Below, piece by piece: positions 1-64,000 of a stretch of 64,000 nucleotides of DNA; the stretch's first letter is position 1; each line of letters opens with the position of its first letter. Both the position numbers and the translations under genes were made by a program. This DNA is from Arthrobacter sp. YN. Lineage in GTDB: Bacteria; Actinomycetota; Actinomycetes; Actinomycetales; Micrococcaceae. The notes under the pieces were generated by a model. It was not told the origin of the DNA and searched no databases. It saw only the letters and a list, made by a program, of their open reading frames with translations. The stretch is from contig NZ_CP022436.1 in the NCBI RefSeq assembly GCF_002224285.1, positions 2,542,001 through 2,606,000 on the forward strand, in the 5' to 3' direction.

Positions 1-1
1 C

Positions 2-1771
2 CGCCAGGGTGTTTTCGCGCGGCTCCGCTTGGAGGATGGTAGCACCAAGGCGGTTCCCGGAACGGACCTTAAGTTGAACGACGTTGTCATCTGTGAAGCC
101 GGCGACGTCATCCCGTCCGACGGCGAGATCATCGAGGGCCTGGCCAGCGTTGACGAGTCCACCATCACGGGCGAATCAGCGCCGGTCATCCGTGAATCCG
201 GCGGTGACCGTTCGTCCGTCACCGGTGGCACGAAGGTCCTCTCCGACCGCATCCTGGTCCGTATTACTGCCGAGCCGGGGGCCACGTTCATCGACAGGAT
301 GATCAAGCTCGTTGAAGGCGCAGTGAGGCAAAAAACGCCCAACGAAGTCGCCCTGCACGTGCTGCTGGTGTCCCTCACCATCGTCTTCCTGGTGGTCACC
401 ATGACGCTGGCGCCATTCGCCTCCTTGGCAGGCGCCACACCATCGCCCATCGTGCTGGTGGCCCTGCTGGTCTGCTTGATTCCCACAACTATTGGGGCTT
501 TGGTTCCGGCTATCGGCATCGCGGGTATGGACCGGCTGGTCCAGCATAATGTCCTGGCAACCTCCGGGCGTGCGGTGGAAACGGCAGGCGATATCACAAC
601 GTTGCTGCTGGATAAGACCGGCACCATCACCTACGGCAACCGGCGCGCAGTCAATTTCTACCCGGCCAACAACGTGGAGCTCTCCGATCTCATCGAAGCC
701 GCACGCCTGTCCAGCTTGGCTGATGAGACCCCCGAAGGGCGCTCCATCGTGGACCTCGCCAACGACAAGGGTGCGAACGGTCCCGGCTTGGAGCAGATCC
801 GGAAAGCCTCGAAGGAAATTCTCATTGTTGAGTTCACGGCCAGCACCCGCATGAGCGGTTTGGACCTTGACGGGCGCCGGATCCGGAAAGGCGCCGCGTC
901 CGCCGTCGAACGCTATGTCACGGAGGCAGGCGGGCGCATGCCCGCAGAGGTCCAGCGTCGAGTGCAGGAGATATCAGCTGTGGGCGGCACGCCGCTGCTG
1001 GTTGCCGAAGCCACGCACGACGGCGGAGTCCGGGTTTTGGGAACAGTGCACCTGGCCGACGTGGTCAAGCCGGGCATGCACGCCCGGTTCGCCGAACTCC
1101 GCAAAATGGGGATCCGGACGGTCATGATCACGGGCGACAACCCTGTCACGGCAAAAGCGATTGCGGCGGAGGCCGGCGTCGACGATTTCGTCGCTGAAGC
1201 CACACCCGAAGACAAACTGGACGTCATCCGCCGCGAGCAGGGCGAAGGCCGCCTGGTTGCGATGACCGGCGACGGCACCAACGACGCACCTGCCCTTGCT
1301 GCCGCCGACGTTGGCGTGGCCATGAACTCCGGGACACCGGCTGCCAAGGAAGCGGCGAACATGGTGGACCTGGATTCCGATCCCACCAAACTGATCAACA
1401 TCGTGGGCATCGGTAAACAGTTGCTCATCACCCGGGGAGCGTTGACCACGTTCTCGGTGGCGAACGACGTAGCAAAGTACTTCGCGATAGTCCCGGCACT
1501 GTTTACCGCAGCGTTCCCGGGCCTGGGACTGCTGAACATCATGGGCCTGGCCACGCCGGCCTCAGCCATCCTGTCAGCCGTGATCTTCAACGCCCTCATC
1601 ATCATTGTGCTGGTGCCGCTGGCTTTGCGTGGCGTGAAGTACCGGGCGGTGTCGGCAAACCAAGCGCTCGGCAGGAACCTGCTCCTCTACGGCCTCGGCG
1701 GACTCGTAGCACCGTTCCTCGGCATCAAACTGATTGACCTTCTCATTTCCCTCATCCCCGGCATCGGCTAG
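2..1771 (+). CDS. kdpB: Potassium-transporting P-type ATPase subunit B, 5' end missing
   Basis: Catalytic subunit of the KdpFABC high-affinity K+ pump in the cytoplasmic membrane; it hydrolyses ATP to drive K+ import through KdpA. The reading frame is open to the left edge, so roughly the first 100 residues lie outside the window. Visible P-type ATPase marks are the actuator-domain [11 protein letters not shown] motif, the phosphorylation motif DKTGTIT (around base 613), the MITGDNP motif, and the hinge motif [12 protein letters not shown]. Several hydrophobic segments follow near the C-terminus. It ends 10 bases before kdpC, so the two are in one operon. Family assignment is very secure; kdpA and probably kdpF should lie just upstream. 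Confidence 0.96.
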
Positions 1772-1781
1772 GACACCCATC

Positions 1782-2387
1782 ATGAACATGCTGCTCGGCT
1801 ACCTCCGACAGGCAGGCACCGCCTTCCGGTTCCTGCTCCTCGCCACCCTCATCTTGGGGCTTGCCTACCCGTTGGCAGTCTTCGGGGTGGGACAGGCTGT
1901 TGCCCCGTTCCAGGCCAACGGCTCCATCGTCAAAGACGACGCCGGAAATCCGGCGGCTTCAGCGCTGATCGCGCAGGCTTCCGCTGACGACGCAGGGACT
2001 CAGGACCCGGCCTGGTTCCACACGCGACCCTCGGCCGTTGGCTGGGACCCGGCGTCGTCGTCGGCCAGCAATCTGGGTCCCAACGACGCAAAATTGCTCG
2101 ACGCCGTCACCGCCAACCGCGCGGCCGTTGCGGAGTCGGAAGGCGTCAGTGAGGCCGCTGTGCCTGCAGATGCCGTGACGGCCAGCGGCTCGGGACTGGA
2201 CCCGGACATCTCCGTTGAGTACGCCACACTCCAGATCCCGCGGGTGGCGAAAGCGCAGGGGCTCAGTCTTGAAGCTGTTCAAGGCCTCGTGGACAAGTAC
2301 ACGAGTGATGGACTGGAAGCATTTTTAGGCCAACCAGGGGTGAATGTCACTGAGCTGAATCTGGCCGTTGCGGAGGTCGCACGGTGA
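1782..2387 (+). CDS. kdpC: Potassium-transporting ATPase subunit C
   Basis: KdpC is the single-pass membrane subunit that stabilises the KdpFABC complex. The 201-residue product has one N-terminal hydrophobic segment (about residues 13-36) followed by a periplasm-facing domain with the family motifs NGSIV, WFHTRPSA and a C-terminal VNVTELNLAV. The ATG at 1782 is preferred because it starts the conserved N-terminus; an upstream TTG in frame would only add residues that overlap kdpB. Length is normal for the family. It sits between kdpB (10-base gap) and kdpD (40-base gap). Confidence 0.95.
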   Translation: MNMLLGYLRQAGTAFRFLLLATLILGLAYPLAVFGVGQAVAPFQANGSIVKDDAGNPAASALIAQASADDAGTQDPAWFHTRPSAVGWDPASSSASNLGPNDAKLLDAVTANRAAVAESEGVSEAAVPADAVTASGSGLDPDISVEYATLQIPRVAKAQGLSLEAVQGLVDKYTSDGLEAFLGQPGVNVTELNLAVAEVAR

Positions 2388-2427
2388 GGCGCCGGACCGC
2401 CGGAATCACGGGTGGAAGAATGAGGCT

Positions 2428-5073
2428 ATGGCACGGGCGACACTGAGAATCTTCCTGGGGGCCGCCCCGGGGGTCGGCAAGACCTACGCCATGCTCGAAG
2501 AAGCACACCGGCTGGTGGGCCGCGGCGAGGACGTCGTGGTGGCGTTTGCCATGGATCACGGCCGCAGCGACACACGGGCACTGACCCACGGGTTGGAATC
2601 AATCCCATCACGGACCATCCAGTACCGGGGGACTGTCTTTGAGGAAATGGATCTCGACGCCGTGCTGGCCCGGCGGCCGCACACCGCCGTCGTGGATGAA
2701 TACGCCCACACCAACATCCCCGGCAGCGGCAATGAAAAACGCTGGCAGGACATCGAGGAGCTCCTCGAGGCAGGCATCAACGTGCTGTCCACCGTGAACG
2801 TGCAACATCTGGCGTCACTGGGGGACGTTGTCCTGGCGATCACGGAAGTCCGCCAAGCAGAGACCGTTCCCGACGACGTCGTCCGCCGTGCCGACCAGAT
2901 CCATCTGGTGGACATCTCCCCGGAACTGCTCCGCCAGCGCTTGGGAGACGGCAAAATCTATGCTGCCGACAAAGTGGATGCAGCGCTGTCGAACTACTTC
3001 CGGCTCGGGAACCTGACCGCATTACGGGAGCTCGCCCTGCTCTGGCTCGCCGACCGCGTGGACGAAGGACTGTCGAAGTACAGGGCAGAGAACAACATCG
3101 ACGCCAGCTGGCCTGCCCGTGAACGCATCGTTATCGGGCTCACCGGTGGTCCCGAAGGCGAAGTCCTGATCCGGCGGGCCGCCAGAATACTCAAGCGCAT
3201 CAACGGAGGCGACCTTCTGGCCGTCCACGTCCGCGCAGCCGATGGTGTTTCCGGCGAATCCCCCCACGACCTTGAATCGCAGCGGCACCTGATCCGGGAC
3301 CTCGGCGGGAGCTATCACACGGTGGCGGGGGAGGACCCGGCCCAAGCGCTCCTGGACTTTGCCCGCAGCGTCAACGCGACACAGATCGTGGTGGGCGTGT
3401 CACGGCACCGTTCCCTGGCTGGGCGGCTCATGGGCAGTGGCGTGGGAAACAAGGTTGTCCGGGAATCAGGAGACATCGACGTCCACATGGTCTCCCATCC
3501 CTTGGGTGGCCAGGGTGTGAACCGCCCCCACCGTGGTGAGCTGGGGAGGGCTCGCGTAGCCGTAGGGTTTGGGCTGGCCGTTGTCCTGCCGGCATTGCTG
3601 CAGGTTGTCCTGGCAGCCAGTCCATCCCACAACATCGCGACGGCAGTCCTTGTCCAACTCACTGGATCGGTCGCCGTCGCCCTGGTCGGCGGGCTCTGGC
3701 CAGCACTCCTGGGAGCAGTGTGGAGCAGCCTTCTGGTGAACTACTTCTCTACGCCACCTATTGGAAACCTGACCATCAGCGATCCCCAAAACTTGCTGGC
3801 CCTCCTCGTCTTTGTCGGCGTCTCGGCCGCGGTGGCCGCCGTCGTCGACATCTCGGCACGGCGATCAAAGGAGGCCAGGCGCGCCCGCGCGGAAGCAGCA
3901 ACCATGGCTGATCTGACACGCGGCGCAACGGACGCGGAAGACACCGTCCAGGGACTGCTGGCGCAGGCCTTGGACGTCTTCCAAATGCGCGGTGCGGCAG
4001 TGTTCACGGCCGACGCCGGATCAGAACCCGAAGGTGCCTGGCGCCCGCTGGCCAAGGCCGGCGAGGTAGCCTCATTGACTCCGGAGAGCGACGATCAGCT
4101 CGTCGGTGGCGACACAATGGAACGGATCGATGACCGGACCCGGCTGGTTCTTTACGGCAGGACACTTCCGGCGAGCGACCGCCGCTTGCTGGGAGCCTTC
4201 GGCACGCATCTCGCTGCCCAGCTCGAGCGCAGGCAGCTCGCGGCCAGCCGGCGTGAAGTTACGCGGCTGGCCGAAAGCAACATCATGCGAACCTCCATCC
4301 TTCGCGCCGTATCCCACGATCTCCGCACACCCTTGGCCGGCATCAAGCTGGCCGTGGGGGGACTGAAACAACACGACGTCCAGTACACGCCCGAAGAAAT
4401 ACAGGACCTGCTCATCACCATTGACGAGTGTTCGGATCGGCTCGATGTCCTGGTGGGAAACCTTCTGGACATGTCCAGAATCACCTCCGACTCCGTCAAC
4501 GCTCTCATCAAGCCCGTCCGCTGGTCTGAAGTGATCCCACCCGCCTTGCGCGGAGTACCTGCCGGCAGTGTCCGCGTTGACCTGCCGGCAAACCTCCCCG
4601 CCATCGACGCGGATGCGGGCATGCTTGAACGCGTGATTGCCAACATCGCAGAGAACGCCGTCAAATATGCGCCGGGTTCGGACATAGTGATCGTGGCGTC
4701 GGGCGGCGGGTTGAGCACCACGTCCTTGGACGGCCGCCCCTCGGGAGAGCTGCGCATCATCGACCACGGCAAGGGTGTTCCCGCGGACGGCGTTGTGCGC
4801 ATGTTCCAGCCGTTCCAACGCCTGGATGACGTCCCCGCGAGCACTGGCGTCGGATTGGGCCTGGCAGTTGCAAAGGGCTTCGCGGAAGCCATGGGCGGCA
4901 CCCTGAATGCCGAGGCAACACCGGGCGGCGGCCTGACCATGGTCATCCGGATGCCACTCTCCACGGGAGCACTTCTCGAACGGGCTTCGGGGCATGCACC
5001 TTTGGAGGCGCAATCGGTGCTGCTGCACCACCCCCATGTCCCGCCTGCGGATACGCGGCGGGGTGCTCGATGA
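2428..5073 (+). CDS. kdpD: Osmosensitive K+ channel sensor histidine kinase
   Basis: Sensor kinase that controls kdp expression in response to low K+ or osmotic stress by phosphorylating KdpE. The 881-residue product has the full KdpD layout: an N-terminal domain with Walker A GAAPGVGKT (residues 11-19), a USP-like domain (about 240-370), a DUF4118 block of four membrane segments (about 390-500), a GAF-like region, the HisKA domain with SHDLRTPL (phospho-acceptor H630), and the HATPase domain with N- and G-boxes (ENAVKYA, GVGLGLAV). The start at 2428 has a purine-rich GGAAG upstream and gives the usual N-terminus. Its last four bases overlap the kdpE start (ATGA), indicating translational coupling. 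Confidence 0.96.
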   Translation: MARATLRIFLGAAPGVGKTYAMLEEAHRLVGRGEDVVVAFAMDHGRSDTRALTHGLESIPSRTIQYRGTVFEEMDLDAVLARRPHTAVVDEYAHTNIPGSGNEKRWQDIEELLEAGINVLSTVNVQHLASLGDVVLAITEVRQAETVPDDVVRRADQIHLVDISPELLRQRLGDGKIYAADKVDAALSNYFRLGNLTALRELALLWLADRVDEGLSKYRAENNIDASWPARERIVIGLTGGPEGEVLIRRAARILKRINGGDLLAVHVRAADGVSGESPHDLESQRHLIRDLGGSYHTVAGEDPAQALLDFARSVNATQIVVGVSRHRSLAGRLMGSGVGNKVVRESGDIDVHMVSHPLGGQGVNRPHRGELGRARVAVGFGLAVVLPALLQVVLAASPSHNIATAVLVQLTGSVAVALVGGLWPALLGAVWSSLLVNYFSTPPIGNLTISDPQNLLALLVFVGVSAAVAAVVDISARRSKEARRARAEAATMADLTRGATDAEDTVQGLLAQALDVFQMRGAAVFTADAGSEPEGAWRPLAKAGEVASLTPESDDQLVGGDTMERIDDRTRLVLYGRTLPASDRRLLGAFGTHLAAQLERRQLAASRREVTRLAESNIMRTSILRAVSHDLRTPLAGIKLAVGGLKQHDVQYTPEEIQDLLITIDECSDRLDVLVGNLLDMSRITSDSVNALIKPVRWSEVIPPALRGVPAGSVRVDLPANLPAIDADAGMLERVIANIAENAVKYAPGSDIVIVASGGGLSTTSLDGRPSGELRIIDHGKGVPADGVVRMFQPFQRLDDVPASTGVGLGLAVAKGFAEAMGGTLNAEATPGGGLTMVIRMPLSTGALLERASGHAPLEAQSVLLHHPHVPPADTRRGAR

Positions 5074-5747
5074 GCAATATTCTGGTGGTGGATGACGATC
5101 CGCACATCCTCAAGGCATTGCAGATCACGTTGAAAGCCCACGGTTATGGAGTAACGACGGCCGAAAACGGTGAAGCCGCGCTGCTGTCAGCGGCCCAGCA
5201 CCCGGTCGCCGTCGTCGTCCTGGACCTTGGACTGCCCGACATCGACGGCACCGAGGTCATCATCAGGCTTCGGGAATGGAGCGACGTGCCCATTCTGGTA
5301 CTTTCCGCACGGCACGGGTCCACCGACAAAGTAGAAGCCCTCGACGCAGGAGCTGACGACTACATCACCAAGCCGTTTGGGCTGGAGGAACTCCTGGCCC
5401 GCCTTCGCGCGGCCCTGCGGCGTACCGTGGAACAGCCTGCGGAAGCGCCGCTGGTGGTGACCTCCACTTTCACGCTTGATTTCTCCGGGCGAAAGGCCAA
5501 CCGCGACGGTGACGACGTTCGGTTGACTCCCACTGAATGGAGCATTCTGGACGTCCTTGTCCGGAACCCCGAGAAACTCATCACCCAGCAGCAGCTCCTT
5601 ACCGAGGTGTGGGGGCCGGCCTACGCCAAGGAAGCCAACTATCTTCGGGTTTACATGGCGCAGCTTCGGCGCAAGCTCGAACCGGAGCCGGGGAATCCGC
5701 GACACTTCATTACCGAACCCGGGATGGGATACCGTTTCCAGCCATGA
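5070..5747 (+). CDS. kdpE: Kdp operon response regulator
   Basis: OmpR-type response regulator partnered with KdpD. The 225-residue product has a receiver domain with the acidic pocket D8-D10, phospho-acceptor D52 (VVVLDLGLPD) and conserved K101 (ITKPFG), followed by a winged-helix DNA-binding domain (about 125-225) with the typical LTPTEW and YLRVYMAQLRRKLE segments. It overlaps kdpD by four bases. Presumably activates the kdpFABC promoter, which is outside the window on the left. Confidence 0.96.
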   Translation: MSNILVVDDDPHILKALQITLKAHGYGVTTAENGEAALLSAAQHPVAVVVLDLGLPDIDGTEVIIRLREWSDVPILVLSARHGSTDKVEALDAGADDYITKPFGLEELLARLRAALRRTVEQPAEAPLVVTSTFTLDFSGRKANRDGDDVRLTPTEWSILDVLVRNPEKLITQQQLLTEVWGPAYAKEANYLRVYMAQLRRKLEPEPGNPRHFITEPGMGYRFQP

Positions 5748-5866
5748 GCGGTTACACGTCCATGTAGGAGGGTCCGGCTCAGTCGCTGCCCGGAGCGCCG
5801 TCGGAGGCAGAGCGGTACGTAACAATCCTGACCCAGACCACTTGGACCTCAGCGGCAGTTGGATGC

Positions 5867-5885
5867 TTAGGCTTGGCTAACCTAA
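5867..5885 (+). promoter_or_regulatory. DtxR/IdeR-type iron box and promoter of the fbp operon
   Basis: The 19-mer TTAGGCTTGGCTAACCTAA matches the DtxR/IdeR consensus palindrome TTAGGTTAGGCTAACCTAA at 17 of 19 positions. A plausible -35 (TTGGAT, 5859-5864) and -10 (TAAAGT, 5883-5888), 18 bases apart, bracket it, so an Fe2+-bound repressor would block the polymerase. It lies 54 bases before the iron-binding lipoprotein gene. The match is seen directly; regulation by DtxR is inferred. Confidence 0.85.
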
Positions 5886-5939
5886 AGTTCTCTTGAGGGT
5901 CCCCAACCTCTCCCCCTTTGTTCGCAGAAAGTAGCCCCC

Positions 5940-6989
5940 ATGAAGTTCCGCAAGAACGCGCTGGCCGGAATCGCACTGGCCGCCACCGCAGCCCTCGGCC
6001 TCGCGGCCTGTGGCTCCAACGCCGGCACAGCACCTGCCGCCTCCGAATCCGCCGCTCCAAGCGATGGCATCACTGTGTACAACGCTCAGCATGAGAGCCT
6101 GACCAAGGAATGGATCGAAGCCTTCACGAAGGAAACGGGCATTAAGGTCACCCTTCGGCAGGGCTCGGACACTGAGATGTCCAACCAGATCGTCCAGGAA
6201 GGTGCGGCGTCCCCGGCGGACGTTTTCCTCACGGAGAATTCCCCTGCAATGGCGCAGGTTGAAAACGCAGGCCTCTTCGCTGACGTCGACGCGGCCACCA
6301 TCGATCAGGTCCCGGCGGAGTTCCGCCCGTCCACGGGTAAGTGGACCGGCATTGCCGCTCGCTCCACTGTTCTGGTCTATGACAAGAACAAGATCAGTGA
6401 AGACAAGCTCCCAAAGTCCATGCTTGATCTGGCCAACCCCGAATGGAAGGGCAAGTGGGCTGCTTCGCCCACCGGCGCCGACTACCAGGCAATCGTTGCC
6501 GCCCTGCTCGAGCTCAAGGGTGAGGCCGCTACGGAAGCCTGGCTCAAGGGCATGAAGGAAAACTTCAAGGCCTACAAGGGCAACGGCACGGCCATGAAGG
6601 CGGTCAACGCCGGAGAAGTCGACGCTGCACTGATTTACCACTACTACTATTACGGCGATCAGGCCAAGACCGGTGAGAACTCCAAGAACGTCACGCCGTA
6701 CTACTTCAAGAACCAGGACCCGGGTGCGTTCCTTTCCATCTCCGGCGGCGGTGTCCTGAAGTCGTCCAAGAAGGCAGCCGACGCCCAGGCATTCCTGAAG
6801 TTCATCACGGGCAAGCAAGGCCAGGAGATCCTCAAGACCGGTACCTCATTCGAGTACGCCATCGCGTCCCAGGTTGATGCCAACCAGAAGCTGGTTCCCA
6901 TCAAGGAACTGCAGGCACCGGCCGTTGACCCGGCCAAGTTGAATTCCACCAAGGTCACCGATCTGATGACCAAGGCAGGACTGCTGTAA
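5940..6989 (+). CDS. Ferric iron ABC transporter substrate-binding lipoprotein
   Basis: FbpA-type binding protein that captures Fe3+ outside the membrane and hands it to the permease encoded next. The 349-residue product has a lipoprotein signal peptide with lipobox LAAC (C24), then a class-2 periplasmic-binding fold (ITVYNAQHE...FTKETGIKV). A tyrosine-rich run at residues 233-238 (YHYYYY) corresponds to the place where FbpA proteins supply paired tyrosines as iron ligands, which supports iron rather than sulfate or thiamine. A DtxR-type box lies upstream. The next gene starts four bases after its stop. Confidence 0.93.
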   Translation: MKFRKNALAGIALAATAALGLAACGSNAGTAPAASESAAPSDGITVYNAQHESLTKEWIEAFTKETGIKVTLRQGSDTEMSNQIVQEGAASPADVFLTENSPAMAQVENAGLFADVDAATIDQVPAEFRPSTGKWTGIAARSTVLVYDKNKISEDKLPKSMLDLANPEWKGKWAASPTGADYQAIVAALLELKGEAATEAWLKGMKENFKAYKGNGTAMKAVNAGEVDAALIYHYYYYGDQAKTGENSKNVTPYYFKNQDPGAFLSISGGGVLKSSKKAADAQAFLKFITGKQGQEILKTGTSFEYAIASQVDANQKLVPIKELQAPAVDPAKLNSTKVTDLMTKAGLL

Positions 6990-6993
6990 TTCC

Positions 6994-8592
6994 GTGACCG
7001 TTCGGTTTTCGGCTTCCGGCTCGCAGAGCCAGGAAAGCACGACGACGGCGGGTGGGGGCAAGCGCCCCCGCCCGCCCTTCGGCGTTTCCACGGTGTCCTT
7101 GCTGGCAGTGCTGATAGCACTGTTTTCGCTGGTGCCGTTGGGCTATGTCGTTTATATGACAGCAGTGACAGGTTGGGACACCGCCGTCGAATTGATTGTC
7201 CGGCCGCGGGTCGGCGAGTTGCTGCTGAACACGATCATGCTGATGGTTTTGACTGTTCCGCTGTGCCTTGTTCTGGGCGTCGGCGGGGCCTGGCTGGTGG
7301 AGCGGACCAACCTTCGCGGGCACCGCTGGTGGGCTGTCGCGTTGGCAGCGCCTCTGGCTATTCCTGCGTTTGTGAACAGCTACTCCTGGGTGTCCGCAGT
7401 TCCTTCATTGGAGGGAATCTGGTCTGGCGTGCTCATCGCCACGCTGTCCTACTTCCCGCTCGTCTACATCCCGGCAGCCGCTACTCTAGGCAGGCTGGAC
7501 CCGGCTATCGAGCAGTCCGCGGCCTCGATGGGCTATGGTCCTTGGGCCGTGTTCTTCCGAGTGGTGCTGCCTCAACTTCGTATCGCGATGACCGGCGGGG
7601 CTCTGCTGGTGGCGTTGCATCTCCTGGCGGAGTACGGAGCCTTTGCCATGATCCGATTCGATACCTTCACCACCGCGATCATGGTCCAGTTTCAGTCGAC
7701 GTTCAACGGCACGGCAGGCAATATGTTGGCCAGCGTCCTGGTCTTTCTTTGCCTTATCCTGTTGCTCGCCGAGGTGAAAAGCCGCGGCTCGGCCCGCTAC
7801 GCACGCGTAGGTTCCGGCGCCCAGGCCAAAGCCACCCGGATTGCTCTCGGCGGTTATCAGCTGCCGGCGCAACTGGGGATGCTGGCGCTGACTGTCCTGG
7901 CTTTCGGGCTCCCAGTGTGGTTTGTGCTGCGCTGGACTATTGCAGGAGGGCCTGGTGTTTGGGCAGCGGACGAGTTCGTCCCGGCGCTCCTGCAAACCCT
8001 CTTGTACGGGGCAGCGGGCGCTGCAGTCACCACGGTGGTGGCCTTCCCCATGGCCTACTTGGCTGTCCGGCATCCCGGCTGGTTCAGCAAAATGCTTGAG
8101 CTTTCCAATTATGTGACCAGCTCAATGCCGGGGATCGTGGTGGGCCTTGCGTTCGTCACCGTCAGCATCCGCGCCATTCCGGGTGTCTACCAAAGCGCGG
8201 GTGTCCTGATCGCTGCCTACGTCCTCCTTTTCGTGCCGCGCGCGTTGGTCAACCTTCGCTCCGGCCTGGCCCAAGCGCCCAAGGAGCTCGACGAGGCCGC
8301 CCAGTCCCTCGGCAAGGCTCCGCTGGTGTCCTTCTTCAAAGTCACTTTGCGGCTCACCGCCCCCGCCGCTGCTGGGGGAGCGGCGCTGGTTTTCCTCGCC
8401 ATCGTCAATGAACTCACGGCCACACTTCTGCTTTCACCCAACGGCACCCGGACGCTCGCAACAGAGTTCTGGAGCAAGAGCAGCGAAATCGACTACACCG
8501 GCGCGGCACCCTATGCGCTGCTGATGATCCTGCTCTCGGCCCCCATGACGTACCTCCTCTTCCAACAGTCCAAGAAAGTGGCCGGACAGTGA
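6994..8592 (+). CDS. Ferric iron ABC transporter permease
   Basis: FbpB-type inner-membrane permease. The 532-residue product carries two fused permease halves, as is typical for iron uptake permeases of this family: about twelve hydrophobic segments and two EAA-type loops (around residues 170-200 and 430-460, each with a QSA/QSL-G segment). It begins with GTG four bases after the binding-protein gene and overlaps the ATPase gene by four bases (GTGA). The N-terminus has a short Ser/Gly/Pro-rich cytoplasmic tail. Function follows from the family and from the FbpA-like partner. Confidence 0.92.
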   Translation: MTVRFSASGSQSQESTTTAGGGKRPRPPFGVSTVSLLAVLIALFSLVPLGYVVYMTAVTGWDTAVELIVRPRVGELLLNTIMLMVLTVPLCLVLGVGGAWLVERTNLRGHRWWAVALAAPLAIPAFVNSYSWVSAVPSLEGIWSGVLIATLSYFPLVYIPAAATLGRLDPAIEQSAASMGYGPWAVFFRVVLPQLRIAMTGGALLVALHLLAEYGAFAMIRFDTFTTAIMVQFQSTFNGTAGNMLASVLVFLCLILLLAEVKSRGSARYARVGSGAQAKATRIALGGYQLPAQLGMLALTVLAFGLPVWFVLRWTIAGGPGVWAADEFVPALLQTLLYGAAGAAVTTVVAFPMAYLAVRHPGWFSKMLELSNYVTSSMPGIVVGLAFVTVSIRAIPGVYQSAGVLIAAYVLLFVPRALVNLRSGLAQAPKELDEAAQSLGKAPLVSFFKVTLRLTAPAAAGGAALVFLAIVNELTATLLLSPNGTRTLATEFWSKSSEIDYTGAAPYALLMILLSAPMTYLLFQQSKKVAGQ

Positions 8593-9755
8593 CTACTCAT
8601 TCCTCCCCGGGTTTCGCGGCTCCGCGCATTGCACCCTCGGTTGCACCAACAACGGACACTCACCTCGACATTATCGGCGTCACCAAGAATTTTGGTCCGC
8701 AGACAGTGTTAAGGGGTATTGACCTCTCCGTATCCAAAGGCGGCACCACGGCCATTGTGGGTCCGTCAGGCTCGGGCAAGACCACGTTGCTCAGGCTCAT
8801 CGCCGGTTTTGAACATCCCACCAGAGGCGCGATCAGTCTCAACGGATCTTTGGTTGCCGGAAACGGGGTCCGGGTTCCCGCGCACAAGCGGCACGTAGGC
8901 TACGTCGCCCAGGACGGCGCGCTCTTCCCGCATCTTTCGGTGGGGCAGAACATCTCCTTCGGTCTGGACGTTGGAGAGCTCGACGGCGGTCGGCGGGGCG
9001 TGCGGGCGCGCGTAGAGGAACTGCTCGCCATGGTTTCGCTCGATGCGTCCATGGCAAAGCGCCGCCCCCATCAGTTGTCAGGCGGTCAGCAACAAAGGGT
9101 TGCATTGGCAAGGGCCTTGGCCCGGGAGCCCGAATTGATGCTCCTCGATGAGCCGTTCTCCGCCCTCGACGCCGGGCTTCGCGTCGCGACGCGGAGAGCC
9201 GTAGCGAAGGTTCTGAACGAAGCAGGCGTGACCACCATCCTGGTCACCCACGACCAAGCCGAAGCATTGTCCTTCGCGGACCAAGTGGCCATCATGCGTG
9301 ATGGAACACTGGCCCAAATTGGCAACCCTTTCGTCGTCTACACTCGTCCCGCGGACCGTGCCACTGCGGAGTTCCTCGGGGAGGCGGTCATTCTGGACGC
9401 CTGGATGGAAGGCTCCCTGGCTACCTGCTCGCTGGGAGGTATCCCCGTCAGACGCCCGCCGGCACAAGGCAAGGTTCAACTCATGCTGCGGCCGGAACAA
9501 ATCCGCATCGCCCCGGATGGGCCCATCCGTGGCGTCGTAGTGGACACTGATTACTTCGGACCTGAAACCACCGTCCGCATCAGACTGGGTGCTTATGCCG
9601 CCCCCGACGGAGGAAGCTCAGGCAACGGCCACCGCTACCCAGGCGGCGGCGAAGTCATCACCATCAGGCATTGGAACGCGTCCATCACCAAGCCTGGAAC
9701 GGAGCTCTGCCTTCGGGTGGTCGGCGAGGGCGTGGCGTTCCCGGTGAGCGCATAG
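8589..9755 (+). CDS. Ferric iron ABC transporter ATP-binding protein
   Basis: FbpC-type ATPase that powers the permease encoded upstream. The 388-residue product shows Walker A GPSGSGKTT, signature LSGGQQQR, Walker B LMLLDEPFSALD and the switch histidine in LVTHDQAEAL. A C-terminal TOBE-like domain follows (about residues 280-388). The gene starts with GTG overlapping the permease stop, so all three genes form one transcription unit. A short Pro/Thr-rich extension precedes the ATPase domain. No obvious terminator is seen in the 63 bases before the next gene. Confidence 0.93.
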   Translation: MTTHSSPGFAAPRIAPSVAPTTDTHLDIIGVTKNFGPQTVLRGIDLSVSKGGTTAIVGPSGSGKTTLLRLIAGFEHPTRGAISLNGSLVAGNGVRVPAHKRHVGYVAQDGALFPHLSVGQNISFGLDVGELDGGRRGVRARVEELLAMVSLDASMAKRRPHQLSGGQQQRVALARALAREPELMLLDEPFSALDAGLRVATRRAVAKVLNEAGVTTILVTHDQAEALSFADQVAIMRDGTLAQIGNPFVVYTRPADRATAEFLGEAVILDAWMEGSLATCSLGGIPVRRPPAQGKVQLMLRPEQIRIAPDGPIRGVVVDTDYFGPETTVRIRLGAYAAPDGGSSGNGHRYPGGGEVITIRHWNASITKPGTELCLRVVGEGVAFPVSA

Positions 9756-9795
9756 CCACGGTAATATTTGCGGCCCGAGGCATTATCCAGTTGAG

Positions 9796-9814
9796 TTAGG
9801 TTAGCTTTACCTTG
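9796..9814 (+). promoter_or_regulatory. DtxR/IdeR-type iron box directly before the A-T-acyltransferase gene
   Basis: The 19-mer TTAGGTTAGCTTTACCTTG has a perfect left half and a weaker right half of the DtxR/IdeR palindrome; four or five positions differ depending on how the centre is scored. It ends only four bases before the annotated ATG, so repressor binding would overlap both promoter and start region. No Shine-Dalgarno sequence fits between box and ATG, which hints at a leaderless message or a start slightly downstream. Confidence 0.72.
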
Positions 9815-9818
9815 TTCA

Positions 9819-12422
9819 ATGTCCGATGTGACTATTCAGCCGGATTTGGCCGGAGTTTCGTTCGCCGCCAACCTGGCCGCGTTCGGAGACCGTACCGCCA
9901 TCAGCGTTGGCGACCGCTCAATCAGCTATGGTGAGCTGGCCCAGCTCGTAGGGGCGATGGCGCGGTCGTTCGGTCCCGCCCGACGCCTGATTGCGCTTGA
10001 GGCCGAGAATACCTTGTCGTCGTTGACGGTCTACCTCGCTGCCATGGCGTCCGGACATCCTCTGCTGATTTTGCCCCCGGGCGGTGGCCAAGCTTCCGAA
10101 GCACTCATTGCCGCCTATGATCCCGACATTGTTGCCCGTTCAGGCCCTGGCGATTGTGTCCTGGACGTCCTGAGGGACGAGACCCGGCACGACTTACATC
10201 CCGAGTTGGCGCTCTTGGTCAGCACGTCCGGTTCCACCGGATCACCGAAACTTGTTCGTCTCTCCGGCGCCTCCGTTCAGGCCAACGCGGCCGCTATCGC
10301 CGAGTACTTGCACCTGCGTCCAAGTGACACCGCAGCCACCACGCTTCCCCTCTCGTACTGTTACGGGATGAGCGTGGTCAACAGCCACTTGCTGGTGGGC
10401 GCATCTTTGGTACTGACCGAGCTTTCGGTGGTGGATCCCTGTTTTTGGGACCTGGTCCGATCAAGGCACGTGACATCGTTTGCCGCCGTGCCGTACACGT
10501 TCGACCTTCTGGACCGGGTCGGCTTCGAGCACCTGGACCTTCCGAGCCTGCGTTACATCACCCAGGCTGGAGGCCGCCTGGCACCGGAGCGAGTCCGTTG
10601 CTACGCAGAGTTGGGCCAAAAACGCGGGTGGGACCTTTTTGTCATGTACGGGCAGACGGAGGCGACAGCCCGGATGGCCTACCTGCCACCCGACCAAGCG
10701 GCAGTCCACCCGCACGCTATCGGAGTGCCACTACCAGGCGGAGCGTTCCGGCTTGAACCAGTCCCGGGGTTGGACGCCAGCGAACTCGTATTCAGCGGCC
10801 CCAACGTCATGCTGGGCTATGCGGAGCGACCCGAGGACCTGGCTCTCGGCCGCGAAATTTCAGAGCTCCGCACCGGTGACCTTGCCCGTCAAGACCCGGG
10901 CGGCCTCTATGAAATCGTTGGCCGGCGCAGCCGATTCGTCAAAATCGCTGGGCTCCGGATTGATCTGGGACAAGTAGAACGGATCCTTTCACACCTTGGC
11001 CTCAGTGCCGCCGCTGCCGGCTCGGACGAGATGGTGGTGGCAGCAGTGGAAGGCGCCCATGACCTCGCCTTGGTCGCCAAAACTTTGGCGCAGGACCTGC
11101 GGGTGCCGCGTGCCGCCGTCGAACTTCATTCTGTACCGTCCATTCCGCGGCTGGCCAACGGAAAACCCGACTACCCGGCCATCCTGGCATTGTCCCTCCA
11201 GCCCGATTCAGATCGGCAACCAGAGGCGGAGGCAAGTACGGGTTCTGCGTCATCGACGGACACTGTGCGGGAGATTTTCGAGGACGTCCTCGAATGCCGC
11301 AACGTCAAAGGGTCCGACACGTTCGTTTCCTTGGGGGGTGACTCACTTTCCTATGTGGCTGCTTCGGTCCGTTTGGAGCGCGCTCTCGGCTATGTTCCGA
11401 CCGGCTGGCACCTCATGCCTGTGTGCGAGCTCACGCCCGCCCCTTCATCCGCTGGTCGCCAGTCCGGCGCGGTGACCAGCAAAACGGGCAAAGCCAGGAC
11501 TTTGCGGGGACGGCTGTTCGCCCGCATGGAGACAGGTATTGTTCTGCGCGCCGTGGCAATCGTCTTCATAGTGTCCACGCACTTCAAATTCTTCGACTGG
11601 GAAGGAACAGCGCACGTCCTGATGGCGCTGGCCGGCTATAACTTTGCCCGCTTCCAGTTGTCCGGCTCCCGAAAGGAGCGGCTGCTGAGGCAGCTGCGTA
11701 CCGTTGGGCGGATCGTGCTTCCGAGCGTCGTCGTGATTGCCGTCGCGTTTGTGCTCACGGATGATTATGGCTGGCAGAACGTGTTCCTGCTGAACTCTCT
11801 CCTGGGTCCCCAGGGGTGGACGGATATGTCCCGCTTCTGGTTCGTTGAGGTACTGGTCCACATCTTGCTCGGTTTGGCTGTGCTGCTCGCGATACCGGCG
11901 GTTGATCGTGCCCTGCGCAGGTGGCCGTGGGGCTTCCCCCTGGCTTTGGCGGGCGTTGACCTGCTGCAGCGCTTCGACGTCGTCGAAGTGTCGTATCCCG
12001 GGCAGGGGCCCGTGCTGTGGCTTTTTGCACTGGGTTGGGCGGCTGCGGCCTCAAAAAACGTCCGGCAGCGCGCCGTCGTCACCGCTATCGCCTTGGTGAC
12101 GATCCCCGGTTCATTTTCGGATGAGTATCGTAGTGCAACCATCGTGGTTGGGTTCCTTGTCCTGCTGTGGATCCCGACTCTGCCCGTGCCACGTGGACTG
12201 CATCGAATCACGGCTCTGCTGGCCACGTCTTCCCTGTATGTCTATGTCACTCACTGGCTGATATACCCCCTGTTGGTGGAGGGGGACAGAGGCCTGGCCG
12301 TTCTTGCTTCCTTGGCCGTTGGTGTGGCCTATTGGGCGGCTGCCACCCGGGCCATGGCCAGCGCCGAGCGGTGGCTTCTACTTCGCCGTGAGAGAGACCT
12401 TAGCCCTGGCAAGGCATCCTGA
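9819..12422 (+). CDS. Adenylation-thiolation-acyltransferase-3 fusion protein, iron-regulated
   Basis: The 867-residue product combines three modules. Residues 1-460 form an ANL adenylation domain with TSGSTGSPK (A3), YGQTEAT (A5), TGDLARQDPG (A7), GRRSRFVKIAGLRIDLGQVE (A8) and the A10 lysine in NGKPDY. Residues about 480-555 form a carrier domain with LGGDSLS; S509 is the likely phosphopantetheine site. Residues about 565-855 form a membrane acyltransferase-3 domain with about ten hydrophobic segments and the STHF segment, where this family has its catalytic histidine. It therefore probably activates a carboxylic or amino acid, loads it on itself and transfers it to an acceptor at the membrane. 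Substrate and acceptor are unknown. The iron box points to a role in iron limitation. An in-frame GTG at 9828 is an alternative start. Confidence 0.85.
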   Translation: MSDVTIQPDLAGVSFAANLAAFGDRTAISVGDRSISYGELAQLVGAMARSFGPARRLIALEAENTLSSLTVYLAAMASGHPLLILPPGGGQASEALIAAYDPDIVARSGPGDCVLDVLRDETRHDLHPELALLVSTSGSTGSPKLVRLSGASVQANAAAIAEYLHLRPSDTAATTLPLSYCYGMSVVNSHLLVGASLVLTELSVVDPCFWDLVRSRHVTSFAAVPYTFDLLDRVGFEHLDLPSLRYITQAGGRLAPERVRCYAELGQKRGWDLFVMYGQTEATARMAYLPPDQAAVHPHAIGVPLPGGAFRLEPVPGLDASELVFSGPNVMLGYAERPEDLALGREISELRTGDLARQDPGGLYEIVGRRSRFVKIAGLRIDLGQVERILSHLGLSAAAAGSDEMVVAAVEGAHDLALVAKTLAQDLRVPRAAVELHSVPSIPRLANGKPDYPAILALSLQPDSDRQPEAEASTGSASSTDTVREIFEDVLECRNVKGSDTFVSLGGDSLSYVAASVRLERALGYVPTGWHLMPVCELTPAPSSAGRQSGAVTSKTGKARTLRGRLFARMETGIVLRAVAIVFIVSTHFKFFDWEGTAHVLMALAGYNFARFQLSGSRKERLLRQLRTVGRIVLPSVVVIAVAFVLTDDYGWQNVFLLNSLLGPQGWTDMSRFWFVEVLVHILLGLAVLLAIPAVDRALRRWPWGFPLALAGVDLLQRFDVVEVSYPGQGPVLWLFALGWAAAASKNVRQRAVVTAIALVTIPGSFSDEYRSATIVVGFLVLLWIPTLPVPRGLHRITALLATSSLYVYVTHWLIYPLLVEGDRGLAVLASLAVGVAYWAAATRAMASAERWLLLRRERDLSPGKAS

Positions 12423-12423
12423 A

Positions 12424-12802
12424 TCACTTCCCCGTATGGTCGGCAGACCCGTCCGCCGCGGAGTCCGGGTGGGAGTTGTTATGTGTTTCCTCCGTTCCGT
12501 CGCAGCGAGAAACGCCGGGGCTGATGGCGGTGAATACGAATCGGGTGCTTGGTTCCCCGCCGGGGCCGTTGGGCGGAGTGCGACGGGGCGGCGCCTGCGG
12601 TTGCAGCCACGCCCCGTCGATATCCCACCCAGACATGTAGCCGGGACGAGGGCCTGTGTCCAGCTTTTTTGTACGCGGCAAGAGATGCCCTGCGTTCAGC
12701 CCGGCGTTGCGCGCGGTGCAGTCCGGCCAACATCGCCAGAATGACTCCGATCCACAACACGGCCGCTGCGAGGACGACACCCATCAGAACCAAGGGCTGC
12801 AT
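12424..12802 (-). pseudogene. Small membrane protein gene with apparent frameshift
   Basis: Read from ATG 12802, the first about 46 residues give a convincing single-pass membrane protein (MQPLVLMGVV, then a hydrophobic stretch and a basic HRAQRRAERRA tail). At a run of six A on the minus strand (12665-12670) that frame turns into low-quality sequence. The neighbouring frame carries a natural-looking continuation (KKLDTGPRPGYMSGWDIDGAW...) to a stop at 12424. Removing one A joins both parts into about 125 residues. This could be a sequencing error, a real mutation, or, less likely, programmed slippage. I do not recognise the family. Confidence 0.5.
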
Positions 12803-12982
12803 GATGGAAGTGTAGCCCCGAAAAACCTCGGAAGGACCGGGCCCTTTGTATTTTGAGAAGGGCGCCAATGGAACCGGGCCGCACCGTCAGCCAAGCACGC
12901 TTTCCAAGAGGCGGCAGCGCCGAGTTTCCGGCGCGCTGGCCCGCAGCAACACTTGGGCCCAGGGTCGCCCAACCGGCTGAGG

Positions 12983-13546
12983 TCAGCGCCGCTTCGGCCG
13001 GTAGGTTCGCCCGAAACTGCGTTCGGCGCCCTCGTACATCTGGACGAGCTCCCAGTCATAGCGGCGCCCGCCGGGGACATCGAAGATGCGGGTGCCATCG
13101 CCGAGGAACACTGGGGCTACGAAGACCTGCAGTTCGTCGATGAGGTCGAGTTCCAGTGCTTGGCGGGCGATGTCGGCGCTGATGATCTGAACGTCCCTGT
13201 CGCCGGCGATCTCCTGGGCACGGCGGACCGCCTCCATGACGTTGCAGTTAAGCGCAATGATGGTGGGGTCGTCGGCGATCTCTTCCGGCCGGTGGGTAAG
13301 GATGATCTCGGTCCCGGACCAGGCACCGCCATAAGCCTCGGCTGTCATCTGATCCCGCTCGTCCCTTTGAGCTTTCGCTGCGTCGTAACCGTCCCTGCCG
13401 GAGATGATCACCGCGACCTCGCCGGCCATCCGCTCGGTGGTGCCGTTGTCGAGTGGTTCGGCATCGGACAACCAGCTCATGTCATGTCCGGGCCCAGCGA
13501 TGAAACCGTCGATGGAGCATGTGAATCCCCAGGCTACTTTGCCCAT
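12983..13546 (-). CDS. RibD C-terminal/dihydrofolate reductase-like protein
   Basis: The 187-residue product belongs to the DHFR/RibD_C superfamily of NADPH-binding reductases of unknown substrate (YwjB/YyaP-like). Typical marks are the N-terminal VAWGFTCSIDGFIAG segment, a GRDGYD loop, the EAVRRAQEIAGDRDVQIISADIARQAL nucleotide-binding stretch (split here only for the reader: EAVRRAQEIAG then DRDVQIISADIARQAL), and the C-terminal PVFLGDGTRIF motif. It is monocistronic or loosely linked to the VOC gene on the same strand, 141 bases away. Small reductases of this type are common in actinobacterial accessory regions; no specific role can be given. Confidence 0.85.
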   Translation of the reverse strand: MGKVAWGFTCSIDGFIAGPGHDMSWLSDAEPLDNGTTERMAGEVAVIISGRDGYDAAKAQRDERDQMTAEAYGGAWSGTEIILTHRPEEIADDPTIIALNCNVMEAVRRAQEIAGDRDVQIISADIARQALELDLIDELQVFVAPVFLGDGTRIFDVPGGRRYDWELVQMYEGAERSFGRTYRPKRR

Positions 13547-13687
13547 GTCTTGTCCTCGTGTGGAAGGTAGTCTGCGCTGCTCGATGATTACCTGCGGTTG
13601 AGTGATGGATCGACTCTACTCCAGGATGAAAATGGTCGTCGGGCGTTTGAACTGGAGGAGTTAAGGGTCCGGGGACGATAATGCAGG

Positions 13688-14416
13688 TCAGTCTCCGGCG
13701 GTCCGTGCTTGTTCCAGATTGGCCGCGTTCGCCAGCGCCTCGCTCAGGCTATCCCGCTGCTCGTCGGTGAGCTCAGCGGCTGCGACCTCCGCCAGCAGTA
13801 CGCCGGCCCGCGCCCGGTCACCGAGCCGCATCGAGAGCTCGGCGCCGTAGACCAGCGCTTCCACAAGGTCAGTGACCGGCGACGACGCGCGGTGCCTGTT
13901 CAGTGCGCTGTCCAGGATCCGGGCGGCCTGCCGGGTGTCGCCTTTTGAGTCGCCCAGCACGACCGCGTTCTGCATGGCCTTCGCTAGCTGGCTGGACGGT
14001 TCGTCGGTGCTGTCGTCCGCGGCGTCGGTGTTGTGGAAGATCCGGATCCAGTTGCCGCCCGGATCGACGACCGAGAAGCCGGCGGCGTTGCCGGTGTTCT
14101 TCCGCTTGCGTGGCCTGGTCATTCGCGGGATGCCGGAGACCAGCACCTTGCCGTGCACCGCCCGCATGCCGGCGGCGAAGGCTTCGTAGAGCGCCATAGT
14201 GTCCTCGACCAGGACCACACACGACCCGTACGAAGCCTCCGGGTCGAAGCCGTCCAGCCCAAAGAACTGCAACTGGAAGTCTTCGCGACGGAGGCCGACG
14301 CAGGGGTAGGGCTTGGTCTGCCAGTAAGTGCGTTCGAATCCGAGCATCTGGTAGAAGTCCGCGATTTCGTCGATGGATCGGCAGGGCAGCAGTGGGACGG
14401 TGATCTCGCCTGACAT
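13688..14416 (-). CDS. VOC (glyoxalase/bleomycin-resistance) protein with helical C-terminal extension
   Basis: Residues 1-120 form a vicinal-oxygen-chelate module (ITVPLLPCRSIDEIADFYQ, LGFERTYWQ, then GFSVVDPGGNWIRIF), of the kind found in bleomycin-binding and glyoxalase-like proteins. Residues about 130-242 are an Ala/Leu-rich helical region with repeated-looking pairs (KAMQNAVVLGDSKGD, RQAARILDSAL, DRARAGVLLAEVA) that resembles a TPR-like array. This extension is not part of the simple VOC fold. Start 14416 is chosen over an upstream in-frame ATG because MSGEITVPLL begins the fold and GAGGATG precedes it. Binding of a drug-like ligand is possible but unproven. Confidence 0.8.
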   Translation of the reverse strand: MSGEITVPLLPCRSIDEIADFYQMLGFERTYWQTKPYPCVGLRREDFQLQFFGLDGFDPEASYGSCVVLVEDTMALYEAFAAGMRAVHGKVLVSGIPRMTRPRKRKNTGNAAGFSVVDPGGNWIRIFHNTDAADDSTDEPSSQLAKAMQNAVVLGDSKGDTRQAARILDSALNRHRASSPVTDLVEALVYGAELSMRLGDRARAGVLLAEVAAAELTDEQRDSLSEALANAANLEQARTAGD

Positions 14417-14519
14417 GGCTTCATCCTCACGCGTAGGAGAGCAGCAACTCTGCACAGCGTACGGCAAAGTTGCGAAGGGTGCTCCGAAGCGCTGGCGCCA
14501 GCTCGGGTTCCCCCGGAGT

Positions 14520-15947
14520 CTAATCGGTGCGGTCTGGTCGGTTGAAGGTCAGACCGAGCAGGGCGTTTTCGGTGACTTCGGGCAGTGCGGGGTGGATCCA
14601 GTATTGGTTGGCAGCGAACTGGCGGACGTCGAGGTCGAAGGCCAGGACGGTGATCATTTGCTGGATCAGGGTTGATGCTTGGGGGCCCATGTAGTGGGCG
14701 CCAAGGAGTTTGCCGGTCTCTTGGTCGGCGATGAGTTTGCAGATGCCGGTGGTGTCTTCCAGTGCCCAGCCGTAGGCCACGTCCCCGTAGGTTTGGACCT
14801 TGGTTGTCACGTTGTGGCCGTGTTCGCGGGCTTGGGCTTCGGTCATCCCGACGGTGGCGATCTGGGGGTTGGTGAAGACGGCGGCAGGGACGTGGTCGTG
14901 CGGCATTTTCTGCAGGTTTTCCGGGTTGAGCAGGTTGTGGCGTACGGCGCGCATCTCGGCGTTGGCGACGTGCTTGAGCATGTAGGGCGAGGAGACGTCG
15001 CCGAGGGCCCAGACACCTGCAGCGGAGGTTGACCGGCCGTGCTCATCGACCTTGATACGCCCGGCGCCTATGGTCTCGATCCCGCCGGAGTGTGGGTCCA
15101 GCAGGTCCCCGTTGGGGATGCGCCCGGTGGCCACCAGCAGTACCTCCCCGGTGGCGGAGGTGCCGTCGTCGAGCCTGACGGTTATGCCTTGGTCTGTCTG
15201 GTCGGCGCCGATGGTGGTCCGGCCGAACCGGATATCGAAGCGTTCTGCCGCCAAGTCGTTGTACGGGCCGTGCAGGTCTTCATCGAGGTTCCCCAGGAGC
15301 GTGGAGCGGGCGATGATCGTGACGTCCGTGCCGAGGGCGTCGAAGACGTGGGCGAACTCCATGGCGATGTAGCCACCACCGATGATTACCAAGGATTTGG
15401 GTAGCCGGGGGAGCCGCATGATGTCCTCGTTGGTGTGGTACCGCACGCCGGAGGCAGCGATGTCCTCGGGGATGACGGGCCGGGAACCTGCGGCGATGAC
15501 GATCTGGTCACCTGAGATGGTTTTATGGTGGGCGCCTTGACCCGTGCGCAAGGTGCGTTTTCCGACGAAGACGGCGTGCTGGTCGTAGACGTCGATGTTC
15601 GGGGTCCGTGGGCTTCGGCGGTATTCCTCACCGGCGGCGGCTATAGGGTCGACGCGGTTCTCAAAGATGCGGGTGACCATGGCCGGCCAGTCTACGGAGT
15701 TGAGCTCAGCGCGGAGGCCCAGCCGCCCGGACTCAGCAATGTCCAGCGCGGTGTCGGCGGTGTGTACGTACATTTTCGAAGGGATGCAGCCGGCGTTCAG
15801 GCAGGTGCCGCCGAACGACCCTTCCTCGATGATCGCGATCGACTGGTCTTCGAACTCGGGTCCGGGAATGGAGTTCCCGGACCCGGTGCCGATGATGACC
15901 AGGTCGTAATGCCGGTCTACGGCGGTCTGGCTGGCAGTGTTGTGCAT
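14520..15947 (-). CDS. mtr: Mycothione reductase
   Basis: FAD-dependent disulfide reductase that regenerates mycothiol from mycothione with NADPH in the cytoplasm. The 475-residue product has an N-terminal FAD motif (DLVIIGTGSGN), the redox-active pair C49/C54 in GGTCLNAGCIPSK, an NAD(P)H motif (VIIGGGYIAMEFA), the ALGDVSSPYMLKHVA FAD contact, and a C-terminal dimerisation domain ending with the HPALPEVTENALL active-site histidine. GSGNSIP right after the first glycine motif is typical of mycothione rather than glutathione reductases. Start 15947 gives the usual N-terminus. Mycothiol is confined to actinobacteria, which supports the host assignment. It is divergent from the GH3 gene. Confidence 0.92.
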   Translation of the reverse strand: MHNTASQTAVDRHYDLVIIGTGSGNSIPGPEFEDQSIAIIEEGSFGGTCLNAGCIPSKMYVHTADTALDIAESGRLGLRAELNSVDWPAMVTRIFENRVDPIAAAGEEYRRSPRTPNIDVYDQHAVFVGKRTLRTGQGAHHKTISGDQIVIAAGSRPVIPEDIAASGVRYHTNEDIMRLPRLPKSLVIIGGGYIAMEFAHVFDALGTDVTIIARSTLLGNLDEDLHGPYNDLAAERFDIRFGRTTIGADQTDQGITVRLDDGTSATGEVLLVATGRIPNGDLLDPHSGGIETIGAGRIKVDEHGRSTSAAGVWALGDVSSPYMLKHVANAEMRAVRHNLLNPENLQKMPHDHVPAAVFTNPQIATVGMTEAQAREHGHNVTTKVQTYGDVAYGWALEDTTGICKLIADQETGKLLGAHYMGPQASTLIQQMITVLAFDLDVRQFAANQYWIHPALPEVTENALLGLTFNRPDRTD

Positions 15948-16102
15948 TGAGATGGTCCTCACGGTGGGGTCTTCCCAACCCTACTGAACACGACCCGAAC
16001 GGGATAACCTCGCTCAGGTGCGCGTGCACGTACAGGGTGCAGAATGGGGTTCATGAAGATGGCTGCGGGCTTACGGCCCCGCGAATGCAAGAGCCGGCAT
16101 TG

Positions 16103-18262
16103 ATGGACACGACGACGGGCAGCGCGTACGACGACGCAGTCCGGGCAGTCCGGATGGGTGGGATTGATGCGGATGAAGCTGCCAACCAACTGATCCAACA
16201 GATGACGGATCAGGAGATCCTCGGGCTGCTCGACGGCGACTCGCCCAGGTTGCTGCTCCCCTTCATCCCGATCCTGTTGGACAGGGTGCCCTTCGTGGCC
16301 GGGGCGGTCCCGCGGCTCGGCATACCGGGCATTCGGTTCAGCGACGGTGGCCGCGGTGTAGTGATCGGCGCCTCCACAGCTTTCCCGGTCACAATTGCAC
16401 GGGCAGCAACCTGGGATCCATCGCTGGAAAAACGCGTCGGAGTCGCCATCGGTCTGGAAACCAGGGCCCGGGGAGCGAACTACTCGGCCTCGGTCTGCGT
16501 GAATTTGCTTCGCCACCCAGCATGGGGCCGGGCGCAGGAGTGCTACGGGGAGGATCCGGTACTCACAGCCCGGATGGGATCGGCCCTTACCCGAGGTGTG
16601 CGGGTGAACACGATGGCGTGCGTCAAGCACTTCGCGCTCAACTCGATGGAGAACGAGCGCTTTGAGGTGGACGTGGCGGTGGATGAACACTCCTTGCACG
16701 AGGTGTATCTGCCGCACTTCAAAGCGGTCGTTGACGCCGGAGCAGACTCCGTCATGAGTGCCTACAACCGTGTGCGAGGCGAGTACATGGATGTCAACCG
16801 AGCCCTGCTCACGGACGTTTTGCGGAACGAGTGGGGCTTCTCCGGGTTCGTGACGAGCGACTGGGTGTTCGGGACGCACGACGCGGTCGTCAGCCTCGAG
16901 GCGGGAATGGACGTGGAGATGCCGCTCCGGTTGCTGCGCGCCCGCGCCCTGCCAGCCGCGCTGAGCAACGGTGTCTTGGCCCGTGCCACCGTGCTGCAGT
17001 CCGCACGCCGCATTCTGCGCACGTGCGTGCAGCACGCCGCGGCCCGGGAATCAGCGGTCCCTTCACGTGCCGTCATCGCCTCTCCGGCCCACCGGGCGCT
17101 TGCCCACGAGGTCGCGACAAAGTCGATCGTCCTGCTGAAGAACGAAGCCGTCGGCGCGGCGCCGCTGCTGCCGTTGGCTCCCGCTACCCGGCATCTCGCC
17201 GTGATCGGACGGCTCGCCGGAAGAGCGAACCTCGGCGATCATGGCTCGTCACGCGTTCGGCCTCCCTCCACAGTCTCGCCGCTGCGGGGGCTGCGTGAGG
17301 CGCTTCCAGGGGTCAGGATCACTACGACGAATGGTCGGAACGAGCACCGCGCGGCGGCTTTGGCGGCCGCAGCGGAGACGGCGATCGTCGTTGTAGGCCT
17401 GGACCAGCATGACGAGGGTGAATCCGTCGTCACCGGAGGTGTCGACGTGGGCGTGCTCGGTCGGGAATTCGGCTCAGGCCCTCTCCGTCGGTTGCTCATC
17501 GGACTCGCACACCTGGCCTCCCGCTTCGTCCGGGGCGGCGACCGCAGCTCCCTGAAGCTCCGCCCCTCTGACGAGCGGCTTATCCAGGTGGTCGCCAGCG
17601 CGAACCCCCGGACCGTCGTCGTGCTTGTCAGCGGCAGTGCGATCCTCACCGAGGCATGGCGTGACCGCGTTCCAGCGTTCCTCTTTGCCTGGTACGGCGG
17701 TATGGAGGGCGGCCGCGCGCTTGCGAGTGTGCTGACCGGCAGCGAGGAGCCCGGCGGACGGCTGCCCTTTGTGCTGCCAACGGACGCCGCACATCTGCCA
17801 TTCTTCGACTCCACCGCAAAGTCTGTTGTCTATGACAACCAATGGGGTCAGCGCAGGCTCGACGGCAGGGGGCACAGGCCTGCGTACCCGTTTGGATTCG
17901 GCCTGGGCTATACAACCATCGAGCACCGACTCATTGACCACACGTTGGACAACGCAGGCGGCAGCGCGAACGTGCACGTAACGAACAAGGGCAACCGCAA
18001 GGGCTCAACCGTCGTTCAGGTCTACGCGGCAGATGTGTCCCTCCGCAGACCTGTGGCTCAGCTCCTGGGCTTCCGGAAGGTGACCCTGCAGCCTGGCGCG
18101 GAGACGACTGTGCGGGTCGTTTTGGATGCGGGCCCCACCCTGCAGCGCGATTCGACCACACGGCGCTGGTCTCCCCGTTCGGGGAGTGGGCCCTGCAAGC
18201 GAGCCAACACAGCCCGGACAGCTGGGAGAACGCAATCCGCTTGCGACGTACGGAGGGTCTGA
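16103..18262 (+). CDS. Glycoside hydrolase family 3 protein, C-terminus frameshifted
   Basis: Retaining exo-glycosidase, probably beta-glucosidase-like. The 719-residue frame has the (beta/alpha)8 domain with the nucleophile motif VTSDW (D253) and KHFALN, the second alpha/beta domain (KSIVLLKNEA, VIGRLAGRANLGDHGSS), and the start of the fibronectin-III-like domain. No signal peptide is seen, so it is probably cytoplasmic. After VVLDAG (about 18130) the frame becomes unnatural; a -1 frame continues the domain (HPAARFDHTALVSPFGEW...) to a TGA at 18298-18300. One missing base in a GGGCCCC stretch explains this; the restored protein would have 732 residues. Start 16103 is chosen because residues before it show no family similarity. 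Confidence 0.88.
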   Translation: MDTTTGSAYDDAVRAVRMGGIDADEAANQLIQQMTDQEILGLLDGDSPRLLLPFIPILLDRVPFVAGAVPRLGIPGIRFSDGGRGVVIGASTAFPVTIARAATWDPSLEKRVGVAIGLETRARGANYSASVCVNLLRHPAWGRAQECYGEDPVLTARMGSALTRGVRVNTMACVKHFALNSMENERFEVDVAVDEHSLHEVYLPHFKAVVDAGADSVMSAYNRVRGEYMDVNRALLTDVLRNEWGFSGFVTSDWVFGTHDAVVSLEAGMDVEMPLRLLRARALPAALSNGVLARATVLQSARRILRTCVQHAAARESAVPSRAVIASPAHRALAHEVATKSIVLLKNEAVGAAPLLPLAPATRHLAVIGRLAGRANLGDHGSSRVRPPSTVSPLRGLREALPGVRITTTNGRNEHRAAALAAAAETAIVVVGLDQHDEGESVVTGGVDVGVLGREFGSGPLRRLLIGLAHLASRFVRGGDRSSLKLRPSDERLIQVVASANPRTVVVLVSGSAILTEAWRDRVPAFLFAWYGGMEGGRALASVLTGSEEPGGRLPFVLPTDAAHLPFFDSTAKSVVYDNQWGQRRLDGRGHRPAYPFGFGLGYTTIEHRLIDHTLDNAGGSANVHVTNKGNRKGSTVVQVYAADVSLRRPVAQLLGFRKVTLQPGAETTVRVVLDAGPTLQRDSTTRRWSPRSGSGPCKRANTARTAGRTQSACDVRRV

Positions 18263-18321
18263 TTGACCAGGAAGGCATTTCAGACGGCAAGCGGGCCTGA
18301 TGGAGTCAGAGGTTCCGCCAA

Positions 18322-19785
18322 TTATCCGGGAAGATCACGGAACGGCGCCAACCGCCCCTCGACACGGACAGGCAGCGCGTCGTCGCCCCGCAGCATAGCC
18401 CGGAGCAGCCGACGTTCCTCCCAGTGGAGAAGCAGGGACGCTTTGCTTGGGCGCAGCACCAAGTCTCCGTCCGGCGTCGAGTACCGCTTCTGCAAATCCG
18501 CCAACTCCTCCTCTTGCAGCAGGGCAACCGTGCCGCCCGAAGCCTGGTCAACCAAGCGGACCAATGAGGAAGGCCCCGTGAGATCTGTGGCGACGAAGCG
18601 CTGCTCGCTGGCGGCAAGAATTGTCCTTTGCGCCGCCCGCGTCACGACCAGCGGGCGGGACGGTCCGCCCAGCAGGGCGCTTAGTACGTCGGCCGCGGCA
18701 TTGGGGCGACCTGTTCTCTGCGCCGCCGACTGCATCTTCTGTAGGCGGCCGGGTTCGCGCAGCACCTCATCGATTTTCCAGCCGATGGTTGCCGCTGCGT
18801 TGCAGCGGACAGCCGCCCCCTGCTCCATGAGGTAATCCCCGTTGCGGACCTCCTGACCAGGGATCGGGTTCACAAGCACCATGGGGAGCCCCGCAGCCAT
18901 GCACTCCGACGCCGAGAGCCCGCCCGGCTTGCCCACGAACAGGTCCGCGCGCTGCAGCAGTTGCGGCATTTCCGACGTGAATCCGAGCACGCTGTAGCGG
19001 TCGCCAGCCGACGCGACGAGCGCCTCGATGCGCTGGCGCAATGCATCGTTGTGTCCGCACACGACCGTGGCTGTGAACTCGGAGCGCATGTGCATCGTCT
19101 GCCGCACCACTGAGACAACGTAGTCGCCACCGGTCGCGCCCGCCGAGATGAGCAGCATCGGCGGCTTGTTGGCATTGCGCTCGGGCGCTGGAGTGAGCTG
19201 TTTGCTGATCGGAATTCCCGTAGCAGCGACACGGTCGGAAGGAAGGCCGAGCGCCATGAGCTCCACCTTTCCCTCCTCCCTGGCCACAAAGATCTTGTGG
19301 AAGGCGCCTGAGAGCGATAGGCCCTGGAAGTCATAGTCGGTGGTCACCACAGCTGTCTTTGCATCGATCACGCCGCGAAGGAGAAGTGAGGCCAACAGCT
19401 GGGCTGGGAGGAAATGCGTGCAGACAATCGCGGTGGGCCGGAAGCGCTTGATGGCACTGACAACCGGGGCGGCATTCACCCGCGTCCAGGGGTCGATCGG
19501 GCCACGACGCCGGTACGGCGGGTTGCTGATGTCGTAGCCCCACTCGACCAGCCAGGGCAAGTCTTCTACGAGGACGAAGTAGCCCTTGCCCAGCAGTGCG
19601 CGGTAGAGAACGCTGCTTACCTGCAGCACGTCCAGCACCTGCACCTCGGCGGTGTCAGCGCGGGCGGTGCAAGCTTGCTGTACCGCCGCTGCGGCGCTGT
19701 TATGTCCCGATCCCACGCCTGCGGACAGTATTAAAATGCGCTGTCCGCTGGCGGAGGCTTTGGTTCGTGCCGACGTTGTGCGCAT
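18322..19785 (-). CDS. MGDG-synthase-like (GT28) glycolipid glycosyltransferase
   Basis: The 487-residue product resembles monogalactosyldiacylglycerol synthases and processive diacylglycerol glucosyltransferases. It has the N-terminal acceptor-binding segment with ILILSAGVGSGHNSAA, the CTHFLPAQLL region, and a C-terminal UDP-sugar-binding half with ISAGATGG, FVGKPGGLSASECMAAGLPMV (read as FVGKPGGLS plus SECMAAGLPMV) and NPIPGQEVRNGDYL. It should transfer a sugar onto a membrane lipid at the cytoplasmic face. About 100 extra residues follow the GT28 domain and have no motif I recognise. It is convergent with the GH3 gene (21 bases between its stop and the restored GH3 stop). Confidence 0.85.
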   Translation of the reverse strand: MRTTSARTKASASGQRILILSAGVGSGHNSAAAAVQQACTARADTAEVQVLDVLQVSSVLYRALLGKGYFVLVEDLPWLVEWGYDISNPPYRRRGPIDPWTRVNAAPVVSAIKRFRPTAIVCTHFLPAQLLASLLLRGVIDAKTAVVTTDYDFQGLSLSGAFHKIFVAREEGKVELMALGLPSDRVAATGIPISKQLTPAPERNANKPPMLLISAGATGGDYVVSVVRQTMHMRSEFTATVVCGHNDALRQRIEALVASAGDRYSVLGFTSEMPQLLQRADLFVGKPGGLSASECMAAGLPMVLVNPIPGQEVRNGDYLMEQGAAVRCNAAATIGWKIDEVLREPGRLQKMQSAAQRTGRPNAAADVLSALLGGPSRPLVVTRAAQRTILAASEQRFVATDLTGPSSLVRLVDQASGGTVALLQEEELADLQKRYSTPDGDLVLRPSKASLLLHWEERRLLRAMLRGDDALPVRVEGRLAPFRDLPG

Positions 19786-19836
19786 GGGGAGAGGCTAGCA
19801 GGCTGCCTGGCCCTGAGCGCGGGGCGTAGTTCGTCC

Positions 19837-20052
19837 TCAGGGCCGCTGTTCGATAAGGGTGAGCTGGGTGCCATCTGGATCAATGAGGTATCCGGCACGG
19901 AGACCCCACGTCTGCCTGCGTACCGGATGGAGGCGTGGCATCCCGAGGTTCGGGACGGCAAGGTCGTGCGCCGAGGTCAAGGCCATGTGCCAATAGTAGA
20001 TAGAGGGGACAAGCCAGGGGGTGTCCGTGAACCACGGACGCCCCCCAACTAG
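19837..20052 (-). pseudogene. Remnant of a VOC (glyoxalase-like) gene
   Basis: On the minus strand an open stretch reads WFTDTPWLVPSIYYWHMAL, then TSAHDLAVPNLGMPRL, and ends RQTWGLRAGYLIDPDGTQ and LTLIEQRP with a TGA at 19837-19839. The YLIDPDGTQLTLIEQ ending is the typical last strand of a VOC module. An in-frame TAA at 20053-20055 closes the upstream side, and no N-terminal module is present, so only the last third of such a gene is left. The only ATG would encode 49 residues. It lies between the glycosyltransferase and the dehydrogenase genes. Confidence 0.6.
20017..20045. repeat. 13-bp inverted repeat (strong hairpin) inside the VOC remnant
   Basis: GGGGGTGTCCGTG (20017-20029) and CACGGACGCCCCC (20033-20045) pair along 13 positions with one G-T pair and a 3-base loop. 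There is no T-run on either side, so it is not a textbook intrinsic terminator. It sits inside the remnant of the VOC reading frame. Confidence 0.6.
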
Positions 20053-20129
20053 TTACGCAGTCTCCACACCACGGAGGAGCGGAGTCGCCTATTGCTGGCC
20101 GGCTCTCCTCGTTGTGTACCCCCGACGCC

Positions 20130-21089
20130 CTAAGCGATCGGTGCAGGGGGTTGTTCCCCGCTCAGCACTGCGAGGGTGTTGTCGGCGGCGAGCATGGCCA
20201 TGGCGGTGCGCGTCTCTACCGTCGCCGAGCCAAGGTGCGGCAGGAGCGCAACATTTTCCAACTCCAGCAGCCCCGGATGGACGCGGGGCTCCTGCTCGTA
20301 AACGTCGAGACCGGCTCCCGCGATAGAACCTTCCCGGAGCGCAGTTGCCAGCGCATTCTCATCGACGATAGGTCCGCGGGCGGTGTTGACGAGGAACGCG
20401 GAACTCTTCATCGCAGCCAGTTGCTCGGTTCCGATCAGGTGGTGAGTGGCAGGACCATACGGGCAGTGCAGCGAGACGACGTCGGAAACGGCCAGCAGCT
20501 CGTCGAGATCGACGCGGCGTGCGTCCAACTCGGCGGCGATCGTGGGATCGATTTCGCTGCGGGACTGGTACACGATGTCCATGCCGAAGGCTTTGGCCCG
20601 GCGCGCGGTTGCCTGGCCGATGCCGCCCATGCCGACGACGCCGAGTGTCTTTCCTTGAAGGCTGGACCCGAGCAGGAAAAACATGCCCCACTTCCATGCC
20701 TCGCCCGAGCGGATAAGGCGTTCGCCCTCACCGAGCCGACGGGTCGCCATGAGGATGAGGCCGAACGCGATGTCCGCTGTGGCGTCGGTGAGCACACCGG
20801 GCGTGTTGGTGGCGACGACACCGCGCGCGGTGCAGGCGGGCACGTCAATGTTGTCATATCCGACGGCGACGTTCGCCACGACTTTGAGCTGCGGTCCGGC
20901 TGCGTCGAGCAGTTCGGCATCAACTCGCTCGGTAAGCAGGGACACGATCGCGTCGGCACCAGCTACGCGACGCAGGAGTTCCTCGCGCCCAATGGATTCC
21001 GGGCCGTTCCAGGCATCGACGTCGTGTTCGGTGCGAAGTTTTTCAATCGCAGCGTGGGGGATGCGTCCCGTGACGACAACCCGGCTCAT
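20130..21089 (-). CDS. D-2-hydroxyacid dehydrogenase (glyoxylate/hydroxypyruvate reductase-like)
   Basis: NAD(P)-dependent oxidoreductase interconverting 2-oxoacids and D-2-hydroxyacids. The 319-residue product has the family layout: N-terminal half of the catalytic domain (VANVAVGYDNIDV), the Rossmann motif LGVVGMGGIGQATARRAKAFGM (GMGGIG core), the HCPYGPATHHLIG segment, NTARGPIVDE with catalytic Arg, the Glu in YEQEP and the catalytic His in LLPHLGSAT. Start 21089 overlaps the aminotransferase stop as ATGA, so the two are translationally coupled. The coupling suggests that the aminotransferase makes the 2-oxoacid that this enzyme reduces. Substrate unknown. Confidence 0.9.
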   Translation of the reverse strand: MSRVVVTGRIPHAAIEKLRTEHDVDAWNGPESIGREELLRRVAGADAIVSLLTERVDAELLDAAGPQLKVVANVAVGYDNIDVPACTARGVVATNTPGVLTDATADIAFGLILMATRRLGEGERLIRSGEAWKWGMFFLLGSSLQGKTLGVVGMGGIGQATARRAKAFGMDIVYQSRSEIDPTIAAELDARRVDLDELLAVSDVVSLHCPYGPATHHLIGTEQLAAMKSSAFLVNTARGPIVDENALATALREGSIAGAGLDVYEQEPRVHPGLLELENVALLPHLGSATVETRTAMAMLAADNTLAVLSGEQPPAPIA

Positions 21090-22285
21090 GCGGCCACGAT
21101 CCATTCGCGGAGGCGGCCGAGGCCGTCGCGGATGTCCGCTACGTCGATGCCTGAGTAGGCGAGCCGGATGTACTGCCGTTCTTCACCGGGTTGGCGCCGG
21201 CCGAAGTGCTCACGCGTGCAGAAGGAGACTCCGGTCTTGTACAGAGCGTCGCTTGCGAAGTCGCCCACTGCCGTGTACCCCATTTTCTCCATGACGTCGG
21301 TGACGTCGGGGAACAGGTAGAAGGTCGATTGCGGCACGGCGACGTGCATTCCGGGGACGGAATTGACGAGCTTGCAGGTAGCATCCCGGCGCTCACGCAG
21401 GATGTCCAGCATCTGCTGGACGGGTTCCTGGGTGCCGCGGAGTGCTTCGATGCCTGCCCATTGCACGTAATGGGTTGTGCATGATTCATCGTTGGTGTTG
21501 AGCGTGCTGAGGACTTTTGCGATCTCAAGTGGTGCGACTGCGCAGCCTAGCCGTGAGCCGGTCATGGCGAACTTCTTGCTGAAGGTGTAAAGGATGACAG
21601 TACGTTCCGCCATACCGGGAATCGAGGCGATCGAGCTGGAGGCGCCCTCGTAACGGGTCTCGAAGTAGGCCTCGTCGGAGAGCACCCATAGATTGTGCTC
21701 CTGGGCGAGCTGCGCGATGGCTTCGCGCTCGGCTGTGGTCGACTCCGCTGAGATGGGATTCTGGAGGTCGTTGTAGATGATCGCCACCGTGTTCGGGGTG
21801 ATGGACGCGCGCACTTGGTCCAGGTCGATCGAGAAGCCCTGGCTCGTGGGGAGGTACCGGTACGGCACCGCTGTGCCTCCGAGGTATTCGATCTGCGACT
21901 CATAGATGGGGAAGCCGGGATTCGGGTAGAGCACCTCCTGCCCGGGGTTCATCACCGCCTGCAGGAACTTGGTGATGACCGGCTTGCCGCCCGTCATCAC
22001 CACGACGTTGTCGGCAGAGAAAGTCATGCCGCGGCGGGAGCCGAGGTCCTCGGCGAGGGCTTCCCGGAGCTGTGGGATGCCCGGGCCGGGGCAATAGCCC
22101 GTGTAGCCGTCAGCGATTGCCTTGGTCATGGCTTCGACGATATGTGGCGCGGTCGGGATGTTGATGTCGCCGAGGTGGAAGGGGTACACCAGATTTCCCT
22201 TCGCCTTCCAGGCCGCCGCAGCTTGGGCAACGCTAAAGGCGGTTTCGGTGCCGAGCCGTTCGAGTCGATGCGCGAGTTGCTGCAT
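21086..22285 (-). CDS. Class I/II pyridoxal-phosphate aminotransferase
   Basis: The 399-residue product is a fold-type I aminotransferase of the aspartate-aminotransferase superfamily. Recognisable parts are YCPGPGIPQLREALA, NPGFPIYESQIEY, the DEAYFE segment with the cofactor-binding Asp, the Schiff-base lysine in YTFSKKFAMTGSRLG, and the C-terminal RLAYSG with the substrate-carboxylate Arg. It is the first gene of a two-gene unit with the 2-hydroxyacid dehydrogenase. GAGGAG lies 9-14 bases before the ATG. The amino-acid substrate cannot be told from the sequence. Confidence 0.9.
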   Translation of the reverse strand: MQQLAHRLERLGTETAFSVAQAAAAWKAKGNLVYPFHLGDINIPTAPHIVEAMTKAIADGYTGYCPGPGIPQLREALAEDLGSRRGMTFSADNVVVMTGGKPVITKFLQAVMNPGQEVLYPNPGFPIYESQIEYLGGTAVPYRYLPTSQGFSIDLDQVRASITPNTVAIIYNDLQNPISAESTTAEREAIAQLAQEHNLWVLSDEAYFETRYEGASSSIASIPGMAERTVILYTFSKKFAMTGSRLGCAVAPLEIAKVLSTLNTNDESCTTHYVQWAGIEALRGTQEPVQQMLDILRERRDATCKLVNSVPGMHVAVPQSTFYLFPDVTDVMEKMGYTAVGDFASDALYKTGVSFCTREHFGRRQPGEERQYIRLAYSGIDVADIRDGLGRLREWIVAA

Positions 22286-22303
22286 GCTGTTTACTCCTCG
22301 TTG

Positions 22304-22338
22304 AGTTAAGAGTCATCGTAGACATCTAATACTTAACT
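22304..22338. promoter_or_regulatory. Inverted repeat in the leader of the aminotransferase gene
   Basis: AGTTAAG (22304-22310) and CTTAACT (22332-22338) are perfect 7-base arms 21 bases apart, in an AT-rich stretch just upstream of the aminotransferase start on the minus strand. TATTAG-like -10 sequences lie in the same stretch. It could be an operator for the aminotransferase/dehydrogenase pair; no regulator gene is adjacent. Confidence 0.35.
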
Positions 22339-22576
22339 AATATATCAAAAGCCGAGCAATCCGCTCAAGGTCACTTTCGTGCGGCTGCCCCGATGACCAA
22401 AACCTGAATCCGGATACCGGGGCTGCCGTGCTGATGGTCTTAGTCGGTTACGGGTTTGCATGTCATCCGCTGCGCGTATTACTGTCTTGCTACTGAAGCC
22501 GGCATGGGCACAAAGGCCCGGAGGGGAGGAGCGCATCACCGCTGACCAATCCAAGCATTTCGCCCTATTCCCGTCG

Positions 22577-22598
22577 AAAGCCCCTCCTGAGGGGCTTT
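22577..22598 (+). terminator. Perfect hairpin, candidate terminator of an upstream small RNA
   Basis: AAAGCCCCTC and GAGGGGCTTT are perfect 10-base arms around a 2-base centre. No protein gene ends here on either strand: the aminotransferase starts at 22285 on the minus strand and the reductase starts at 22711 on the plus strand. An upstream GGAGGGG (22520-22526) can pair with CCCCTCC (22581-22587) and would compete with the hairpin. The 22340-22576 stretch holds no reading frame I trust; it could encode a short RNA. No T-tract follows. Confidence 0.45.
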
Positions 22599-22624
22599 CC
22601 CTATGTTTCAGGGAATGAGATTTG

Positions 22625-22640
22625 TAAGTATACTTATGAT
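22625..22640 (+). promoter_or_regulatory. Candidate promoter with palindromic operator for the reductase-desaturase operon
   Basis: TAAGTATACTTA (22625-22636) is a perfect 12-base palindrome in an AT-rich patch. It contains or overlaps two good -10 candidates, TATACT (22629-22634) and TATGAT (22635-22640). A clear -35 is not visible. The gene start lies about 70 bases downstream. A repressor bound to the palindrome would block the -10 element; this is inference. Confidence 0.45.
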
Positions 22641-22710
22641 ATTTGCTAGTTCGGATATCCCGGCACACGTTGTCGAGGTCTTCGGTCTCCGTCGTTGCGA
22701 GGAGTAGTTC

Positions 22711-23811
22711 ATGGTCAGCTTTCGTCCCCTGGCCCGCATCGCCTCGGTTTTGACCACCCCGCTTGCGCCTGAGGATGTCTTGGCGCTGTTCAACCCGGTC
22801 TACTCGTCCCGTCAATTGCGCGGAGTCGTCACCGAGGTAGTCCGCGAAACAGCTCAATCAGCCACCATTTTCTTCCGGCCCGGCCGCGGCTGGCATGCCC
22901 ACCTCGCCGGCCAATGGGCGAGAATAGGCGTCGAAATCAACGGGGTCCGCCAATGGCGGTCCTATTCGCTGAGTGCGCCGGCTGGCAAAGGTCCGGCCAT
23001 CACGGTCACTGACGTAGGATCCGTGTCCGGAACCTTGGTCCGTAAGACCAAGGTTGGTGACATCCTCTTCCTGGCACCGCCCCAGGGCGATTTTGTCCTC
23101 CCTGAGCACCCCCGTTCACTACTCATGCTCACAGCGGGAAGTGGCATCACACCCGTCATGTCAATGATTCGGACGCTTGTCCCCAGCCGCCCTGACGCAG
23201 ATGTTGTGCTCATCCATTCCTCCCGTCAAGAAGGCGACAGTATCTTCCGCGAGGAACTGGACGAACTTGCTGATCAATTTCCCAACTTCCGAGTGGTTCA
23301 GTGGCTCACCGGTGGACGTGGCCGCATGAACTTCACCTCTACGGCCGTTCTCGAGGAAGTGTGCCCGGACTGGCGTGACAGAGCGGCGTACGCGTGCGGC
23401 CCCGAGTCTTTCCTGGATGACGCCGAAGCCATGTGGAACCAGGCAGCGTTGACTCCGGCCGCCACGTCAGGGAAGACAGCCAACGGTGGATCAGGGCACG
23501 GCTCGCTCACCATCGAGCGGTTCAGCACCGAACTCCTGGGAGGGGACGGCAGCGAAGGCGGCATGGTCACGTTCGAAACTTCCGATCGCGAGGTCAAGGC
23601 CGACGGCGGCGTCCCCCTCCTCGACGTCGGCGAGGACGCAGGGGTACTGATGCCCAGCGGCTGCCGCATGGGTATTTGTCACAGCTGCCTGACTCCTTTG
23701 CTTGCCGGGAGGGTCCGAGATCTGCGCACCGGTGAGATTCATGGGGCGCCCGGGGAACTTATCCAAACGTGTGTCTCGGCAGCCGCCGGGCCCGTCAACC
23801 TGGAAATTTGA
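22711..23811 (+). CDS. Ferredoxin reductase for acyl-CoA desaturase (Rv3230c type)
   Basis: Electron-transfer flavoprotein expected to pass electrons from NADPH through FAD and a [2Fe-2S] centre to the desaturase encoded next. The 366-residue product has an FAD-binding barrel (RSYSLSAPAGK), a nucleotide-binding domain (LLMLTAGSGITPVMSMIRTL, core GSGITP; YACGPESFLDD), and a C-terminal plant-type ferredoxin domain with ligands C318, C323, C326 and C354. This order and the neighbour match the mycobacterial Rv3230c/DesA3 pair. GAGGAG precedes the ATG by six bases. The gap to the desaturase gene is 13 bases and carries its ribosome-binding site. Confidence 0.92.
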   Translation: MVSFRPLARIASVLTTPLAPEDVLALFNPVYSSRQLRGVVTEVVRETAQSATIFFRPGRGWHAHLAGQWARIGVEINGVRQWRSYSLSAPAGKGPAITVTDVGSVSGTLVRKTKVGDILFLAPPQGDFVLPEHPRSLLMLTAGSGITPVMSMIRTLVPSRPDADVVLIHSSRQEGDSIFREELDELADQFPNFRVVQWLTGGRGRMNFTSTAVLEEVCPDWRDRAAYACGPESFLDDAEAMWNQAALTPAATSGKTANGGSGHGSLTIERFSTELLGGDGSEGGMVTFETSDREVKADGGVPLLDVGEDAGVLMPSGCRMGICHSCLTPLLAGRVRDLRTGEIHGAPGELIQTCVSAAAGPVNLEI

Positions 23812-23824
23812 GGAGTACAACCGC

Positions 23825-24976
23825 ATGTCAGTAGTTTCAGCCAAAAGCTCCGCCACCGCCGTCGGATCCAAGACCCGGCCTGGTGCCCTTGCCGATGAGG
23901 GTAGGCCCACGGTGCGGCCGCCGGCGGCCGCACATCTGAGCGACGAGCAAGTAGCCCAACTGGGCCGTGAGCTCGATGCCATCCGTGACGAAATCCTTGC
24001 CAAGCGCGGCTCCAGCGACGCCGCCTACATCAAGCGCATGATCAAGATCCAACGTGGATTGGAAATCTCAGGTCGTGCCGCGCTGCTGGTAGGCAAGAAC
24101 AAAGCTGCCTGGTTCACCGGCACAACACTCCTCAGCCTGGCAAAAATCCTGGAGAACATGGAACTTGGCCACAACATCCTCCACGGCCAGTGGGACTGGA
24201 TGCGTGATCCGGACATCCACTCCACCACCTGGGAGTGGGACTTCGTTACCCCGTCGCGTTCGTGGCAGCACACGCACAACGACCTTCACCACCGTTGGAC
24301 CAACGTGGTTGGCAAGGACCGCGACGTCGGCTACAACCTTCTGCGCATGGACCCCGACCAGGAGTGGAAGCCCTTCAATCTGGGCAACCCCCTTTACAAC
24401 GCCTTGCTTGCGCCCGTTTTTGAATGGGGTATAGCCCTCTACGACTTGGAGATCCCTGAGTACAAGGAAGGCCTGAAATCCAAGGAGGCCATGAACAAGG
24501 ACCTCAAAGCGCTGGGGCGGAAGGCGCTCAAACAATTCGCCAAGGACTATGCTGCCACCCCGGCCCTGGCCATGCTGTCGGGCTCCGGGAAACAAGCCCT
24601 CTACGGCACTCTCACTGCCAACGCCGTCCGCAACGTATGGGCCCACGCCGTCATCTTCTGCGGCCACTTCCCGGAAGGAACAGACACGTTCACCGAGGAA
24701 ATGGTGGAAGGGGAAACCCGTGGCGACTGGTACGTCCGCCAGATGATCGGATCCGCCAACATCTCCGGGTCACCGTTCATGCACCTCATGACGGGGAATC
24801 TGTCGCACCAGATTGAGCACCATCTCTTCCCTGACCTGCCGTCCAACCGCTACGCCGAGATTGCGCCCAAGGTCCGTGACATTTGCCAGCGCTATGGCTT
24901 GAAGTACACCACAGGGCCACTGCTGAAGCAGGTAGGCTCCGCGTGGGCCAAGGTCTTCAAGCTCGCCGTGCCCTAG
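23825..24976 (+). CDS. Acyl-CoA delta-9 desaturase, DesA3-like
   Basis: Membrane di-iron desaturase that introduces a cis double bond in saturated acyl-CoA, adjusting membrane fluidity. The 383-residue product has the three histidine boxes H116NILH, H151NDLHH and H328QIEHH. Hydrophobic segments lie around residues 85-110 and near the middle. Start 23825 is selected because GAGGAG precedes it and residues upstream in the frame are antisense-like and overlap the reductase gene. It is paired with the reductase gene in one operon, as in mycobacteria. Confidence 0.92.
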   Translation: MSVVSAKSSATAVGSKTRPGALADEGRPTVRPPAAAHLSDEQVAQLGRELDAIRDEILAKRGSSDAAYIKRMIKIQRGLEISGRAALLVGKNKAAWFTGTTLLSLAKILENMELGHNILHGQWDWMRDPDIHSTTWEWDFVTPSRSWQHTHNDLHHRWTNVVGKDRDVGYNLLRMDPDQEWKPFNLGNPLYNALLAPVFEWGIALYDLEIPEYKEGLKSKEAMNKDLKALGRKALKQFAKDYAATPALAMLSGSGKQALYGTLTANAVRNVWAHAVIFCGHFPEGTDTFTEEMVEGETRGDWYVRQMIGSANISGSPFMHLMTGNLSHQIEHHLFPDLPSNRYAEIAPKVRDICQRYGLKYTTGPLLKQVGSAWAKVFKLAVP

Positions 24977-25039
24977 CCCTGCCGGTTGAGTGCCCGTCCG
25001 CGCCGCAATCAGGGTCCCAGGGTCTTGGTGAACCGGCTT

Positions 25040-25348
25040 CTACTGTGGCTTGAACGGTGACAGCCGGCTGATCCTCTGTCGTGCGGCAGCTATCAGCGGA
25101 CGCGCTGCCAGGGCTCCTGACTTCACCGAAGACAGGACCTTACTGAGGGTGCCACCGAAGCGTCCCTTGCTTCGCAGGTTTTGCGTCAGTTCCCACGTGG
25201 TTCGGATGGAGTGCACGGCGAGAACGACGACGAAGAGTGAGACCACCAGGCCGGCAACTGAGGCGGCCACGATCATCACCCCTGTAATGTGCACCAGGAG
25301 CACGGCAGAAATCACAACGGTGTGGGCGTCAAAAAGTTCCATATTCAT
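25040..25348 (-). CDS. Small two-segment membrane protein of unknown function
   Basis: The 102-residue product starts MNMELFDAHTVVISAVLLVH and has two hydrophobic segments (about residues 10-30 and 30-48), then a basic Ser/Lys/Arg-rich soluble tail ending SRLSPFKPQ. A second in-frame ATG at 25342 is an alternative start. It is convergent with the desaturase gene, 63 bases away, with no clear terminator between them. I do not recognise the family. The composition and codon pattern look like a real gene. Confidence 0.55.
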   Translation of the reverse strand: MNMELFDAHTVVISAVLLVHITGVMIVAASVAGLVVSLFVVVLAVHSIRTTWELTQNLRSKGRFGGTLSKVLSSVKSGALAARPLIAAARQRISRLSPFKPQ

Positions 25349-25405
25349 TTCTCGCGGAGCAGTGGGTGGGGTTGTTTTCGCTGGGAATCCCGTAGCCGGA
25401 TTCCC

Positions 25406-26173
25406 CTAGAACAGAGGCCAGGGCACCGCTGGCATGTCACCGCTCGGAGCCGGAAACCGTCCAAGCAGGCGTAATCGGTCGCAGCGTGTGGCGAGTGATG
25501 CGACTTCTTCGGCGCTCAGCAAGTCCGCCAGGTTTTGACCCAGCCCGCCGTTCAAACCCTCAGTGACACGATCGATGCCTTCGAGTTCCCCGGCGGCCAG
25601 CGGGTCGCCCAGCCAACCCCACAGCACCGTGCGCAACTTGTGGTCATGGTGGAAGGTCAGTCCATGGTCTACGCCGTGACGGTGTCCGTCCGTCATGGCA
25701 AGGATGTGGTCGCCTTTACGGTCGGCGTTGTTGACGATCATGTCGAAGACCGCCATGCGTCTTAGGGCTGGCGAGTCTTCGTGAATGAGGGCAACCATCC
25801 GTCCCTTCTCATCCTGCCCTTCGAGAACGTGCTTCCATCCCGTCTCCGGCACGTGGTCCGTGACGACCAAGTCGACGGCGCGCTGGGCAGGGTCTTGCTC
25901 TTGCCAGAGTTGCACCATTCCTTCGCCTAACGGGCCATCGCGCAGAAAGGTACGTGGCACGATGTCTCCGCCGAATACCTGCGATACCAGGTAGGCGGCC
26001 ACCTCCCGGTAAGCAAGATTGCCACGCGGAAAATCCCAGAGCGGACTTTCGCCTGCTATCGGCTTATAGACAACTTTTACGTCTCCGATGGCACCCAAGA
26101 ATGTCGCGTTTGAAGCCGTCGTGATGCGGCCAGTGAGCGTCAGTTCGGCGGTCGCCAAGTCCGGCGCCGGCAT
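25406..26173 (-). CDS. SCO1664 family protein (PI3/PI4-kinase-like fold)
   Basis: The 255-residue product matches the actinobacterial SCO1664 family, which has a kinase-like fold. Visible parts are VKVVYKPIAGESPLWDFP with the Lys in the expected nucleotide-binding strand, the loop FDMIVNNADRKGDHIL resembling a catalytic HxD/NxxD region (core NNADRKGDH), and VDHGLTFH resembling a metal-binding Asp motif. Substrate unknown. ATG 26173 overlaps the last base of the DUF3090 stop (TGATG), giving coupled translation; a longer frame upstream is rejected because it overlaps DUF3090. The trio with DUF3090 and a phosphomutase-like gene is widely conserved in actinobacteria. Confidence 0.85.
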   Translation of the reverse strand: MPAPDLATAELTLTGRITTASNATFLGAIGDVKVVYKPIAGESPLWDFPRGNLAYREVAAYLVSQVFGGDIVPRTFLRDGPLGEGMVQLWQEQDPAQRAVDLVVTDHVPETGWKHVLEGQDEKGRMVALIHEDSPALRRMAVFDMIVNNADRKGDHILAMTDGHRHGVDHGLTFHHDHKLRTVLWGWLGDPLAAGELEGIDRVTEGLNGGLGQNLADLLSAEEVASLATRCDRLRLLGRFPAPSGDMPAVPWPLF

Positions 26174-26727
26174 CACGCCTCGGGAAGGGTGCAGCTGTGC
26201 CCGTCGGCGTCCATGGGGTATCCACAGAGCGGGCACGTCGGGCGCCCGGCTCCGACGATTTCACGGGTGCGCTTGGCGAAGGCGCGGGCGGTGCCTACGG
26301 GCATGCGCACCAGCAGCATTTCGGCTTCGATTGTGCCCTCCTCGACCAGCGGTTCGTCGTTGTCATCAGCGTCGACCTCGGCGATGGGGTAGGCCTCAAT
26401 CACCACCTGGGCAGTGGTTGGATCCCAACCCAAGCTCATGGCTCCAGCGCGAAACTGCTCGTCAACTGCCTCTAGGGGATCGTTGTCGACAAGCTCAATG
26501 GGAGTGCTGGTCGGAACGCTGAATGGATTGCCCTGGACAGTGATGAGCTGGTCAAGGATCTCGTCGATCTTCTCTGCGAGCTGGGCCGACTGCTGCTTCT
26601 CCAGGGCAATACTCACGATCTGTTTCCCTGCACGCACCTGCAGGTAGAACGTCCGCGACCCTGGAAGGCCAATGGTTCCAACTACAACCCGATCAGGCCA
26701 GGCAAACTCGTGAACACTTGTAGGCAT
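26173..26727 (-). CDS. DUF3090 family protein
   Basis: The 184-residue product belongs to the actinobacterial DUF3090 family (start MPTSVHEFAWPDRVVVGTIG, then GSRTFYLQVR and FRAGAMSLGWD). The C-terminus carries a compact cysteine pattern, CPLCGYPMDADGHSC, which may bind zinc. Function is unknown. It lies 24 bases after the phosphomutase-like gene and directly before the SCO1664 gene, all on one strand, so they are probably one operon. In other actinobacteria these families are often found near mycothiol ligase mshC; mshC itself is not in this window. Confidence 0.9.
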   Translation of the reverse strand: MPTSVHEFAWPDRVVVGTIGLPGSRTFYLQVRAGKQIVSIALEKQQSAQLAEKIDEILDQLITVQGNPFSVPTSTPIELVDNDPLEAVDEQFRAGAMSLGWDPTTAQVVIEAYPIAEVDADDNDEPLVEEGTIEAEMLLVRMPVGTARAFAKRTREIVGAGRPTCPLCGYPMDADGHSCTLPEA

Positions 26728-26751
26728 GTCAGTATTTTAGGCACATAAGGT

Positions 26752-27444
26752 TCACGGCGCGTTCTGTCCTGCACCGCCGCCCACCGGCGCATCGCCGGAA
26801 TGGATGCCGTTGGACAGCCATGACAGATCACCCGCATCGGTGTTGGTCGCGTAGACGCTCGGCCGGTCAGCGCCGTAGCGCACGATCGATACGGAGGCGG
26901 GGCCCACGTTGATACGCTGGAACAGGTCAAGGTGCATGCCGAGCGCGTCGGCGAGGATTGACTTGATGATGTCACCGTGACTCACCGCCACCCACACTGC
27001 TCCCGGCCCATGCTCGGCTTCGAAGGCTGCATCGTGGCGCCTGATTGCCGCCACGGACCTGGCTTGCATCGCGGCCATGGATTCACCGCCCGGAAACACG
27101 ACGGCGGATGGTTGCGTCTGCACCACCGGCCACAAATCCTCGGTTTCGAGATCACTGAGCATGCGGCCCTGCCACTGGCCGTAATCGCACTCGGTGATGT
27201 CGATGTCGACCGGCGCATACGGCGTGCCGGCCTGGCGGGCGAGAATCAGCTCGGCGGTCTGCCGGCAGCGCTCAAGCGGACTCGACACGACCCCGACTAC
27301 CGGCACGGCTGCGAGGCGGTCTGCCGTCAGGGCCGCCTGTTCGCACCCGATCTGGTCCAGGCTCACGCCGGAGGTGCGGCCAGCCAGCAGTCCCGTGGCA
27401 TTGGCTGTGGTGCGGCCGTGCCGCACGAGAATAACTGTCGCCAT
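26752..27444 (-). CDS. MSMEG_4193 family histidine phosphatase/phosphomutase
   Basis: The 230-residue product belongs to the histidine phosphatase superfamily. The catalytic RHG motif is at the N-terminus (VILVRHGRTTANATG), the second Arg is in SSPLERCRQTAE, the acid/base Glu in ITECDYGQWQGR, and the second histidine in VSHGDIIKSILAD. The signature GLLAGRTSGVSLDQIG is typical of this actinobacterial subgroup. It probably acts on a small phosphorylated metabolite; whether as phosphatase or mutase is not clear. It is the first gene of the trio with DUF3090 and SCO1664. Confidence 0.88.
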   Translation of the reverse strand: MATVILVRHGRTTANATGLLAGRTSGVSLDQIGCEQAALTADRLAAVPVVGVVSSPLERCRQTAELILARQAGTPYAPVDIDITECDYGQWQGRMLSDLETEDLWPVVQTQPSAVVFPGGESMAAMQARSVAAIRRHDAAFEAEHGPGAVWVAVSHGDIIKSILADALGMHLDLFQRINVGPASVSIVRYGADRPSVYATNTDAGDLSWLSNGIHSGDAPVGGGAGQNAP

Positions 27445-27503
27445 CCACCCAGCCTAGTTCCCCGCACGACCCGGCGTGGTCCGGTGAATCGTATGTTCCC
27501 GTC

Positions 27504-28880
27504 TCAGGCCAACATCAGGGCCTCAGCTTGTTCGGGCAGCAGGAGGCCTTCAGCGACAGCGATGTCGAGGACGCTCCGTCCGGACACGAGCGCCTTGTGG
27601 GCGAGGTCGGCCGCAACGGCGTATCCGAGCATTGGGAGCAGCTCGGTGGCTTGCGCTGTGGAGGCCCGTGCCCTGGACCGCAGCAACGCTTCGTTCGCTT
27701 CGATGCCCTCGACGCAAAGGTCCCGCAAAACATCGGTCCCGTTGGTCAGCCAACCCAGTGATTGCAGCAGGGCGTGGGCGATGACCGGTTCGAAGGCGTT
27801 CAGTTGGAGCTGTCCGTTGTCGGCAGCCATTGTGACGGTGAGGTCGGCCCCGGCCACGAAGAACGCAATCTGGTTCACGACCTCCGGAATCACCGGGTTG
27901 ACCTTGCCGGGCATGATGGAGGAGCCGGCCTGCCGCGGAGGCAACCGGATCTCCGCGAGCCCTGTTTGCGGACCGCTGGAGAGCAGGCGAAGGTCGCTGC
28001 AGATTTTGGAGAGCTTGATGGCGGTGCGTTTGAGCGCTCCGGAGAACGTCATGAACGCCCCGGTGTCCCACGTTGCCTCAACAAAGTCATGGGCACGGAC
28101 CAGGTGGACGCCGCTCACCACTGAGAGCTTGTCGATGACGCGCTCAACATAGAGAGGATCGGCGGTGATTCCGGTACCGATGGCTGTGGCGCCCAGGCTG
28201 CACTCGAGCAGCAGGGCGGCTGCTTCGCGCAGACGCCGTTGGTCTTCCTCCAGCGTTACGGAGAACGCGGTGAACTCCTGGCCTAGGGTCATCGGCACGG
28301 CATCCTGCAATTGAGTGCGGCCGACCTTCGGGATGGCGGCGAACGCCTGACCCCGTTCGGCGAACGCCGCCGAAAGCAGCGCCAGCCGTTCCAGCAGATC
28401 CTCCAGCGCGAACACCAGAGCAAGGCGCACCGCCGTCGGGTAGACGTCATTGGTGGACTGGCACTTGTTGACGTGCGCGATGGGGTCCACCAGATCGTAG
28501 GAGCCGCGGGGGTGGCCCAAGGCTTCCAAGGCGAGGTTGGCGATGACCTCGTTGGCGTTCATGTTCGTGGATGTCCCGGCGCCGCCTTGGATAACGTCTA
28601 CAGGAAAAGCATGGTCGACGTCGCCGGCGGCCACCGTGTCGCAGGCCAGAGCAATGGCTTCGCCAATCTCAGGGGGGATCAGGCCCAGTTCGGCGTTGGT
28701 CAGCGCTGCGGCCTTCTTCACGAACGCCAGGGATCGGACGAGGTGCCGGTGGGTTCCGAGTTGGATGCCGCTGATGGGGAAGTTGAGGATGGCCCGTTCG
28801 GTGTGGATTCCCCACAGTGCGGACTTCGGGACGGCCATGGAACCGAGGCTGTCGTGCTCGATTCTTGGTTCTGTGGTCAT
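27504..28880 (-). CDS. aspA: Aspartate ammonia-lyase
   Basis: Class II fumarase/aspartase superfamily enzyme, expected to convert L-aspartate to fumarate and ammonia in the cytoplasm. The 458-residue product has the superfamily signature GSSIMPGKVNP with its flexible loop, the GGAGTSTNMNANEV segment and KVGRTQLQDAVP. GGAGTS, rather than the GSGTQS of fumarases, favours aspartase. The start overlaps the aldehyde dehydrogenase stop by four bases (ATGA). It is the last gene of the unit that begins with homoserine dehydrogenase, so it most likely completes a catabolic route to fumarate. Confidence 0.9.
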   Translation of the reverse strand: MTTEPRIEHDSLGSMAVPKSALWGIHTERAILNFPISGIQLGTHRHLVRSLAFVKKAAALTNAELGLIPPEIGEAIALACDTVAAGDVDHAFPVDVIQGGAGTSTNMNANEVIANLALEALGHPRGSYDLVDPIAHVNKCQSTNDVYPTAVRLALVFALEDLLERLALLSAAFAERGQAFAAIPKVGRTQLQDAVPMTLGQEFTAFSVTLEEDQRRLREAAALLLECSLGATAIGTGITADPLYVERVIDKLSVVSGVHLVRAHDFVEATWDTGAFMTFSGALKRTAIKLSKICSDLRLLSSGPQTGLAEIRLPPRQAGSSIMPGKVNPVIPEVVNQIAFFVAGADLTVTMAADNGQLQLNAFEPVIAHALLQSLGWLTNGTDVLRDLCVEGIEANEALLRSRARASTAQATELLPMLGYAVAADLAHKALVSGRSVLDIAVAEGLLLPEQAEALMLA

Positions 28881-30292
28881 GAGGTGATCGCGATGACTTT
28901 GGGCTGGGTCATTTCCTCGTAGGCGAAGTGGACGCCTTCGCGGCCCATGCTGCCGTACTTGGAACCGCCGAACGGCATGGCGTCATGGCGGTAGTCGGAG
29001 GAGTCGTTGATCATCACGCCCCCGGCGTCGATCGCCTTGGCGGTGGCCAGGGCCCGGCCCAGGTCCTTGGTGAAGACCCCCGCCTGCAGGGCGTATTCGC
29101 TGTCGTTGGCCAGTGCGATGGCTTCCTCTGCGGTGTCGAAAGGCTCGATCAGGACGACCGGGGCGAACAGTTCCTCGCTCCAGGCTTCGCAGTTGCGGGG
29201 GACTCCGGTGAGGACAGCGGGTGTGAGGACCGGCCCGTTCAGGGTTCCGCCCGTGAGGAGTTGTGCCCCGGCGGCCACAGCCTCATCGATCTTCCGTTTC
29301 GCTTCGGCGGCGGAGACGTTGCTGATCATGGGCCCGACGTCGGTGTGTTCGTTCCTCGGGTCGCCGGTCTTCAGCGGCGCGGTTTGGGCGACGAAGACCT
29401 GCACGAAGGTGTTGAAGACTGATCGTTGGACAAGGATCCGCTGGGCGCCGATGCAGTTCTGCCCGGCGGCCCAGAAAGAACCGGAGACGCTGGCTTCGAC
29501 GGCGGCTGGAACGTCGGCGTCGTCGAAGACGATGACCGGTGCGTTGCCGCCAAGTTCCATGGACAAGCGCTTGAGGCCGGCGTTCGCTGCGATAGCCCGG
29601 CCTGTAGCGAAGCCGCCGGTGAAGGAGACCATGCGGACCAGTTTGGAGGAAATGATGGTTTGGGCGATCGTGCGGTCGCCCAGGACAACGGTGACGAACT
29701 CCGCGGGCAGCCCGGCTTCACGGAGAAGGTCGACCAGGAGGATGGCCGTCAGGGGAGTCAGCTGGGACGGCTTCAGGATGACGGTGTTGCCGCCGGCAAT
29801 CGCCGGCCCGAGCTTGTGCGCCACCAGGTTCAACGCGTCGTTGTACGGGGTGATCGCGGCGATAAGTCCCAGCGGTTCGCGGGTGAACCAGCCCTGGCGG
29901 TTCTCGGATCCTTCGAAGGAGTCGAACGGGACAACTTCCCCGACATTGCGGCGCGTTTCAGCTGCGGACAGCTTGAGGGTGTTGACCGCGCGGGAGACTT
30001 CCTTGCGGGCCTGCTTGATGGTCTTGCCGGCTTCGGCAACGATCAGTTCGGCGACTTTCTGGGACCGTTCCTGAAGGAGGCCCGCAGCGGTATCCAAAAT
30101 CCGGCCGCGTTCGTGGCGCGGCATGGCAGCTGCTGCCGGTGCCGCGGAAGCAGTACGGATCAGTTCCACCCGGACGTCAGCCTCGGAGCACTGGTCCAAG
30201 GTGGCCAGGACGGTGCCGTCAAACTTGTTGCGGACCACCAATTGATTGACGGTGGCTTCGCTGTTGGTCTCGGCGATGGCTGTTTCAGGCAC
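28877..30292 (-). CDS. NAD(P)-dependent aldehyde dehydrogenase
   Basis: The 471-residue product is an aldehyde dehydrogenase with the cofactor motif FTGGFATG, the general-base Glu in MELGGNAP, the nucleophile C280 in GQNCIGAQR and the C-terminal MPFGGSKYGSMGREG. The GTG at 30292 is chosen because it begins the family-like sequence (VPETAIAETNS) and overlaps the upstream dehydrogenase gene by eight bases. Earlier in-frame ATGs lie inside that gene. Because its neighbours make and use aspartate derivatives, aspartate 4-semialdehyde is the most economical substrate; the sequence alone allows other semialdehydes. Confidence 0.87.
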   Translation of the reverse strand: MPETAIAETNSEATVNQLVVRNKFDGTVLATLDQCSEADVRVELIRTASAAPAAAAMPRHERGRILDTAAGLLQERSQKVAELIVAEAGKTIKQARKEVSRAVNTLKLSAAETRRNVGEVVPFDSFEGSENRQGWFTREPLGLIAAITPYNDALNLVAHKLGPAIAGGNTVILKPSQLTPLTAILLVDLLREAGLPAEFVTVVLGDRTIAQTIISSKLVRMVSFTGGFATGRAIAANAGLKRLSMELGGNAPVIVFDDADVPAAVEASVSGSFWAAGQNCIGAQRILVQRSVFNTFVQVFVAQTAPLKTGDPRNEHTDVGPMISNVSAAEAKRKIDEAVAAGAQLLTGGTLNGPVLTPAVLTGVPRNCEAWSEELFAPVVLIEPFDTAEEAIALANDSEYALQAGVFTKDLGRALATAKAIDAGGVMINDSSDYRHDAMPFGGSKYGSMGREGVHFAYEEMTQPKVIAITS

Positions 30293-31330
30293 GGACGGCT
30301 CCTTTGGCGAATTCGTCGACGGCAATGATGTCGGAAATGAGGGCGTAGGCAGTCTCGACGCGACCAGCACCCGGACCGGAAACTGTGACGGCTCCAAGCA
30401 GGTCAGTGGTGAAGGAGACGGCGTTGGTGGCACCGGAAATCCCGGCCAGCGGGTGGTCTGCCGGAAGGGCGACGGGCTGGACAGATGCAGTGATGCTGCC
30501 ATCGCTCTCGCGGCGGGCTTCGCCGATGAGCTTCCAGCGGAGGCCGTTTGCCAAGGCCTGGGTGACGTCAGCGCTGGTGATGTCCTGAATGCCTGTGCTG
30601 TGAACATCATGGGGGTGGATGTTGGCGCCGAGGAGTTCGTTGGCCAGGATGGCGACCTTGAGCCGGACGTCGGATCCGCCGATGTCAGCGGTCGGGTCAG
30701 CTTCGGCGTATCCAAGGTTTTGGGCTTCGGCGATGGACTCATCCAGGCGCAGGCCGGCTTCCATCCGGCCCAGGACGTAATTGCTTGTTCCGTTCAGGAT
30801 GCCCTGCACGGCGTTCAGTTCCAGGCCGCCGAGCATTTTATGAGCCAGGCGGATCACAGGTGTGCCGCTCATGACGGCGCCTTCGTATTCGAAGCGGACT
30901 CCGTTGTTTGCTGCGAGCTCGGACAGTGACGTGCCCTGCAAAGCCACCGGTCCCTTGTTGGTGGTGACCACGTGCTTGCCGGACTCGATAGCCCACCGCA
31001 CGTGCGAAACTGCTGGTTCGCCGTCGACCGGGCTGGTGAAGGTTGCTTCGACGACGATGTCGGCGGGGCTGTTCTTGATGACCTCTTCGTTACGGGGGTC
31101 GGAACTTCCGCCCGGGAGCCCGTCGAAGGAAGATCCGCGGGCATGGCCAGAACAGCTGCAAGGTCGATGCCGTCGCCTTGGACGAGTGAGCCGAAGGCGA
31201 GGTCGGTGATGGCTACGACGCGGAGCTCGAAGCCGAGGGAAGCGAAGCGATGGGGTTCGTCGCGGATCAGTTCTGCCAGGGCGCGGTTGACGCCTCCGAA
31301 ACCGATCAGGGCCAGGTTGTAAGTGTTCAC
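30285..31330 (-). pseudogene. Homoserine dehydrogenase without ACT domain, apparent frameshift
   Basis: The N-terminal part from ATG 31330 has the Rossmann motif LALIGFGGVNRALAEL. The frame becomes unnatural after VLAMPAD (about 31140). The neighbouring frame then continues with SSFDGLPGGSSDPRNEEVI, VVEATFTSPV, HVVTTNKGPVAL and the catalytic core (GILNGTSNYVLGRME, YAEADPTADIGGSDVRLK) to a stop at 30285. One missing base explains this; the restored product would have about 348 residues. It lacks the C-terminal ACT domain of biosynthetic homoserine dehydrogenases. AAGGAG precedes the start. It leads a three-gene overlapping operon with the aldehyde dehydrogenase and aspA, which argues for a degradative role. 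The lesion may be a sequence error. Confidence 0.8.
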
Positions 31331-31488
31331 GGGATCTCCTTGGGTAGGGCGGTGATGCTGTCCTCTAAGCCTCAGTCCGGGGAGTGTCAGTTACTTATGG
31401 ACGAATCGCCCGTCGGAGATGCCGAAACGCCCAAAAGCGGACAGTTTGATCCGTGGCCGCTTCATATCGCGCGTACTACAGTGGATGT

Positions 31489-32523
31489 ATGGCTGCAAGC
31501 CGCAATCCGCTCGATGAGCTGAGGGAAACCATTGGCCATCTGGCCAATCAGCTCAAGCTGCCAGGTTCAGAACGCGTTGACGACCTGGTGGGCGATTTCA
31601 TCGGTGCGCGGCCCGGTCCGGCCCGGCCGTTGTCCGAGGTGCAGGCCGAGCTCGATGCGCTGGTCGGTCTGGAGACCGTGAAGGAACAGGTCAGGGCCTT
31701 GGTGGCATTGCTCCAGGTTCAGGCCCGTCGCAAAGCCCACGGACTGCCCGAGGTGGCCACATCCCAGCATCTTGTGTTTCTCGGAAACCCGGGCACGGGC
31801 AAGACCACCGTGGCGCGGCTCCTGGCCGAGATGTACCGTGCGGTGGGCCTGCTGCAGAAAGGACACCTGGTTGAGGTGGACCGTTCCGGCCTGGTGGGGC
31901 AGTACGTTGGGGCAACTGCCATCAAGACGGACCGGGTGATCCGGCGGGCGCTGGACGGCGTCCTGTTCATCGATGAGGCCTACGCGCTGGCCCCGGAGGA
32001 CGGCCGGATGGACTTCGGCCCCGAGGCGATCGAGGTCCTGCTCAAGCGGATGGAGGACCATCGCCACCGTTTGGTGGTGATCGTGGCCGGCTACCCGCGC
32101 CTCATGGAATCCTTCCTGCTCTCCAACCCCGGACTGCGTTCCCGGTTCGCCCGCGAGATCACCTTCCCGGACTACTCAGTGGACGAACTCGAGACGATAT
32201 TCCAGCAGATGCTGGCCCAACACGAGTACATGCTGGAGCCAGGCGCGGATCAGATGCTGCGCCGCATCCTCGCCGGGCTTCACGCCGGCGAAGACTCGGG
32301 GAACGCCCGGTTCGCCCGCACCCTGTTTGAGCAGTCACTTAATCGCCAGGCGCTGCGGCTGACGCGCGACGAAGAACCGAGTCTCGACGCACTTGATCGT
32401 GAAGCGGTCATTACGCTCACCGAAGATGACATCGTCGGGGCCGCTCTGGCCCTGGGCCAGGAGCCGCAGCCGGAACCTGTTCCGGAACCTGAACCTTCAC
32501 GCTGGTGGCGCTGGCTTGCCTGA
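31489..32523 (+). CDS. AAA ATPase of the CbxX/CfxQ family
   Basis: The 344-residue product is an AAA+ ATPase of the CbxX/CfxQ type, related to the ATPase domain of EccA. It has Walker [10 protein letters not shown] (K105), Walker [11 protein letters not shown], a [11 protein letters not shown] pore-loop region, sensor-like VIVAGYP, and the Arg-finger segment [12 protein letters not shown]. The C-terminus is acidic and Pro-rich ([17 protein letters not shown]). No Rubisco genes and no ESX secretion genes are nearby, so neither classical role applies here. Start 31489 is chosen because the residues before it overlap promoter-like sequence. Likely a remodelling ATPase of unknown client. Confidence 0.87.
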
Positions 32524-32529
32524 CCTGAA

Positions 32530-33555
32530 TCAGGCCTTATCCTTCTGGCTATGATCGCTTCCGGGCCGGTGACCGGAGATCGCAGCACGGACATCGCCTT
32601 CTTTGTGTCCGTCCTTTTTCTTGCCAAACGGCAGCACCTTCAGAAGCGGGTGCAGGATGACCATGATGACCAGGCCCCAGATGGCGCCGAGAATGGCTGA
32701 GCACAGCGTGTTGACCAGCCATGCGAGGAAGCCACCCACAACGGGGATTCCGGCAAAGGGCGTCTCGAGGACATGAACAAGGTCGTACGGGCCGTGCCAG
32801 CCAAGGTCGTGTGCCCCCTGCAACATGATGTGGCCGCCAACCCAGAGCATGGCGATGGTCCCGATGAGGGTGATCGCAGCCAGTACGGCGGGCATTCCCT
32901 TGACAAGAAGCCGGCCGAAGCGCTGGGAGCCCGCCGAGTCCTTGGTGGTCAGGTGCAGGCCAATGTCATCCATCTTGACGATGAGTCCTACCGCACCATA
33001 GACGATGACCGTAATCGCGATCGCTACGACGACGAGGATGAACGCCCGGGCCCAGAGAGACTCGGTGGCTACCTCGTTCATGGCGATCACCATGATTTCG
33101 CAGGACAGGATGAAGTCGGTGGTGATGGCTCCCTTGGTCACCTTGGCCTCGGCTTCAGGGCCGCGTTGGACAGCCGGTGCCTTCTCGGCATCAGCATGGC
33201 CGCGGAGCTTGTGCCAGACCTTTTCGGCGCCCTCGTAGCAGAGGTAGGAACCGCCCAGCATGAGGATGAACGGAATGATTCCCGGGATGAAGGCGCTGAC
33301 GAGCAGCAGCGCCGGCAGGATGATCACCAGTTTGTTGCGCAGCGAGCCCCAGAAGATCTTTTTGATCATGGGCAGTTCGCGGGATGGGTCCGCCCCGGAC
33401 ACGTACTGAGGGGTGACGGCGGCGTCGTCGATGACTACGCCGGCAGCTTTGGCCCCAGCCTTGGCGGCTCCCGCTGCGATATCGTCCACCGAGGCGGCCG
33501 CGATGCGGGCCAGGGCAGCAATGTCATCCAACAGAGCGACGAGACCGCCGCTCAC
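32530..33555 (-). CDS. DUF808 family inner-membrane protein
   Basis: The 341-residue product belongs to the DUF808 (YedI-like) membrane protein family. The start MSGGLVALLDDIAALAR and VDDIAAGAAKAGAKAAGVVIDDAAVTP (core KAAGVVIDDAAVTP) are typical. About six to eight hydrophobic segments follow, and the C-terminus is a charged tail with KKKDGHKEGDVRAAISGHRPG. It begins with GTG at 33555 preceded by GGAGCAG. It is convergent with the AAA ATPase gene, separated by six bases. Function is unknown. Confidence 0.88.
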   Translation of the reverse strand: MSGGLVALLDDIAALARIAAASVDDIAAGAAKAGAKAAGVVIDDAAVTPQYVSGADPSRELPMIKKIFWGSLRNKLVIILPALLLVSAFIPGIIPFILMLGGSYLCYEGAEKVWHKLRGHADAEKAPAVQRGPEAEAKVTKGAITTDFILSCEIMVIAMNEVATESLWARAFILVVVAIAITVIVYGAVGLIVKMDDIGLHLTTKDSAGSQRFGRLLVKGMPAVLAAITLIGTIAMLWVGGHIMLQGAHDLGWHGPYDLVHVLETPFAGIPVVGGFLAWLVNTLCSAILGAIWGLVIMVILHPLLKVLPFGKKKDGHKEGDVRAAISGHRPGSDHSQKDKA

Positions 33556-33759
33556 AGAGCTGCTCCGTCCTGGCTAAGGCCGGAAGGCTGGGCATGGATA
33601 ACAGGTACGAGGAGCAAGAAAGGCATGCTCGGATTATACGTTGGCTGGTAAAACCTGGGATGGCCGTGACGCGCCTTGGCCGTGATATTGCCAGCTGAAA
33701 TATACCTATGTTCGGGTTGTTCCTGCCGGGCATCGCCGGGATCCACCTATGCTGGCTTC

Positions 33760-33888
33760 ATGTCTACTGATGAAGAGAAGGATCCTCCCGTACCTGCTGA
33801 CCTTGAGGGCAAAATGCCGAGGAAGGTCCACGACACCCCCGGTCACGACGAAAAGGAAACAACCAAGGAAGAACCTGACGAAAGTTAG
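33760..33888 (+). CDS. Small acidic hypothetical protein
   Basis: A 42-codon frame beginning MSTDEEKDPPVPADLEGK and ending in KEEPDES, entirely hydrophilic. No strong ribosome-binding site is seen, but the composition is unlike a chance frame in this GC-rich DNA. Short highly charged proteins of this kind are common in Arthrobacter relatives; I do not recognise a named family. It lies in the gap between the DUF808 gene and the LacI operator region. Confidence 0.35.
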   Translation: MSTDEEKDPPVPADLEGKMPRKVHDTPGHDEKETTKEEPDES

Positions 33889-33913
33889 TTTGGCGGAGGG
33901 GCTCAAAGAGCTG

Positions 33914-33976
33914 TTGACAGACTCGAAGTAACGCGGGTAACCTAGGTCACATGCTCGCTTAGTAACGCGCGTTACC
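33914..33976 (+). promoter_or_regulatory. Promoter with two LacI-type operators
   Basis: A -35 TTGACA (33914-33919) and -10 TAACCT (33938-33943), 18 bases apart, are overlapped by AGTAACGCGGGTAACC (33927-33942). A second, nearly perfect palindrome, AGTAACGCGCGTTACC, lies at 33961-33976. Their centres are 34 bases apart. Central CG and palindromic arms fit LacI-family operators, and the LacI gene starts 82 bases downstream, so autoregulation of the whole cluster is likely. Confidence 0.75.
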
Positions 33977-34057
33977 AATGCTGCATTACCAAGCAAGCGG
34001 ACCAGACAAGGAAGGTCTGGCGCGACACTCAGAACACCGAGAACACCGGAGCATTCG

Positions 34058-35125
34058 ATGGCGAAAAGCACCACCCCTGGCACTGCGGCTGTCCGGCAGC
34101 GCGGAGTCACCATGAAAGACGTCGCCAAACATGCCGGTGTTTCCCGGACGGCTGTTTCCTTTGTGCTGAGCAACCGCGAAAATGCCAGCATTTCAGAGGA
34201 AACCCGCACCCGGATCAACGACGCCGTGCAGGAATTGGGCTACCGCCCCAATGCCGGCGCCCGTGCGCTGGCATCACAGCGCAGTGACTGGTACGGGATC
34301 GTGACGGAGATCGTCACCGCACCCTTCGCCGTCGACATCATCAAAGGCGCGCAGGACCAAGCCTGGCTTGACCGCCGGTTCCTGCTCATCGCGCCATCCG
34401 ACCAGGCCGATGCCGTAGGACCCAACCAGGGCCTGGAGGATGCCGCCATCGAAAAACTGTTGGAGCAACGAGTGGAAGGGCTTCTCTACGCAGCCACTTT
34501 TCACCGGGGCGTCCGGGTTCCTGTGACCGCCAACGAAGTACCCACCGTCTTGATCAACTGCTTCGACGCTGATGAAAAGCTGCCCTCGATCGTCCCGGAC
34601 GAGCGTGGGGGTGGCAGAGTCGCCGTCGAACGTTTGCTCCAAGCCGGCCACAAGCGGATCGGAGTTATCAACCTTGACCCGGTTATCCCTGCTGCAGTAG
34701 GGCGGTTGGAGGGTGCACGCGAAGCACTCTCCACTGCCGGACTGGAGCTCGACCCGGAGCTGGTGGTGTCCGGATACGCAACGGCGGACGGCGGTTACGA
34801 CGCCGCATGCCGGATTCTGGACCGCTATCCACCGGAGGACAGGCCAACCGCTCTGTTCTGCCTCAATGACCGCATGGCGATGGGCGCCTATGACGCCATC
34901 AAGGAACGGGGCCTGACCATCCCCGGGGACATCGCCGTGATCGGCTTCGACAACCAGGAACTCATTGCGGCCTACCTCAGGCCAAAACTGACCACGGTTG
35001 CGTTGCCCTTCGAAAAAATGGGCGCCTTGGGTGTCCAAACGCTTGCCGCTCTTACAGCAGGACAGCCGATCCTTGCCGACCAGCAATTGGTCGACTGTCC
35101 GCTGCTAGAACGCTCTTCGGTCTGA
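34058..35125 (+). CDS. LacI family transcriptional regulator of the GH32/ABC cluster
   Basis: The 355-residue product has an N-terminal helix-turn-helix (VTMKDVAKHAGVSRTAVSFVLS), a hinge helix (NAGARALASQRS) and a periplasmic-binding-like effector domain (about residues 65-340, with VAVERLLQAGHKRIGVI and DIAVIGFDNQELI). It should repress the promoter at 33914-33976, whose palindromes lie just upstream, until a sugar effector binds. The transporter and GH32 genes follow on the same strand with 81 bases between this stop and the binding-protein start. The inducer is probably sucrose, fructose or a fructo-oligosaccharide, by context. Confidence 0.9.
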   Translation: MAKSTTPGTAAVRQRGVTMKDVAKHAGVSRTAVSFVLSNRENASISEETRTRINDAVQELGYRPNAGARALASQRSDWYGIVTEIVTAPFAVDIIKGAQDQAWLDRRFLLIAPSDQADAVGPNQGLEDAAIEKLLEQRVEGLLYAATFHRGVRVPVTANEVPTVLINCFDADEKLPSIVPDERGGGRVAVERLLQAGHKRIGVINLDPVIPAAVGRLEGAREALSTAGLELDPELVVSGYATADGGYDAACRILDRYPPEDRPTALFCLNDRMAMGAYDAIKERGLTIPGDIAVIGFDNQELIAAYLRPKLTTVALPFEKMGALGVQTLAALTAGQPILADQQLVDCPLLERSSV

Positions 35126-35206
35126 CCGCGAAATCAACGTCGAAGAGCAAAACCCCTTACCCACCCCTTCACCTTGGACGATGAAGATAGGAAAGAGATA
35201 ACCATC

Positions 35207-36877
35207 ATGACACAACCCCGATTCAGGGCTGCCCGGATGACGGCGGCGAGCCTTGCAATAGGCGCTATGCTGCTCACCGGCTGCACAGCCAACGTTGCGA
35301 AGACCAACACCTCAGAGGCCGGTGCGAACGCCGGCGCGTTCCTCACCATCCCGCGTGAGGACATGGGCACGTTCGTGCAGAACTTCAACCCCTTTGCCCC
35401 CACGGTGAACCCCATGGTTCAGCAATCCATTTACGAATCCCTCCTCATCTTCAACCCGGCCAAGGGTGACACGGTGCCGTGGCTCGCCACCGAGTGGAAG
35501 GCAGCCGAGGATGGCAAGTCCGTCACGTTCACCCTCCGCGATGGTGTGAAATGGTCCGACGGGCAGCCTTTCGTGGCAGACGATGTTGCCTATACGTTCG
35601 AACTTCAGAAGAAGATCAAGGGCGGCTTCGAGTACTTGGACACCGTCACCGCCGAGGGCAACAAGGTCACCTTCAACTTCAACAAGCCGTGGTCGCCGGC
35701 CCTTTACGACGTCGGCCAAATCACCATCCTGCCCAAGCACATCTGGTCCGCTCTGCCGGACCCGGAAAAGGATGCCAACGCCAAGCCCGTGGGCACCGGA
35801 CCATATACCGAGGTAGACAGTTTCCAGGCCCAGTCCTTCGTGCTGAAGAAGAACCCCAATTATTGGCAGCCGGAAAAGCAGAAGATCGCCGGTATCAAGA
35901 TGCTCGCTTTCGCAGGAAACGACGGCGCCAACCTCGCCGCAGCGAACGGCGACGTGGACTGGGCTCCCCAGTACATCCCCAACATCGAAAAGACCTTTGT
36001 CTCCAAGGACAAGGAACACCGTCAGTACTGGTTCCCGGCTACGGGTGCCATGATCAACTGGCAGCTCAACACCACCAAAGCGCCGTTCAACGATGTTGAT
36101 GTCCGCAAAGCACTGAGCATGGCAGTTGACCGCGAGCAAGTCACTAAAATCGGCATGAGCGGTTACGCCAAGCCGGCCGACTGCACCGGGCTGTCCGGCA
36201 ACTACGAGACCTGGAAGAACACCCAGGTCAAAGACAACTGCACCTGGACCAACCACGATGTCCAGAAGGCCAACGAGCTGCTGGACAAAGCGGGCTATGC
36301 CAAGGGAGCTGATGGGAAGCGCACGCTGAAGGACGGCAAGCCCTTCGAATTCAAGATCTCCGTGGGTGCCACTTCTTCCGACTGGCTGTCCGTGGCCAAC
36401 GTCATCTCGCAGAACCTGGCCGAGGTCGGCGTCACCACCAAAGTGGAGTCCCCGGACTGGGCCGCTGTGGTTGCCGGCTATGAGACCGGCGACTTCGACT
36501 CCGGCATTGTCTGGAGTGCCAACGACCCCAGCCCGTACAAGTACTTCAACACCTCCATGGGCACAGGCACCGTGAAGCCCGTCGGCACCAAGACGTTCGA
36601 CAATTACCACCGGTTCGGCGACACCACGGCGGATGCCTTGCTGGCCGACTTCGCAGCGGAGGCCGATCTGTCCAAGCAGAAGGACATCGCCAACAAACTG
36701 CAGGAAGAATACAACGACGTCGCACCGCTGGTGCCACTGTTCTCCGGCCCTGAATGGGGTGCCTTCAACGACACCCGCTTCACAGGCTGGCCCACCGAGG
36801 CCAACCCTTATGCCACTCTCTCGGTCCGGTCGCCTACCACGGTGCTGGTTCTGACCACGCTGGAACCGCGCAAGTAG
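35207..36877 (+). CDS. Peptide-type (SBP_bac_5) ABC substrate-binding lipoprotein, probable oligosaccharide binder
   Basis: The 556-residue product is an exported lipoprotein (signal peptide with AIGAMLLTGC lipobox, Cys at residue 27) of the DppA/OppA family: QSIYESLLIFNP, WKAAEDGKSVTFTLRDGVKWSDG (split core: FTLRDGVKWSDGQPF) and IGPY-like VGTGPYTEV. This family mostly binds peptides, but some members bind oligosaccharides. Being encoded in one unit with a GH32 enzyme and a LacI regulator makes a fructan-type oligosaccharide the best guess. ATG 35207 is preferred over an in-frame ATG 33 bases earlier because it begins the signal peptide and follows GGAAAGAG. Confidence 0.88.
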   Translation: MTQPRFRAARMTAASLAIGAMLLTGCTANVAKTNTSEAGANAGAFLTIPREDMGTFVQNFNPFAPTVNPMVQQSIYESLLIFNPAKGDTVPWLATEWKAAEDGKSVTFTLRDGVKWSDGQPFVADDVAYTFELQKKIKGGFEYLDTVTAEGNKVTFNFNKPWSPALYDVGQITILPKHIWSALPDPEKDANAKPVGTGPYTEVDSFQAQSFVLKKNPNYWQPEKQKIAGIKMLAFAGNDGANLAAANGDVDWAPQYIPNIEKTFVSKDKEHRQYWFPATGAMINWQLNTTKAPFNDVDVRKALSMAVDREQVTKIGMSGYAKPADCTGLSGNYETWKNTQVKDNCTWTNHDVQKANELLDKAGYAKGADGKRTLKDGKPFEFKISVGATSSDWLSVANVISQNLAEVGVTTKVESPDWAAVVAGYETGDFDSGIVWSANDPSPYKYFNTSMGTGTVKPVGTKTFDNYHRFGDTTADALLADFAAEADLSKQKDIANKLQEEYNDVAPLVPLFSGPEWGAFNDTRFTGWPTEANPYATLSVRSPTTVLVLTTLEPRK

Positions 36878-37003
36878 CGTTTCCTCAGTATGAGGCCCAG
36901 TCGGGCCTCACAGCGCACGCCCGGCGGTTCGACGCCGTTGACCCGGCCGACTCCGCCGGGCGTGCCTCCCATACTTTCCGCACTTCCCGAATGGAGGGAA
37001 ACC

Positions 37004-37981
37004 GTGCGCTTCATCCTGCGCCGCCTGGGTTTCTACCTGATCGCCTTCTGGGCGTCCATCACCCTGAATTTCCTGCTTCCGCGCTTCATGCCCGGGGACC
37101 CCGTCTCCCGCATGTTTGCCCGCTCCCAAGATCGAATGCAGCCGGAACAGATCGAGGCCCTGCGCAAGCTGCTGGGTGTTGACGACCGGCCCCTCTGGGC
37201 GCAATACATCGACTACATGCACAACATCTTCACCGGGCAGATGGGAGTTTCCATCTCCCGTTTCCCCACCCCGGTCACCGAGGTCATTTCGTCCCAAATC
37301 GGTTGGACACTCCTGCTGGGCGGTACCGCCCTGGTCATTGCCGCCGTCGTGGGAAACCTGCTGGGCATCCTGGCCGCCTGGCGGCGCGGCGGAGCGATCG
37401 ACTCCGCGCTTCCGCCGGTGCTGGTGTTCATCGGCTCGTTCCCGTACTTCTGGCTCGCCATGGGCGCGCTCTACCTGTTTGGCGTGGTGTTGGGCTGGTT
37501 CCCGATCCGCCATGCGTTCACTGACGGTTTGGAGCCGGCGTTTACCTGGGAGTTCATCGGCGACGTCGGTGCCCACCTTGTGCTGCCGGCGCTGACGATT
37601 GTGCTGGTGTCCATCGGCGGCTGGATGCTCGGCATGCGGAACACGATGATCGCTACCAATTCCGAGGACTACATCACCATGGCCGAAGCCAAGGGACTCC
37701 GTCCGGGCCGCATCATGCTTCGCTACGCAGCACGCAATGCCATGCTCCCATCGGTGACCAGCTTCGGCATGGGACTGGGATTCGTGGTGGGCGGCGCCTT
37801 GCTCACAGAGGTTGTGTTCGCCTATCCCGGCGTCGGCTACCAGCTCCTGAATGCTGTCCAAGGCCTCGACTATCCGCTCATGCAGGGCCTGTTCCTGACC
37901 ATCACCGCCGCTGTTCTGCTTGCCAACTTCCTGGTGGACATCCTCTACGTCCGCCTCGACCCGCGCGTGCGCAGCAATTAG
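37004..37981 (+). CDS. ABC transporter permease (DppB type)
   Basis: First permease of the peptide-type importer. The 325-residue product has an N-terminal segment RRLGFYLIAFWASITLNFLL (hydrophobic), the family FMPGDPVSRMF motif, and the EAA-type loop with AEAKGLRPGRIMLRYAARNAMLP (core AKGLRPGRIM). Six membrane segments are visible. The start is the GTG at 37004, with GGAGGG six to eleven bases upstream. An upstream in-frame ATG would add a non-conserved Pro/Thr-rich leader and is rejected. The gap to the next permease is 11 bases. Confidence 0.9.
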   Translation: MRFILRRLGFYLIAFWASITLNFLLPRFMPGDPVSRMFARSQDRMQPEQIEALRKLLGVDDRPLWAQYIDYMHNIFTGQMGVSISRFPTPVTEVISSQIGWTLLLGGTALVIAAVVGNLLGILAAWRRGGAIDSALPPVLVFIGSFPYFWLAMGALYLFGVVLGWFPIRHAFTDGLEPAFTWEFIGDVGAHLVLPALTIVLVSIGGWMLGMRNTMIATNSEDYITMAEAKGLRPGRIMLRYAARNAMLPSVTSFGMGLGFVVGGALLTEVVFAYPGVGYQLLNAVQGLDYPLMQGLFLTITAAVLLANFLVDILYVRLDPRVRSN

Positions 37982-37992
37982 AGGGATCGATC

Positions 37993-38928
37993 ATGACAAC
38001 CGCACTTCTTAAGCAGCCAACTCCAACGCCGGTCCGCAAGCCGAACCGCAGTTTCGTCCACGGCCTGATCACCAACAAGAAAGCGCTGACGGGCATGGCC
38101 GTGATGATCATCTTCATCGCCCTGGCCCTCCTGGCACCAATCCTGTTTCCCGGCGACCCGTCGCGGATCACGGCCATGGCCTCACTGGAACCATCAGCCG
38201 AGCACTGGCTGGGAACCACGGCCAAGGGACAGGACGTCCTCGCGCTGACCGTCCATGGTTCCCGGAGCTCGCTGTTCGTGGGACTGACTGTGGGCTTGGC
38301 GTCCACGTTCATCGGCATCCTTGTGGGCCTTGCCTCGGCGTACTTCGGCAAATTCATTGACGAAGCATTGTCCTTGGTCACCAATGTCTTCCTGCTCCTG
38401 CCCGGCCTGCCGCTGTTGGTCATCCTGGCCGCGTTCCTTCCGCCGGGACTGGGGACCGTGATTCTGGTCCTCGTGGTGACCGGATGGGCCGGCTCTGCCC
38501 GTGTACTGCGATCGCAGGCATTGTCCATCCGCTCCAAGGACTTTGTGGCTGCTGCCGTGGTGTCCGGCGAACGGGCCGGCCGGATCATGTTCCGCGAGAT
38601 CCTGCCCAACATGGCCTCAATCGTCATGGGCACCCTGCTGGCTTGCGTCATCTACGGCATCGGCGCCCAAGCGGGCCTGGAGTTCCTGGGCCTGGGCGAT
38701 GTCAGCACGGTCTCCTGGGGCAACAACCTCTTCTGGGCCGGCAACGAAGGGGCCCTGCTCACCGGAAGCTGGTGGGTTTTTGTCCCCTCAGGTGTGTGCA
38801 TCGCGCTGGTCGCTTTTGCCCTTGCCCTCATCAACTACGCCGTGGACGAGGTCACCAATCCGCGGCTTCGGAAGATCAAAACACCTAAATCAACACCCGC
38901 TAACACCGAAAGGAGCGCCGCCAAATGA
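37993..38928 (+). CDS. ABC transporter permease (DppC type)
   Basis: Second permease of the importer. The 311-residue product has the family pattern: N-terminal hydrophobic segment (ALTGMAVMIIFIALALLAPI), the LGTTAKGQDVLAL motif (DppC LGTDxxGRD equivalent), six membrane segments, and the EAA loop with VSGERAGRIMFREILPNM. The final AKR-like charged tail is cytoplasmic. It overlaps the first ATPase gene by four bases (ATGA), consistent with coupled translation in the cluster. Confidence 0.9.
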   Translation: MTTALLKQPTPTPVRKPNRSFVHGLITNKKALTGMAVMIIFIALALLAPILFPGDPSRITAMASLEPSAEHWLGTTAKGQDVLALTVHGSRSSLFVGLTVGLASTFIGILVGLASAYFGKFIDEALSLVTNVFLLLPGLPLLVILAAFLPPGLGTVILVLVVTGWAGSARVLRSQALSIRSKDFVAAAVVSGERAGRIMFREILPNMASIVMGTLLACVIYGIGAQAGLEFLGLGDVSTVSWGNNLFWAGNEGALLTGSWWVFVPSGVCIALVAFALALINYAVDEVTNPRLRKIKTPKSTPANTERSAAK

Positions 38929-39887
38929 CCATCTCCCAAGTTTCTTTCGGCTCCCACCAACCGGTCCTTGACGTCAAGAACCTCACCGTCAAGTACATCG
39001 GTGACACCCGCTCCACCACCGCCGTCGACCGCGTCTCCTTCAGCATCGGCACCGGTGAGGTGTTCGGCCTTGCGGGGGAGTCCGGTTGTGGGAAGTCCAC
39101 CATTGCCAACTCCATCATGAGACTCCTGAAGGATCCGGCAAAGATCGCAGGCGGAAGCATTTCCTTTGGTGGCAAGGATGTCCTGGCCATGAGCCCGGAA
39201 GAGTTGCGGCGCTTCCGCTGGCAGGACGTGGCAATGGTGTTTCAATCAGCCATGAACTCGCTCAACCCGGTGTTGACCATCGGCGAACAGATCGTGGACA
39301 TCTTCACCACCCACGCCGGTTACTCCCGTAAAGAGTCGATGCGGCGTGCCGGTGAGCTGCTGGAACTGGTGAGGATCGATCCCGCACGGCTGAAGTCCTA
39401 TCCGCACCAGCTCTCCGGCGGTATGCGTCAACGTGCCGTTATTGCCATGGCCGTTGCGCTCAAACCGTCGCTGTTGATCCTCGACGAACCCACCACCGCG
39501 CTGGACGTGGTGGTGCAGCAGGAAATCATGGCTCAAATCAAGGAGCTTCAGCGCGAACTCGGCTTCTCCGTCCTTTTCATCACGCACGACATGTCCCTCA
39601 TGGTGGAACTCTCGCACCGCATGGCCGTGATGTACGGAGGCCGAATCGTGGAAACCGCCAAAGCCCAGGACGTCTATGCCACCCCCCGCCATCCGTACAC
39701 CCAGGCGCTGATGGGCGCATTCCCGCCGCTCACCGGTCCACGCGTTCCGCTGACGGGATTGCCCGACGGCGTGAAGTTCCGGAACATTCCGGACCTCGCC
39801 GAGGTGGCACCCGGCCATTTTGTGGCTCCGTTTGGTGGCGACGCCCCGGTGATTGATTCAGCAAACCTGGAAGGAGCCGCACGATGA
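38925..39887 (+). CDS. ABC transporter ATP-binding protein (DppD type)
   Basis: The 320-residue product shows Walker A GESGCGKST, signature LSGGMRQR, Walker B LLILDEPTTALD and the switch His in ITHDMSLM. The C-terminal oligopeptide/dipeptide extension (RHPYTQALMGAFPPLTGPR) is present, which places it in the DppD/OppD group. It overlaps both neighbours by four bases (ATGA at each end). It lacks the usual Cys-rich 4Fe-4S-like tail of some DppD proteins, but the family assignment is clear. Confidence 0.92.
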   Translation: MTISQVSFGSHQPVLDVKNLTVKYIGDTRSTTAVDRVSFSIGTGEVFGLAGESGCGKSTIANSIMRLLKDPAKIAGGSISFGGKDVLAMSPEELRRFRWQDVAMVFQSAMNSLNPVLTIGEQIVDIFTTHAGYSRKESMRRAGELLELVRIDPARLKSYPHQLSGGMRQRAVIAMAVALKPSLLILDEPTTALDVVVQQEIMAQIKELQRELGFSVLFITHDMSLMVELSHRMAVMYGGRIVETAKAQDVYATPRHPYTQALMGAFPPLTGPRVPLTGLPDGVKFRNIPDLAEVAPGHFVAPFGGDAPVIDSANLEGAAR

Positions 39888-40978
39888 GCCACTCCCTGAT
39901 GACCTCAGCCGCCGTGTCCACTACCGGCACCCCTGCCCTTGAGATTCGAGGCTTGGGAAAGACCTTCCCAATTGGCGGCTTGTTCTCCCGCGATTCTGTG
40001 CGAGCGCTGCATGGGGTCGATCTGACCATTGGCCAAGGCGAAATCGTGGCTCTCGTGGGGGAGTCCGGTTCCGGCAAGAGCACGTTGGCCCGCTGTGTCG
40101 CCCGGCTCGAAAAGCCGAGCGTCGGGGAGATTCTCATTGACGGCGTCGATGTCCTGAAGCGGGATCGATTCCAGGCGTCACGGGCGTTTCGGTCCCAGCT
40201 GCAGATGGTGTTCCAGGATCCTTTCGGCTCCCTGAACCCGGCCCACAGGATCGAGCATTTCCTGCGGCGCTCCCTTGCGATCCACGGAAAGAACGGTGTT
40301 TCCGAGGAGGAGACCCAGCGGCGGCTCGAGGAGCTCATGACCACTGTTGGCCTGGACGCGGACATGCTGAACTCGTATCCGCACGAGCTCTCCGGCGGTC
40401 AGCGCCAACGCGTTGCGATAGCCCGGGCCCTCGCCGTTGAACCGCAGGTCATCCTGGCCGACGAGCCTACCTCCATGCTGGACGTTTCCGTCCGGATCGG
40501 CGTGCTCAACCTGATGCGCAAGCTCCGCGACGAGCAAAACATCTCCATGCTGTACATCACCCACGACCTCGCGTCCGCCCGGTACCTGGCGGACCGTACA
40601 GCGGTCATGTTCGCCGGTGAACTGGTGGAGGAAGGCGAGTCCCTGGACTTGTTGGCCAACCCAGCGCATCCGTACACGCAACTCCTGGTGTCGGCTGTCC
40701 CTGATCCCGCCCGGGCCGGCTCTTACGATCCCGTCCGCAGGGCTGAATTGCGGCAGGCAGTCATGGCCTCGACGCACTGCGCCTTCGACGGCGACCCGGA
40801 CCAGGCCTGTTCGGCTGAAGAACCCGTCCGCCATCAGGTGGGAGACCCCGAAAACCGTCACTGGGTCCGCTGCCACCTGTACCGCCCATGGGCCGCTGCC
40901 GGCGGCCATGCGCTGGCGAGTGAACCACTCCAACCCGGCCACCCGGCGTCGAACGCTCAAGAAGAGGCTTCCGCATGA
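39884..40978 (+). CDS. ABC transporter ATP-binding protein (DppF type)
   Basis: The 364-residue product is the second ATPase of the importer: Walker A GESGSGKST, signature LSGGQRQR, Walker B VILADEPTSMLD, switch His in ITHDLASA, and the C-terminal PYTQLLVSAVPDP extension. The last about 60 residues include CAFDGDPDQAC and RCHLY, the cysteine-containing tail common in this group. It overlaps the upstream ATPase and the downstream GH32 gene by four bases each, so transporter and hydrolase are translationally coupled. Confidence 0.92.
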   Translation: MSHSLMTSAAVSTTGTPALEIRGLGKTFPIGGLFSRDSVRALHGVDLTIGQGEIVALVGESGSGKSTLARCVARLEKPSVGEILIDGVDVLKRDRFQASRAFRSQLQMVFQDPFGSLNPAHRIEHFLRRSLAIHGKNGVSEEETQRRLEELMTTVGLDADMLNSYPHELSGGQRQRVAIARALAVEPQVILADEPTSMLDVSVRIGVLNLMRKLRDEQNISMLYITHDLASARYLADRTAVMFAGELVEEGESLDLLANPAHPYTQLLVSAVPDPARAGSYDPVRRAELRQAVMASTHCAFDGDPDQACSAEEPVRHQVGDPENRHWVRCHLYRPWAAAGGHALASEPLQPGHPASNAQEEASA

Positions 40979-42525
40979 CTGAACTGACCCATCCGCTCGC
41001 CACCGTTCCGCAGGATGAATTGGTGGCCCGCGCCGAAGCCGATCCCCTGAGGCCGCGCTTCCATTTTGTCTCCCCGGCCGGTTGGCTGAACGACCCCAAC
41101 GGTGTCAGTCACTGGAACGGCACCTACCACCTCTTCTATCAGTACAACCCTGAGGGAGCTTTCCACCACCGCATCCAGTGGGGTCATGCCACCAGCACGG
41201 ATCTGGTCACCTGGATTGACCAGCCTGTTGCTTTGGAACCGTCCGAGGGGCCGGACGCCGAGGGGTGCTGGTCCGGGGTCTTGGTGAACGACGGCGGCAC
41301 GCCCACCTTGGTGTACTCGGGACGGGCAGAGGGCAAGGAGCTGCCATGCGTTGCTGTGGGAACCCCTGACCTGCTGAGCTGGACCAAGGATCCCGGGAAC
41401 CCTGTTATTGGCGCCCCACCGGCCGGCGTTGACATCACGGCGTACCGCGATCACTGTGTGTGGCGTGAAGGCAGCAAGTGGCGCCAACTGGTGGGTTCAG
41501 GGATTCGACACCTCGGCGGCACGGCGTTCCTCTATGAGTCTCCGGACCTGCGGTCGTGGGACTATCTGGGCCCACTGTTTATCGGGGATGCCTCGCAGGG
41601 TGATCCTGCGGACACTGATTGGACCGGGACGATGTGGGAATGCGTTGACCTGTTCCGGGCCGGACAGGGATCGTTGGGGTCTGCGCCCGCTGACGGCTCG
41701 CCGGATGTGCTGGTCTTCTCTGCATGGGACGACGGCGAAACCCGCCACCCGCTGTATTGGACCGGCCGTTACGCCGGCGATACCTTCGAGCCGGATGCGC
41801 TGCACCGATTGGACTACGGAGGCCGCTTCTTCTACGCACCGCAATCGTTCCACGACGAGTCAAACCGCCGTGTCATGTTCGGCTGGATGCAGGAAGGACG
41901 AAGCGATGCCGCCATGGTGGAAGCCGGCTGGTCGGGCGTCATGAGCCTGCCGCGCGTCACCACCTTGGCGAAGGACGGAACCCTGGAGTTCGCACCGGTT
42001 CCAGAAGTGGAGAAGTTGCGCAGAAGCCACGTCAGCGTCCCCGGCCACGTGATGGTGGGTGCGGGTACCTCCGTGGAGACCGGTGTGTCCGGCAACCAGC
42101 TGGACCTTGAGCTGGACGTGCAACTTGCCCCCGGCGCGGAGGTTCGGCTCGGAGTGCTGACGTCCTCGGACGGTGCCGAGGAGACGGTGATTGTGCTGAG
42201 CCGGGCCGCCGACGGAGGCCTTACCGGCACCCTTCGCCTGGACCGTAGCCGTTCCAGCCTCGACCCCGCCGTCGATGGTGACGACAAGTCCGGGCCCCTG
42301 CCGATGACGGACGGGCGGGTCCGCCTGCGCGTCCTGGTGGACCGGTCCGCCGTCGAAATTTTCGCCAACGGCAAGCCGCTCACGGCCCGTGTCTACCCGA
42401 CCCTGGACGGCGGACGCGTGACGCTGGCAGCCACAGAAGGTTCGGCGCGGCTCCTCTCCTTCGACGCCTGGACGATGGCCGGGATCTTTGACAGCATCCG
42501 CACCCTCGTCCCGGAAGGACTGTGA
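40975..42525 (+). CDS. Glycoside hydrolase family 32 fructosidase, intracellular
   Basis: The 516-residue product hydrolyses beta-fructosidic bonds (sucrose, fructo-oligosaccharides or levan fragments). The N-terminal five-bladed propeller carries the nucleophile motif WLNDPNG (D40), the transition-state motif as YRDH (about residue 158) and the acid/base E222 in MWECVDLF. A beta-sandwich domain (about 355-510) follows. No signal peptide is visible, so the substrate must first be imported, consistent with the coupled ABC transporter. The start overlaps the ATPase stop (ATGA). Exact substrate is not determined by sequence. Confidence 0.93.
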   Translation: MTELTHPLATVPQDELVARAEADPLRPRFHFVSPAGWLNDPNGVSHWNGTYHLFYQYNPEGAFHHRIQWGHATSTDLVTWIDQPVALEPSEGPDAEGCWSGVLVNDGGTPTLVYSGRAEGKELPCVAVGTPDLLSWTKDPGNPVIGAPPAGVDITAYRDHCVWREGSKWRQLVGSGIRHLGGTAFLYESPDLRSWDYLGPLFIGDASQGDPADTDWTGTMWECVDLFRAGQGSLGSAPADGSPDVLVFSAWDDGETRHPLYWTGRYAGDTFEPDALHRLDYGGRFFYAPQSFHDESNRRVMFGWMQEGRSDAAMVEAGWSGVMSLPRVTTLAKDGTLEFAPVPEVEKLRRSHVSVPGHVMVGAGTSVETGVSGNQLDLELDVQLAPGAEVRLGVLTSSDGAEETVIVLSRAADGGLTGTLRLDRSRSSLDPAVDGDDKSGPLPMTDGRVRLRVLVDRSAVEIFANGKPLTARVYPTLDGGRVTLAATEGSARLLSFDAWTMAGIFDSIRTLVPEGL

Positions 42526-42551
42526 CCATCCGGAAAATCAAGGGAATATTT

Positions 42552-42567
42552 ACTGAGAGCACTCAGT
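42552..42567. promoter_or_regulatory. Palindromic operator-like sequence before the SDR gene
   Basis: ACTGAGAGCACTCAGT has perfect 6-base arms around AGCA. A wider pair, TTACTGA (42550-42556) and TCAGTAA (42579-42585), surrounds it. Such ACTGAG/CTCAGT palindromes are typical of TetR-family operators, though no TetR gene is present in the window. It differs from the LacI operators at 33.9 kb, so the SDR gene is probably regulated separately. Confidence 0.5.
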
Positions 42568-42647
42568 TGTGAGTGAAGTCAGTAAGCGGGATCCCATCAC
42601 GGAACAGCATTCCGCCGCAGTCCGCCCAGCAGGAAGAAGCCCCAACC

Positions 42648-43376
42648 ATGCCCTCACTGAATACGTCCGTCTTGAATGATGCAGTTGTCCTCGTCACTGG
42701 CGCCAACGGCGGCATCGGAACCCACTTCGTCCATGAAGCACTGGCCCGCGGCGCCCGCAAGGTCTACGCCACGGCCCGGAACCCGCGCACCTGGGACGAT
42801 GACCGCATTGTCCCGCTCACCTTGGACGTCACGGACCCGGCATCCATTCAGGCAGCAGTTGAGGCCGCACAGGACACGACAGTGCTCATCAACAACGCCG
42901 GTGCCAGCACGCCAACGCCTGGCATCCTCAGCCACACGGATGAGGAGATCCGGCACAACGTGGAGACCAACTTTCTGGGGCCGCTCTTCCTGGCCAGGGC
43001 TTTCGCGCCGGTCTTGTCCGCCAAGGAGGAGGCGGTGCTCATTGATATCCACTCCGCCCTGAGCTGGTACGCGGTGGCAGGGATCTACAGCGCCACCAAA
43101 GCGGCCCTGTGGTCAGCCACGAACTCCCTTCGCCTTGAACTCGCCGCCGAGAACGTGCACGTCGTAGGTGTCCATGTTGGCTACGTCGACACCCCCATGG
43201 CCGCCAACGCCACCGAGCCGAAGACGGCCCCCGCGGACTTGGTGGCAACCGTCTTCGACGCCGTCCAAGCCGGTGAGTACGAAGTCCTCGCGGATGAGAC
43301 CTCCGTGAACCTCAAGGCCGGACTCAGTGCACCCGTGGAAGCCGTCTACCCACAGCTGAAGACCGTCAACGCCTGA
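42648..43376 (+). CDS. Short-chain dehydrogenase/reductase
   Basis: The 242-residue product is a classical SDR: cofactor motif VTGANGGIG, LINNAG, catalytic Ser in HSALSWY, and the YSATK motif with catalytic Tyr and Lys. The replacement of the usual early basic residue pattern by ARNPRTWDDDR suggests NADP preference (inference). AGGAAGAAG lies 9-17 bases before ATG 42648. It has its own palindromic operator upstream and a strong terminator four bases downstream, so it is a single-gene unit. Substrate unknown. Confidence 0.9.
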   Translation: MPSLNTSVLNDAVVLVTGANGGIGTHFVHEALARGARKVYATARNPRTWDDDRIVPLTLDVTDPASIQAAVEAAQDTTVLINNAGASTPTPGILSHTDEEIRHNVETNFLGPLFLARAFAPVLSAKEEAVLIDIHSALSWYAVAGIYSATKAALWSATNSLRLELAAENVHVVGVHVGYVDTPMAANATEPKTAPADLVATVFDAVQAGEYEVLADETSVNLKAGLSAPVEAVYPQLKTVNA

Positions 43377-43380
43377 AGCC

Positions 43381-43415
43381 AAAGGCAGGGCCACCGCTGA
43401 GGTGGCCCTGCCTTT
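43381..43415 (+). terminator. Intrinsic terminator after the SDR gene
   Basis: AAAGGCAGGGCCACC and GGTGGCCCTGCCTTT are perfect 15-base arms around the loop GCTGA. The stem starts four bases after the SDR stop. It ends in TTT without a longer T-run and, being symmetrical with A's on the other side, may also serve the minus-strand MatC gene, which stops at 43533. Confidence 0.85.
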
Positions 43416-43532
43416 GGTGCGTATGGTGCCGGTCCCTGCGCCCGAGGTTCGGGCTTCCTGTTGCGATGGTGTGCAGGTCCGGTTCCCTACGCTTGCCGAA
43501 CCTGTTCTCCGGCGGTCGGTGGGGCCCGGGAC

Positions 43533-44981
43533 TTACATGATTCCGGTGGGGACCAGCAGTGCCCAGGCCAAGGCGGGCGCAACGAGGACCACTCCGCCGG
43601 CGTACATCATCAGTTGCTTGTAGACGCGCTGGCGATCGTCTTCGCGGGCGTTGGCGACAACCAGCGCGCCGTCGGTGGAGAACGGGGATACATCGACGAC
43701 GGTCGCGGCGATGGCCAGAGCGGCCACCGTGCCCGAGGCGCTCAGTGAACTGGTCGCCAGCAACGGTCCCGCCAAGGGGATGAAAGCCGTGAGCAGGGCG
43801 GTGGAGGATGCAAAGGCCGAGCCAACGCCGATCACGTAGCAAAGAACCAGCGCAATCAGGAGCGGGGCTCCGAGTGCCAGGGCCTGCTCGGCGAGTGTAT
43901 CGATGACGCCGACGTGCTGCAGCAGGGATACGTAGGTGATCATGCCGGCGACCAGGAGCACGGTGGACCAGGAGACACCGCCGATGAACGTCTGGTGTTC
44001 CTTGATGTTGACCAGTGCCAAGAGGAGTCCTGCGGAGAGTGCCACGAAGCCGATGGGCATGTGGAAGCCCAAGGCGCAGACAAGCATTGCGACGATCAGT
44101 GCCAGCGTGAGGATCTGCTGTCCGTGCGGCCGGGCGGTACGTGTGGTGTCCACGTCAGCGAGCTGGCCTGCGGCGCCGTCGCGCATTTTGCCCAGGAGGG
44201 CAAACAGCACCACTGTCAGGACTGACAGGATGAGGTTCAGCGCAAAGCTTGCGGCGAAGAGTGAGCCCTGCGAGATCGGGAAGCCGTTCTTCACTGCAAT
44301 GTCGTGCACAAGAACGCCCGCCACGGACAGCGGCGAGAATCCACCTGCATGTGCTCCGTTGATGATGAAGGCCCCCATGAGGACGGGGTGAATGCGTGAT
44401 TCATAGGCCAGCCCGATGGCGGCGGGGGCCAGCAGGGCGACGGCGGCAGGGGAGAACGTACCGAGGGCCGTCAGTGATGCTGCCAGGAGAAAGAACACCC
44501 ACGGCAGGAGCATGGTTTTGCCGCGAACCAGCCGAACACACGTCTGGACGATGATGTCGATGGTCCCATTCCGCTGGGCCATGCTGAAGAAGTACGTGAC
44601 ACCGATGATGGTGATGACGATGTTGGCAGGGAAGTCGGCCAGGATTTCCTTGTCCGTCATGCCCAGCATGAAGTAGCCGACGCCGAAGGATGCCACCAGT
44701 CCCATGACGCCGATGTTCAGCGGCCATTTGGTGGCGACGACGAACATCACCACGAGGATGACCAGCGGGATGATCTGGGTGGCAGTCATGGTCGGCTCCG
44801 ATTCCGGGGTGGCCGCCGGGTTGAAGATGGCGCCCCCGAACAGGATGGCAACCAGGCCCAGGATCACGGAAGCGGCAACCGTTACCAGCAGGATACGGCG
44901 GCGGTGGTTGGGACTGCCGGAATTCTGTTCCAGGGTTTCGCTCTCCGATTCGGGAGCTGGTTGGTAAGTAACTTTAGCCAT
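43533..44981 (-). CDS. MatC-like/SLC13-type dicarboxylate carrier
   Basis: The 482-residue product is a secondary transporter with about twelve hydrophobic segments. The region around residues 70-220 resembles the MatC N-terminal (dicarboxylate carrier) module: KWPLNIGVMGLVASFGVGY and FPANIVITIIGVTYFFSMAQRNGT (core GVTYFFSMAQ). A polar N-terminal tail of about 30 residues precedes the first segment. AGGAG lies nine bases before the ATG, in the 12-base gap to the prpF-like gene, so they form one operon. It probably imports a di- or tricarboxylate that the PrpF-like enzyme isomerises. Confidence 0.85.
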   Translation of the reverse strand: MAKVTYQPAPESESETLEQNSGSPNHRRRILLVTVAASVILGLVAILFGGAIFNPAATPESEPTMTATQIIPLVILVVMFVVATKWPLNIGVMGLVASFGVGYFMLGMTDKEILADFPANIVITIIGVTYFFSMAQRNGTIDIIVQTCVRLVRGKTMLLPWVFFLLAASLTALGTFSPAAVALLAPAAIGLAYESRIHPVLMGAFIINGAHAGGFSPLSVAGVLVHDIAVKNGFPISQGSLFAASFALNLILSVLTVVLFALLGKMRDGAAGQLADVDTTRTARPHGQQILTLALIVAMLVCALGFHMPIGFVALSAGLLLALVNIKEHQTFIGGVSWSTVLLVAGMITYVSLLQHVGVIDTLAEQALALGAPLLIALVLCYVIGVGSAFASSTALLTAFIPLAGPLLATSSLSASGTVAALAIAATVVDVSPFSTDGALVVANAREDDRQRVYKQLMMYAGGVVLVAPALAWALLVPTGIM

Positions 44982-44993
44982 GGTGGTTTCTCC

Positions 44994-46112
44994 TCATTGA
45001 GTGGCTGATGCTAGCGAGGCTTCGACGGCACTGCCGAGAGTCTCCGGGAGGTGAATGATGCTGGTGGCGATGGTGCGTGCGGTCCGGTCGACGCCCACAA
45101 GGAGGGAACCGTCCCGGTGTTCGGTCCAGGTTTCAATCACGCCGGCCGGCGTGCGGAGTTTTAGCGTGGGGCGGGAGAGGGGGCCGGTGATATGGTTCAG
45201 CACTGTTCCCGGGGTGCCGGCGGCCAGTGTCAAAGCGATGCTTCCCGTGATGGCCAAGGCCGGATGCGGTTTGCCCATGGAGAGCATCATGACGTTGACG
45301 TCGCCTTCCGGGTCTGCCCCGGTGGGTGCGCCCACGATCGCAAGCTTGGGGACGGCCCGCGCGGCTTGCGAAGGACTGGGCGCCAATCCCATCCGGACAG
45401 CCGCCTGGCGGCGGATCACGTCCAAAGTCTCCAGCTGCAGTTCCACGCCGGCGCCCCAGGTTTCATAGCGGGCAGTGTCCAGTCCCAACTCCTCGGCGCG
45501 GACCATGACCACCGGTGCTCCGGCGTCGACCATTGATACCGTCCAGCGGGTGCCGCTTGCGACAATGGCGTCCGTTGGTGCGCCGGTAGGAAGGAGCTTC
45601 CCGGTGGTCTTTCCTGCCGGATCACGGAAGCCCAGACCCACCCGGTACCCGGGAAAGACGACACCGGGCATGTCTGCATCCGGAACGATCGGCAGGGCGC
45701 CGTCGGGGGTTGAAACCCGCTGGATGATGATCTGGCCCGTATTGGTGTTGCGGGTGACGATGCGGGTGGAATCGCCGTCGGGCGAAACCCAGCCTTTTTC
45801 AATGGCGTAGAGGCCTACAACCGCGGAGCAATTCCCGCAGTTGCTGCCCCAGTCCACGGCTGCCTCTTCGATGCCTACCTGGGCGAAGGTGAATTCGACG
45901 TCCACTTCGTCGTCGTCAGGCCGGCTGAGGATCATCGCCTTGCTGGTGGTGGAGGTGGCGCCGCCAACCCCGTCGATCTGGCGGGAGTCCGGGCTTCCGA
46001 AGAGCCTGGGAAGCAGCTCGTTGACGTCGGTGCCGGCTTGTTCCAGATGAGCAGTTTCAAAGACCCAGCACTTGCTGGTGCCTCCGCGCATCCATTCCGC
46101 TTCTATCTTCAT
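44994..46112 (-). CDS. PrpF family isomerase
   Basis: The 372-residue product belongs to the PrpF family (diaminopimelate-epimerase fold), whose members isomerise double bonds in unsaturated tricarboxylates such as aconitate or methylaconitate, or tautomerise oxalomesaconate. Typical segments are EAEWMRGGTSKCWVF, GVGGATSTTSKAMI and DWGSNCGNCSAVVGLYAIE; the GNCSA cysteine corresponds to the active-site region. No prpD, acnD or prpB gene lies nearby, so the substrate need not be methylaconitate. It is encoded with a MatC-like carrier and opposite a LysR regulator. Confidence 0.88.
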   Translation of the reverse strand: MKIEAEWMRGGTSKCWVFETAHLEQAGTDVNELLPRLFGSPDSRQIDGVGGATSTTSKAMILSRPDDDEVDVEFTFAQVGIEEAAVDWGSNCGNCSAVVGLYAIEKGWVSPDGDSTRIVTRNTNTGQIIIQRVSTPDGALPIVPDADMPGVVFPGYRVGLGFRDPAGKTTGKLLPTGAPTDAIVASGTRWTVSMVDAGAPVVMVRAEELGLDTARYETWGAGVELQLETLDVIRRQAAVRMGLAPSPSQAARAVPKLAIVGAPTGADPEGDVNVMMLSMGKPHPALAITGSIALTLAAGTPGTVLNHITGPLSRPTLKLRTPAGVIETWTEHRDGSLLVGVDRTARTIATSIIHLPETLGSAVEASLASATQ

Positions 46113-46188
46113 GGTGTTCCCTGCATCTCGTTGATGTTGTTCCTGTTACGAGGATGATCCGGATCACAAATGAAGACAATGTTGGATA

Positions 46189-46194
46189 TATAAT
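46189..46194 (+). promoter_or_regulatory. Consensus -10 element before the LysR gene
   Basis: TATAAT lies within an AT-rich patch (TTGGATATATAATGG) in the 228-base gap between the divergent prpF-like and LysR genes. No equally good -35 is visible 16-18 bases upstream, so an activator may be needed. The same patch read on the minus strand also offers -10-like sequence for the prpF-matC unit. Confidence 0.45.
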
Positions 46195-46340
46195 GGGGGC
46201 TGTAGCAATGCTTAATTCATATGCAGTTCAACGCGCATAGAGTGGATTTCGACACACCAAAGTCCGGAAGAGCTGGCTCCATGACGGCTAGGCCTCCGGG
46301 AAATACAGTGAATGAACCACTTGGACAGGAGCATGAACGC

Positions 46341-47279
46341 ATGCTTAACGAAGAAAACCCCGAATTATTCGATATTCGGCGCCTCGCGCTTCTGGTGGAA
46401 GTGGTTGAGCAGGGCTCCATCACCGCTGCGGCCGACACCATGATGTATACGCCGTCGGCCGTCTCGCAGCAGTTGCGCAAGCTCGAGCAGGAAGTTGGCC
46501 AGCCTCTCCTCAACCGCCGTTCGCGCGGCGTAGTCCCCACCGAGGCAGGCCAGATACTGGCAGGGCACGCGCGGAAGATCGTTGGGCAGATGCGGGCGGC
46601 CCGCGCGGACCTGGATCAGATCGCGGGCCTGCGCCGCGGGTCACTGACCGTTGGTACTTTTCCCACGCTGGCGGGATCGTTTCTCCCGCTTGTCATCAGG
46701 GCATTCAAAAAGCGTTACCCCGCCATTGGACTTTCCGTGCGCAGTGCCCGCTTCGATGAGTTGGTCTCGGACCTTGAATCCGGGGCAACCGGACTGTGTT
46801 TGCTGTGGGATTACCCTTGGAACCGGTTCAGTGATGAGTCCATCCGCATCACTGAGGTCTTCCAGGAGAGCACGGTGATTCTGGTGGCCAAGGGACACCC
46901 CTTGGCTGACCGTGATGAAGTAAGCATGGGTGACCTCCGGAAGGAGTCATGGATAGTGCGCGCTGAAGCCCATCCGGTAGTGGAAGTGCTTCAGCGATCT
47001 GCCCACGATGCAGGCTTTGAACCAAACATCGGGTTCCTGGCCAACGACTACCAGGAGGCGCAGGCCATGGTCAGCGTGGGCATGGGCGTGGCAATGGTGC
47101 CTAAGACGGCTGTTGCACTGCAGCATCCCGACGTCCGCGTCCTCAGTCTGGGCCCGGACGCTCCTTTGCGTCGGGTACTTCTGGCCCAGCGCCAGGACAA
47201 GGTCTACGCCCCCGCCGAAGTGGCATTCCACTCCACGCTCGTGGAAATTGCCCGCGAACGGGGGCGCGACTACTTGTAA
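46341..47279 (+). CDS. LysR family transcriptional regulator
   Basis: The 312-residue product has an N-terminal winged helix-turn-helix (FDIRRLALLVEVVEQGSITAAA, SAVSQQLRKLEQEVGQPLLNR) and a C-terminal substrate-binding-like domain (LTVGTFPTLAGSFLP). ATG 46341 is chosen because AGGAG lies at 46327-46331 with nine-base spacing; an in-frame ATG at 46221 lacks a ribosome-binding site and would add 40 non-conserved residues. Its position, divergent from the prpF-like/matC operon, strongly suggests that it regulates that operon. It is directly convergent with the DJ-1/PfpI gene. Confidence 0.9.
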   Translation: MLNEENPELFDIRRLALLVEVVEQGSITAAADTMMYTPSAVSQQLRKLEQEVGQPLLNRRSRGVVPTEAGQILAGHARKIVGQMRAARADLDQIAGLRRGSLTVGTFPTLAGSFLPLVIRAFKKRYPAIGLSVRSARFDELVSDLESGATGLCLLWDYPWNRFSDESIRITEVFQESTVILVAKGHPLADRDEVSMGDLRKESWIVRAEAHPVVEVLQRSAHDAGFEPNIGFLANDYQEAQAMVSVGMGVAMVPKTAVALQHPDVRVLSLGPDAPLRRVLLAQRQDKVYAPAEVAFHSTLVEIARERGRDYL

Positions 47280-48056
47280 CTAGTGGTCGGCGTCGGCCTC
47301 AGCCTTCCGGGCGCTTTTCTCGGCGTCCTTCTCCGCGCGCACTGCTTCTGCCTCGTGTTGCTCTTCTGCCTTTTCCTGGTGGATGACTTCGGCGAAGAGC
47401 TTTTCCATTTCCTTGGCCACGCCGGCGGCCGAGGCGGGGTTCTGGCCGGTAACCAATCGGCCGTCCACCGCTACCTTCTCCTCGAAGACCCCTGCGGAGA
47501 CGTGGCGGGCCCCCTGTTCCTCAAGCCGGTCCGCCAGGAAGAACGGAATGATCTTGTCTTTCCCTGCAGCCACTTCTTCGTCATTGGTGAACGCGGCTAC
47601 GTCGCGGCCCTCGACCAGCCGGAATCCGTTGTCCAGTTCTACGTTCAAAAGGCCGGCCGGCCCGTGGCAGACGGCACCCACCAGGCCACCGGCGTTGTAG
47701 ACGCTGGCCACCAGATTCTGCAGGCCTTCGCTGTCCGGGAAGTCCCACATGGTGCCGTGGCCGCCCACGAGGTAGATGGCATCGTACTGAGAGGGATCCA
47801 CGACGTCGACGCGGGCGGTGTTGTACAGCCCGGCGCGCGTTGTCTCGTCTTGGGTAAAGGCAACCTGGATGGGATCGTCCGCATCCACTTCGTCGCGCGG
47901 AGGCTGGCCTCCTTTGATGGAAGCAAAATCGACGAAGTGGCCTGAGTCTTTGAAGACCTTCCAGGGATGTGCGGCCTCAGCTACGTTGTAGCCGGTCTTC
48001 TCTCCCGTGTCGCCGAGCTCGGAAACGCTGGTAAGTACCATGAGGATTTTCTTCAT
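47280..48056 (-). CDS. DJ-1/PfpI family protein (type 1 glutamine amidotransferase-like)
   Basis: The 258-residue product has the DJ-1/PfpI fold of the Hsp31-like group. The nucleophile elbow AVCHGPAGL carries C130 followed by H131, and E-containing GEKTGYNVAEAAHPW matches the Hsp31/glyoxalase III group. Likely roles are glutathione-independent methylglyoxal removal or chaperone activity; the sequence does not decide. A lysine/glutamate-rich coiled-coil-like tail (about residues 225-258) is unusual for the family. The gene abuts the LysR stop with no spacer. Confidence 0.88.
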   Translation of the reverse strand: MKKILMVLTSVSELGDTGEKTGYNVAEAAHPWKVFKDSGHFVDFASIKGGQPPRDEVDADDPIQVAFTQDETTRAGLYNTARVDVVDPSQYDAIYLVGGHGTMWDFPDSEGLQNLVASVYNAGGLVGAVCHGPAGLLNVELDNGFRLVEGRDVAAFTNDEEVAAGKDKIIPFFLADRLEEQGARHVSAGVFEEKVAVDGRLVTGQNPASAAGVAKEMEKLFAEVIHQEKAEEQHEAEAVRAEKDAEKSARKAEADADH

Positions 48057-48185
48057 GAAGTGCTCCTTTCGTCCTCATCCCACCCTACGCCCCCATCAAT
48101 TCCGGCCCTTTAGTAGGCTGGACGAGCATCTATGCGTCTGTTGTCACATGCTTAAGTTGTTCCCTGGATCAGGAGTGTGAGTGCC

Positions 48186-48611
48186 ATGCCCAAGACCGGC
48201 AAGAACGATCATGCCCGGAAAGACGAGTTGCCAACGACTCTTCAACGCTCGGACCAGAAGGCCCAGGACACATTTGCCAAGACCTACGACTCGGCAATGG
48301 ATTCCTATGACGGCGATGAGAGCAGGGCCGCCCGCACGGCTTTCGCGTCGCTGAAGCACAGCTACGAGAAGGTAGGCGACCATTGGGAACCCAAAGAGGA
48401 AAGTGGACCTTCCGATGACCACGCGGCGGAAGGGCTCAGCTCGGATAAGCCCACTGCGGGCGGAGTCGACGCCAACGCTTCCAAGGAGCATCTCTACCGG
48501 CGGGCCCGCGAGCTGGACATCAAGGGCCGTTCAACCATGAACAAGGATGAGCTGGTCCAGGCACTGCAGAAAGCCAATGACGCGGCTACCCGAAAAGCCC
48601 GGGAAGGCTGA
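48186..48611 (+). CDS. ChaB-domain protein with Rho-N-like C-terminus
   Basis: The 141-residue product has an N-terminal ChaB-type domain (DELPTTLQRSDQKAQDTFAKTYDSAM, core QDTFAKTYDSAMDSY; AARTAFASLKHSYEKVGDHW) and a C-terminal SAP/Rho-N-like helix pair (KEHLYRRARELDIKGRSTMN, KDELVQALQKAN). An acidic linker joins them. Such proteins may bind nucleic acid and are often stress-related. AGGAG at 48171-48175 supports ATG 48186 rather than the GTG nine bases earlier, which is too close to it. Confidence 0.8.
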   Translation: MPKTGKNDHARKDELPTTLQRSDQKAQDTFAKTYDSAMDSYDGDESRAARTAFASLKHSYEKVGDHWEPKEESGPSDDHAAEGLSSDKPTAGGVDANASKEHLYRRARELDIKGRSTMNKDELVQALQKANDAATRKAREG

Positions 48612-48712
48612 ACCTGCGCGCAGGATGCCGTAGCGAGCGGATTATTGGGCTGACGGGTGATGCCAGGCACATTGTGACGCATCTGCGAAGCATCCTGTTT
48701 TTGCTGTTGCGC

Positions 48713-48731
48713 CGAGGTAAGGCTAACCTAA
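48713..48731 (+). promoter_or_regulatory. DtxR/IdeR-type iron box before a peptide-type ABC importer
   Basis: CGAGGTAAGGCTAACCTAA matches the DtxR/IdeR consensus at 16 of 19 positions, with the right half perfect. It sits between a -35-like TTGCGC (48707-48712) and a -10-like TAAATA (48729-48734) with a 16-base spacer, the same arrangement as at the fbp operon. It lies 58 bases before the start of the binding-protein gene. Confidence 0.82.
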
Positions 48732-48789
48732 ATAGTCTCCATTTTCCCCATGCCCTCCCGTTCCGGGCATACACCGCAGGTGGTTCCCT

Positions 48790-50340
48790 TTGCGTACACT
48801 CAGCCGTTCCACAGCAGCCCTTGGGGTCGCTGCACTTCTTTCCCTGACCGGTTGTGGTCTTAGCGGTGGACAGGCAGGCACCACCGAGAAGGTGGCCGAT
48901 ACCAACCAGCGCATCGTCGTGGATAACTTCCGGGCCCCCGTGGCCAACTGGGCGCTGGAGTCCGACGCCGCGTACATTCTGTCGTTGTCCGGCTGCCTGG
49001 AAACCCTGACCAAATATGACTCAGCCCAGGGCAAAGTGGTCCCGTTCCTGGCAACTGAGTGGAAGCAGGTCTCACCACTTGAGTGGGACTTCACCATCCG
49101 TGAAGGCGTGAAGTTCCAGGACGGTACCGATCTCACCGCAGAGACCGTCGCCGCTTCACTGAACTCAGTCCTTAAGGCCAAGGTACCTGCAAGGGCGTTC
49201 AGCCCGAGCATTGTCAGCGGAGTTCAGGCAACGGACGCCAAGACCGTTCGCGTCACCACGCCGGTGGAGAATCCGTTGGTGCCGTTCCGCTTGGCGAGCG
49301 TCAACACGGGCATCCTCGCGCCTGCCGCCTATGCCGGTGCCACGGTTAATCCCTTCGGTCACTGCACGGGCCCGTTCACACCAGTGTCTGAGAAGGCGAA
49401 GCAGTCCTTGACCTTGGACCGCAACGAGAATTACTGGGGCGGAAAGGTGCAGTTGGCTGGCGCTGAAGTCCGCTTCATCACCAATGGCGCTACCCGGGCC
49501 GCGCAAGTACAAACCGGCGAGGCCGACATTTCCTTGTCCATTCCGGCCTCCGCACTGTCCACGCTTGAAAGTGCACCCGATGTATCCGTCCTGAAGGCAG
49601 ATTCGCCCCGCACGGCCACTTTGTACATGAACAACGGCCGGGCACCTTTCAACAACGTGGATTTCCGCAAGGCACTCCGGTCCGCTCTGGACCTGGAAGC
49701 CCTGGCTGCCAGCGTCTACGAAGGTGCGGCGTTGCCTGCAGTTGGCCCCTTCGCACCCTCCGAACCATGGGCGTCCAGCGAAGCCAAGACGCCCAAGCAG
49801 AACCTGGACGAGGCGAAGAAGCTCCTGGCCGATGCCGGCTACACCGCGGACAAGCCGCTGGAGATCATCGCCATCGTGGAGCGGACGGAGTTCGCCGACG
49901 TAGCAACAGTGATTCAGGACAACCTCAAGGACATCGGAGTTCCGGTGACCATTCAGGCCAAGGAATACGCCTCGGCTGAACCCGACGTTCTGGCCGGCAA
50001 CTATGACATGATCCTGAGCCAGCGCAACCGGCTGATTGACATCGCCGATCCCATTGGCTTCCTGACGGCCGACTACTCCTGCAAGGGCACATACAACCTG
50101 AGCCACTTCTGCAACGAAGAGTACGACGCACTCATCACAGAAGCTGCCCGGACCTCCAACACTGAGGAACGGTACAAGCTGTATGGCAAGGCCGGTCAAC
50201 TCCTGAACGACCAAGCCGTGAACCTGTGGCTGGTCAATGAACAAGCCACGGACGCTGTCCGCAGCAACGTCCTGTCCTACGTCCAGGACCCGTTGTCCCG
50301 TTACGTCCTGACCGCGCAAACGGCCAAGGCCGGCTCCTGA
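48790..50340 (+). CDS. Iron-regulated peptide-type (SBP_bac_5) ABC substrate-binding lipoprotein
   Basis: The 516-residue product is an exported lipoprotein (lipobox LTGC, Cys about residue 22) of the DppA/NikA family (LETLTKYDSAQGKVVPFLATEW, core KVVPFLATEWKQ; FTIREGVKFQDGT). It starts with TTG, with AGGTGG about seven bases upstream. A DtxR-type box controls it, so the ligand is more likely linked to iron, such as a metallophore, haem or chelated metal, than a nutritional peptide; DppA-type proteins that bind haem or nickel chelates are known. The ligand is inference. The two permeases and a double ATPase follow in order. Confidence 0.88.
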   Translation: MRTLSRSTAALGVAALLSLTGCGLSGGQAGTTEKVADTNQRIVVDNFRAPVANWALESDAAYILSLSGCLETLTKYDSAQGKVVPFLATEWKQVSPLEWDFTIREGVKFQDGTDLTAETVAASLNSVLKAKVPARAFSPSIVSGVQATDAKTVRVTTPVENPLVPFRLASVNTGILAPAAYAGATVNPFGHCTGPFTPVSEKAKQSLTLDRNENYWGGKVQLAGAEVRFITNGATRAAQVQTGEADISLSIPASALSTLESAPDVSVLKADSPRTATLYMNNGRAPFNNVDFRKALRSALDLEALAASVYEGAALPAVGPFAPSEPWASSEAKTPKQNLDEAKKLLADAGYTADKPLEIIAIVERTEFADVATVIQDNLKDIGVPVTIQAKEYASAEPDVLAGNYDMILSQRNRLIDIADPIGFLTADYSCKGTYNLSHFCNEEYDALITEAARTSNTEERYKLYGKAGQLLNDQAVNLWLVNEQATDAVRSNVLSYVQDPLSRYVLTAQTAKAGS

Positions 50341-50367
50341 CAACGGGCTGAGACAACCGAAGCACGT

Positions 50368-51309
50368 ATGATCACGTTCCTTGCGAAGCGGACGGCGACC
50401 CTGGTGGTCGCCGTCCTGCTGTCGTCTTTCGCCGTCTTCCTGATTCCTTACGTGACCCCAGGCGATCCGGTCCGGAAAATCATTCGCTCCCGTGTGGCCG
50501 GGGATGTGGTGGACGAAGCCACCGTTCAGGCACTGGCGGAAAGCCTGGGGCTCAACGATCCACTTCCCAACCAATATCTGCGGTGGCTGGGTGACTTCTT
50601 CACGGGAGACATGGGTTTGTCGCACATCAGCCGTACACCCGTGATTGATCAGGTGCTGCCGGCCTTGGGGATCACCCTCAGCCTTGTACTGGTGGCTTTG
50701 GGCACGGCCGTGGTGGTCTCCTTGCCCCTGGGGATTGTGGCGGCACTGAAGCAAGGCAGCAAAACCGACAAACTGATCACCACTGTCACGCAGTCCTTCA
50801 TTGCCATGCCGGAATACTGGTTGGCACCACTGCTGGTGCTGGTCTTTGCCCTCAAGCTTGCCTGGCTGCCCTCTGCGGGGTGGAACACGGCCTCGTCCAT
50901 TGTCCTGCCGGCCGCCACGCTGTCCCTCCGGCCCATCAGCTTCTTCACCTCAGCGGTCCGCTCGGGCATGATCGATGCCCTCGAGGCGGAGCACATTCCC
51001 GCTGCCCGGGCCCGCGGCCTTAGCCACGTGCAAACTGTCCTGCGGCACGTTGTTCCCAACGGCCTGGTTCCGTTGTCCACGTTGTTCGCGGTGTGGTTCG
51101 CGGGACTTCTGGGAGGTTCGGTCATCGTGGAGGTCATCTTCGCGATCCCCGGCATGGGACGTCTTCTCTACGACGCCGTGGTCAACAGTGACATCCCCTT
51201 GGCGCAGGGAGGCGTGGTGGTCGTGGTGGCTTTGGCCGTCGCCATCACCACTCTCGCGGACTTCCTGCACCGGATTCTGAGCCCAAAGGTGAGTGGCGCC
51301 CTTGCGTAA
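50368..51309 (+). CDS. ABC transporter permease (DppB type), iron-regulated unit
   Basis: The 313-residue product has six membrane segments, the family motif YVTPGDPVRKII near the N-terminus, and the EAA loop HIPAARARGLSHVQTVLRHV (core AARARGLSHVQ). It lies 27 bases after the binding-protein gene and overlaps the second permease gene slightly, whichever of its two possible starts is used. It is part of the transporter controlled by the box at 48713-48731. Confidence 0.9.
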   Translation: MITFLAKRTATLVVAVLLSSFAVFLIPYVTPGDPVRKIIRSRVAGDVVDEATVQALAESLGLNDPLPNQYLRWLGDFFTGDMGLSHISRTPVIDQVLPALGITLSLVLVALGTAVVVSLPLGIVAALKQGSKTDKLITTVTQSFIAMPEYWLAPLLVLVFALKLAWLPSAGWNTASSIVLPAATLSLRPISFFTSAVRSGMIDALEAEHIPAARARGLSHVQTVLRHVVPNGLVPLSTLFAVWFAGLLGGSVIVEVIFAIPGMGRLLYDAVVNSDIPLAQGGVVVVVALAVAITTLADFLHRILSPKVSGALA

Positions 51310-52137
51310 GCGGTCAGTGTTCGACGGCGCCGCCGTCGTTATTCTCGTCCTGATAGTCGCCGCCGTGGCGGCTGCGCCGTGGCTGGCGCCTTTTCCACCG
51401 GACGATCAGAACCTCGCTGCACGGCTCGCGCCACCCAGTGCCACACACTGGTTGGGGACGGACCACCTTGGGCGGGATACGCTCAGCCGCTTGCTCGACG
51501 GCGGTCGGTTCTCTTTGGTGGTGGCGGCACTGGCCACGGTCCTGACCGGAATCATTGGTTTGGTGGTCGGTGTGCTCAGCGCGCGGCGGAAGGGCTGGGT
51601 AGACGAACTCTTCACCCGTACCAATGATGTGTTGTTGGCGCTGCCGGAGATGGTGGTGGCGTTGTTCATCGTCGCTGCCATGGGCACAGGCTTCACGTCC
51701 CTGCTGGTCGCGCTGACCGTGACCGGGTGGACGCCCTTTGCCCGCCTGGCGCGGACGTTGGCCTATGACGTCTCTGCACGCGGATTCGTCGAAGCAGCGC
51801 GCGTGGTGGGCTGTTCGCCGTCGTTCATTGTCTTCCGTCACATCATCCCGCACCTCGCAGCCCCGATGCTGGGGCAAGCGACACTCCGTTTCGGGCAGCT
51901 CCTGATCAGCGTGGGAGCCCTGTCCTACCTCGGGCTGGGCGTTCAACCGCCACAGTCTGACTGGGGTTCCATGGTGGCAGCGGCCCAGCCCTACGCGGAG
52001 CGGGCGCCCTGGGGATCATTGCACCGGGCCTCACCATCTTCCTGGTTGCCCTGTGTGTAACGCTGATCGGTCAGCGGACATCACGGCGGGCAGCGGACCC
52101 GGTGGATGTCCTGGTGGTGGAGGGCCAGCATGCCTGA
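51302..52137 (+). CDS. ABC transporter permease (DppC type), apparent frameshift near its end
   Basis: The product has the family motif WLGTDHLGRDTLSRLL, membrane segments and the EAA loop EAARVVGCSPSFIVFRHI. TTG 51302 is preferred, with AAGGTGA about nine bases upstream; an in-frame GTG at 51293 is too close to it. After YAERAPWG (about 52012-52016, four G) the frame turns unnatural and stops at 52060. The -1 frame continues IIAPGLTIFLVALCVTLIGQ, the expected last membrane segment, to a TGA at 52135-52137. A fifth G would restore a 278-residue protein that overlaps the ATPase start by eight bases. Confidence 0.82.
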
Positions 52138-53709
52138 ACTGGTTATCGAGAACCTGACGGTGGTGGGCGCAGACGCAGGGCGCCCGGTTCTTTCCGGTGT
52201 GAGCCTGGCAGTGCATCCCGGTGAGTTCGTAGCGCTCGTGGGAGGTTCGGGGTCGGGCAAAACCATGACTGCCCGCTCCGTCCTGCAGTTGCTGCCGCAG
52301 CAATTGCGGATCGCCTCGGGGTCCATCCATGTGGGCTCCGTCGATGTGACCCGTGCCCCTGAAACTGAACTGAACCGCATCCGGGGTGGCCGGCTGGGGA
52401 TGCTGTTCCAGCAGCCCAAGAAAATGTTCAACCCCAGCAAGACCATCCGTGCCCATCTAGGTGAACCCCTCCGACTCCATGCAGGCCTGCGCGGCAAGGG
52501 TGCGGAGGCGAAGGTGCTGGAGCTGCTGGCTGAAGTGGGGTTCGAGGATCCACAGTGGGGCGCCCGGGCCTACCCGCACCAACTTTCCGGTGGCATGGCC
52601 CAGCGTGCCATGACAGCCATGGCCCTGGCGGGCCAGCCTGGAATCCTGCTTGCTGACGAACCGACGTCCGCTTTGGACAAGGTCCTGGAACGCCAGATCC
52701 TGCAGTTGCTGGACCGCGAACGGAGCCAGCGTGGTCTGGGGATTCTCTACATCACGCACAACCTTGCCTCTGTTGCGGCCTTCGCAGACCGCGTCCTGGT
52801 GATGGACGCAGGGAAGATCGTGGAGTCGGGCACCACTGAGGAAGTGCTGGGAAGTCCGAAGATTCCGTACACGCAAAAGCTTTTGGAAGCATCGAACCTC
52901 CTGCCATCAGGGACTGTGAAGCAGGTGCACCCAGAGCGGAGCGTCCTCACCCTGAACAGCGTGGTGAAGAATTTCGGCCGCAGCCGGCGGGGTCGCAGTC
53001 CGGCACTGGATGCTGTTTCCCTCGAGCTGAAAAAGGGTGAGATCCTGGGGGTGCTCGGCCAGTCAGGGTCCGGGAAAAGCACCCTTGCCCGGGCCATCGT
53101 TGGTCTGGACGGAATCAGCAGCGGCAGCATCACCCGGGCTCTGTCGGCAGACCGTCTTACCGATCCGACTGCCGTTCAACTGGTGTTCCAGGAACCACAT
53201 GACGCCTTCGACCCCCGCATGACGCTCCGTGCCAGCCTGGAAGCACCCTTGCCACGGGGGCTCCCGTCGAGCGAGAGAACCCGGCGGCTGCACGACGCCA
53301 TGACAGAGGTTGAACTGGAACCCAGGCTGTTGGACAGGCGCCCGGGCCAATGCTCCGGCGGCCAGTTGCAGCGGGTCACCATCGCAAGGGCGCTCCTGAT
53401 GGAGCCGGAAGTGCTCATTTGCGACGAAGCAACGTCCGCGCTGGATGCGCTGACACAAAGAACCATCCTTGACCTGCTGCAACGCCTTCACCGCGAGCGG
53501 GGACTGTCCCTGATGATGATCACCCACGACATGGACGTGGTGCGCCACATGTGCCAGCGCGTCGCCGTCCTCTACCAAGGGCGGTTGGTGGAACTCACCG
53601 ACACCGACAAGTTCTTCGCTGACCCGCAGCACCAGCACAGCAAAGACTTGGTCTCGGCGGCGATTCCCTGCAGGGGACTGCACCTGAAAAAGATGAGGAC
53701 TGCCCCTAG
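52130..53709 (+). CDS. Double ABC ATPase (DppD-DppF fusion), apparent frameshift at its end
   Basis: One polypeptide carries two ABC domains: domain 1 with GGSGSGKTM, LSGGMAQR and LADEPTSALD, and domain 2 with GQSGSGKST, CSGGQLQR and ICDEATSALD, each followed by a switch His. It therefore supplies both ATPases of the iron-regulated importer. After DLVSAAIP (about 53670) the open frame runs antisense into the convergent hydrolase gene as far as 54376. The -1 frame gives LQGTAPEKDEDCP and a TAG at 53707-53709, seven bases before that gene's stop. One missing C in CCC would explain it. The restored length is about 526 residues. Confidence 0.85.
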
Positions 53710-53716
53710 CGGCAAT

Positions 53717-54529
53717 TCACGTCAGATGATCAAAGTCTCCCCGCACCCAGGCCGCATGCCGTTCAGCGGAATCGTGCAGAACGACTTTGGCTCCGGACGC
53801 TATGACGTTGTTGAAATTACCGTAGATGCGATCGAACTCAAGGGTGTCCAACTGCGCGGCGATCCGCGACACCACGGCTCCGGACAGCGGCAAGCGGTTC
53901 GGGTAGCTACGCATGAAGGAGATGGAGCGGCGATCCGGATTGGGAAACACGCTGTCACCGGTCAGCAGAACCCCCATGCCGGCTGCTCCGGCCGCCCAGT
54001 GCGCCACGGCGCTGCCGGGAAAGTGTCCGCCGGTTTGGTGCAGGGTCAGCCCGCCCGCGATCGACGTGCTCCCAGACCAGTAGACCATGTTGGGATCATC
54101 GCGTCCCAGCCATTGGCGGTCTGCCTCAGCCACCCATACCGGGGCGCCGCCCAGCCGCCGCGACCATTCGACCTGCACGCCGAACATGTGGGGATGGCTG
54201 GCGGCGATCGCCAGCACAGGTCCGTGCTCCAGCACCGCGTTCACAGCGTCGTCGTCGATGTAGCCCACCGGATCCCAGAGCAACGAGCCCTGCGACGTCA
54301 CCACCAGCTGGGCTGTCTGGCCGATGCCCACCTTCGGGTCGGTGCTGATGCCGAGGAGACCTGGCTCGTTTTCTGAGAACGATATCCGCTGGCCGGCCGT
54401 CCTGAGCTGGTCAAGGCTGAGCCACTGCTGCCCGTCCTCAGGGACGTACTGCCGTTCGTCGGCGCAGATGGGGCAGACCTCGGGAACGGGTTCATCACGT
54501 TCCACCGCACAGGCAGCGCAAATCAGCAT
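53717..54529 (-). CDS. MBL-fold metallo-hydrolase with N-terminal zinc-ribbon-like module
   Basis: The 270-residue product begins with a cysteine module (C4, C7, C19, C22 in MLICAACAVERDEPV and EVCPICADERQYV) resembling a rubredoxin or zinc-ribbon. A divergent metallo-beta-lactamase-like domain follows (ILWDP-like LLWDPVGYIDDDAV, SHPHMFGVQVEW with a reduced His motif, and GVLLTGDSVFPNPDR). The canonical HxHxDH is incomplete: only SHPHMFG is visible. Substrate unknown. It is convergent with the ABC ATPase gene and divergent from the amino-acid permease gene. Confidence 0.78.
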   Translation of the reverse strand: MLICAACAVERDEPVPEVCPICADERQYVPEDGQQWLSLDQLRTAGQRISFSENEPGLLGISTDPKVGIGQTAQLVVTSQGSLLWDPVGYIDDDAVNAVLEHGPVLAIAASHPHMFGVQVEWSRRLGGAPVWVAEADRQWLGRDDPNMVYWSGSTSIAGGLTLHQTGGHFPGSAVAHWAAGAAGMGVLLTGDSVFPNPDRRSISFMRSYPNRLPLSGAVVSRIAAQLDTLEFDRIYGNFNNVIASGAKVVLHDSAERHAAWVRGDFDHLT

Positions 54530-54749
54530 GGATGGTCCTTTCGGAGCTGTCGGTTTTATTCGGCCCGCCGCCCGCTCTCCGTCGTCCGCCGCAGGCTGGT
54601 GGGCCCAGAATATTGCACGCGCGCGAGTCTGCGGAAGGGCAGGTTTTCGGGTCCGACGGTGTTGCCAAAGTCAACGGACAGGCTCACAGTGGGTTACGTC
54701 AGGTCACGAACACGATCAGGGAACCGTGTATCCGCCGTGGAGGTCAACC

Positions 54750-56216
54750 ATGAGCACCACATCCGACGACATCTACCAAGCTTCACCCCCGGACGAAGAA
54801 CCACAACTCAAGCGGGTTCTGGGACCCAAACTCCTGCTCCTCTTCATCGTGGGCGACATTCTCGGAGCGGGTGTTTACGCGGTCACCGGGACGATGGCAG
54901 GGACAGTGGGCGGCATTGTCTGGCTGCCGTTCCTTCTGGCCTTCATCGTGGCGACGCTGACGGCTTTTTCCTACTTGGAACTGGTGACGCAGTACCCTCA
55001 GGCGGCGGGTGCAGCCCTGTATACGCACAAGGCATTCGGGATTCACTTTGTCACGTTCCTTGTGGCGTTCGCCGTGGTGTGTTCCGGCATCACCAGCGCG
55101 TCAACATCCGCGAATGTCCTCGCCCAGAATCTGTTCGGGGGCCTGGAGGTCAACGGGTGGATGGGCGCGCCGGACAAAGGAATGATCACGCTGGTCGCCA
55201 TGGCCTTCATGGTGTTGCTGGCAGTGATTAACCTCCGCGGGGTTGGCGAAAGCGTGAAGTTCAATGTGGTGCTGACCGCCGTTGAGGTACTCGCCCTGTG
55301 CATTGTGATCGGCGTCGGGTTCTTCGTGATGGCGCAGGGAACAGGAAACATTCAAGAAATCACGGTGTTCACCGATTACCAGGACAAGGGGTTGTTCCTG
55401 GCTGTTACGGCCGCCACGTCCATTGCCTTTTTTGCCATGGTTGGATTCGAAGACTCGGTGAACATGGTGGAGGAGACCAAGAACCCGGAGCGCATCTTTC
55501 CCCGAACCATGTTGACAGGCCTCGGCATCGCGGTGTTGCTCTACATGCTGGTAGCGGTGTCTGTTGTCAGTGTGTTGTCGCCCACCGAATTGGGGGAGAT
55601 CAGGGAATCCGAAGGGGCGGCGCTCCTCGAGGTCGTCCACAAGGGCTCCCCGGATTTCCCGATCGATAAGATCTTTCCGTTCCTGGCAGTCTTCGCAGTG
55701 GCCAACACCGCCTTGATCAACATGCTGATGGCGAGCCGGCTGATCTATGGGATGGCCCGCCAGCATGTCCTGCCCCGCGGCCTGGGCAAGGTGTTGCCCG
55801 GACGCCGTTCACCGTGGGCCGGCATTACTTTCTCCACCGTGCTGGCTTTGGGACTGATCTGGTACGTCAGCATCGATCCGGACAGCAACATCGTGGCCAA
55901 CCTTTCGGGGACAACCGCTTTTCTGCTGTTGTGCGTCTTCACTGTGGTCAACGTGGCGTGCGTGGTGCTCCGCCGCAAGAGGGACCCGGACCGCAAGGTG
56001 TTTTTCACCTCGCCCGGTCAGTTGCCATGGGTGGCCGCCATCCTCTGCGCCTTCCTTGCTGGTCCCTGGGTGGGCAGGAACCCCATCCAGTACCAGGTGG
56101 CCGGCGGGCTCATGGCCATTGGTGTTGTGCTCTGGTTCATCACGTGGCTGATTACCAGAAAATCCGCTGCGTCGGCAGGGCCACGCGACCGGGAGCAGGG
56201 AACTCCTTCCGGATGA
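54750..56216 (+). CDS. APC family amino-acid permease
   Basis: The 488-residue product is a secondary amino-acid transporter with about twelve membrane segments. The first segment holds the family-typical unwound GDILGAGVYAVTG, and the sixth is preceded by IAFFAMVGFEDSVNMVEETKNPERIFP (core FEDSVNMVEETKNP). GGAGG lies seven to eleven bases before ATG 54750. An in-frame extension upstream overlaps the divergent hydrolase gene and is rejected. Substrate cannot be told. The next gene starts 18 bases after its stop, possibly one transcription unit. Confidence 0.9.
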   Translation: MSTTSDDIYQASPPDEEPQLKRVLGPKLLLLFIVGDILGAGVYAVTGTMAGTVGGIVWLPFLLAFIVATLTAFSYLELVTQYPQAAGAALYTHKAFGIHFVTFLVAFAVVCSGITSASTSANVLAQNLFGGLEVNGWMGAPDKGMITLVAMAFMVLLAVINLRGVGESVKFNVVLTAVEVLALCIVIGVGFFVMAQGTGNIQEITVFTDYQDKGLFLAVTAATSIAFFAMVGFEDSVNMVEETKNPERIFPRTMLTGLGIAVLLYMLVAVSVVSVLSPTELGEIRESEGAALLEVVHKGSPDFPIDKIFPFLAVFAVANTALINMLMASRLIYGMARQHVLPRGLGKVLPGRRSPWAGITFSTVLALGLIWYVSIDPDSNIVANLSGTTAFLLLCVFTVVNVACVVLRRKRDPDRKVFFTSPGQLPWVAAILCAFLAGPWVGRNPIQYQVAGGLMAIGVVLWFITWLITRKSAASAGPRDREQGTPSG

Positions 56217-56234
56217 ATCACGAGGAGAGTCGCT

Positions 56235-56797
56235 GTGAACGATCAAGCAGCCATTACCGAACCGGTCAACGCCGAGCCTCCGCTGGACGGCGATGAAGCC
56301 GCCACCCTGCTTGGCTTCCTTGAACGGCAGAGGGCGACGTTCGCCTGGAAGACAGGCGGGCTTGACCGGGACAGCCTTAGCGCCCGGCATGCACCGTCGT
56401 CGTTGACTTTGGGCGGGCTGCTCAAGCACCTGGCCCGTTTCGAGGACGATATGTCCACCGAGTGGCTTCATGGCCGCAGGCAACTGCCCCCGTGGAACTC
56501 CATTGATTGGGACGCTGACCCCGACTGGGACTGGAACTCCGCTGCCGGGGACTCGCCGGAGGAGTTGTATGAAAGGTGGCGTGACGCTGTTGCCCGTTCC
56601 CGGGTGTTGTTCGAAGCAGCTATGGCAGAAGGCGGCCCGTCCCGGCAAGGCAGCATCGCATCCCGTCCGGACATCGAGTTGCCTGCCTGCGCTATATCCT
56701 CTTGAACATGATTGAGGAATACGCCCGGCACAATGGCCATGCAGACCTTATCCGCGAATCAGTGGACGGTCTCGTCGGCCAAGACCCGCCCGGCTGA
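56235..56797 (+). CDS. DinB/DUF664-like protein, apparent frameshift
   Basis: DinB-superfamily four-helix protein, probably a thiol-dependent transferase-like enzyme of actinobacteria. The N-terminal part is typical ([37 protein letters not shown] with the metal-binding His). After IELPA (about 56680) the frame turns unnatural and stops at 56705. The -1 frame continues [20 protein letters not shown] and LIRESVDG, the expected last helix with the HNGH motif, to a TGA at 56795-56797. One missing C restores 187 residues. The GTG start has GAGGAGAG upstream. Confidence 0.78.
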
Positions 56798-56903
56798 TCC
56801 TGCCTCCACCAACGGTCGCAGGAGGGTTCCGCGAAAAAGATCATCATGCTTACTATTGTGGAGCGCTTGAAGTCAGAGCTGAACACCACACATTGGAGCG
56901 GAC

Positions 56904-57110
56904 ATGGCACTGGGCAAGGGAACGCGCGTGGAGTGGAATACCTCCCAAGGCAAGACGCACGGAAAGATTGTGGAGAAGAAGACCAGCGACTTCGTTCTGG
57001 ACGGCAACACCCACCGAGCCACGGAAGACGAGCCGCAATTCGTGGTGGAATCAGACAAAACCGGCGCACGGGCGGCGCACAAAGCCGCCGCTTTGACCGA
57101 AAAGAACTAG
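56904..57110 (+). CDS. DUF2945 (HVA1/TUDOR-like) small protein
   Basis: The 68-residue product matches the DUF2945 family of small beta-barrel proteins (GKGTRVEWNTSQGKTHGKIV, KKTSDFVLDGNTHRAT, EPQFVVESDKTG). The family's role is unknown; a nucleic-acid or protein interaction surface is likely. It lies four bases before the sulfide:quinone-reductase-like gene, so they are probably cotranscribed. Confidence 0.85.
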   Translation: MALGKGTRVEWNTSQGKTHGKIVEKKTSDFVLDGNTHRATEDEPQFVVESDKTGARAAHKAAALTEKN

Positions 57111-57114
57111 CGAT

Positions 57115-58311
57115 ATGTCCCATCAACACGATGTAGCCATCATCGGCGGGGGCAATGCGGGAGTCTCGCTCGCGGCCCGGCTGACCAGGTACGGGGTCAA
57201 GAATATTGGCCTCATTGAACCCAAGGACCATCACCTCTATCAGCCTCTGTTCTCCCACATCGCCGGCGGCAGGGCTGCGGTCAAGGAAGCTACCCGCAGC
57301 CAGGCATCCGTGATGCCCAAGGGAGTCGCCTGGATCAAAGACCATGCGGTGGACGTGGACACCACGGCCAACACGGTGGTGCTGGCCTCAGGCAGCACCG
57401 TTGGCTATCAACACCTGGTGGTGTGTCCCGGGCTCCAGTACCGATGGGATTCAGTGCCGGGCTTGGCCGAGGCTGTCCATTCCCCGTACGGAGCGTCCCA
57501 CTACGAATTCGAGCTCGCACCCAAGGTCTGGTCACTTCTGAGCAGTGTGCGGTCCGGCACAGTGGTTTTTACCATGCCATCAGGACCCGTTAAATGTGGG
57601 GGTGCCAGCCAGAAACCGATGTACCTGGCGTGTGACTACTGGCGGGAGCAAGGTGTCCTGGACAAGATCCGGGTGGTGATGGTGCAGCCCTATCCCACCG
57701 TTTTTGGCATCCCCGAGGTGGACAGGGAGCTTGAGCGGAAAATTGCTGAATACGGCATTGAGCTCCGGACGAACAGCGAATTGGTGGCCGTGGACGCTGT
57801 CGGCAGGCAAGCGACCATCCGCAACAATGTCACCAACACCACTGAGGACCTGACGTACGACGTCCTGAACGCCGTCCCGCCCCAGTCTGCGCCGGAGTGG
57901 CTCAAAGCTACGGATCTTCCAGCCCCTGGGCGGCAGGACGGATTCGTCCAGGTGGACACCGAAACGTTGCGCCACGTCCGCCACTCCAACGTGTGGGCTC
58001 TGGGCGACGCTGCAGCCACCACCAACTCCAAGGCCGGCGGTGCGCTACGCAAGCAGACCAAGGTGCTGGCGAAGAACCTCGTAGCGGTCCGCCAGGGAAA
58101 AACGCCCGCGATGAAGTACGACGGCTACTCCGTATGCCCCTTCACTGTTTCGCGCACCACGGTGGTCTTCGCTGAATTCGACGACCACTATCGCCCCATG
58201 CCTACCATCCCGAAAGTGCCCACGTGGAAGGAAAGCCGGGTGTCGTGGTGGGTGGACCGCATCATGTTCCCCCAGGTCTACTGGCACATGATCCTCAAGG
58301 GCAGAGCTTGA
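57115..58311 (+). CDS. Sulfide:quinone oxidoreductase-like flavoprotein
   Basis: The 398-residue product is a membrane-associated FAD enzyme of the SQR/NDH-2 superfamily. FAD motif DVAIIGGGNAGVSLAARL opens it, and the segment VFTMPSGPVKCGGASQKPMY holds C161 in the position of the catalytic cysteine of SQRDL-like (type II) enzymes. A second nucleotide-contact region is ALGDAAATTNSKAGGAL, and the C-terminus ends with YWHMILKGRA, an amphipathic membrane-binding end. It should oxidise sulfide to a persulfide or polysulfide and reduce quinone. The partner DUF2945 gene lies four bases upstream. Confidence 0.85.
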   Translation: MSHQHDVAIIGGGNAGVSLAARLTRYGVKNIGLIEPKDHHLYQPLFSHIAGGRAAVKEATRSQASVMPKGVAWIKDHAVDVDTTANTVVLASGSTVGYQHLVVCPGLQYRWDSVPGLAEAVHSPYGASHYEFELAPKVWSLLSSVRSGTVVFTMPSGPVKCGGASQKPMYLACDYWREQGVLDKIRVVMVQPYPTVFGIPEVDRELERKIAEYGIELRTNSELVAVDAVGRQATIRNNVTNTTEDLTYDVLNAVPPQSAPEWLKATDLPAPGRQDGFVQVDTETLRHVRHSNVWALGDAAATTNSKAGGALRKQTKVLAKNLVAVRQGKTPAMKYDGYSVCPFTVSRTTVVFAEFDDHYRPMPTIPKVPTWKESRVSWWVDRIMFPQVYWHMILKGRA

Positions 58312-58359
58312 GGACGAGTCCATTCCCACCACGTCAGCCAGGCAGCTGCAGGTTCCCGG

Positions 58360-59253
58360 CTAGGGCGTGGGGCTGCCACCGTTGACGTTGAGGGTTTCGC
58401 CAACTACGTAGCTGGATTCGGGCGAAGCAAGGAACACGTACGCCGGGGCAAGCTCCGCCGGCTGGCCGGCGCGGCCCAGGGGAGTGGAGTGTCCGAACTC
58501 CGGCAAGGCCTCTTTGGGCTGGCCGCTGCTCACCTGCAGCGGGGTCCAGATGGGGCCGGGTGCCACCGCGTTGACGCGGATGCCCTTGGGGGCGAGCTGT
58601 TGGGCCAGGCCCTTGGTGAAATTGTTAATGCTGGCCTTGGTGGTTGCATAGTCCACCAGTGTGGGCGAAGGGTTGTAGGCCTGGATCGATGTGGTGTTGA
58701 TAATGGTTGAACCGGCGGGCAGGTGGGGCAGGGCAGCCTTGGTCAGCCAGAACATGGCGTACACATTGGTCTTCTGTGTGTGGTCGAATTGCTCATCGGT
58801 GATGTCTGCGAGGTCTTCCTGTGCCACTTGCTTGCCTGCGTTGTTGACCAGGATGTCCACTCCGCCGAGGACGGCGACGGCGGTGTCCACTATTTCCTGG
58901 CACATAGCGGAATCTTTAAGGTCGCCGGGCACCTTGACGGCCTTGCGGCCCGCGGCTTCAATGATGCCGGCGATCCGGGCGGCATCTTCTTCCTCTTCGG
59001 GCAGGTAGGAAAGGACGACGTCGGCGCCCTCCCTCGCGAAGGCAATGGCCGTCGCCGCGCCGATGCCCGAGTCCGCGCCGGTAACGATCGCCTTGCGGCC
59101 CTGCAGCCGGCCGGTTCCGCGGTAGGTCTCCTCGCCAAGATCCGCTGTGGGGGTCAAATCGGCGTCCAATCCTGGCTCGGGTTGGTGCTGCTTCGGTGGG
59201 GAAATCTGCTCGTAGGCGGTGACAGGGTTTCGGAACGTGTACTGGTCAGTCAT
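58360..59253 (-). CDS. SDR family oxidoreductase, YhdF/general-stress type
   Basis: The 297-residue product is a classical SDR with an N-terminal extension (about 45 residues, with YEQISPPKQHQPEPGLDADL) common to the stress-related glucose-1-dehydrogenase-like group. Motifs: GADSGIGAATA, LVNNAGKQV, catalytic Ser in NTTSIQAYNP and the DYATTKAS active site. The start is preceded by AGGAGG. No operon partner is obvious; it is convergent with the SQR-like gene (48 bases apart). Substrate unknown. Confidence 0.9.
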   Translation of the reverse strand: MTDQYTFRNPVTAYEQISPPKQHQPEPGLDADLTPTADLGEETYRGTGRLQGRKAIVTGADSGIGAATAIAFAREGADVVLSYLPEEEEDAARIAGIIEAAGRKAVKVPGDLKDSAMCQEIVDTAVAVLGGVDILVNNAGKQVAQEDLADITDEQFDHTQKTNVYAMFWLTKAALPHLPAGSTIINTTSIQAYNPSPTLVDYATTKASINNFTKGLAQQLAPKGIRVNAVAPGPIWTPLQVSSGQPKEALPEFGHSTPLGRAGQPAELAPAYVFLASPESSYVVGETLNVNGGSPTP

Positions 59254-59396
59254 GGTGGTCCTCCTGTTGTCTACGGGAGAAGCGCTGCGGGTAACGCGCC
59301 CCTAAAGCTAAGGAAGCTTATGAATCCACCCTAAGCATGCCTGGGTTCGTGTGCAAAACCTGATGGTGAGTCCCTGCGGCCCATCACTTGCTGCGC

Positions 59397-60671
59397 CTAG
59401 GTGCCGCTGCCGGAAGCGCTCGACGGCGGGAGGTCGCCGTCGTGCTTCTGTTGGATTGGGTGCGGACTGCTGTCCGACGGTAGTGCCGCCGCAGGGGCCG
59501 TTGTGGCCTTGTGCTGGAGTTGCAGCAGGGCCAACAGGGGGAACAGCAGAACGGAGAGCATTCCGGCGCCTACAAGAGCGGAGGAGAATCCGCTGGTGAT
59601 GAATCCCTGCTCCCGTCCGATGGTGGTCACGGCCACGATGATGGGCAGCCCCGTTGCCCCGAACAGCAGGATTGCCCGCTTATGGGCCCATGACGAGCCC
59701 TGGGGCGCTGCCAGCAAGGACGGCAGGCCGCGGATGACCAGCAGGAGGACCAGGAACAGCGGGACCAAAGCGAGGGTAGCAGGGCTTGACGTCAGCGCGC
59801 CGAGGTCAAAATCAATACCGGTATCGATGAAGAAGATGGGCACCAGGAATCCGAAGGCGACTGCATCGATTTTTGTTTCAATGACCCGTCGGTCAGCTTC
59901 GGGAGCCCGCGCGATGGTCACCTGCCAGAGGACGCCGGCCGCAAAGGCGCCAAGCAGCATGTCCAGCCCCAGCACCATGCTCAGGACAACCAGCGAGCTG
60001 AGGACCAGCATGATGGACCGCATGGCGAACTGGCTGCTGGTATGGAGGGTCCTGGTGACCTGGGCGTGAAAGAGAGTGTGCCGGGCCTTTGAAGCGAAGA
60101 AGATGGACACGCCGGTCAGGAGGACAAATCCCACTAACACCACTGAGGCCGTTCCCACTTGCTTCCCGGTGAAGAACAGCGAAATCGCAATCAGGGGACC
60201 GAACTCGCCCACGGCACCCAAGGCTGCCACTGCAGTGCCGATGGGGGAGGTGGATTCGCCGGCATCGCGGATGATGGGCAGCAGTGTCCCCAATGCTGTG
60301 GAGCACAAGGCCACTCCGATGATGACGGCGGCCTCGGGAGCGGGAGCCAGCACAAAGCCTGCGCCGACTCCGGCTGCCAGGGAGACCACCCATCCTGCCG
60401 AAGCGCGTTTGATCGGGCGCCCGCGGATTGCGGTGAAGTCGATTTCGTTCCCTGCAACGAAAAACAGCATTGCCAGCCCGAAATCCGCCAAGGTGTCAGT
60501 GAACGGAGTGGATTCGATCCAGCCCAGCAAGCTGGGGCCAAGCAGGATCCCCAGGACAATTTCGAAGACCACGATCGGCACCTTGACCACGGGATCAAGC
60601 AGACCAACGGCTATGGGAGCTACAACTGCCAACGCTGCGATGAGGACCAGTGACGCGGACAGGCCTTGCAT
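59397..60671 (-). CDS. Cation:proton antiporter (CPA2/NhaP-like)
   Basis: The 424-residue product is a Na+(K+)/H+ exchanger with about twelve membrane segments, a typical LGILLGPSLLGW segment near the start, FFVAGNEIDF (ND-type transport-site analogue), and FFIDTGIDFDLGAL. A hydrophilic Ser/Pro-rich tail ends the protein. ATG 60671 is preferred because the upstream gene stops at 60673-60675, only one base away, and residues beyond it are antisense to that gene. It probably helps pH or ion homeostasis. Exact ion unknown. Confidence 0.85.
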   Translation of the reverse strand: MQGLSASLVLIAALAVVAPIAVGLLDPVVKVPIVVFEIVLGILLGPSLLGWIESTPFTDTLADFGLAMLFFVAGNEIDFTAIRGRPIKRASAGWVVSLAAGVGAGFVLAPAPEAAVIIGVALCSTALGTLLPIIRDAGESTSPIGTAVAALGAVGEFGPLIAISLFFTGKQVGTASVVLVGFVLLTGVSIFFASKARHTLFHAQVTRTLHTSSQFAMRSIMLVLSSLVVLSMVLGLDMLLGAFAAGVLWQVTIARAPEADRRVIETKIDAVAFGFLVPIFFIDTGIDFDLGALTSSPATLALVPLFLVLLLVIRGLPSLLAAPQGSSWAHKRAILLFGATGLPIIVAVTTIGREQGFITSGFSSALVGAGMLSVLLFPLLALLQLQHKATTAPAAALPSDSSPHPIQQKHDGDLPPSSASGSGT

Positions 60672-60672
60672 G

Positions 60673-61917
60673 TCAGGCCCCGGGCCGTCCGGGCCAAGCC
60701 TTGCCCGCCCAAGGATCGTAGTCGGCAAGGAGTTCCCGCTGCGGCGGGCGCTCGCTGTCAGGAACGTGCTGCAGGTTGACCCGAACCCTGTACCAGAGCG
60801 AACTGGATCCCCTCATCCCGTCAATGAGGACATCTGCCGGGTGCAAGGCGGAGACGAGGTCCGGGTGCCGTTCTTTCCATTCTTCCAGCGCGGCGAGGGC
60901 CTCTGGTTTTGTTTTGGTGCGGGCAACCTCGATGAGCGGCATCGTGGACCTCCGGCGGCCTGAGCCGTCCCCGCTCCGCGGAGCCTTTTCCGCCGGACCC
61001 AGCTCGGCAGCCAACGCCAGCAGCCCGTCGAGTGACCCCACGGCGTGGTCGATGCCGGCGTGGGGATCACCCACATCGGCATAGCGGCCAGGGACAGTGA
61101 GGACCGTAAACTGGTTTGGCCGGGCTGAACGTACTTCTGCCCAGGTCAATGGCGTTGAGACGCGGGCATCGGGGAGTGACCGGACCGAGTAGGCGGAAGC
61201 AACGGTTCGGTCCTTGGCGTTCTGGTTGAAGTCGACGAACACGCTTTCACCCCGTTCCTCTTTCCACCATCTGGCGGTGGCGAGCCCCGGAGCGCGGTTC
61301 TCCACCTCACGGGCCAGGGTTTCAGCGGCAAGACGCACCTCGCGGTAGGACCAGTCCGGCGCGATCCGCACCAGGATGTGAAGCCCGCGCGAACCGCTCG
61401 TCTTCGGCCATCCCACCAACCCGACGTCGTCGAGTACGTCTTGCGCGACGTATGCGGTATCCACGATCTGTGACCAATCCACTCCCGGCATGGGGTCGAG
61501 GTCCACGCGAAGCTCATCAGGGTGCTCCAGGTCCTCGGCGCGGACGGGGTGCGGATTGAGGTCAAGGCAGCCAAGGTTCACTACCCAGGCCAAGCCCGCG
61601 GCGTCCCGGATGACCGTTTCTTCAGCGGAGGTTCCGGAGGAGTATTGGAGCGTAGCTGTGTCGATGAACGGCGGATGGTTTTCCGGCACGCGCTTTTGGA
61701 AGAACGGCTCTGCATCGATGCCTTTGGGGAAGCGCTTAAGGACCATCGGCCGGCCGCCGGCTCCCCTCAGCGCACCATCTGCCACCTCAAGGTAGTAGCG
61801 GACCAGATCGAGTTTAGTCAGCCCGGGTTCCGGGAAAACCACTTTGTCCGGATTCGAGACACGAACCTCGGCGCCGTCAATGTCGAGGATCTCCGCGGGG
61901 GTCTTGGAGGGGCTCAT
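60673..61917 (-). CDS. LigD-type polymerase/primase domain protein
   Basis: The 414-residue product is the DNA polymerase (primase-polymerase) module of bacterial non-homologous end joining. The N-terminal region (SNPDKVVFPEPGLTKLDLVRYY) and KRFPKGIDAEPFFQKR are typical. The catalytic metal site is DELRVDLDPMPG, and TSGSRGLHILVRI and PNQFTVLTVPGRYADVGDP follow. It lacks ligase and nuclease modules, so it is a stand-alone LigD-like polymerase. A C-terminal stretch (about 300-414) is less conserved. No ku gene is in the window. It is followed immediately by the antiporter gene. Confidence 0.9.
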   Translation of the reverse strand: MSPSKTPAEILDIDGAEVRVSNPDKVVFPEPGLTKLDLVRYYLEVADGALRGAGGRPMVLKRFPKGIDAEPFFQKRVPENHPPFIDTATLQYSSGTSAEETVIRDAAGLAWVVNLGCLDLNPHPVRAEDLEHPDELRVDLDPMPGVDWSQIVDTAYVAQDVLDDVGLVGWPKTSGSRGLHILVRIAPDWSYREVRLAAETLAREVENRAPGLATARWWKEERGESVFVDFNQNAKDRTVASAYSVRSLPDARVSTPLTWAEVRSARPNQFTVLTVPGRYADVGDPHAGIDHAVGSLDGLLALAAELGPAEKAPRSGDGSGRRRSTMPLIEVARTKTKPEALAALEEWKERHPDLVSALHPADVLIDGMRGSSSLWYRVRVNLQHVPDSERPPQRELLADYDPWAGKAWPGRPGA

Positions 61918-62062
61918 GCGGTCACGCTAGCAACGAACGGCTGTCCCAGCCAGAGGAATCGAAGAAAAAGTGGTTCCATGCCGTTACCGCACCCACCGGA
62001 ATTGCAGAACTGGCGTTTAAATTAAAAGTAGGTATGGTGATAGTGAAGCACCTAGGAATGGA

Positions 62063-62206
62063 GTGATTGGATTGTCAGGAAAGTCCCCAAACGGAGCAAA
62101 GTCGAAAAAGTCTGGAAAGACCATATTGGAGAAGCGTGCGGAAAAGAGGGCAAAGGCTGAGGGTAGCGAAAACGTCTTCTCCAAACCGCGAAAGAACCAG
62201 AGGTAG
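62063..62206 (+). CDS. Small basic hypothetical protein
   Basis: A 47-codon frame from GTG 62063 (or TTG 62072) reads SGKSPNGAKSKKSGKTILEK, then RAEKRAKAEGSENVF, and ends SKPRKNQR. AGGAATGGAG precedes it. The highly Lys/Arg-rich composition and good ribosome-binding site make it credible; another frame over the same bases gives only an arginine-rich shadow. I do not recognise a named family. It lies in an AT-richer islet. Confidence 0.5.
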   Translation: MIGLSGKSPNGAKSKKSGKTILEKRAEKRAKAEGSENVFSKPRKNQR

Positions 62207-62281
62207 CCATAGGTCCGGCAAGTCCTCGCAAGGACGGATCAGACGTGATGGATTAATCGTTGAGGTTATGAAAGTGCATCA

Positions 62282-62632
62282 ATGAAACAAAAAGTCTTGG
62301 CACTTATTGTGCCTGCCCGGATATCTTCACCCATTGGATTGGAATGGATTGGGTATGGTCTGGACCTTCGGCAGAAATTGGTAAAAGGTAATGTCGGGAC
62401 AATTAACGGAAGGGGTTGGCACGTTTTCCTGAATGATGAGGCCGAGTTCATTCCCCTGCCCCTTAACCCGCGCGCAGAGGTGTTGATCCGCGAAGCGGGC
62501 CTTCAGGTTGAGGACACCATCAGTGGCGACGCAATCTTCCTCGGCCATGCAAGCAACGGTGAGGACACCTGCGTCCCGGAACACTTGTTGACCATGGCGG
62601 AGCGCCTCTTCGAGACCCGTTTGGCGGCCTAG
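62282..62632 (+). CDS. DUF3846-like hypothetical protein
   Basis: The 116-residue product starts MKQKVLALIVPARISSPIG and contains GNVGTINGRGWHVFLNDEAE, LPLNPRAEVLI and TISGDAIFLGH. The order of a short beta segment, an NPRA motif and a GDAIFLG strand resembles DUF3846 proteins, which are often linked to mobile elements; this match is tentative. The first half is AT-rich compared with the surroundings. It has no clear operon partner. Confidence 0.6.
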   Translation: MKQKVLALIVPARISSPIGLEWIGYGLDLRQKLVKGNVGTINGRGWHVFLNDEAEFIPLPLNPRAEVLIREAGLQVEDTISGDAIFLGHASNGEDTCVPEHLLTMAERLFETRLAA

Positions 62633-62715
62633 TGGCCATCCAGCCGATGCAAAGGCAATCCGACTATATTTGGCCATGTCAGCCCACCACCATCCTCTGA
62701 GGGAGTCTGCACACT

Positions 62716-64000
62716 ATGGCCAAGGAACTCGCCACCCAGCTCATCGAACAACTCCAGGCTGCCGGCGTGCAGCGGATCTACGGAATCGTTGGTGACAGCC
62801 TCAACCCGATCGTGGACGCTGTTCGCCAGACCGGGGGTTCGGCGAAGGGAGGCATCGACTGGATCCATGTCCGCCACGAGGAGGCGGCAGCTTTCGCCGC
62901 AGCTGCGGAGGCGCAATTAACCGGCAGGCTTGCCGTCTGCGCAGGATCGTGCGGCCCCGGCAATTTGCACTTGATCAACGGCCTGTACGATGCCAACCGC
63001 ACTGGAGCCCCGGTGCTGGCCATCGCCTCGCATATCCCCAGCAAGCAGATCGGCAGCGGCTTCTTCCAGGAAACGCATCCGGACCGGCTGTTTACGGAAT
63101 GCTCGGTGTATTCGGAATTGATCAGTACCGCCGAGCAGGCACCACGGGTCATGCACAGTGCCATCCAGAACGCCATTGCCCTCAGGGGAGTCTCGGTGGT
63201 CACCCTCCCGGGCGACATCGCCGGCCTCGAAGCCACGGTCCCCACGCCGGCGCCTGCCACCTTCCGGCCCGCAACAGTGGTGCCCGATCCTGCGAGCGTC
63301 CAGGACTTGGCCAAGGCCATTAACGACGCCGATAAGGTGGCTGTTTTCGCCGGTGCCGGCGTTGCAGGGGCCCACAGGGAACTCATGGCGCTGGCAGAGC
63401 TCATCAAAGCTCCCATTGGCCACTCCCTCCGGGGCAAGGACTTTGTTCAATACGACAATCCGTTCGACATTGGCATGACCGGGTTGCTCGGCTACGGTGC
63501 TGCAGCGGAGGGCATCGAGGACGCAGACCTGCTGATCCTGCTGGGTACCGACTTCCCCTACGATCAATTCCTCCCGGATACCCGGACAGCCCAAGTGGAC
63601 CGGGCCGCGCAGCGGCTGGGCCGGCGGACCGACGTCGATATTGCCGTCCACGGCGACGTCCTGCCAACCCTTCAAGCGCTGCTGCCACTGATCCAAGCGA
63701 AGAAGAACCGCCGGTTCCTGGATCAGATGCTCAAGAAGCACGACCGCCTGATGAACAAAGCCGTGGGCGCCTACACCCGCAAAGTGGAGAAGAAGCAGCC
63801 GATACACCCCGAGTACGCTGCCTCCTTGCTGGACCAGGTTGCAGCAGAGGACGCCATCTTCACGGCTGACACCGGCATGTGCAACGTCTGGACCGCGCGC
63901 TACATCAACCCGTTGGGCACGCGGCGACTGATCGGTTCCTTCCTTCACGGCTCCATGGCCAACGCCCTGCCGCACGCGATTGGTGCGCAAGTGGCATATC
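62716..64000 (+). CDS. poxB: ThDP-dependent pyruvate oxidase/dehydrogenase (PoxB-like), 3' end missing
   Basis: The frame is open to the right edge; 428 of about 575 residues are visible. It has the N-terminal pyrimidine-binding domain with VGDSLNP and the catalytic Glu in HVRHEEAAAFAA, then GSCGPGNLHLINGLYDA, the FAD-binding middle domain (VAVFAGAGV) and the start of the pyrophosphate domain (FTADTGMCNVWTARY). This order fits pyruvate:quinone oxidoreductase, which turns pyruvate into acetate and CO2 at the membrane. The C-terminal membrane-binding end lies outside. GAGGGAG lies about 12 bases before the ATG, and TATATT (62665-62670) may be a -10. Confidence 0.92.
   Translation, partial: MAKELATQLIEQLQAAGVQRIYGIVGDSLNPIVDAVRQTGGSAKGGIDWIHVRHEEAAAFAAAAEAQLTGRLAVCAGSCGPGNLHLINGLYDANRTGAPVLAIASHIPSKQIGSGFFQETHPDRLFTECSVYSELISTAEQAPRVMHSAIQNAIALRGVSVVTLPGDIAGLEATVPTPAPATFRPATVVPDPASVQDLAKAINDADKVAVFAGAGVAGAHRELMALAELIKAPIGHSLRGKDFVQYDNPFDIGMTGLLGYGAAAEGIEDADLLILLGTDFPYDQFLPDTRTAQVDRAAQRLGRRTDVDIAVHGDVLPTLQALLPLIQAKKNRRFLDQMLKKHDRLMNKAVGAYTRKVEKKQPIHPEYAASLLDQVAAEDAIFTADTGMCNVWTARYINPLGTRRLIGSFLHGSMANALPHAIGAQVAY

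Follow-up and report, generated by a model that had tools for sequence, protein, structure and literature searches.

A single gene of Arthrobacter sp. YN encodes a protein in which an adenylation domain, a phosphopantetheine carrier and a membrane acyltransferase of the acyltransferase-3 (AT3) family are joined on one polypeptide, and it follows an Fbp-type importer operon, with predicted iron boxes before both (Table 1; the window is the whole stretch of 64,000 nucleotides that was analysed). We lean slightly towards the view that the fusion is an iron-repressed machine that activates an acid, passes the acyl group across the membrane and helps ferric iron to reach the binding protein FbpA. 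Its domains, catalytic residues and fold, the conserved boxes and the repeated Fbp linkage emerge from sequence comparison and structural models. The initial annotation had already proposed that an acid is activated for an acceptor at the membrane during iron starvation, and the domains, the TmAT fold, the boxes and the Fbp linkage support such a machine, whose iron regulation is a prediction from the same material.

Table 1. Features of the fusion locus, in window positions.
Feature	Position	Strand	Remarks
DtxR/IdeR-type iron box before fbpA, TTAGGCTTGGCTAACCTAA	5867..5885	+	16/18 consensus positions
fbpA-like ferric-binding lipoprotein	5940..6989	+	Pfam SBP_bac_6; YHYYYY motif, lipobox-like sequence
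fbpB-like fused two-unit ABC permease	6994..8592	+	Pfam
fbpC-like ABC ATPase with TOBE domain	8589..9755	+	Pfam
DtxR/IdeR-type iron box before the fusion gene, TTAGGTTAGCTTTACCTTG	9796..9814	+	14/18 consensus positions; 23 to 5 bases before the ATG
Adenylation-carrier-AT3 fusion gene	9819..12422	+	Single ORF, 867 aa
ANL adenylation domain	9840..11198	+	About residues 8-460; Pfam, alignment
Phosphopantetheine carrier domain	11253..11438	+	About residues 479-540; Pfam
Codon of S509, phosphopantetheine attachment serine	11343..11345	+	Alignment
AT3/TmAT transmembrane acyltransferase domain	11514..12398	+	About residues 566-860, R577-X10-H588; Pfam, alignment, model

Only three Pfam families matched the fusion protein at E ≤ 1e-3, all above their cut-offs and ordered from the N-terminus as AMP-binding (residues 125-334, E 1.6e-36), PP-binding (481-524, E 2.4e-5) and Acyl_transf_3 (575-819, E 1.8e-8). 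This bears out the architecture first read from the DNA alone, including the choice of S509 as the attachment serine, which is kept in all 96 aligned fusion proteins longer than 800 residues (three of the 99 aligned rows were not, and are excluded from all residue counts). The adenylation domain has the features of an ANL enzyme that loads a carrier: the AMP-binding match, a carrier domain directly behind it, and K449 as the lysine of what we take to be the A10 motif. Adenylation-enzyme structures were among the matches when the model of the whole protein was searched with Foldseek and VIA. A condensation-domain NRPS siderophore synthetase was considered and discarded, condensation being absent from the three Pfam families.

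The AT3 part is modelled as a ten-helix TmAT fold of the HGSNAT/GWT1 kind. Foldseek gave nothing under E 0.001 with this model and a PDB sequence search with the AT3 part gave nothing up to E 1; HGSNAT and GWT1 were found in a second look with VIA. R577 and H588, which form the R-X10-H motif in TMH1 (motif definition for AT3 in PMC9833829), are present in 96 of 96 rows, and the further AT3 motifs RxxR (R621-x-x-R624) and SxxxY (S805-x-x-x-Y809) are also found. The Asp of the DxxR motif is replaced by Ile, Val or Leu at position 574 in every one of the 96 rows; the TMH2 Phe of AT3 proteins is also replaced in the fusion. The missing Asp was not taken to exclude AT3 membership, because this residue is dispensable in OacB and GWT1 has no DxxR motif (PMC12423673). 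Its loss would fit a carrier instead of CoA as the acyl donor, but the dispensability in OacB applies here too. Against a carrier donor, acyl-CoA is favoured over ACP for AT3 proteins in PMC9558356.

The initial annotation had called for a prediction of the adenylation pocket, and the result points away from an amino acid. Position 181, which corresponds to the amino-binding Asp230 of VinN, is Cys in 92 of 96 rows, Ser in three and Thr in one, and VinN Ser299 is matched by Ala. The invariant R285 is paired with Arg331 of VinN, which has been proposed to bind a carboxyl group; the pairing comes from a single low-identity alignment with a one-residue gap immediately before the Arg and a VinN loop that is one residue shorter. 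The substrate is probably a small carboxylic acid that has no alpha-amino group and carries a second carboxylate or a similar anion. VinN and BolO, which activate beta-carboxyl groups, load a carrier as the fusion is predicted to do, and VinN has the aligned Arg in common with it; VinN differs in holding an amino group via Asp230, where the fusion mostly has Cys.

A 19-bp box of the DtxR/IdeR type is predicted in the promoter region of the fusion gene. Boxes were scored as matches to 18 fixed positions of the DtxR consensus (PMC1382209), with a criterion of at least 12. The sequence right before the gene had been noticed initially; the better box before fbpA had escaped notice. A strict scan of the window with three mismatches listed the fbpA box and a site at 48713, and missed the fusion box. 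Run over 5.06 Mb, a relaxed pattern, again with three mismatches, matched 13 times in the forward direction, the fusion box included and two of the matches overlapping; a reversed-pattern control matched eight times. Taken alone the box before the window's fusion gene is weak, and it is convincing because it is conserved at the same place in relatives. Among the best 80 of 455 loci, which extend from Micrococcaceae to Streptomyces, Micromonospora, Kineococcus, Rhodococcus and others, and are dominated by close kin because the best were taken, a box scoring at least 12 precedes the fusion gene in 63 (65 in another count, in which gene starts were set differently) and the fusion gene or a linked fbpA in 74; of 5000 stretches of 380 bases drawn at random from these loci, 116 reach this score.

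A second set of 20 loci was drawn from 16 of the 18 matched genomes of the phylum sample (all but G000 and G008) and from four distant genomes among the 30 matched in the family sample. A box precedes the fusion gene or a linked fbpA in 12 of these. The second-set loci with no box are L139, L140, L141 and L145, together with L146-L149, which match over the adenylation domain or a contig fragment only, so that by this criterion the box is absent from six of the 80 loci and from four of the 16 second-set loci with more than an adenylation domain or fragment. L139 and L145 are Fbp-linked, yet have no box by the criterion used. Several other box matches in the genome adjoin ORFs that resemble, by eye, siderophore-binding and siderophore-interacting proteins. 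Within the window, the iron-box-like site CGAGGTAAGGCTAACCTAA (48713-48731) precedes an operon from 48790 to about 53600 that by eye encodes a peptide/nickel-type ABC importer (binding protein, two permeases, fused ATPases) and is possibly an iron-regulated metallophore importer.

The operon in front of the fusion gene (5940-9755), annotated at the outset as a ferric importer, encodes a binding protein for a solute, an ATPase and a permease with its two units fused, and is separated from the fusion gene by 63 bases that hold the iron-box-like 19-mer. The label 'ferric' follows from the iron box and from the HYY motif (adjacent Tyr ligands) of the binding protein, which we read as the mark of a ferric-binding FbpA; this motif and a lipobox-like sequence occur in 36 of 36 FbpA proteins compared, the window's included. 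FbpA is the sole match to itself in its own genome at E ≤ 1e-5. No NCBIfam model scored above its cut-off for the three importer proteins among the models listed (25 of 188 for the ATPase), and the nearest names, all below cut-off, include aminoethylphosphonate systems. Directly before the importer, at 2368-5747, lie genes for a KdpD-type sensor kinase and an OmpR-type response regulator.

Whether iron boxes and iron genes recur beside homologues had been set beforehand as a test, and they do: alongside the boxes in 74 of the 80 loci, Fbp importers are found in several layouts. Homologues of fbpA and fbpB occur in the flanks of 26 of these 80 loci (best of 455), with L132 as a 27th that has fbpA only, and fbpA occurs in eight of the 20 loci of the second set. 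In 53 of the 80, no FbpA match was found in the flanks (tblastn, E ≤ 1e-8; some flanks stop at contig ends). The window, L054, L055, L119, L137-L139 and fifteen of the linked loci from L098 to L121 have the importer in front of the fusion on its own strand, as L122 does for fbpA and fbpB. It is divergent from the fusion in Streptomyces, Kineococcus and Micromonospora loci, and downstream in L145, L150, L151 and L153, the stop of the fusion ORF overlapping the fbpA start in L150 and L151. In L144, fbpA and fbpB are convergent downstream and fbpC is upstream on the other strand. Identity to the window's FbpA is 97-98% in two near relatives and 27-30% in the fifteen loci between L098 and L121, where the fusion proteins are 55-59% identical to the window's. 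On a tree of 72 sequences, hand-picked to thin close Arthrobacter kin and built by a quick method, the linked or unlinked state requires nine changes, at least six of these being forced by starred branches; the placement of the long branches L144/L145 and L136 is uncertain, and loci with early-ending flanks are counted as 'unlinked'. Genes around the relatives were called heuristically from codon-position GC, and some may be missed or wrong. In L129 (Rhodococcus sp. KRD197), a 1319-residue ORF resembling an adenylation domain by eye ends about 3.4 kb upstream of the fusion, and an MFS-like gene also adjoins it.

The distribution of the fusion is patchy, with matches in 18 of 396 genomes of a phylum sample (E ≤ 1e-40) and in 30 of 197 genomes of a family sample (E ≤ 1e-60). 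Of 7992 candidates scored in a database search, 4460 were relatives at E ≤ 1e-3, and the names among the matches listed belong to Actinomycetota, from Micrococcaceae to Streptomyces and Ilumatobacteraceae. The exception is one labelled 'Burkholderia' (P0118), which shares 60% identity with the window's protein and whose record may carry a wrong name. In the phylum sample, FbpA (E ≤ 1e-25) is present in 14 of 15 genomes with a full fusion and in 114 of 381 others (p 8.9e-7, kinship uncorrected). This leaves out three of the 18 genomes, G204, G189 and G338, that matched over the adenylation domain only; with these kept, the figures are 14 of 18 against 114 of 378 (p 6.8e-5). Three genomes of genus g9 have both genes, and at least two further ones (G096, G150) have neither at these thresholds. 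Some genomes or bins hold two copies of the fusion gene (G570, L059/L066, L056/L065, L086/L091), and two members with an in-frame TGA, L047 and L051, may be decayed copies. L146 and L147 each hold a sister adenylation domain after which neither a carrier nor an AT3 domain was seen. LuxE-like and LuxC-like genes follow (confirmed by Pfam in L146 only), and ORFs that by eye resemble an ACP (no Pfam match in L146) and an SDR come before; this is perhaps an acid-to-aldehyde pathway.

From these data we infer the regulation, the type of acid, the direction of transfer and the role in iron delivery. In low iron, DtxR/IdeR would release the fusion gene and fbpABC. In the cytosol, the adenylation domain would turn a small carboxylic acid into acyl-AMP, and the acyl group would be loaded onto the phosphopantetheine arm of the fusion's own carrier at S509, which would present it to the AT3 domain at the cytosolic face. 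By way of R577-X10-H588 and the TmAT pore, the acyl group would then reach, via H588, an acceptor at the outer face, which may be an envelope glycan, a lipid or a small molecule. The product, rich in carboxylates and either surface-bound or present in the medium, would act as a ligand that brings ferric iron to the FbpA lipoprotein for import. A more specific version is offered tentatively: the carrier-fed AT3 domain may decorate the outer membrane face or the wall (or a secreted molecule) with a di- or tricarboxylate chelator, so that one gene captures ferric iron for the co-regulated FbpABC. The fusion would not be the only iron route of the genome, since one IucA/IucC (NIS) siderophore synthetase is encoded elsewhere (G000:C1:325199-325951, L168) and other iron-boxed genes resemble, by eye, those of siderophore uptake; a siderophore route probably exists beside the fusion system.

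Conserved iron boxes and importer linkage would also suit a secreted small-molecule metallophore, for which the acyl acceptor would be a soluble metabolite of the hydroxy or amino kind, the ferric complex or the iron stripped from it being bound by FbpA. We regard this as possible rather than probable. When the neighbours of the 80 loci (best of 455) were clustered, none besides the importer genes and one cluster resembling ORFs antisense to fbpC occurred in more than seven loci, which argues against the metallophore, and only a common metabolite could therefore serve as its acceptor. Moreover, importers of siderophores usually belong to an ABC type other than Fbp. An exporter would be unnecessary, as the AT3 domain could itself deliver the product outside, and AT3 proteins such as CmmA do acylate small molecules (PMC9558356).

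The strongest challenge to the iron-delivery role is remodelling of the envelope in iron starvation that involves no iron handling, with a glycan or lipid acylated to save energy or change the surface by an enzyme that shares its regulon with fbp. AimS shows that this can happen: it is an AT3 that stands alone, is induced when iron is limiting and leaves the metal content of the cell unchanged (PMC13345540). According to the same source, extracellular carbohydrates are the most common substrates of the stand-alone AT3 proteins characterised so far, and most of the 80 loci show no linked FbpA. A shared regulon alone, however, leaves the repeated fbp linkage in several layouts and the phylum-wide co-occurrence with FbpA unexplained, and we judge this alternative somewhat unlikely. 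Far more improbable is a chance meeting of an ordinary acyl-CoA-ligase-like fusion with the importer of another solute, which the aminoethylphosphonate names among the importer's closest NCBIfam models and the weak box of the window might suggest; against it, FbpA is the sole match to its sequence in its genome and carries the HYY motif, and it was rejected because box and linkage recur across families.

If the iron-delivery reading is right, iron nutrition can be assigned as a role to a large family now labelled 'AMP-binding protein', 'AMP-dependent synthetase' or 'non-ribosomal peptide synthetase'. AT3 enzymes could then draw on a carrier protein instead of acyl-CoA as donor, and the Fbp importers of actinobacteria would have a partner that might account for the delivery of ferric iron to them. 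Were the more specific capture of iron by a surface or secreted chelator true, the fusion would be, to our knowledge, the first AT3 supplied by a phosphopantetheine carrier of its own, and would open a route beside classical siderophores that is widespread in Actinomycetota.

In line with what the initial annotation supposed, no characterised protein of the adenylation-carrier-AT3 architecture was found in the literature searched for this architecture or its regulation, of which few subscription papers were covered. The fusion works like the Dlt and Alm systems and is a member of neither. In Dlt (DltA-DltC-DltB-DltD), an acid activated by an adenylation enzyme travels by way of a phosphopantetheine carrier and a membrane acyltransferase to an acceptor beyond the membrane; the scheme is common to both, whereas the fusion is one polypeptide with an iron box and Fbp linkage. 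DltB is an acyltransferase of the MBOAT class, and the fusion has an AT3/TmAT domain (Pfam Acyl_transf_3) instead. Membership of Dlt is ruled out by the domains, with no MBOAT among the three Pfam families, and by the pocket, in which the Asp that binds the alpha-amino group of D-Ala is missing (C, S or T at position 181). AlmEFG likewise uses a carrier and an acyltransferase for a surface lipid, as separate proteins and with an acyltransferase family other than AT3. Its glycine modification of lipid A follows the same order of adenylation, carrier and acyltransferase as in the fusion, but AlmEFG activates an amino acid; AlmE is listed for Gly/LPS modification (PMC11253843). VanT (VanTG) likewise combines AT3 with a cytosolic enzyme in one protein (PMC12423673), the partner being a serine racemase in place of the adenylation-carrier pair. 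AimS of Acinetobacter baumannii shares induction by iron limitation with the proposed system, but stands alone, and 'AMP-binding' has no hits in the available text of its description (PMC13345540), a 2026 preprint in which bacterial AT3 proteins fall into two classes, SGNH-fused and stand-alone. With the AT3/TmAT enzymes OafB, OatA, OacB, HGSNAT and GWT1 the fusion has in common the fold and the R-X10-H, RxxR and SxxxY motifs, and differs from them in the replaced DxxR Asp and TMH2 Phe; the donors described for AT3 are acyl-CoA (PMC9558356), whereas the fusion has a carrier and its own adenylation domain attached.
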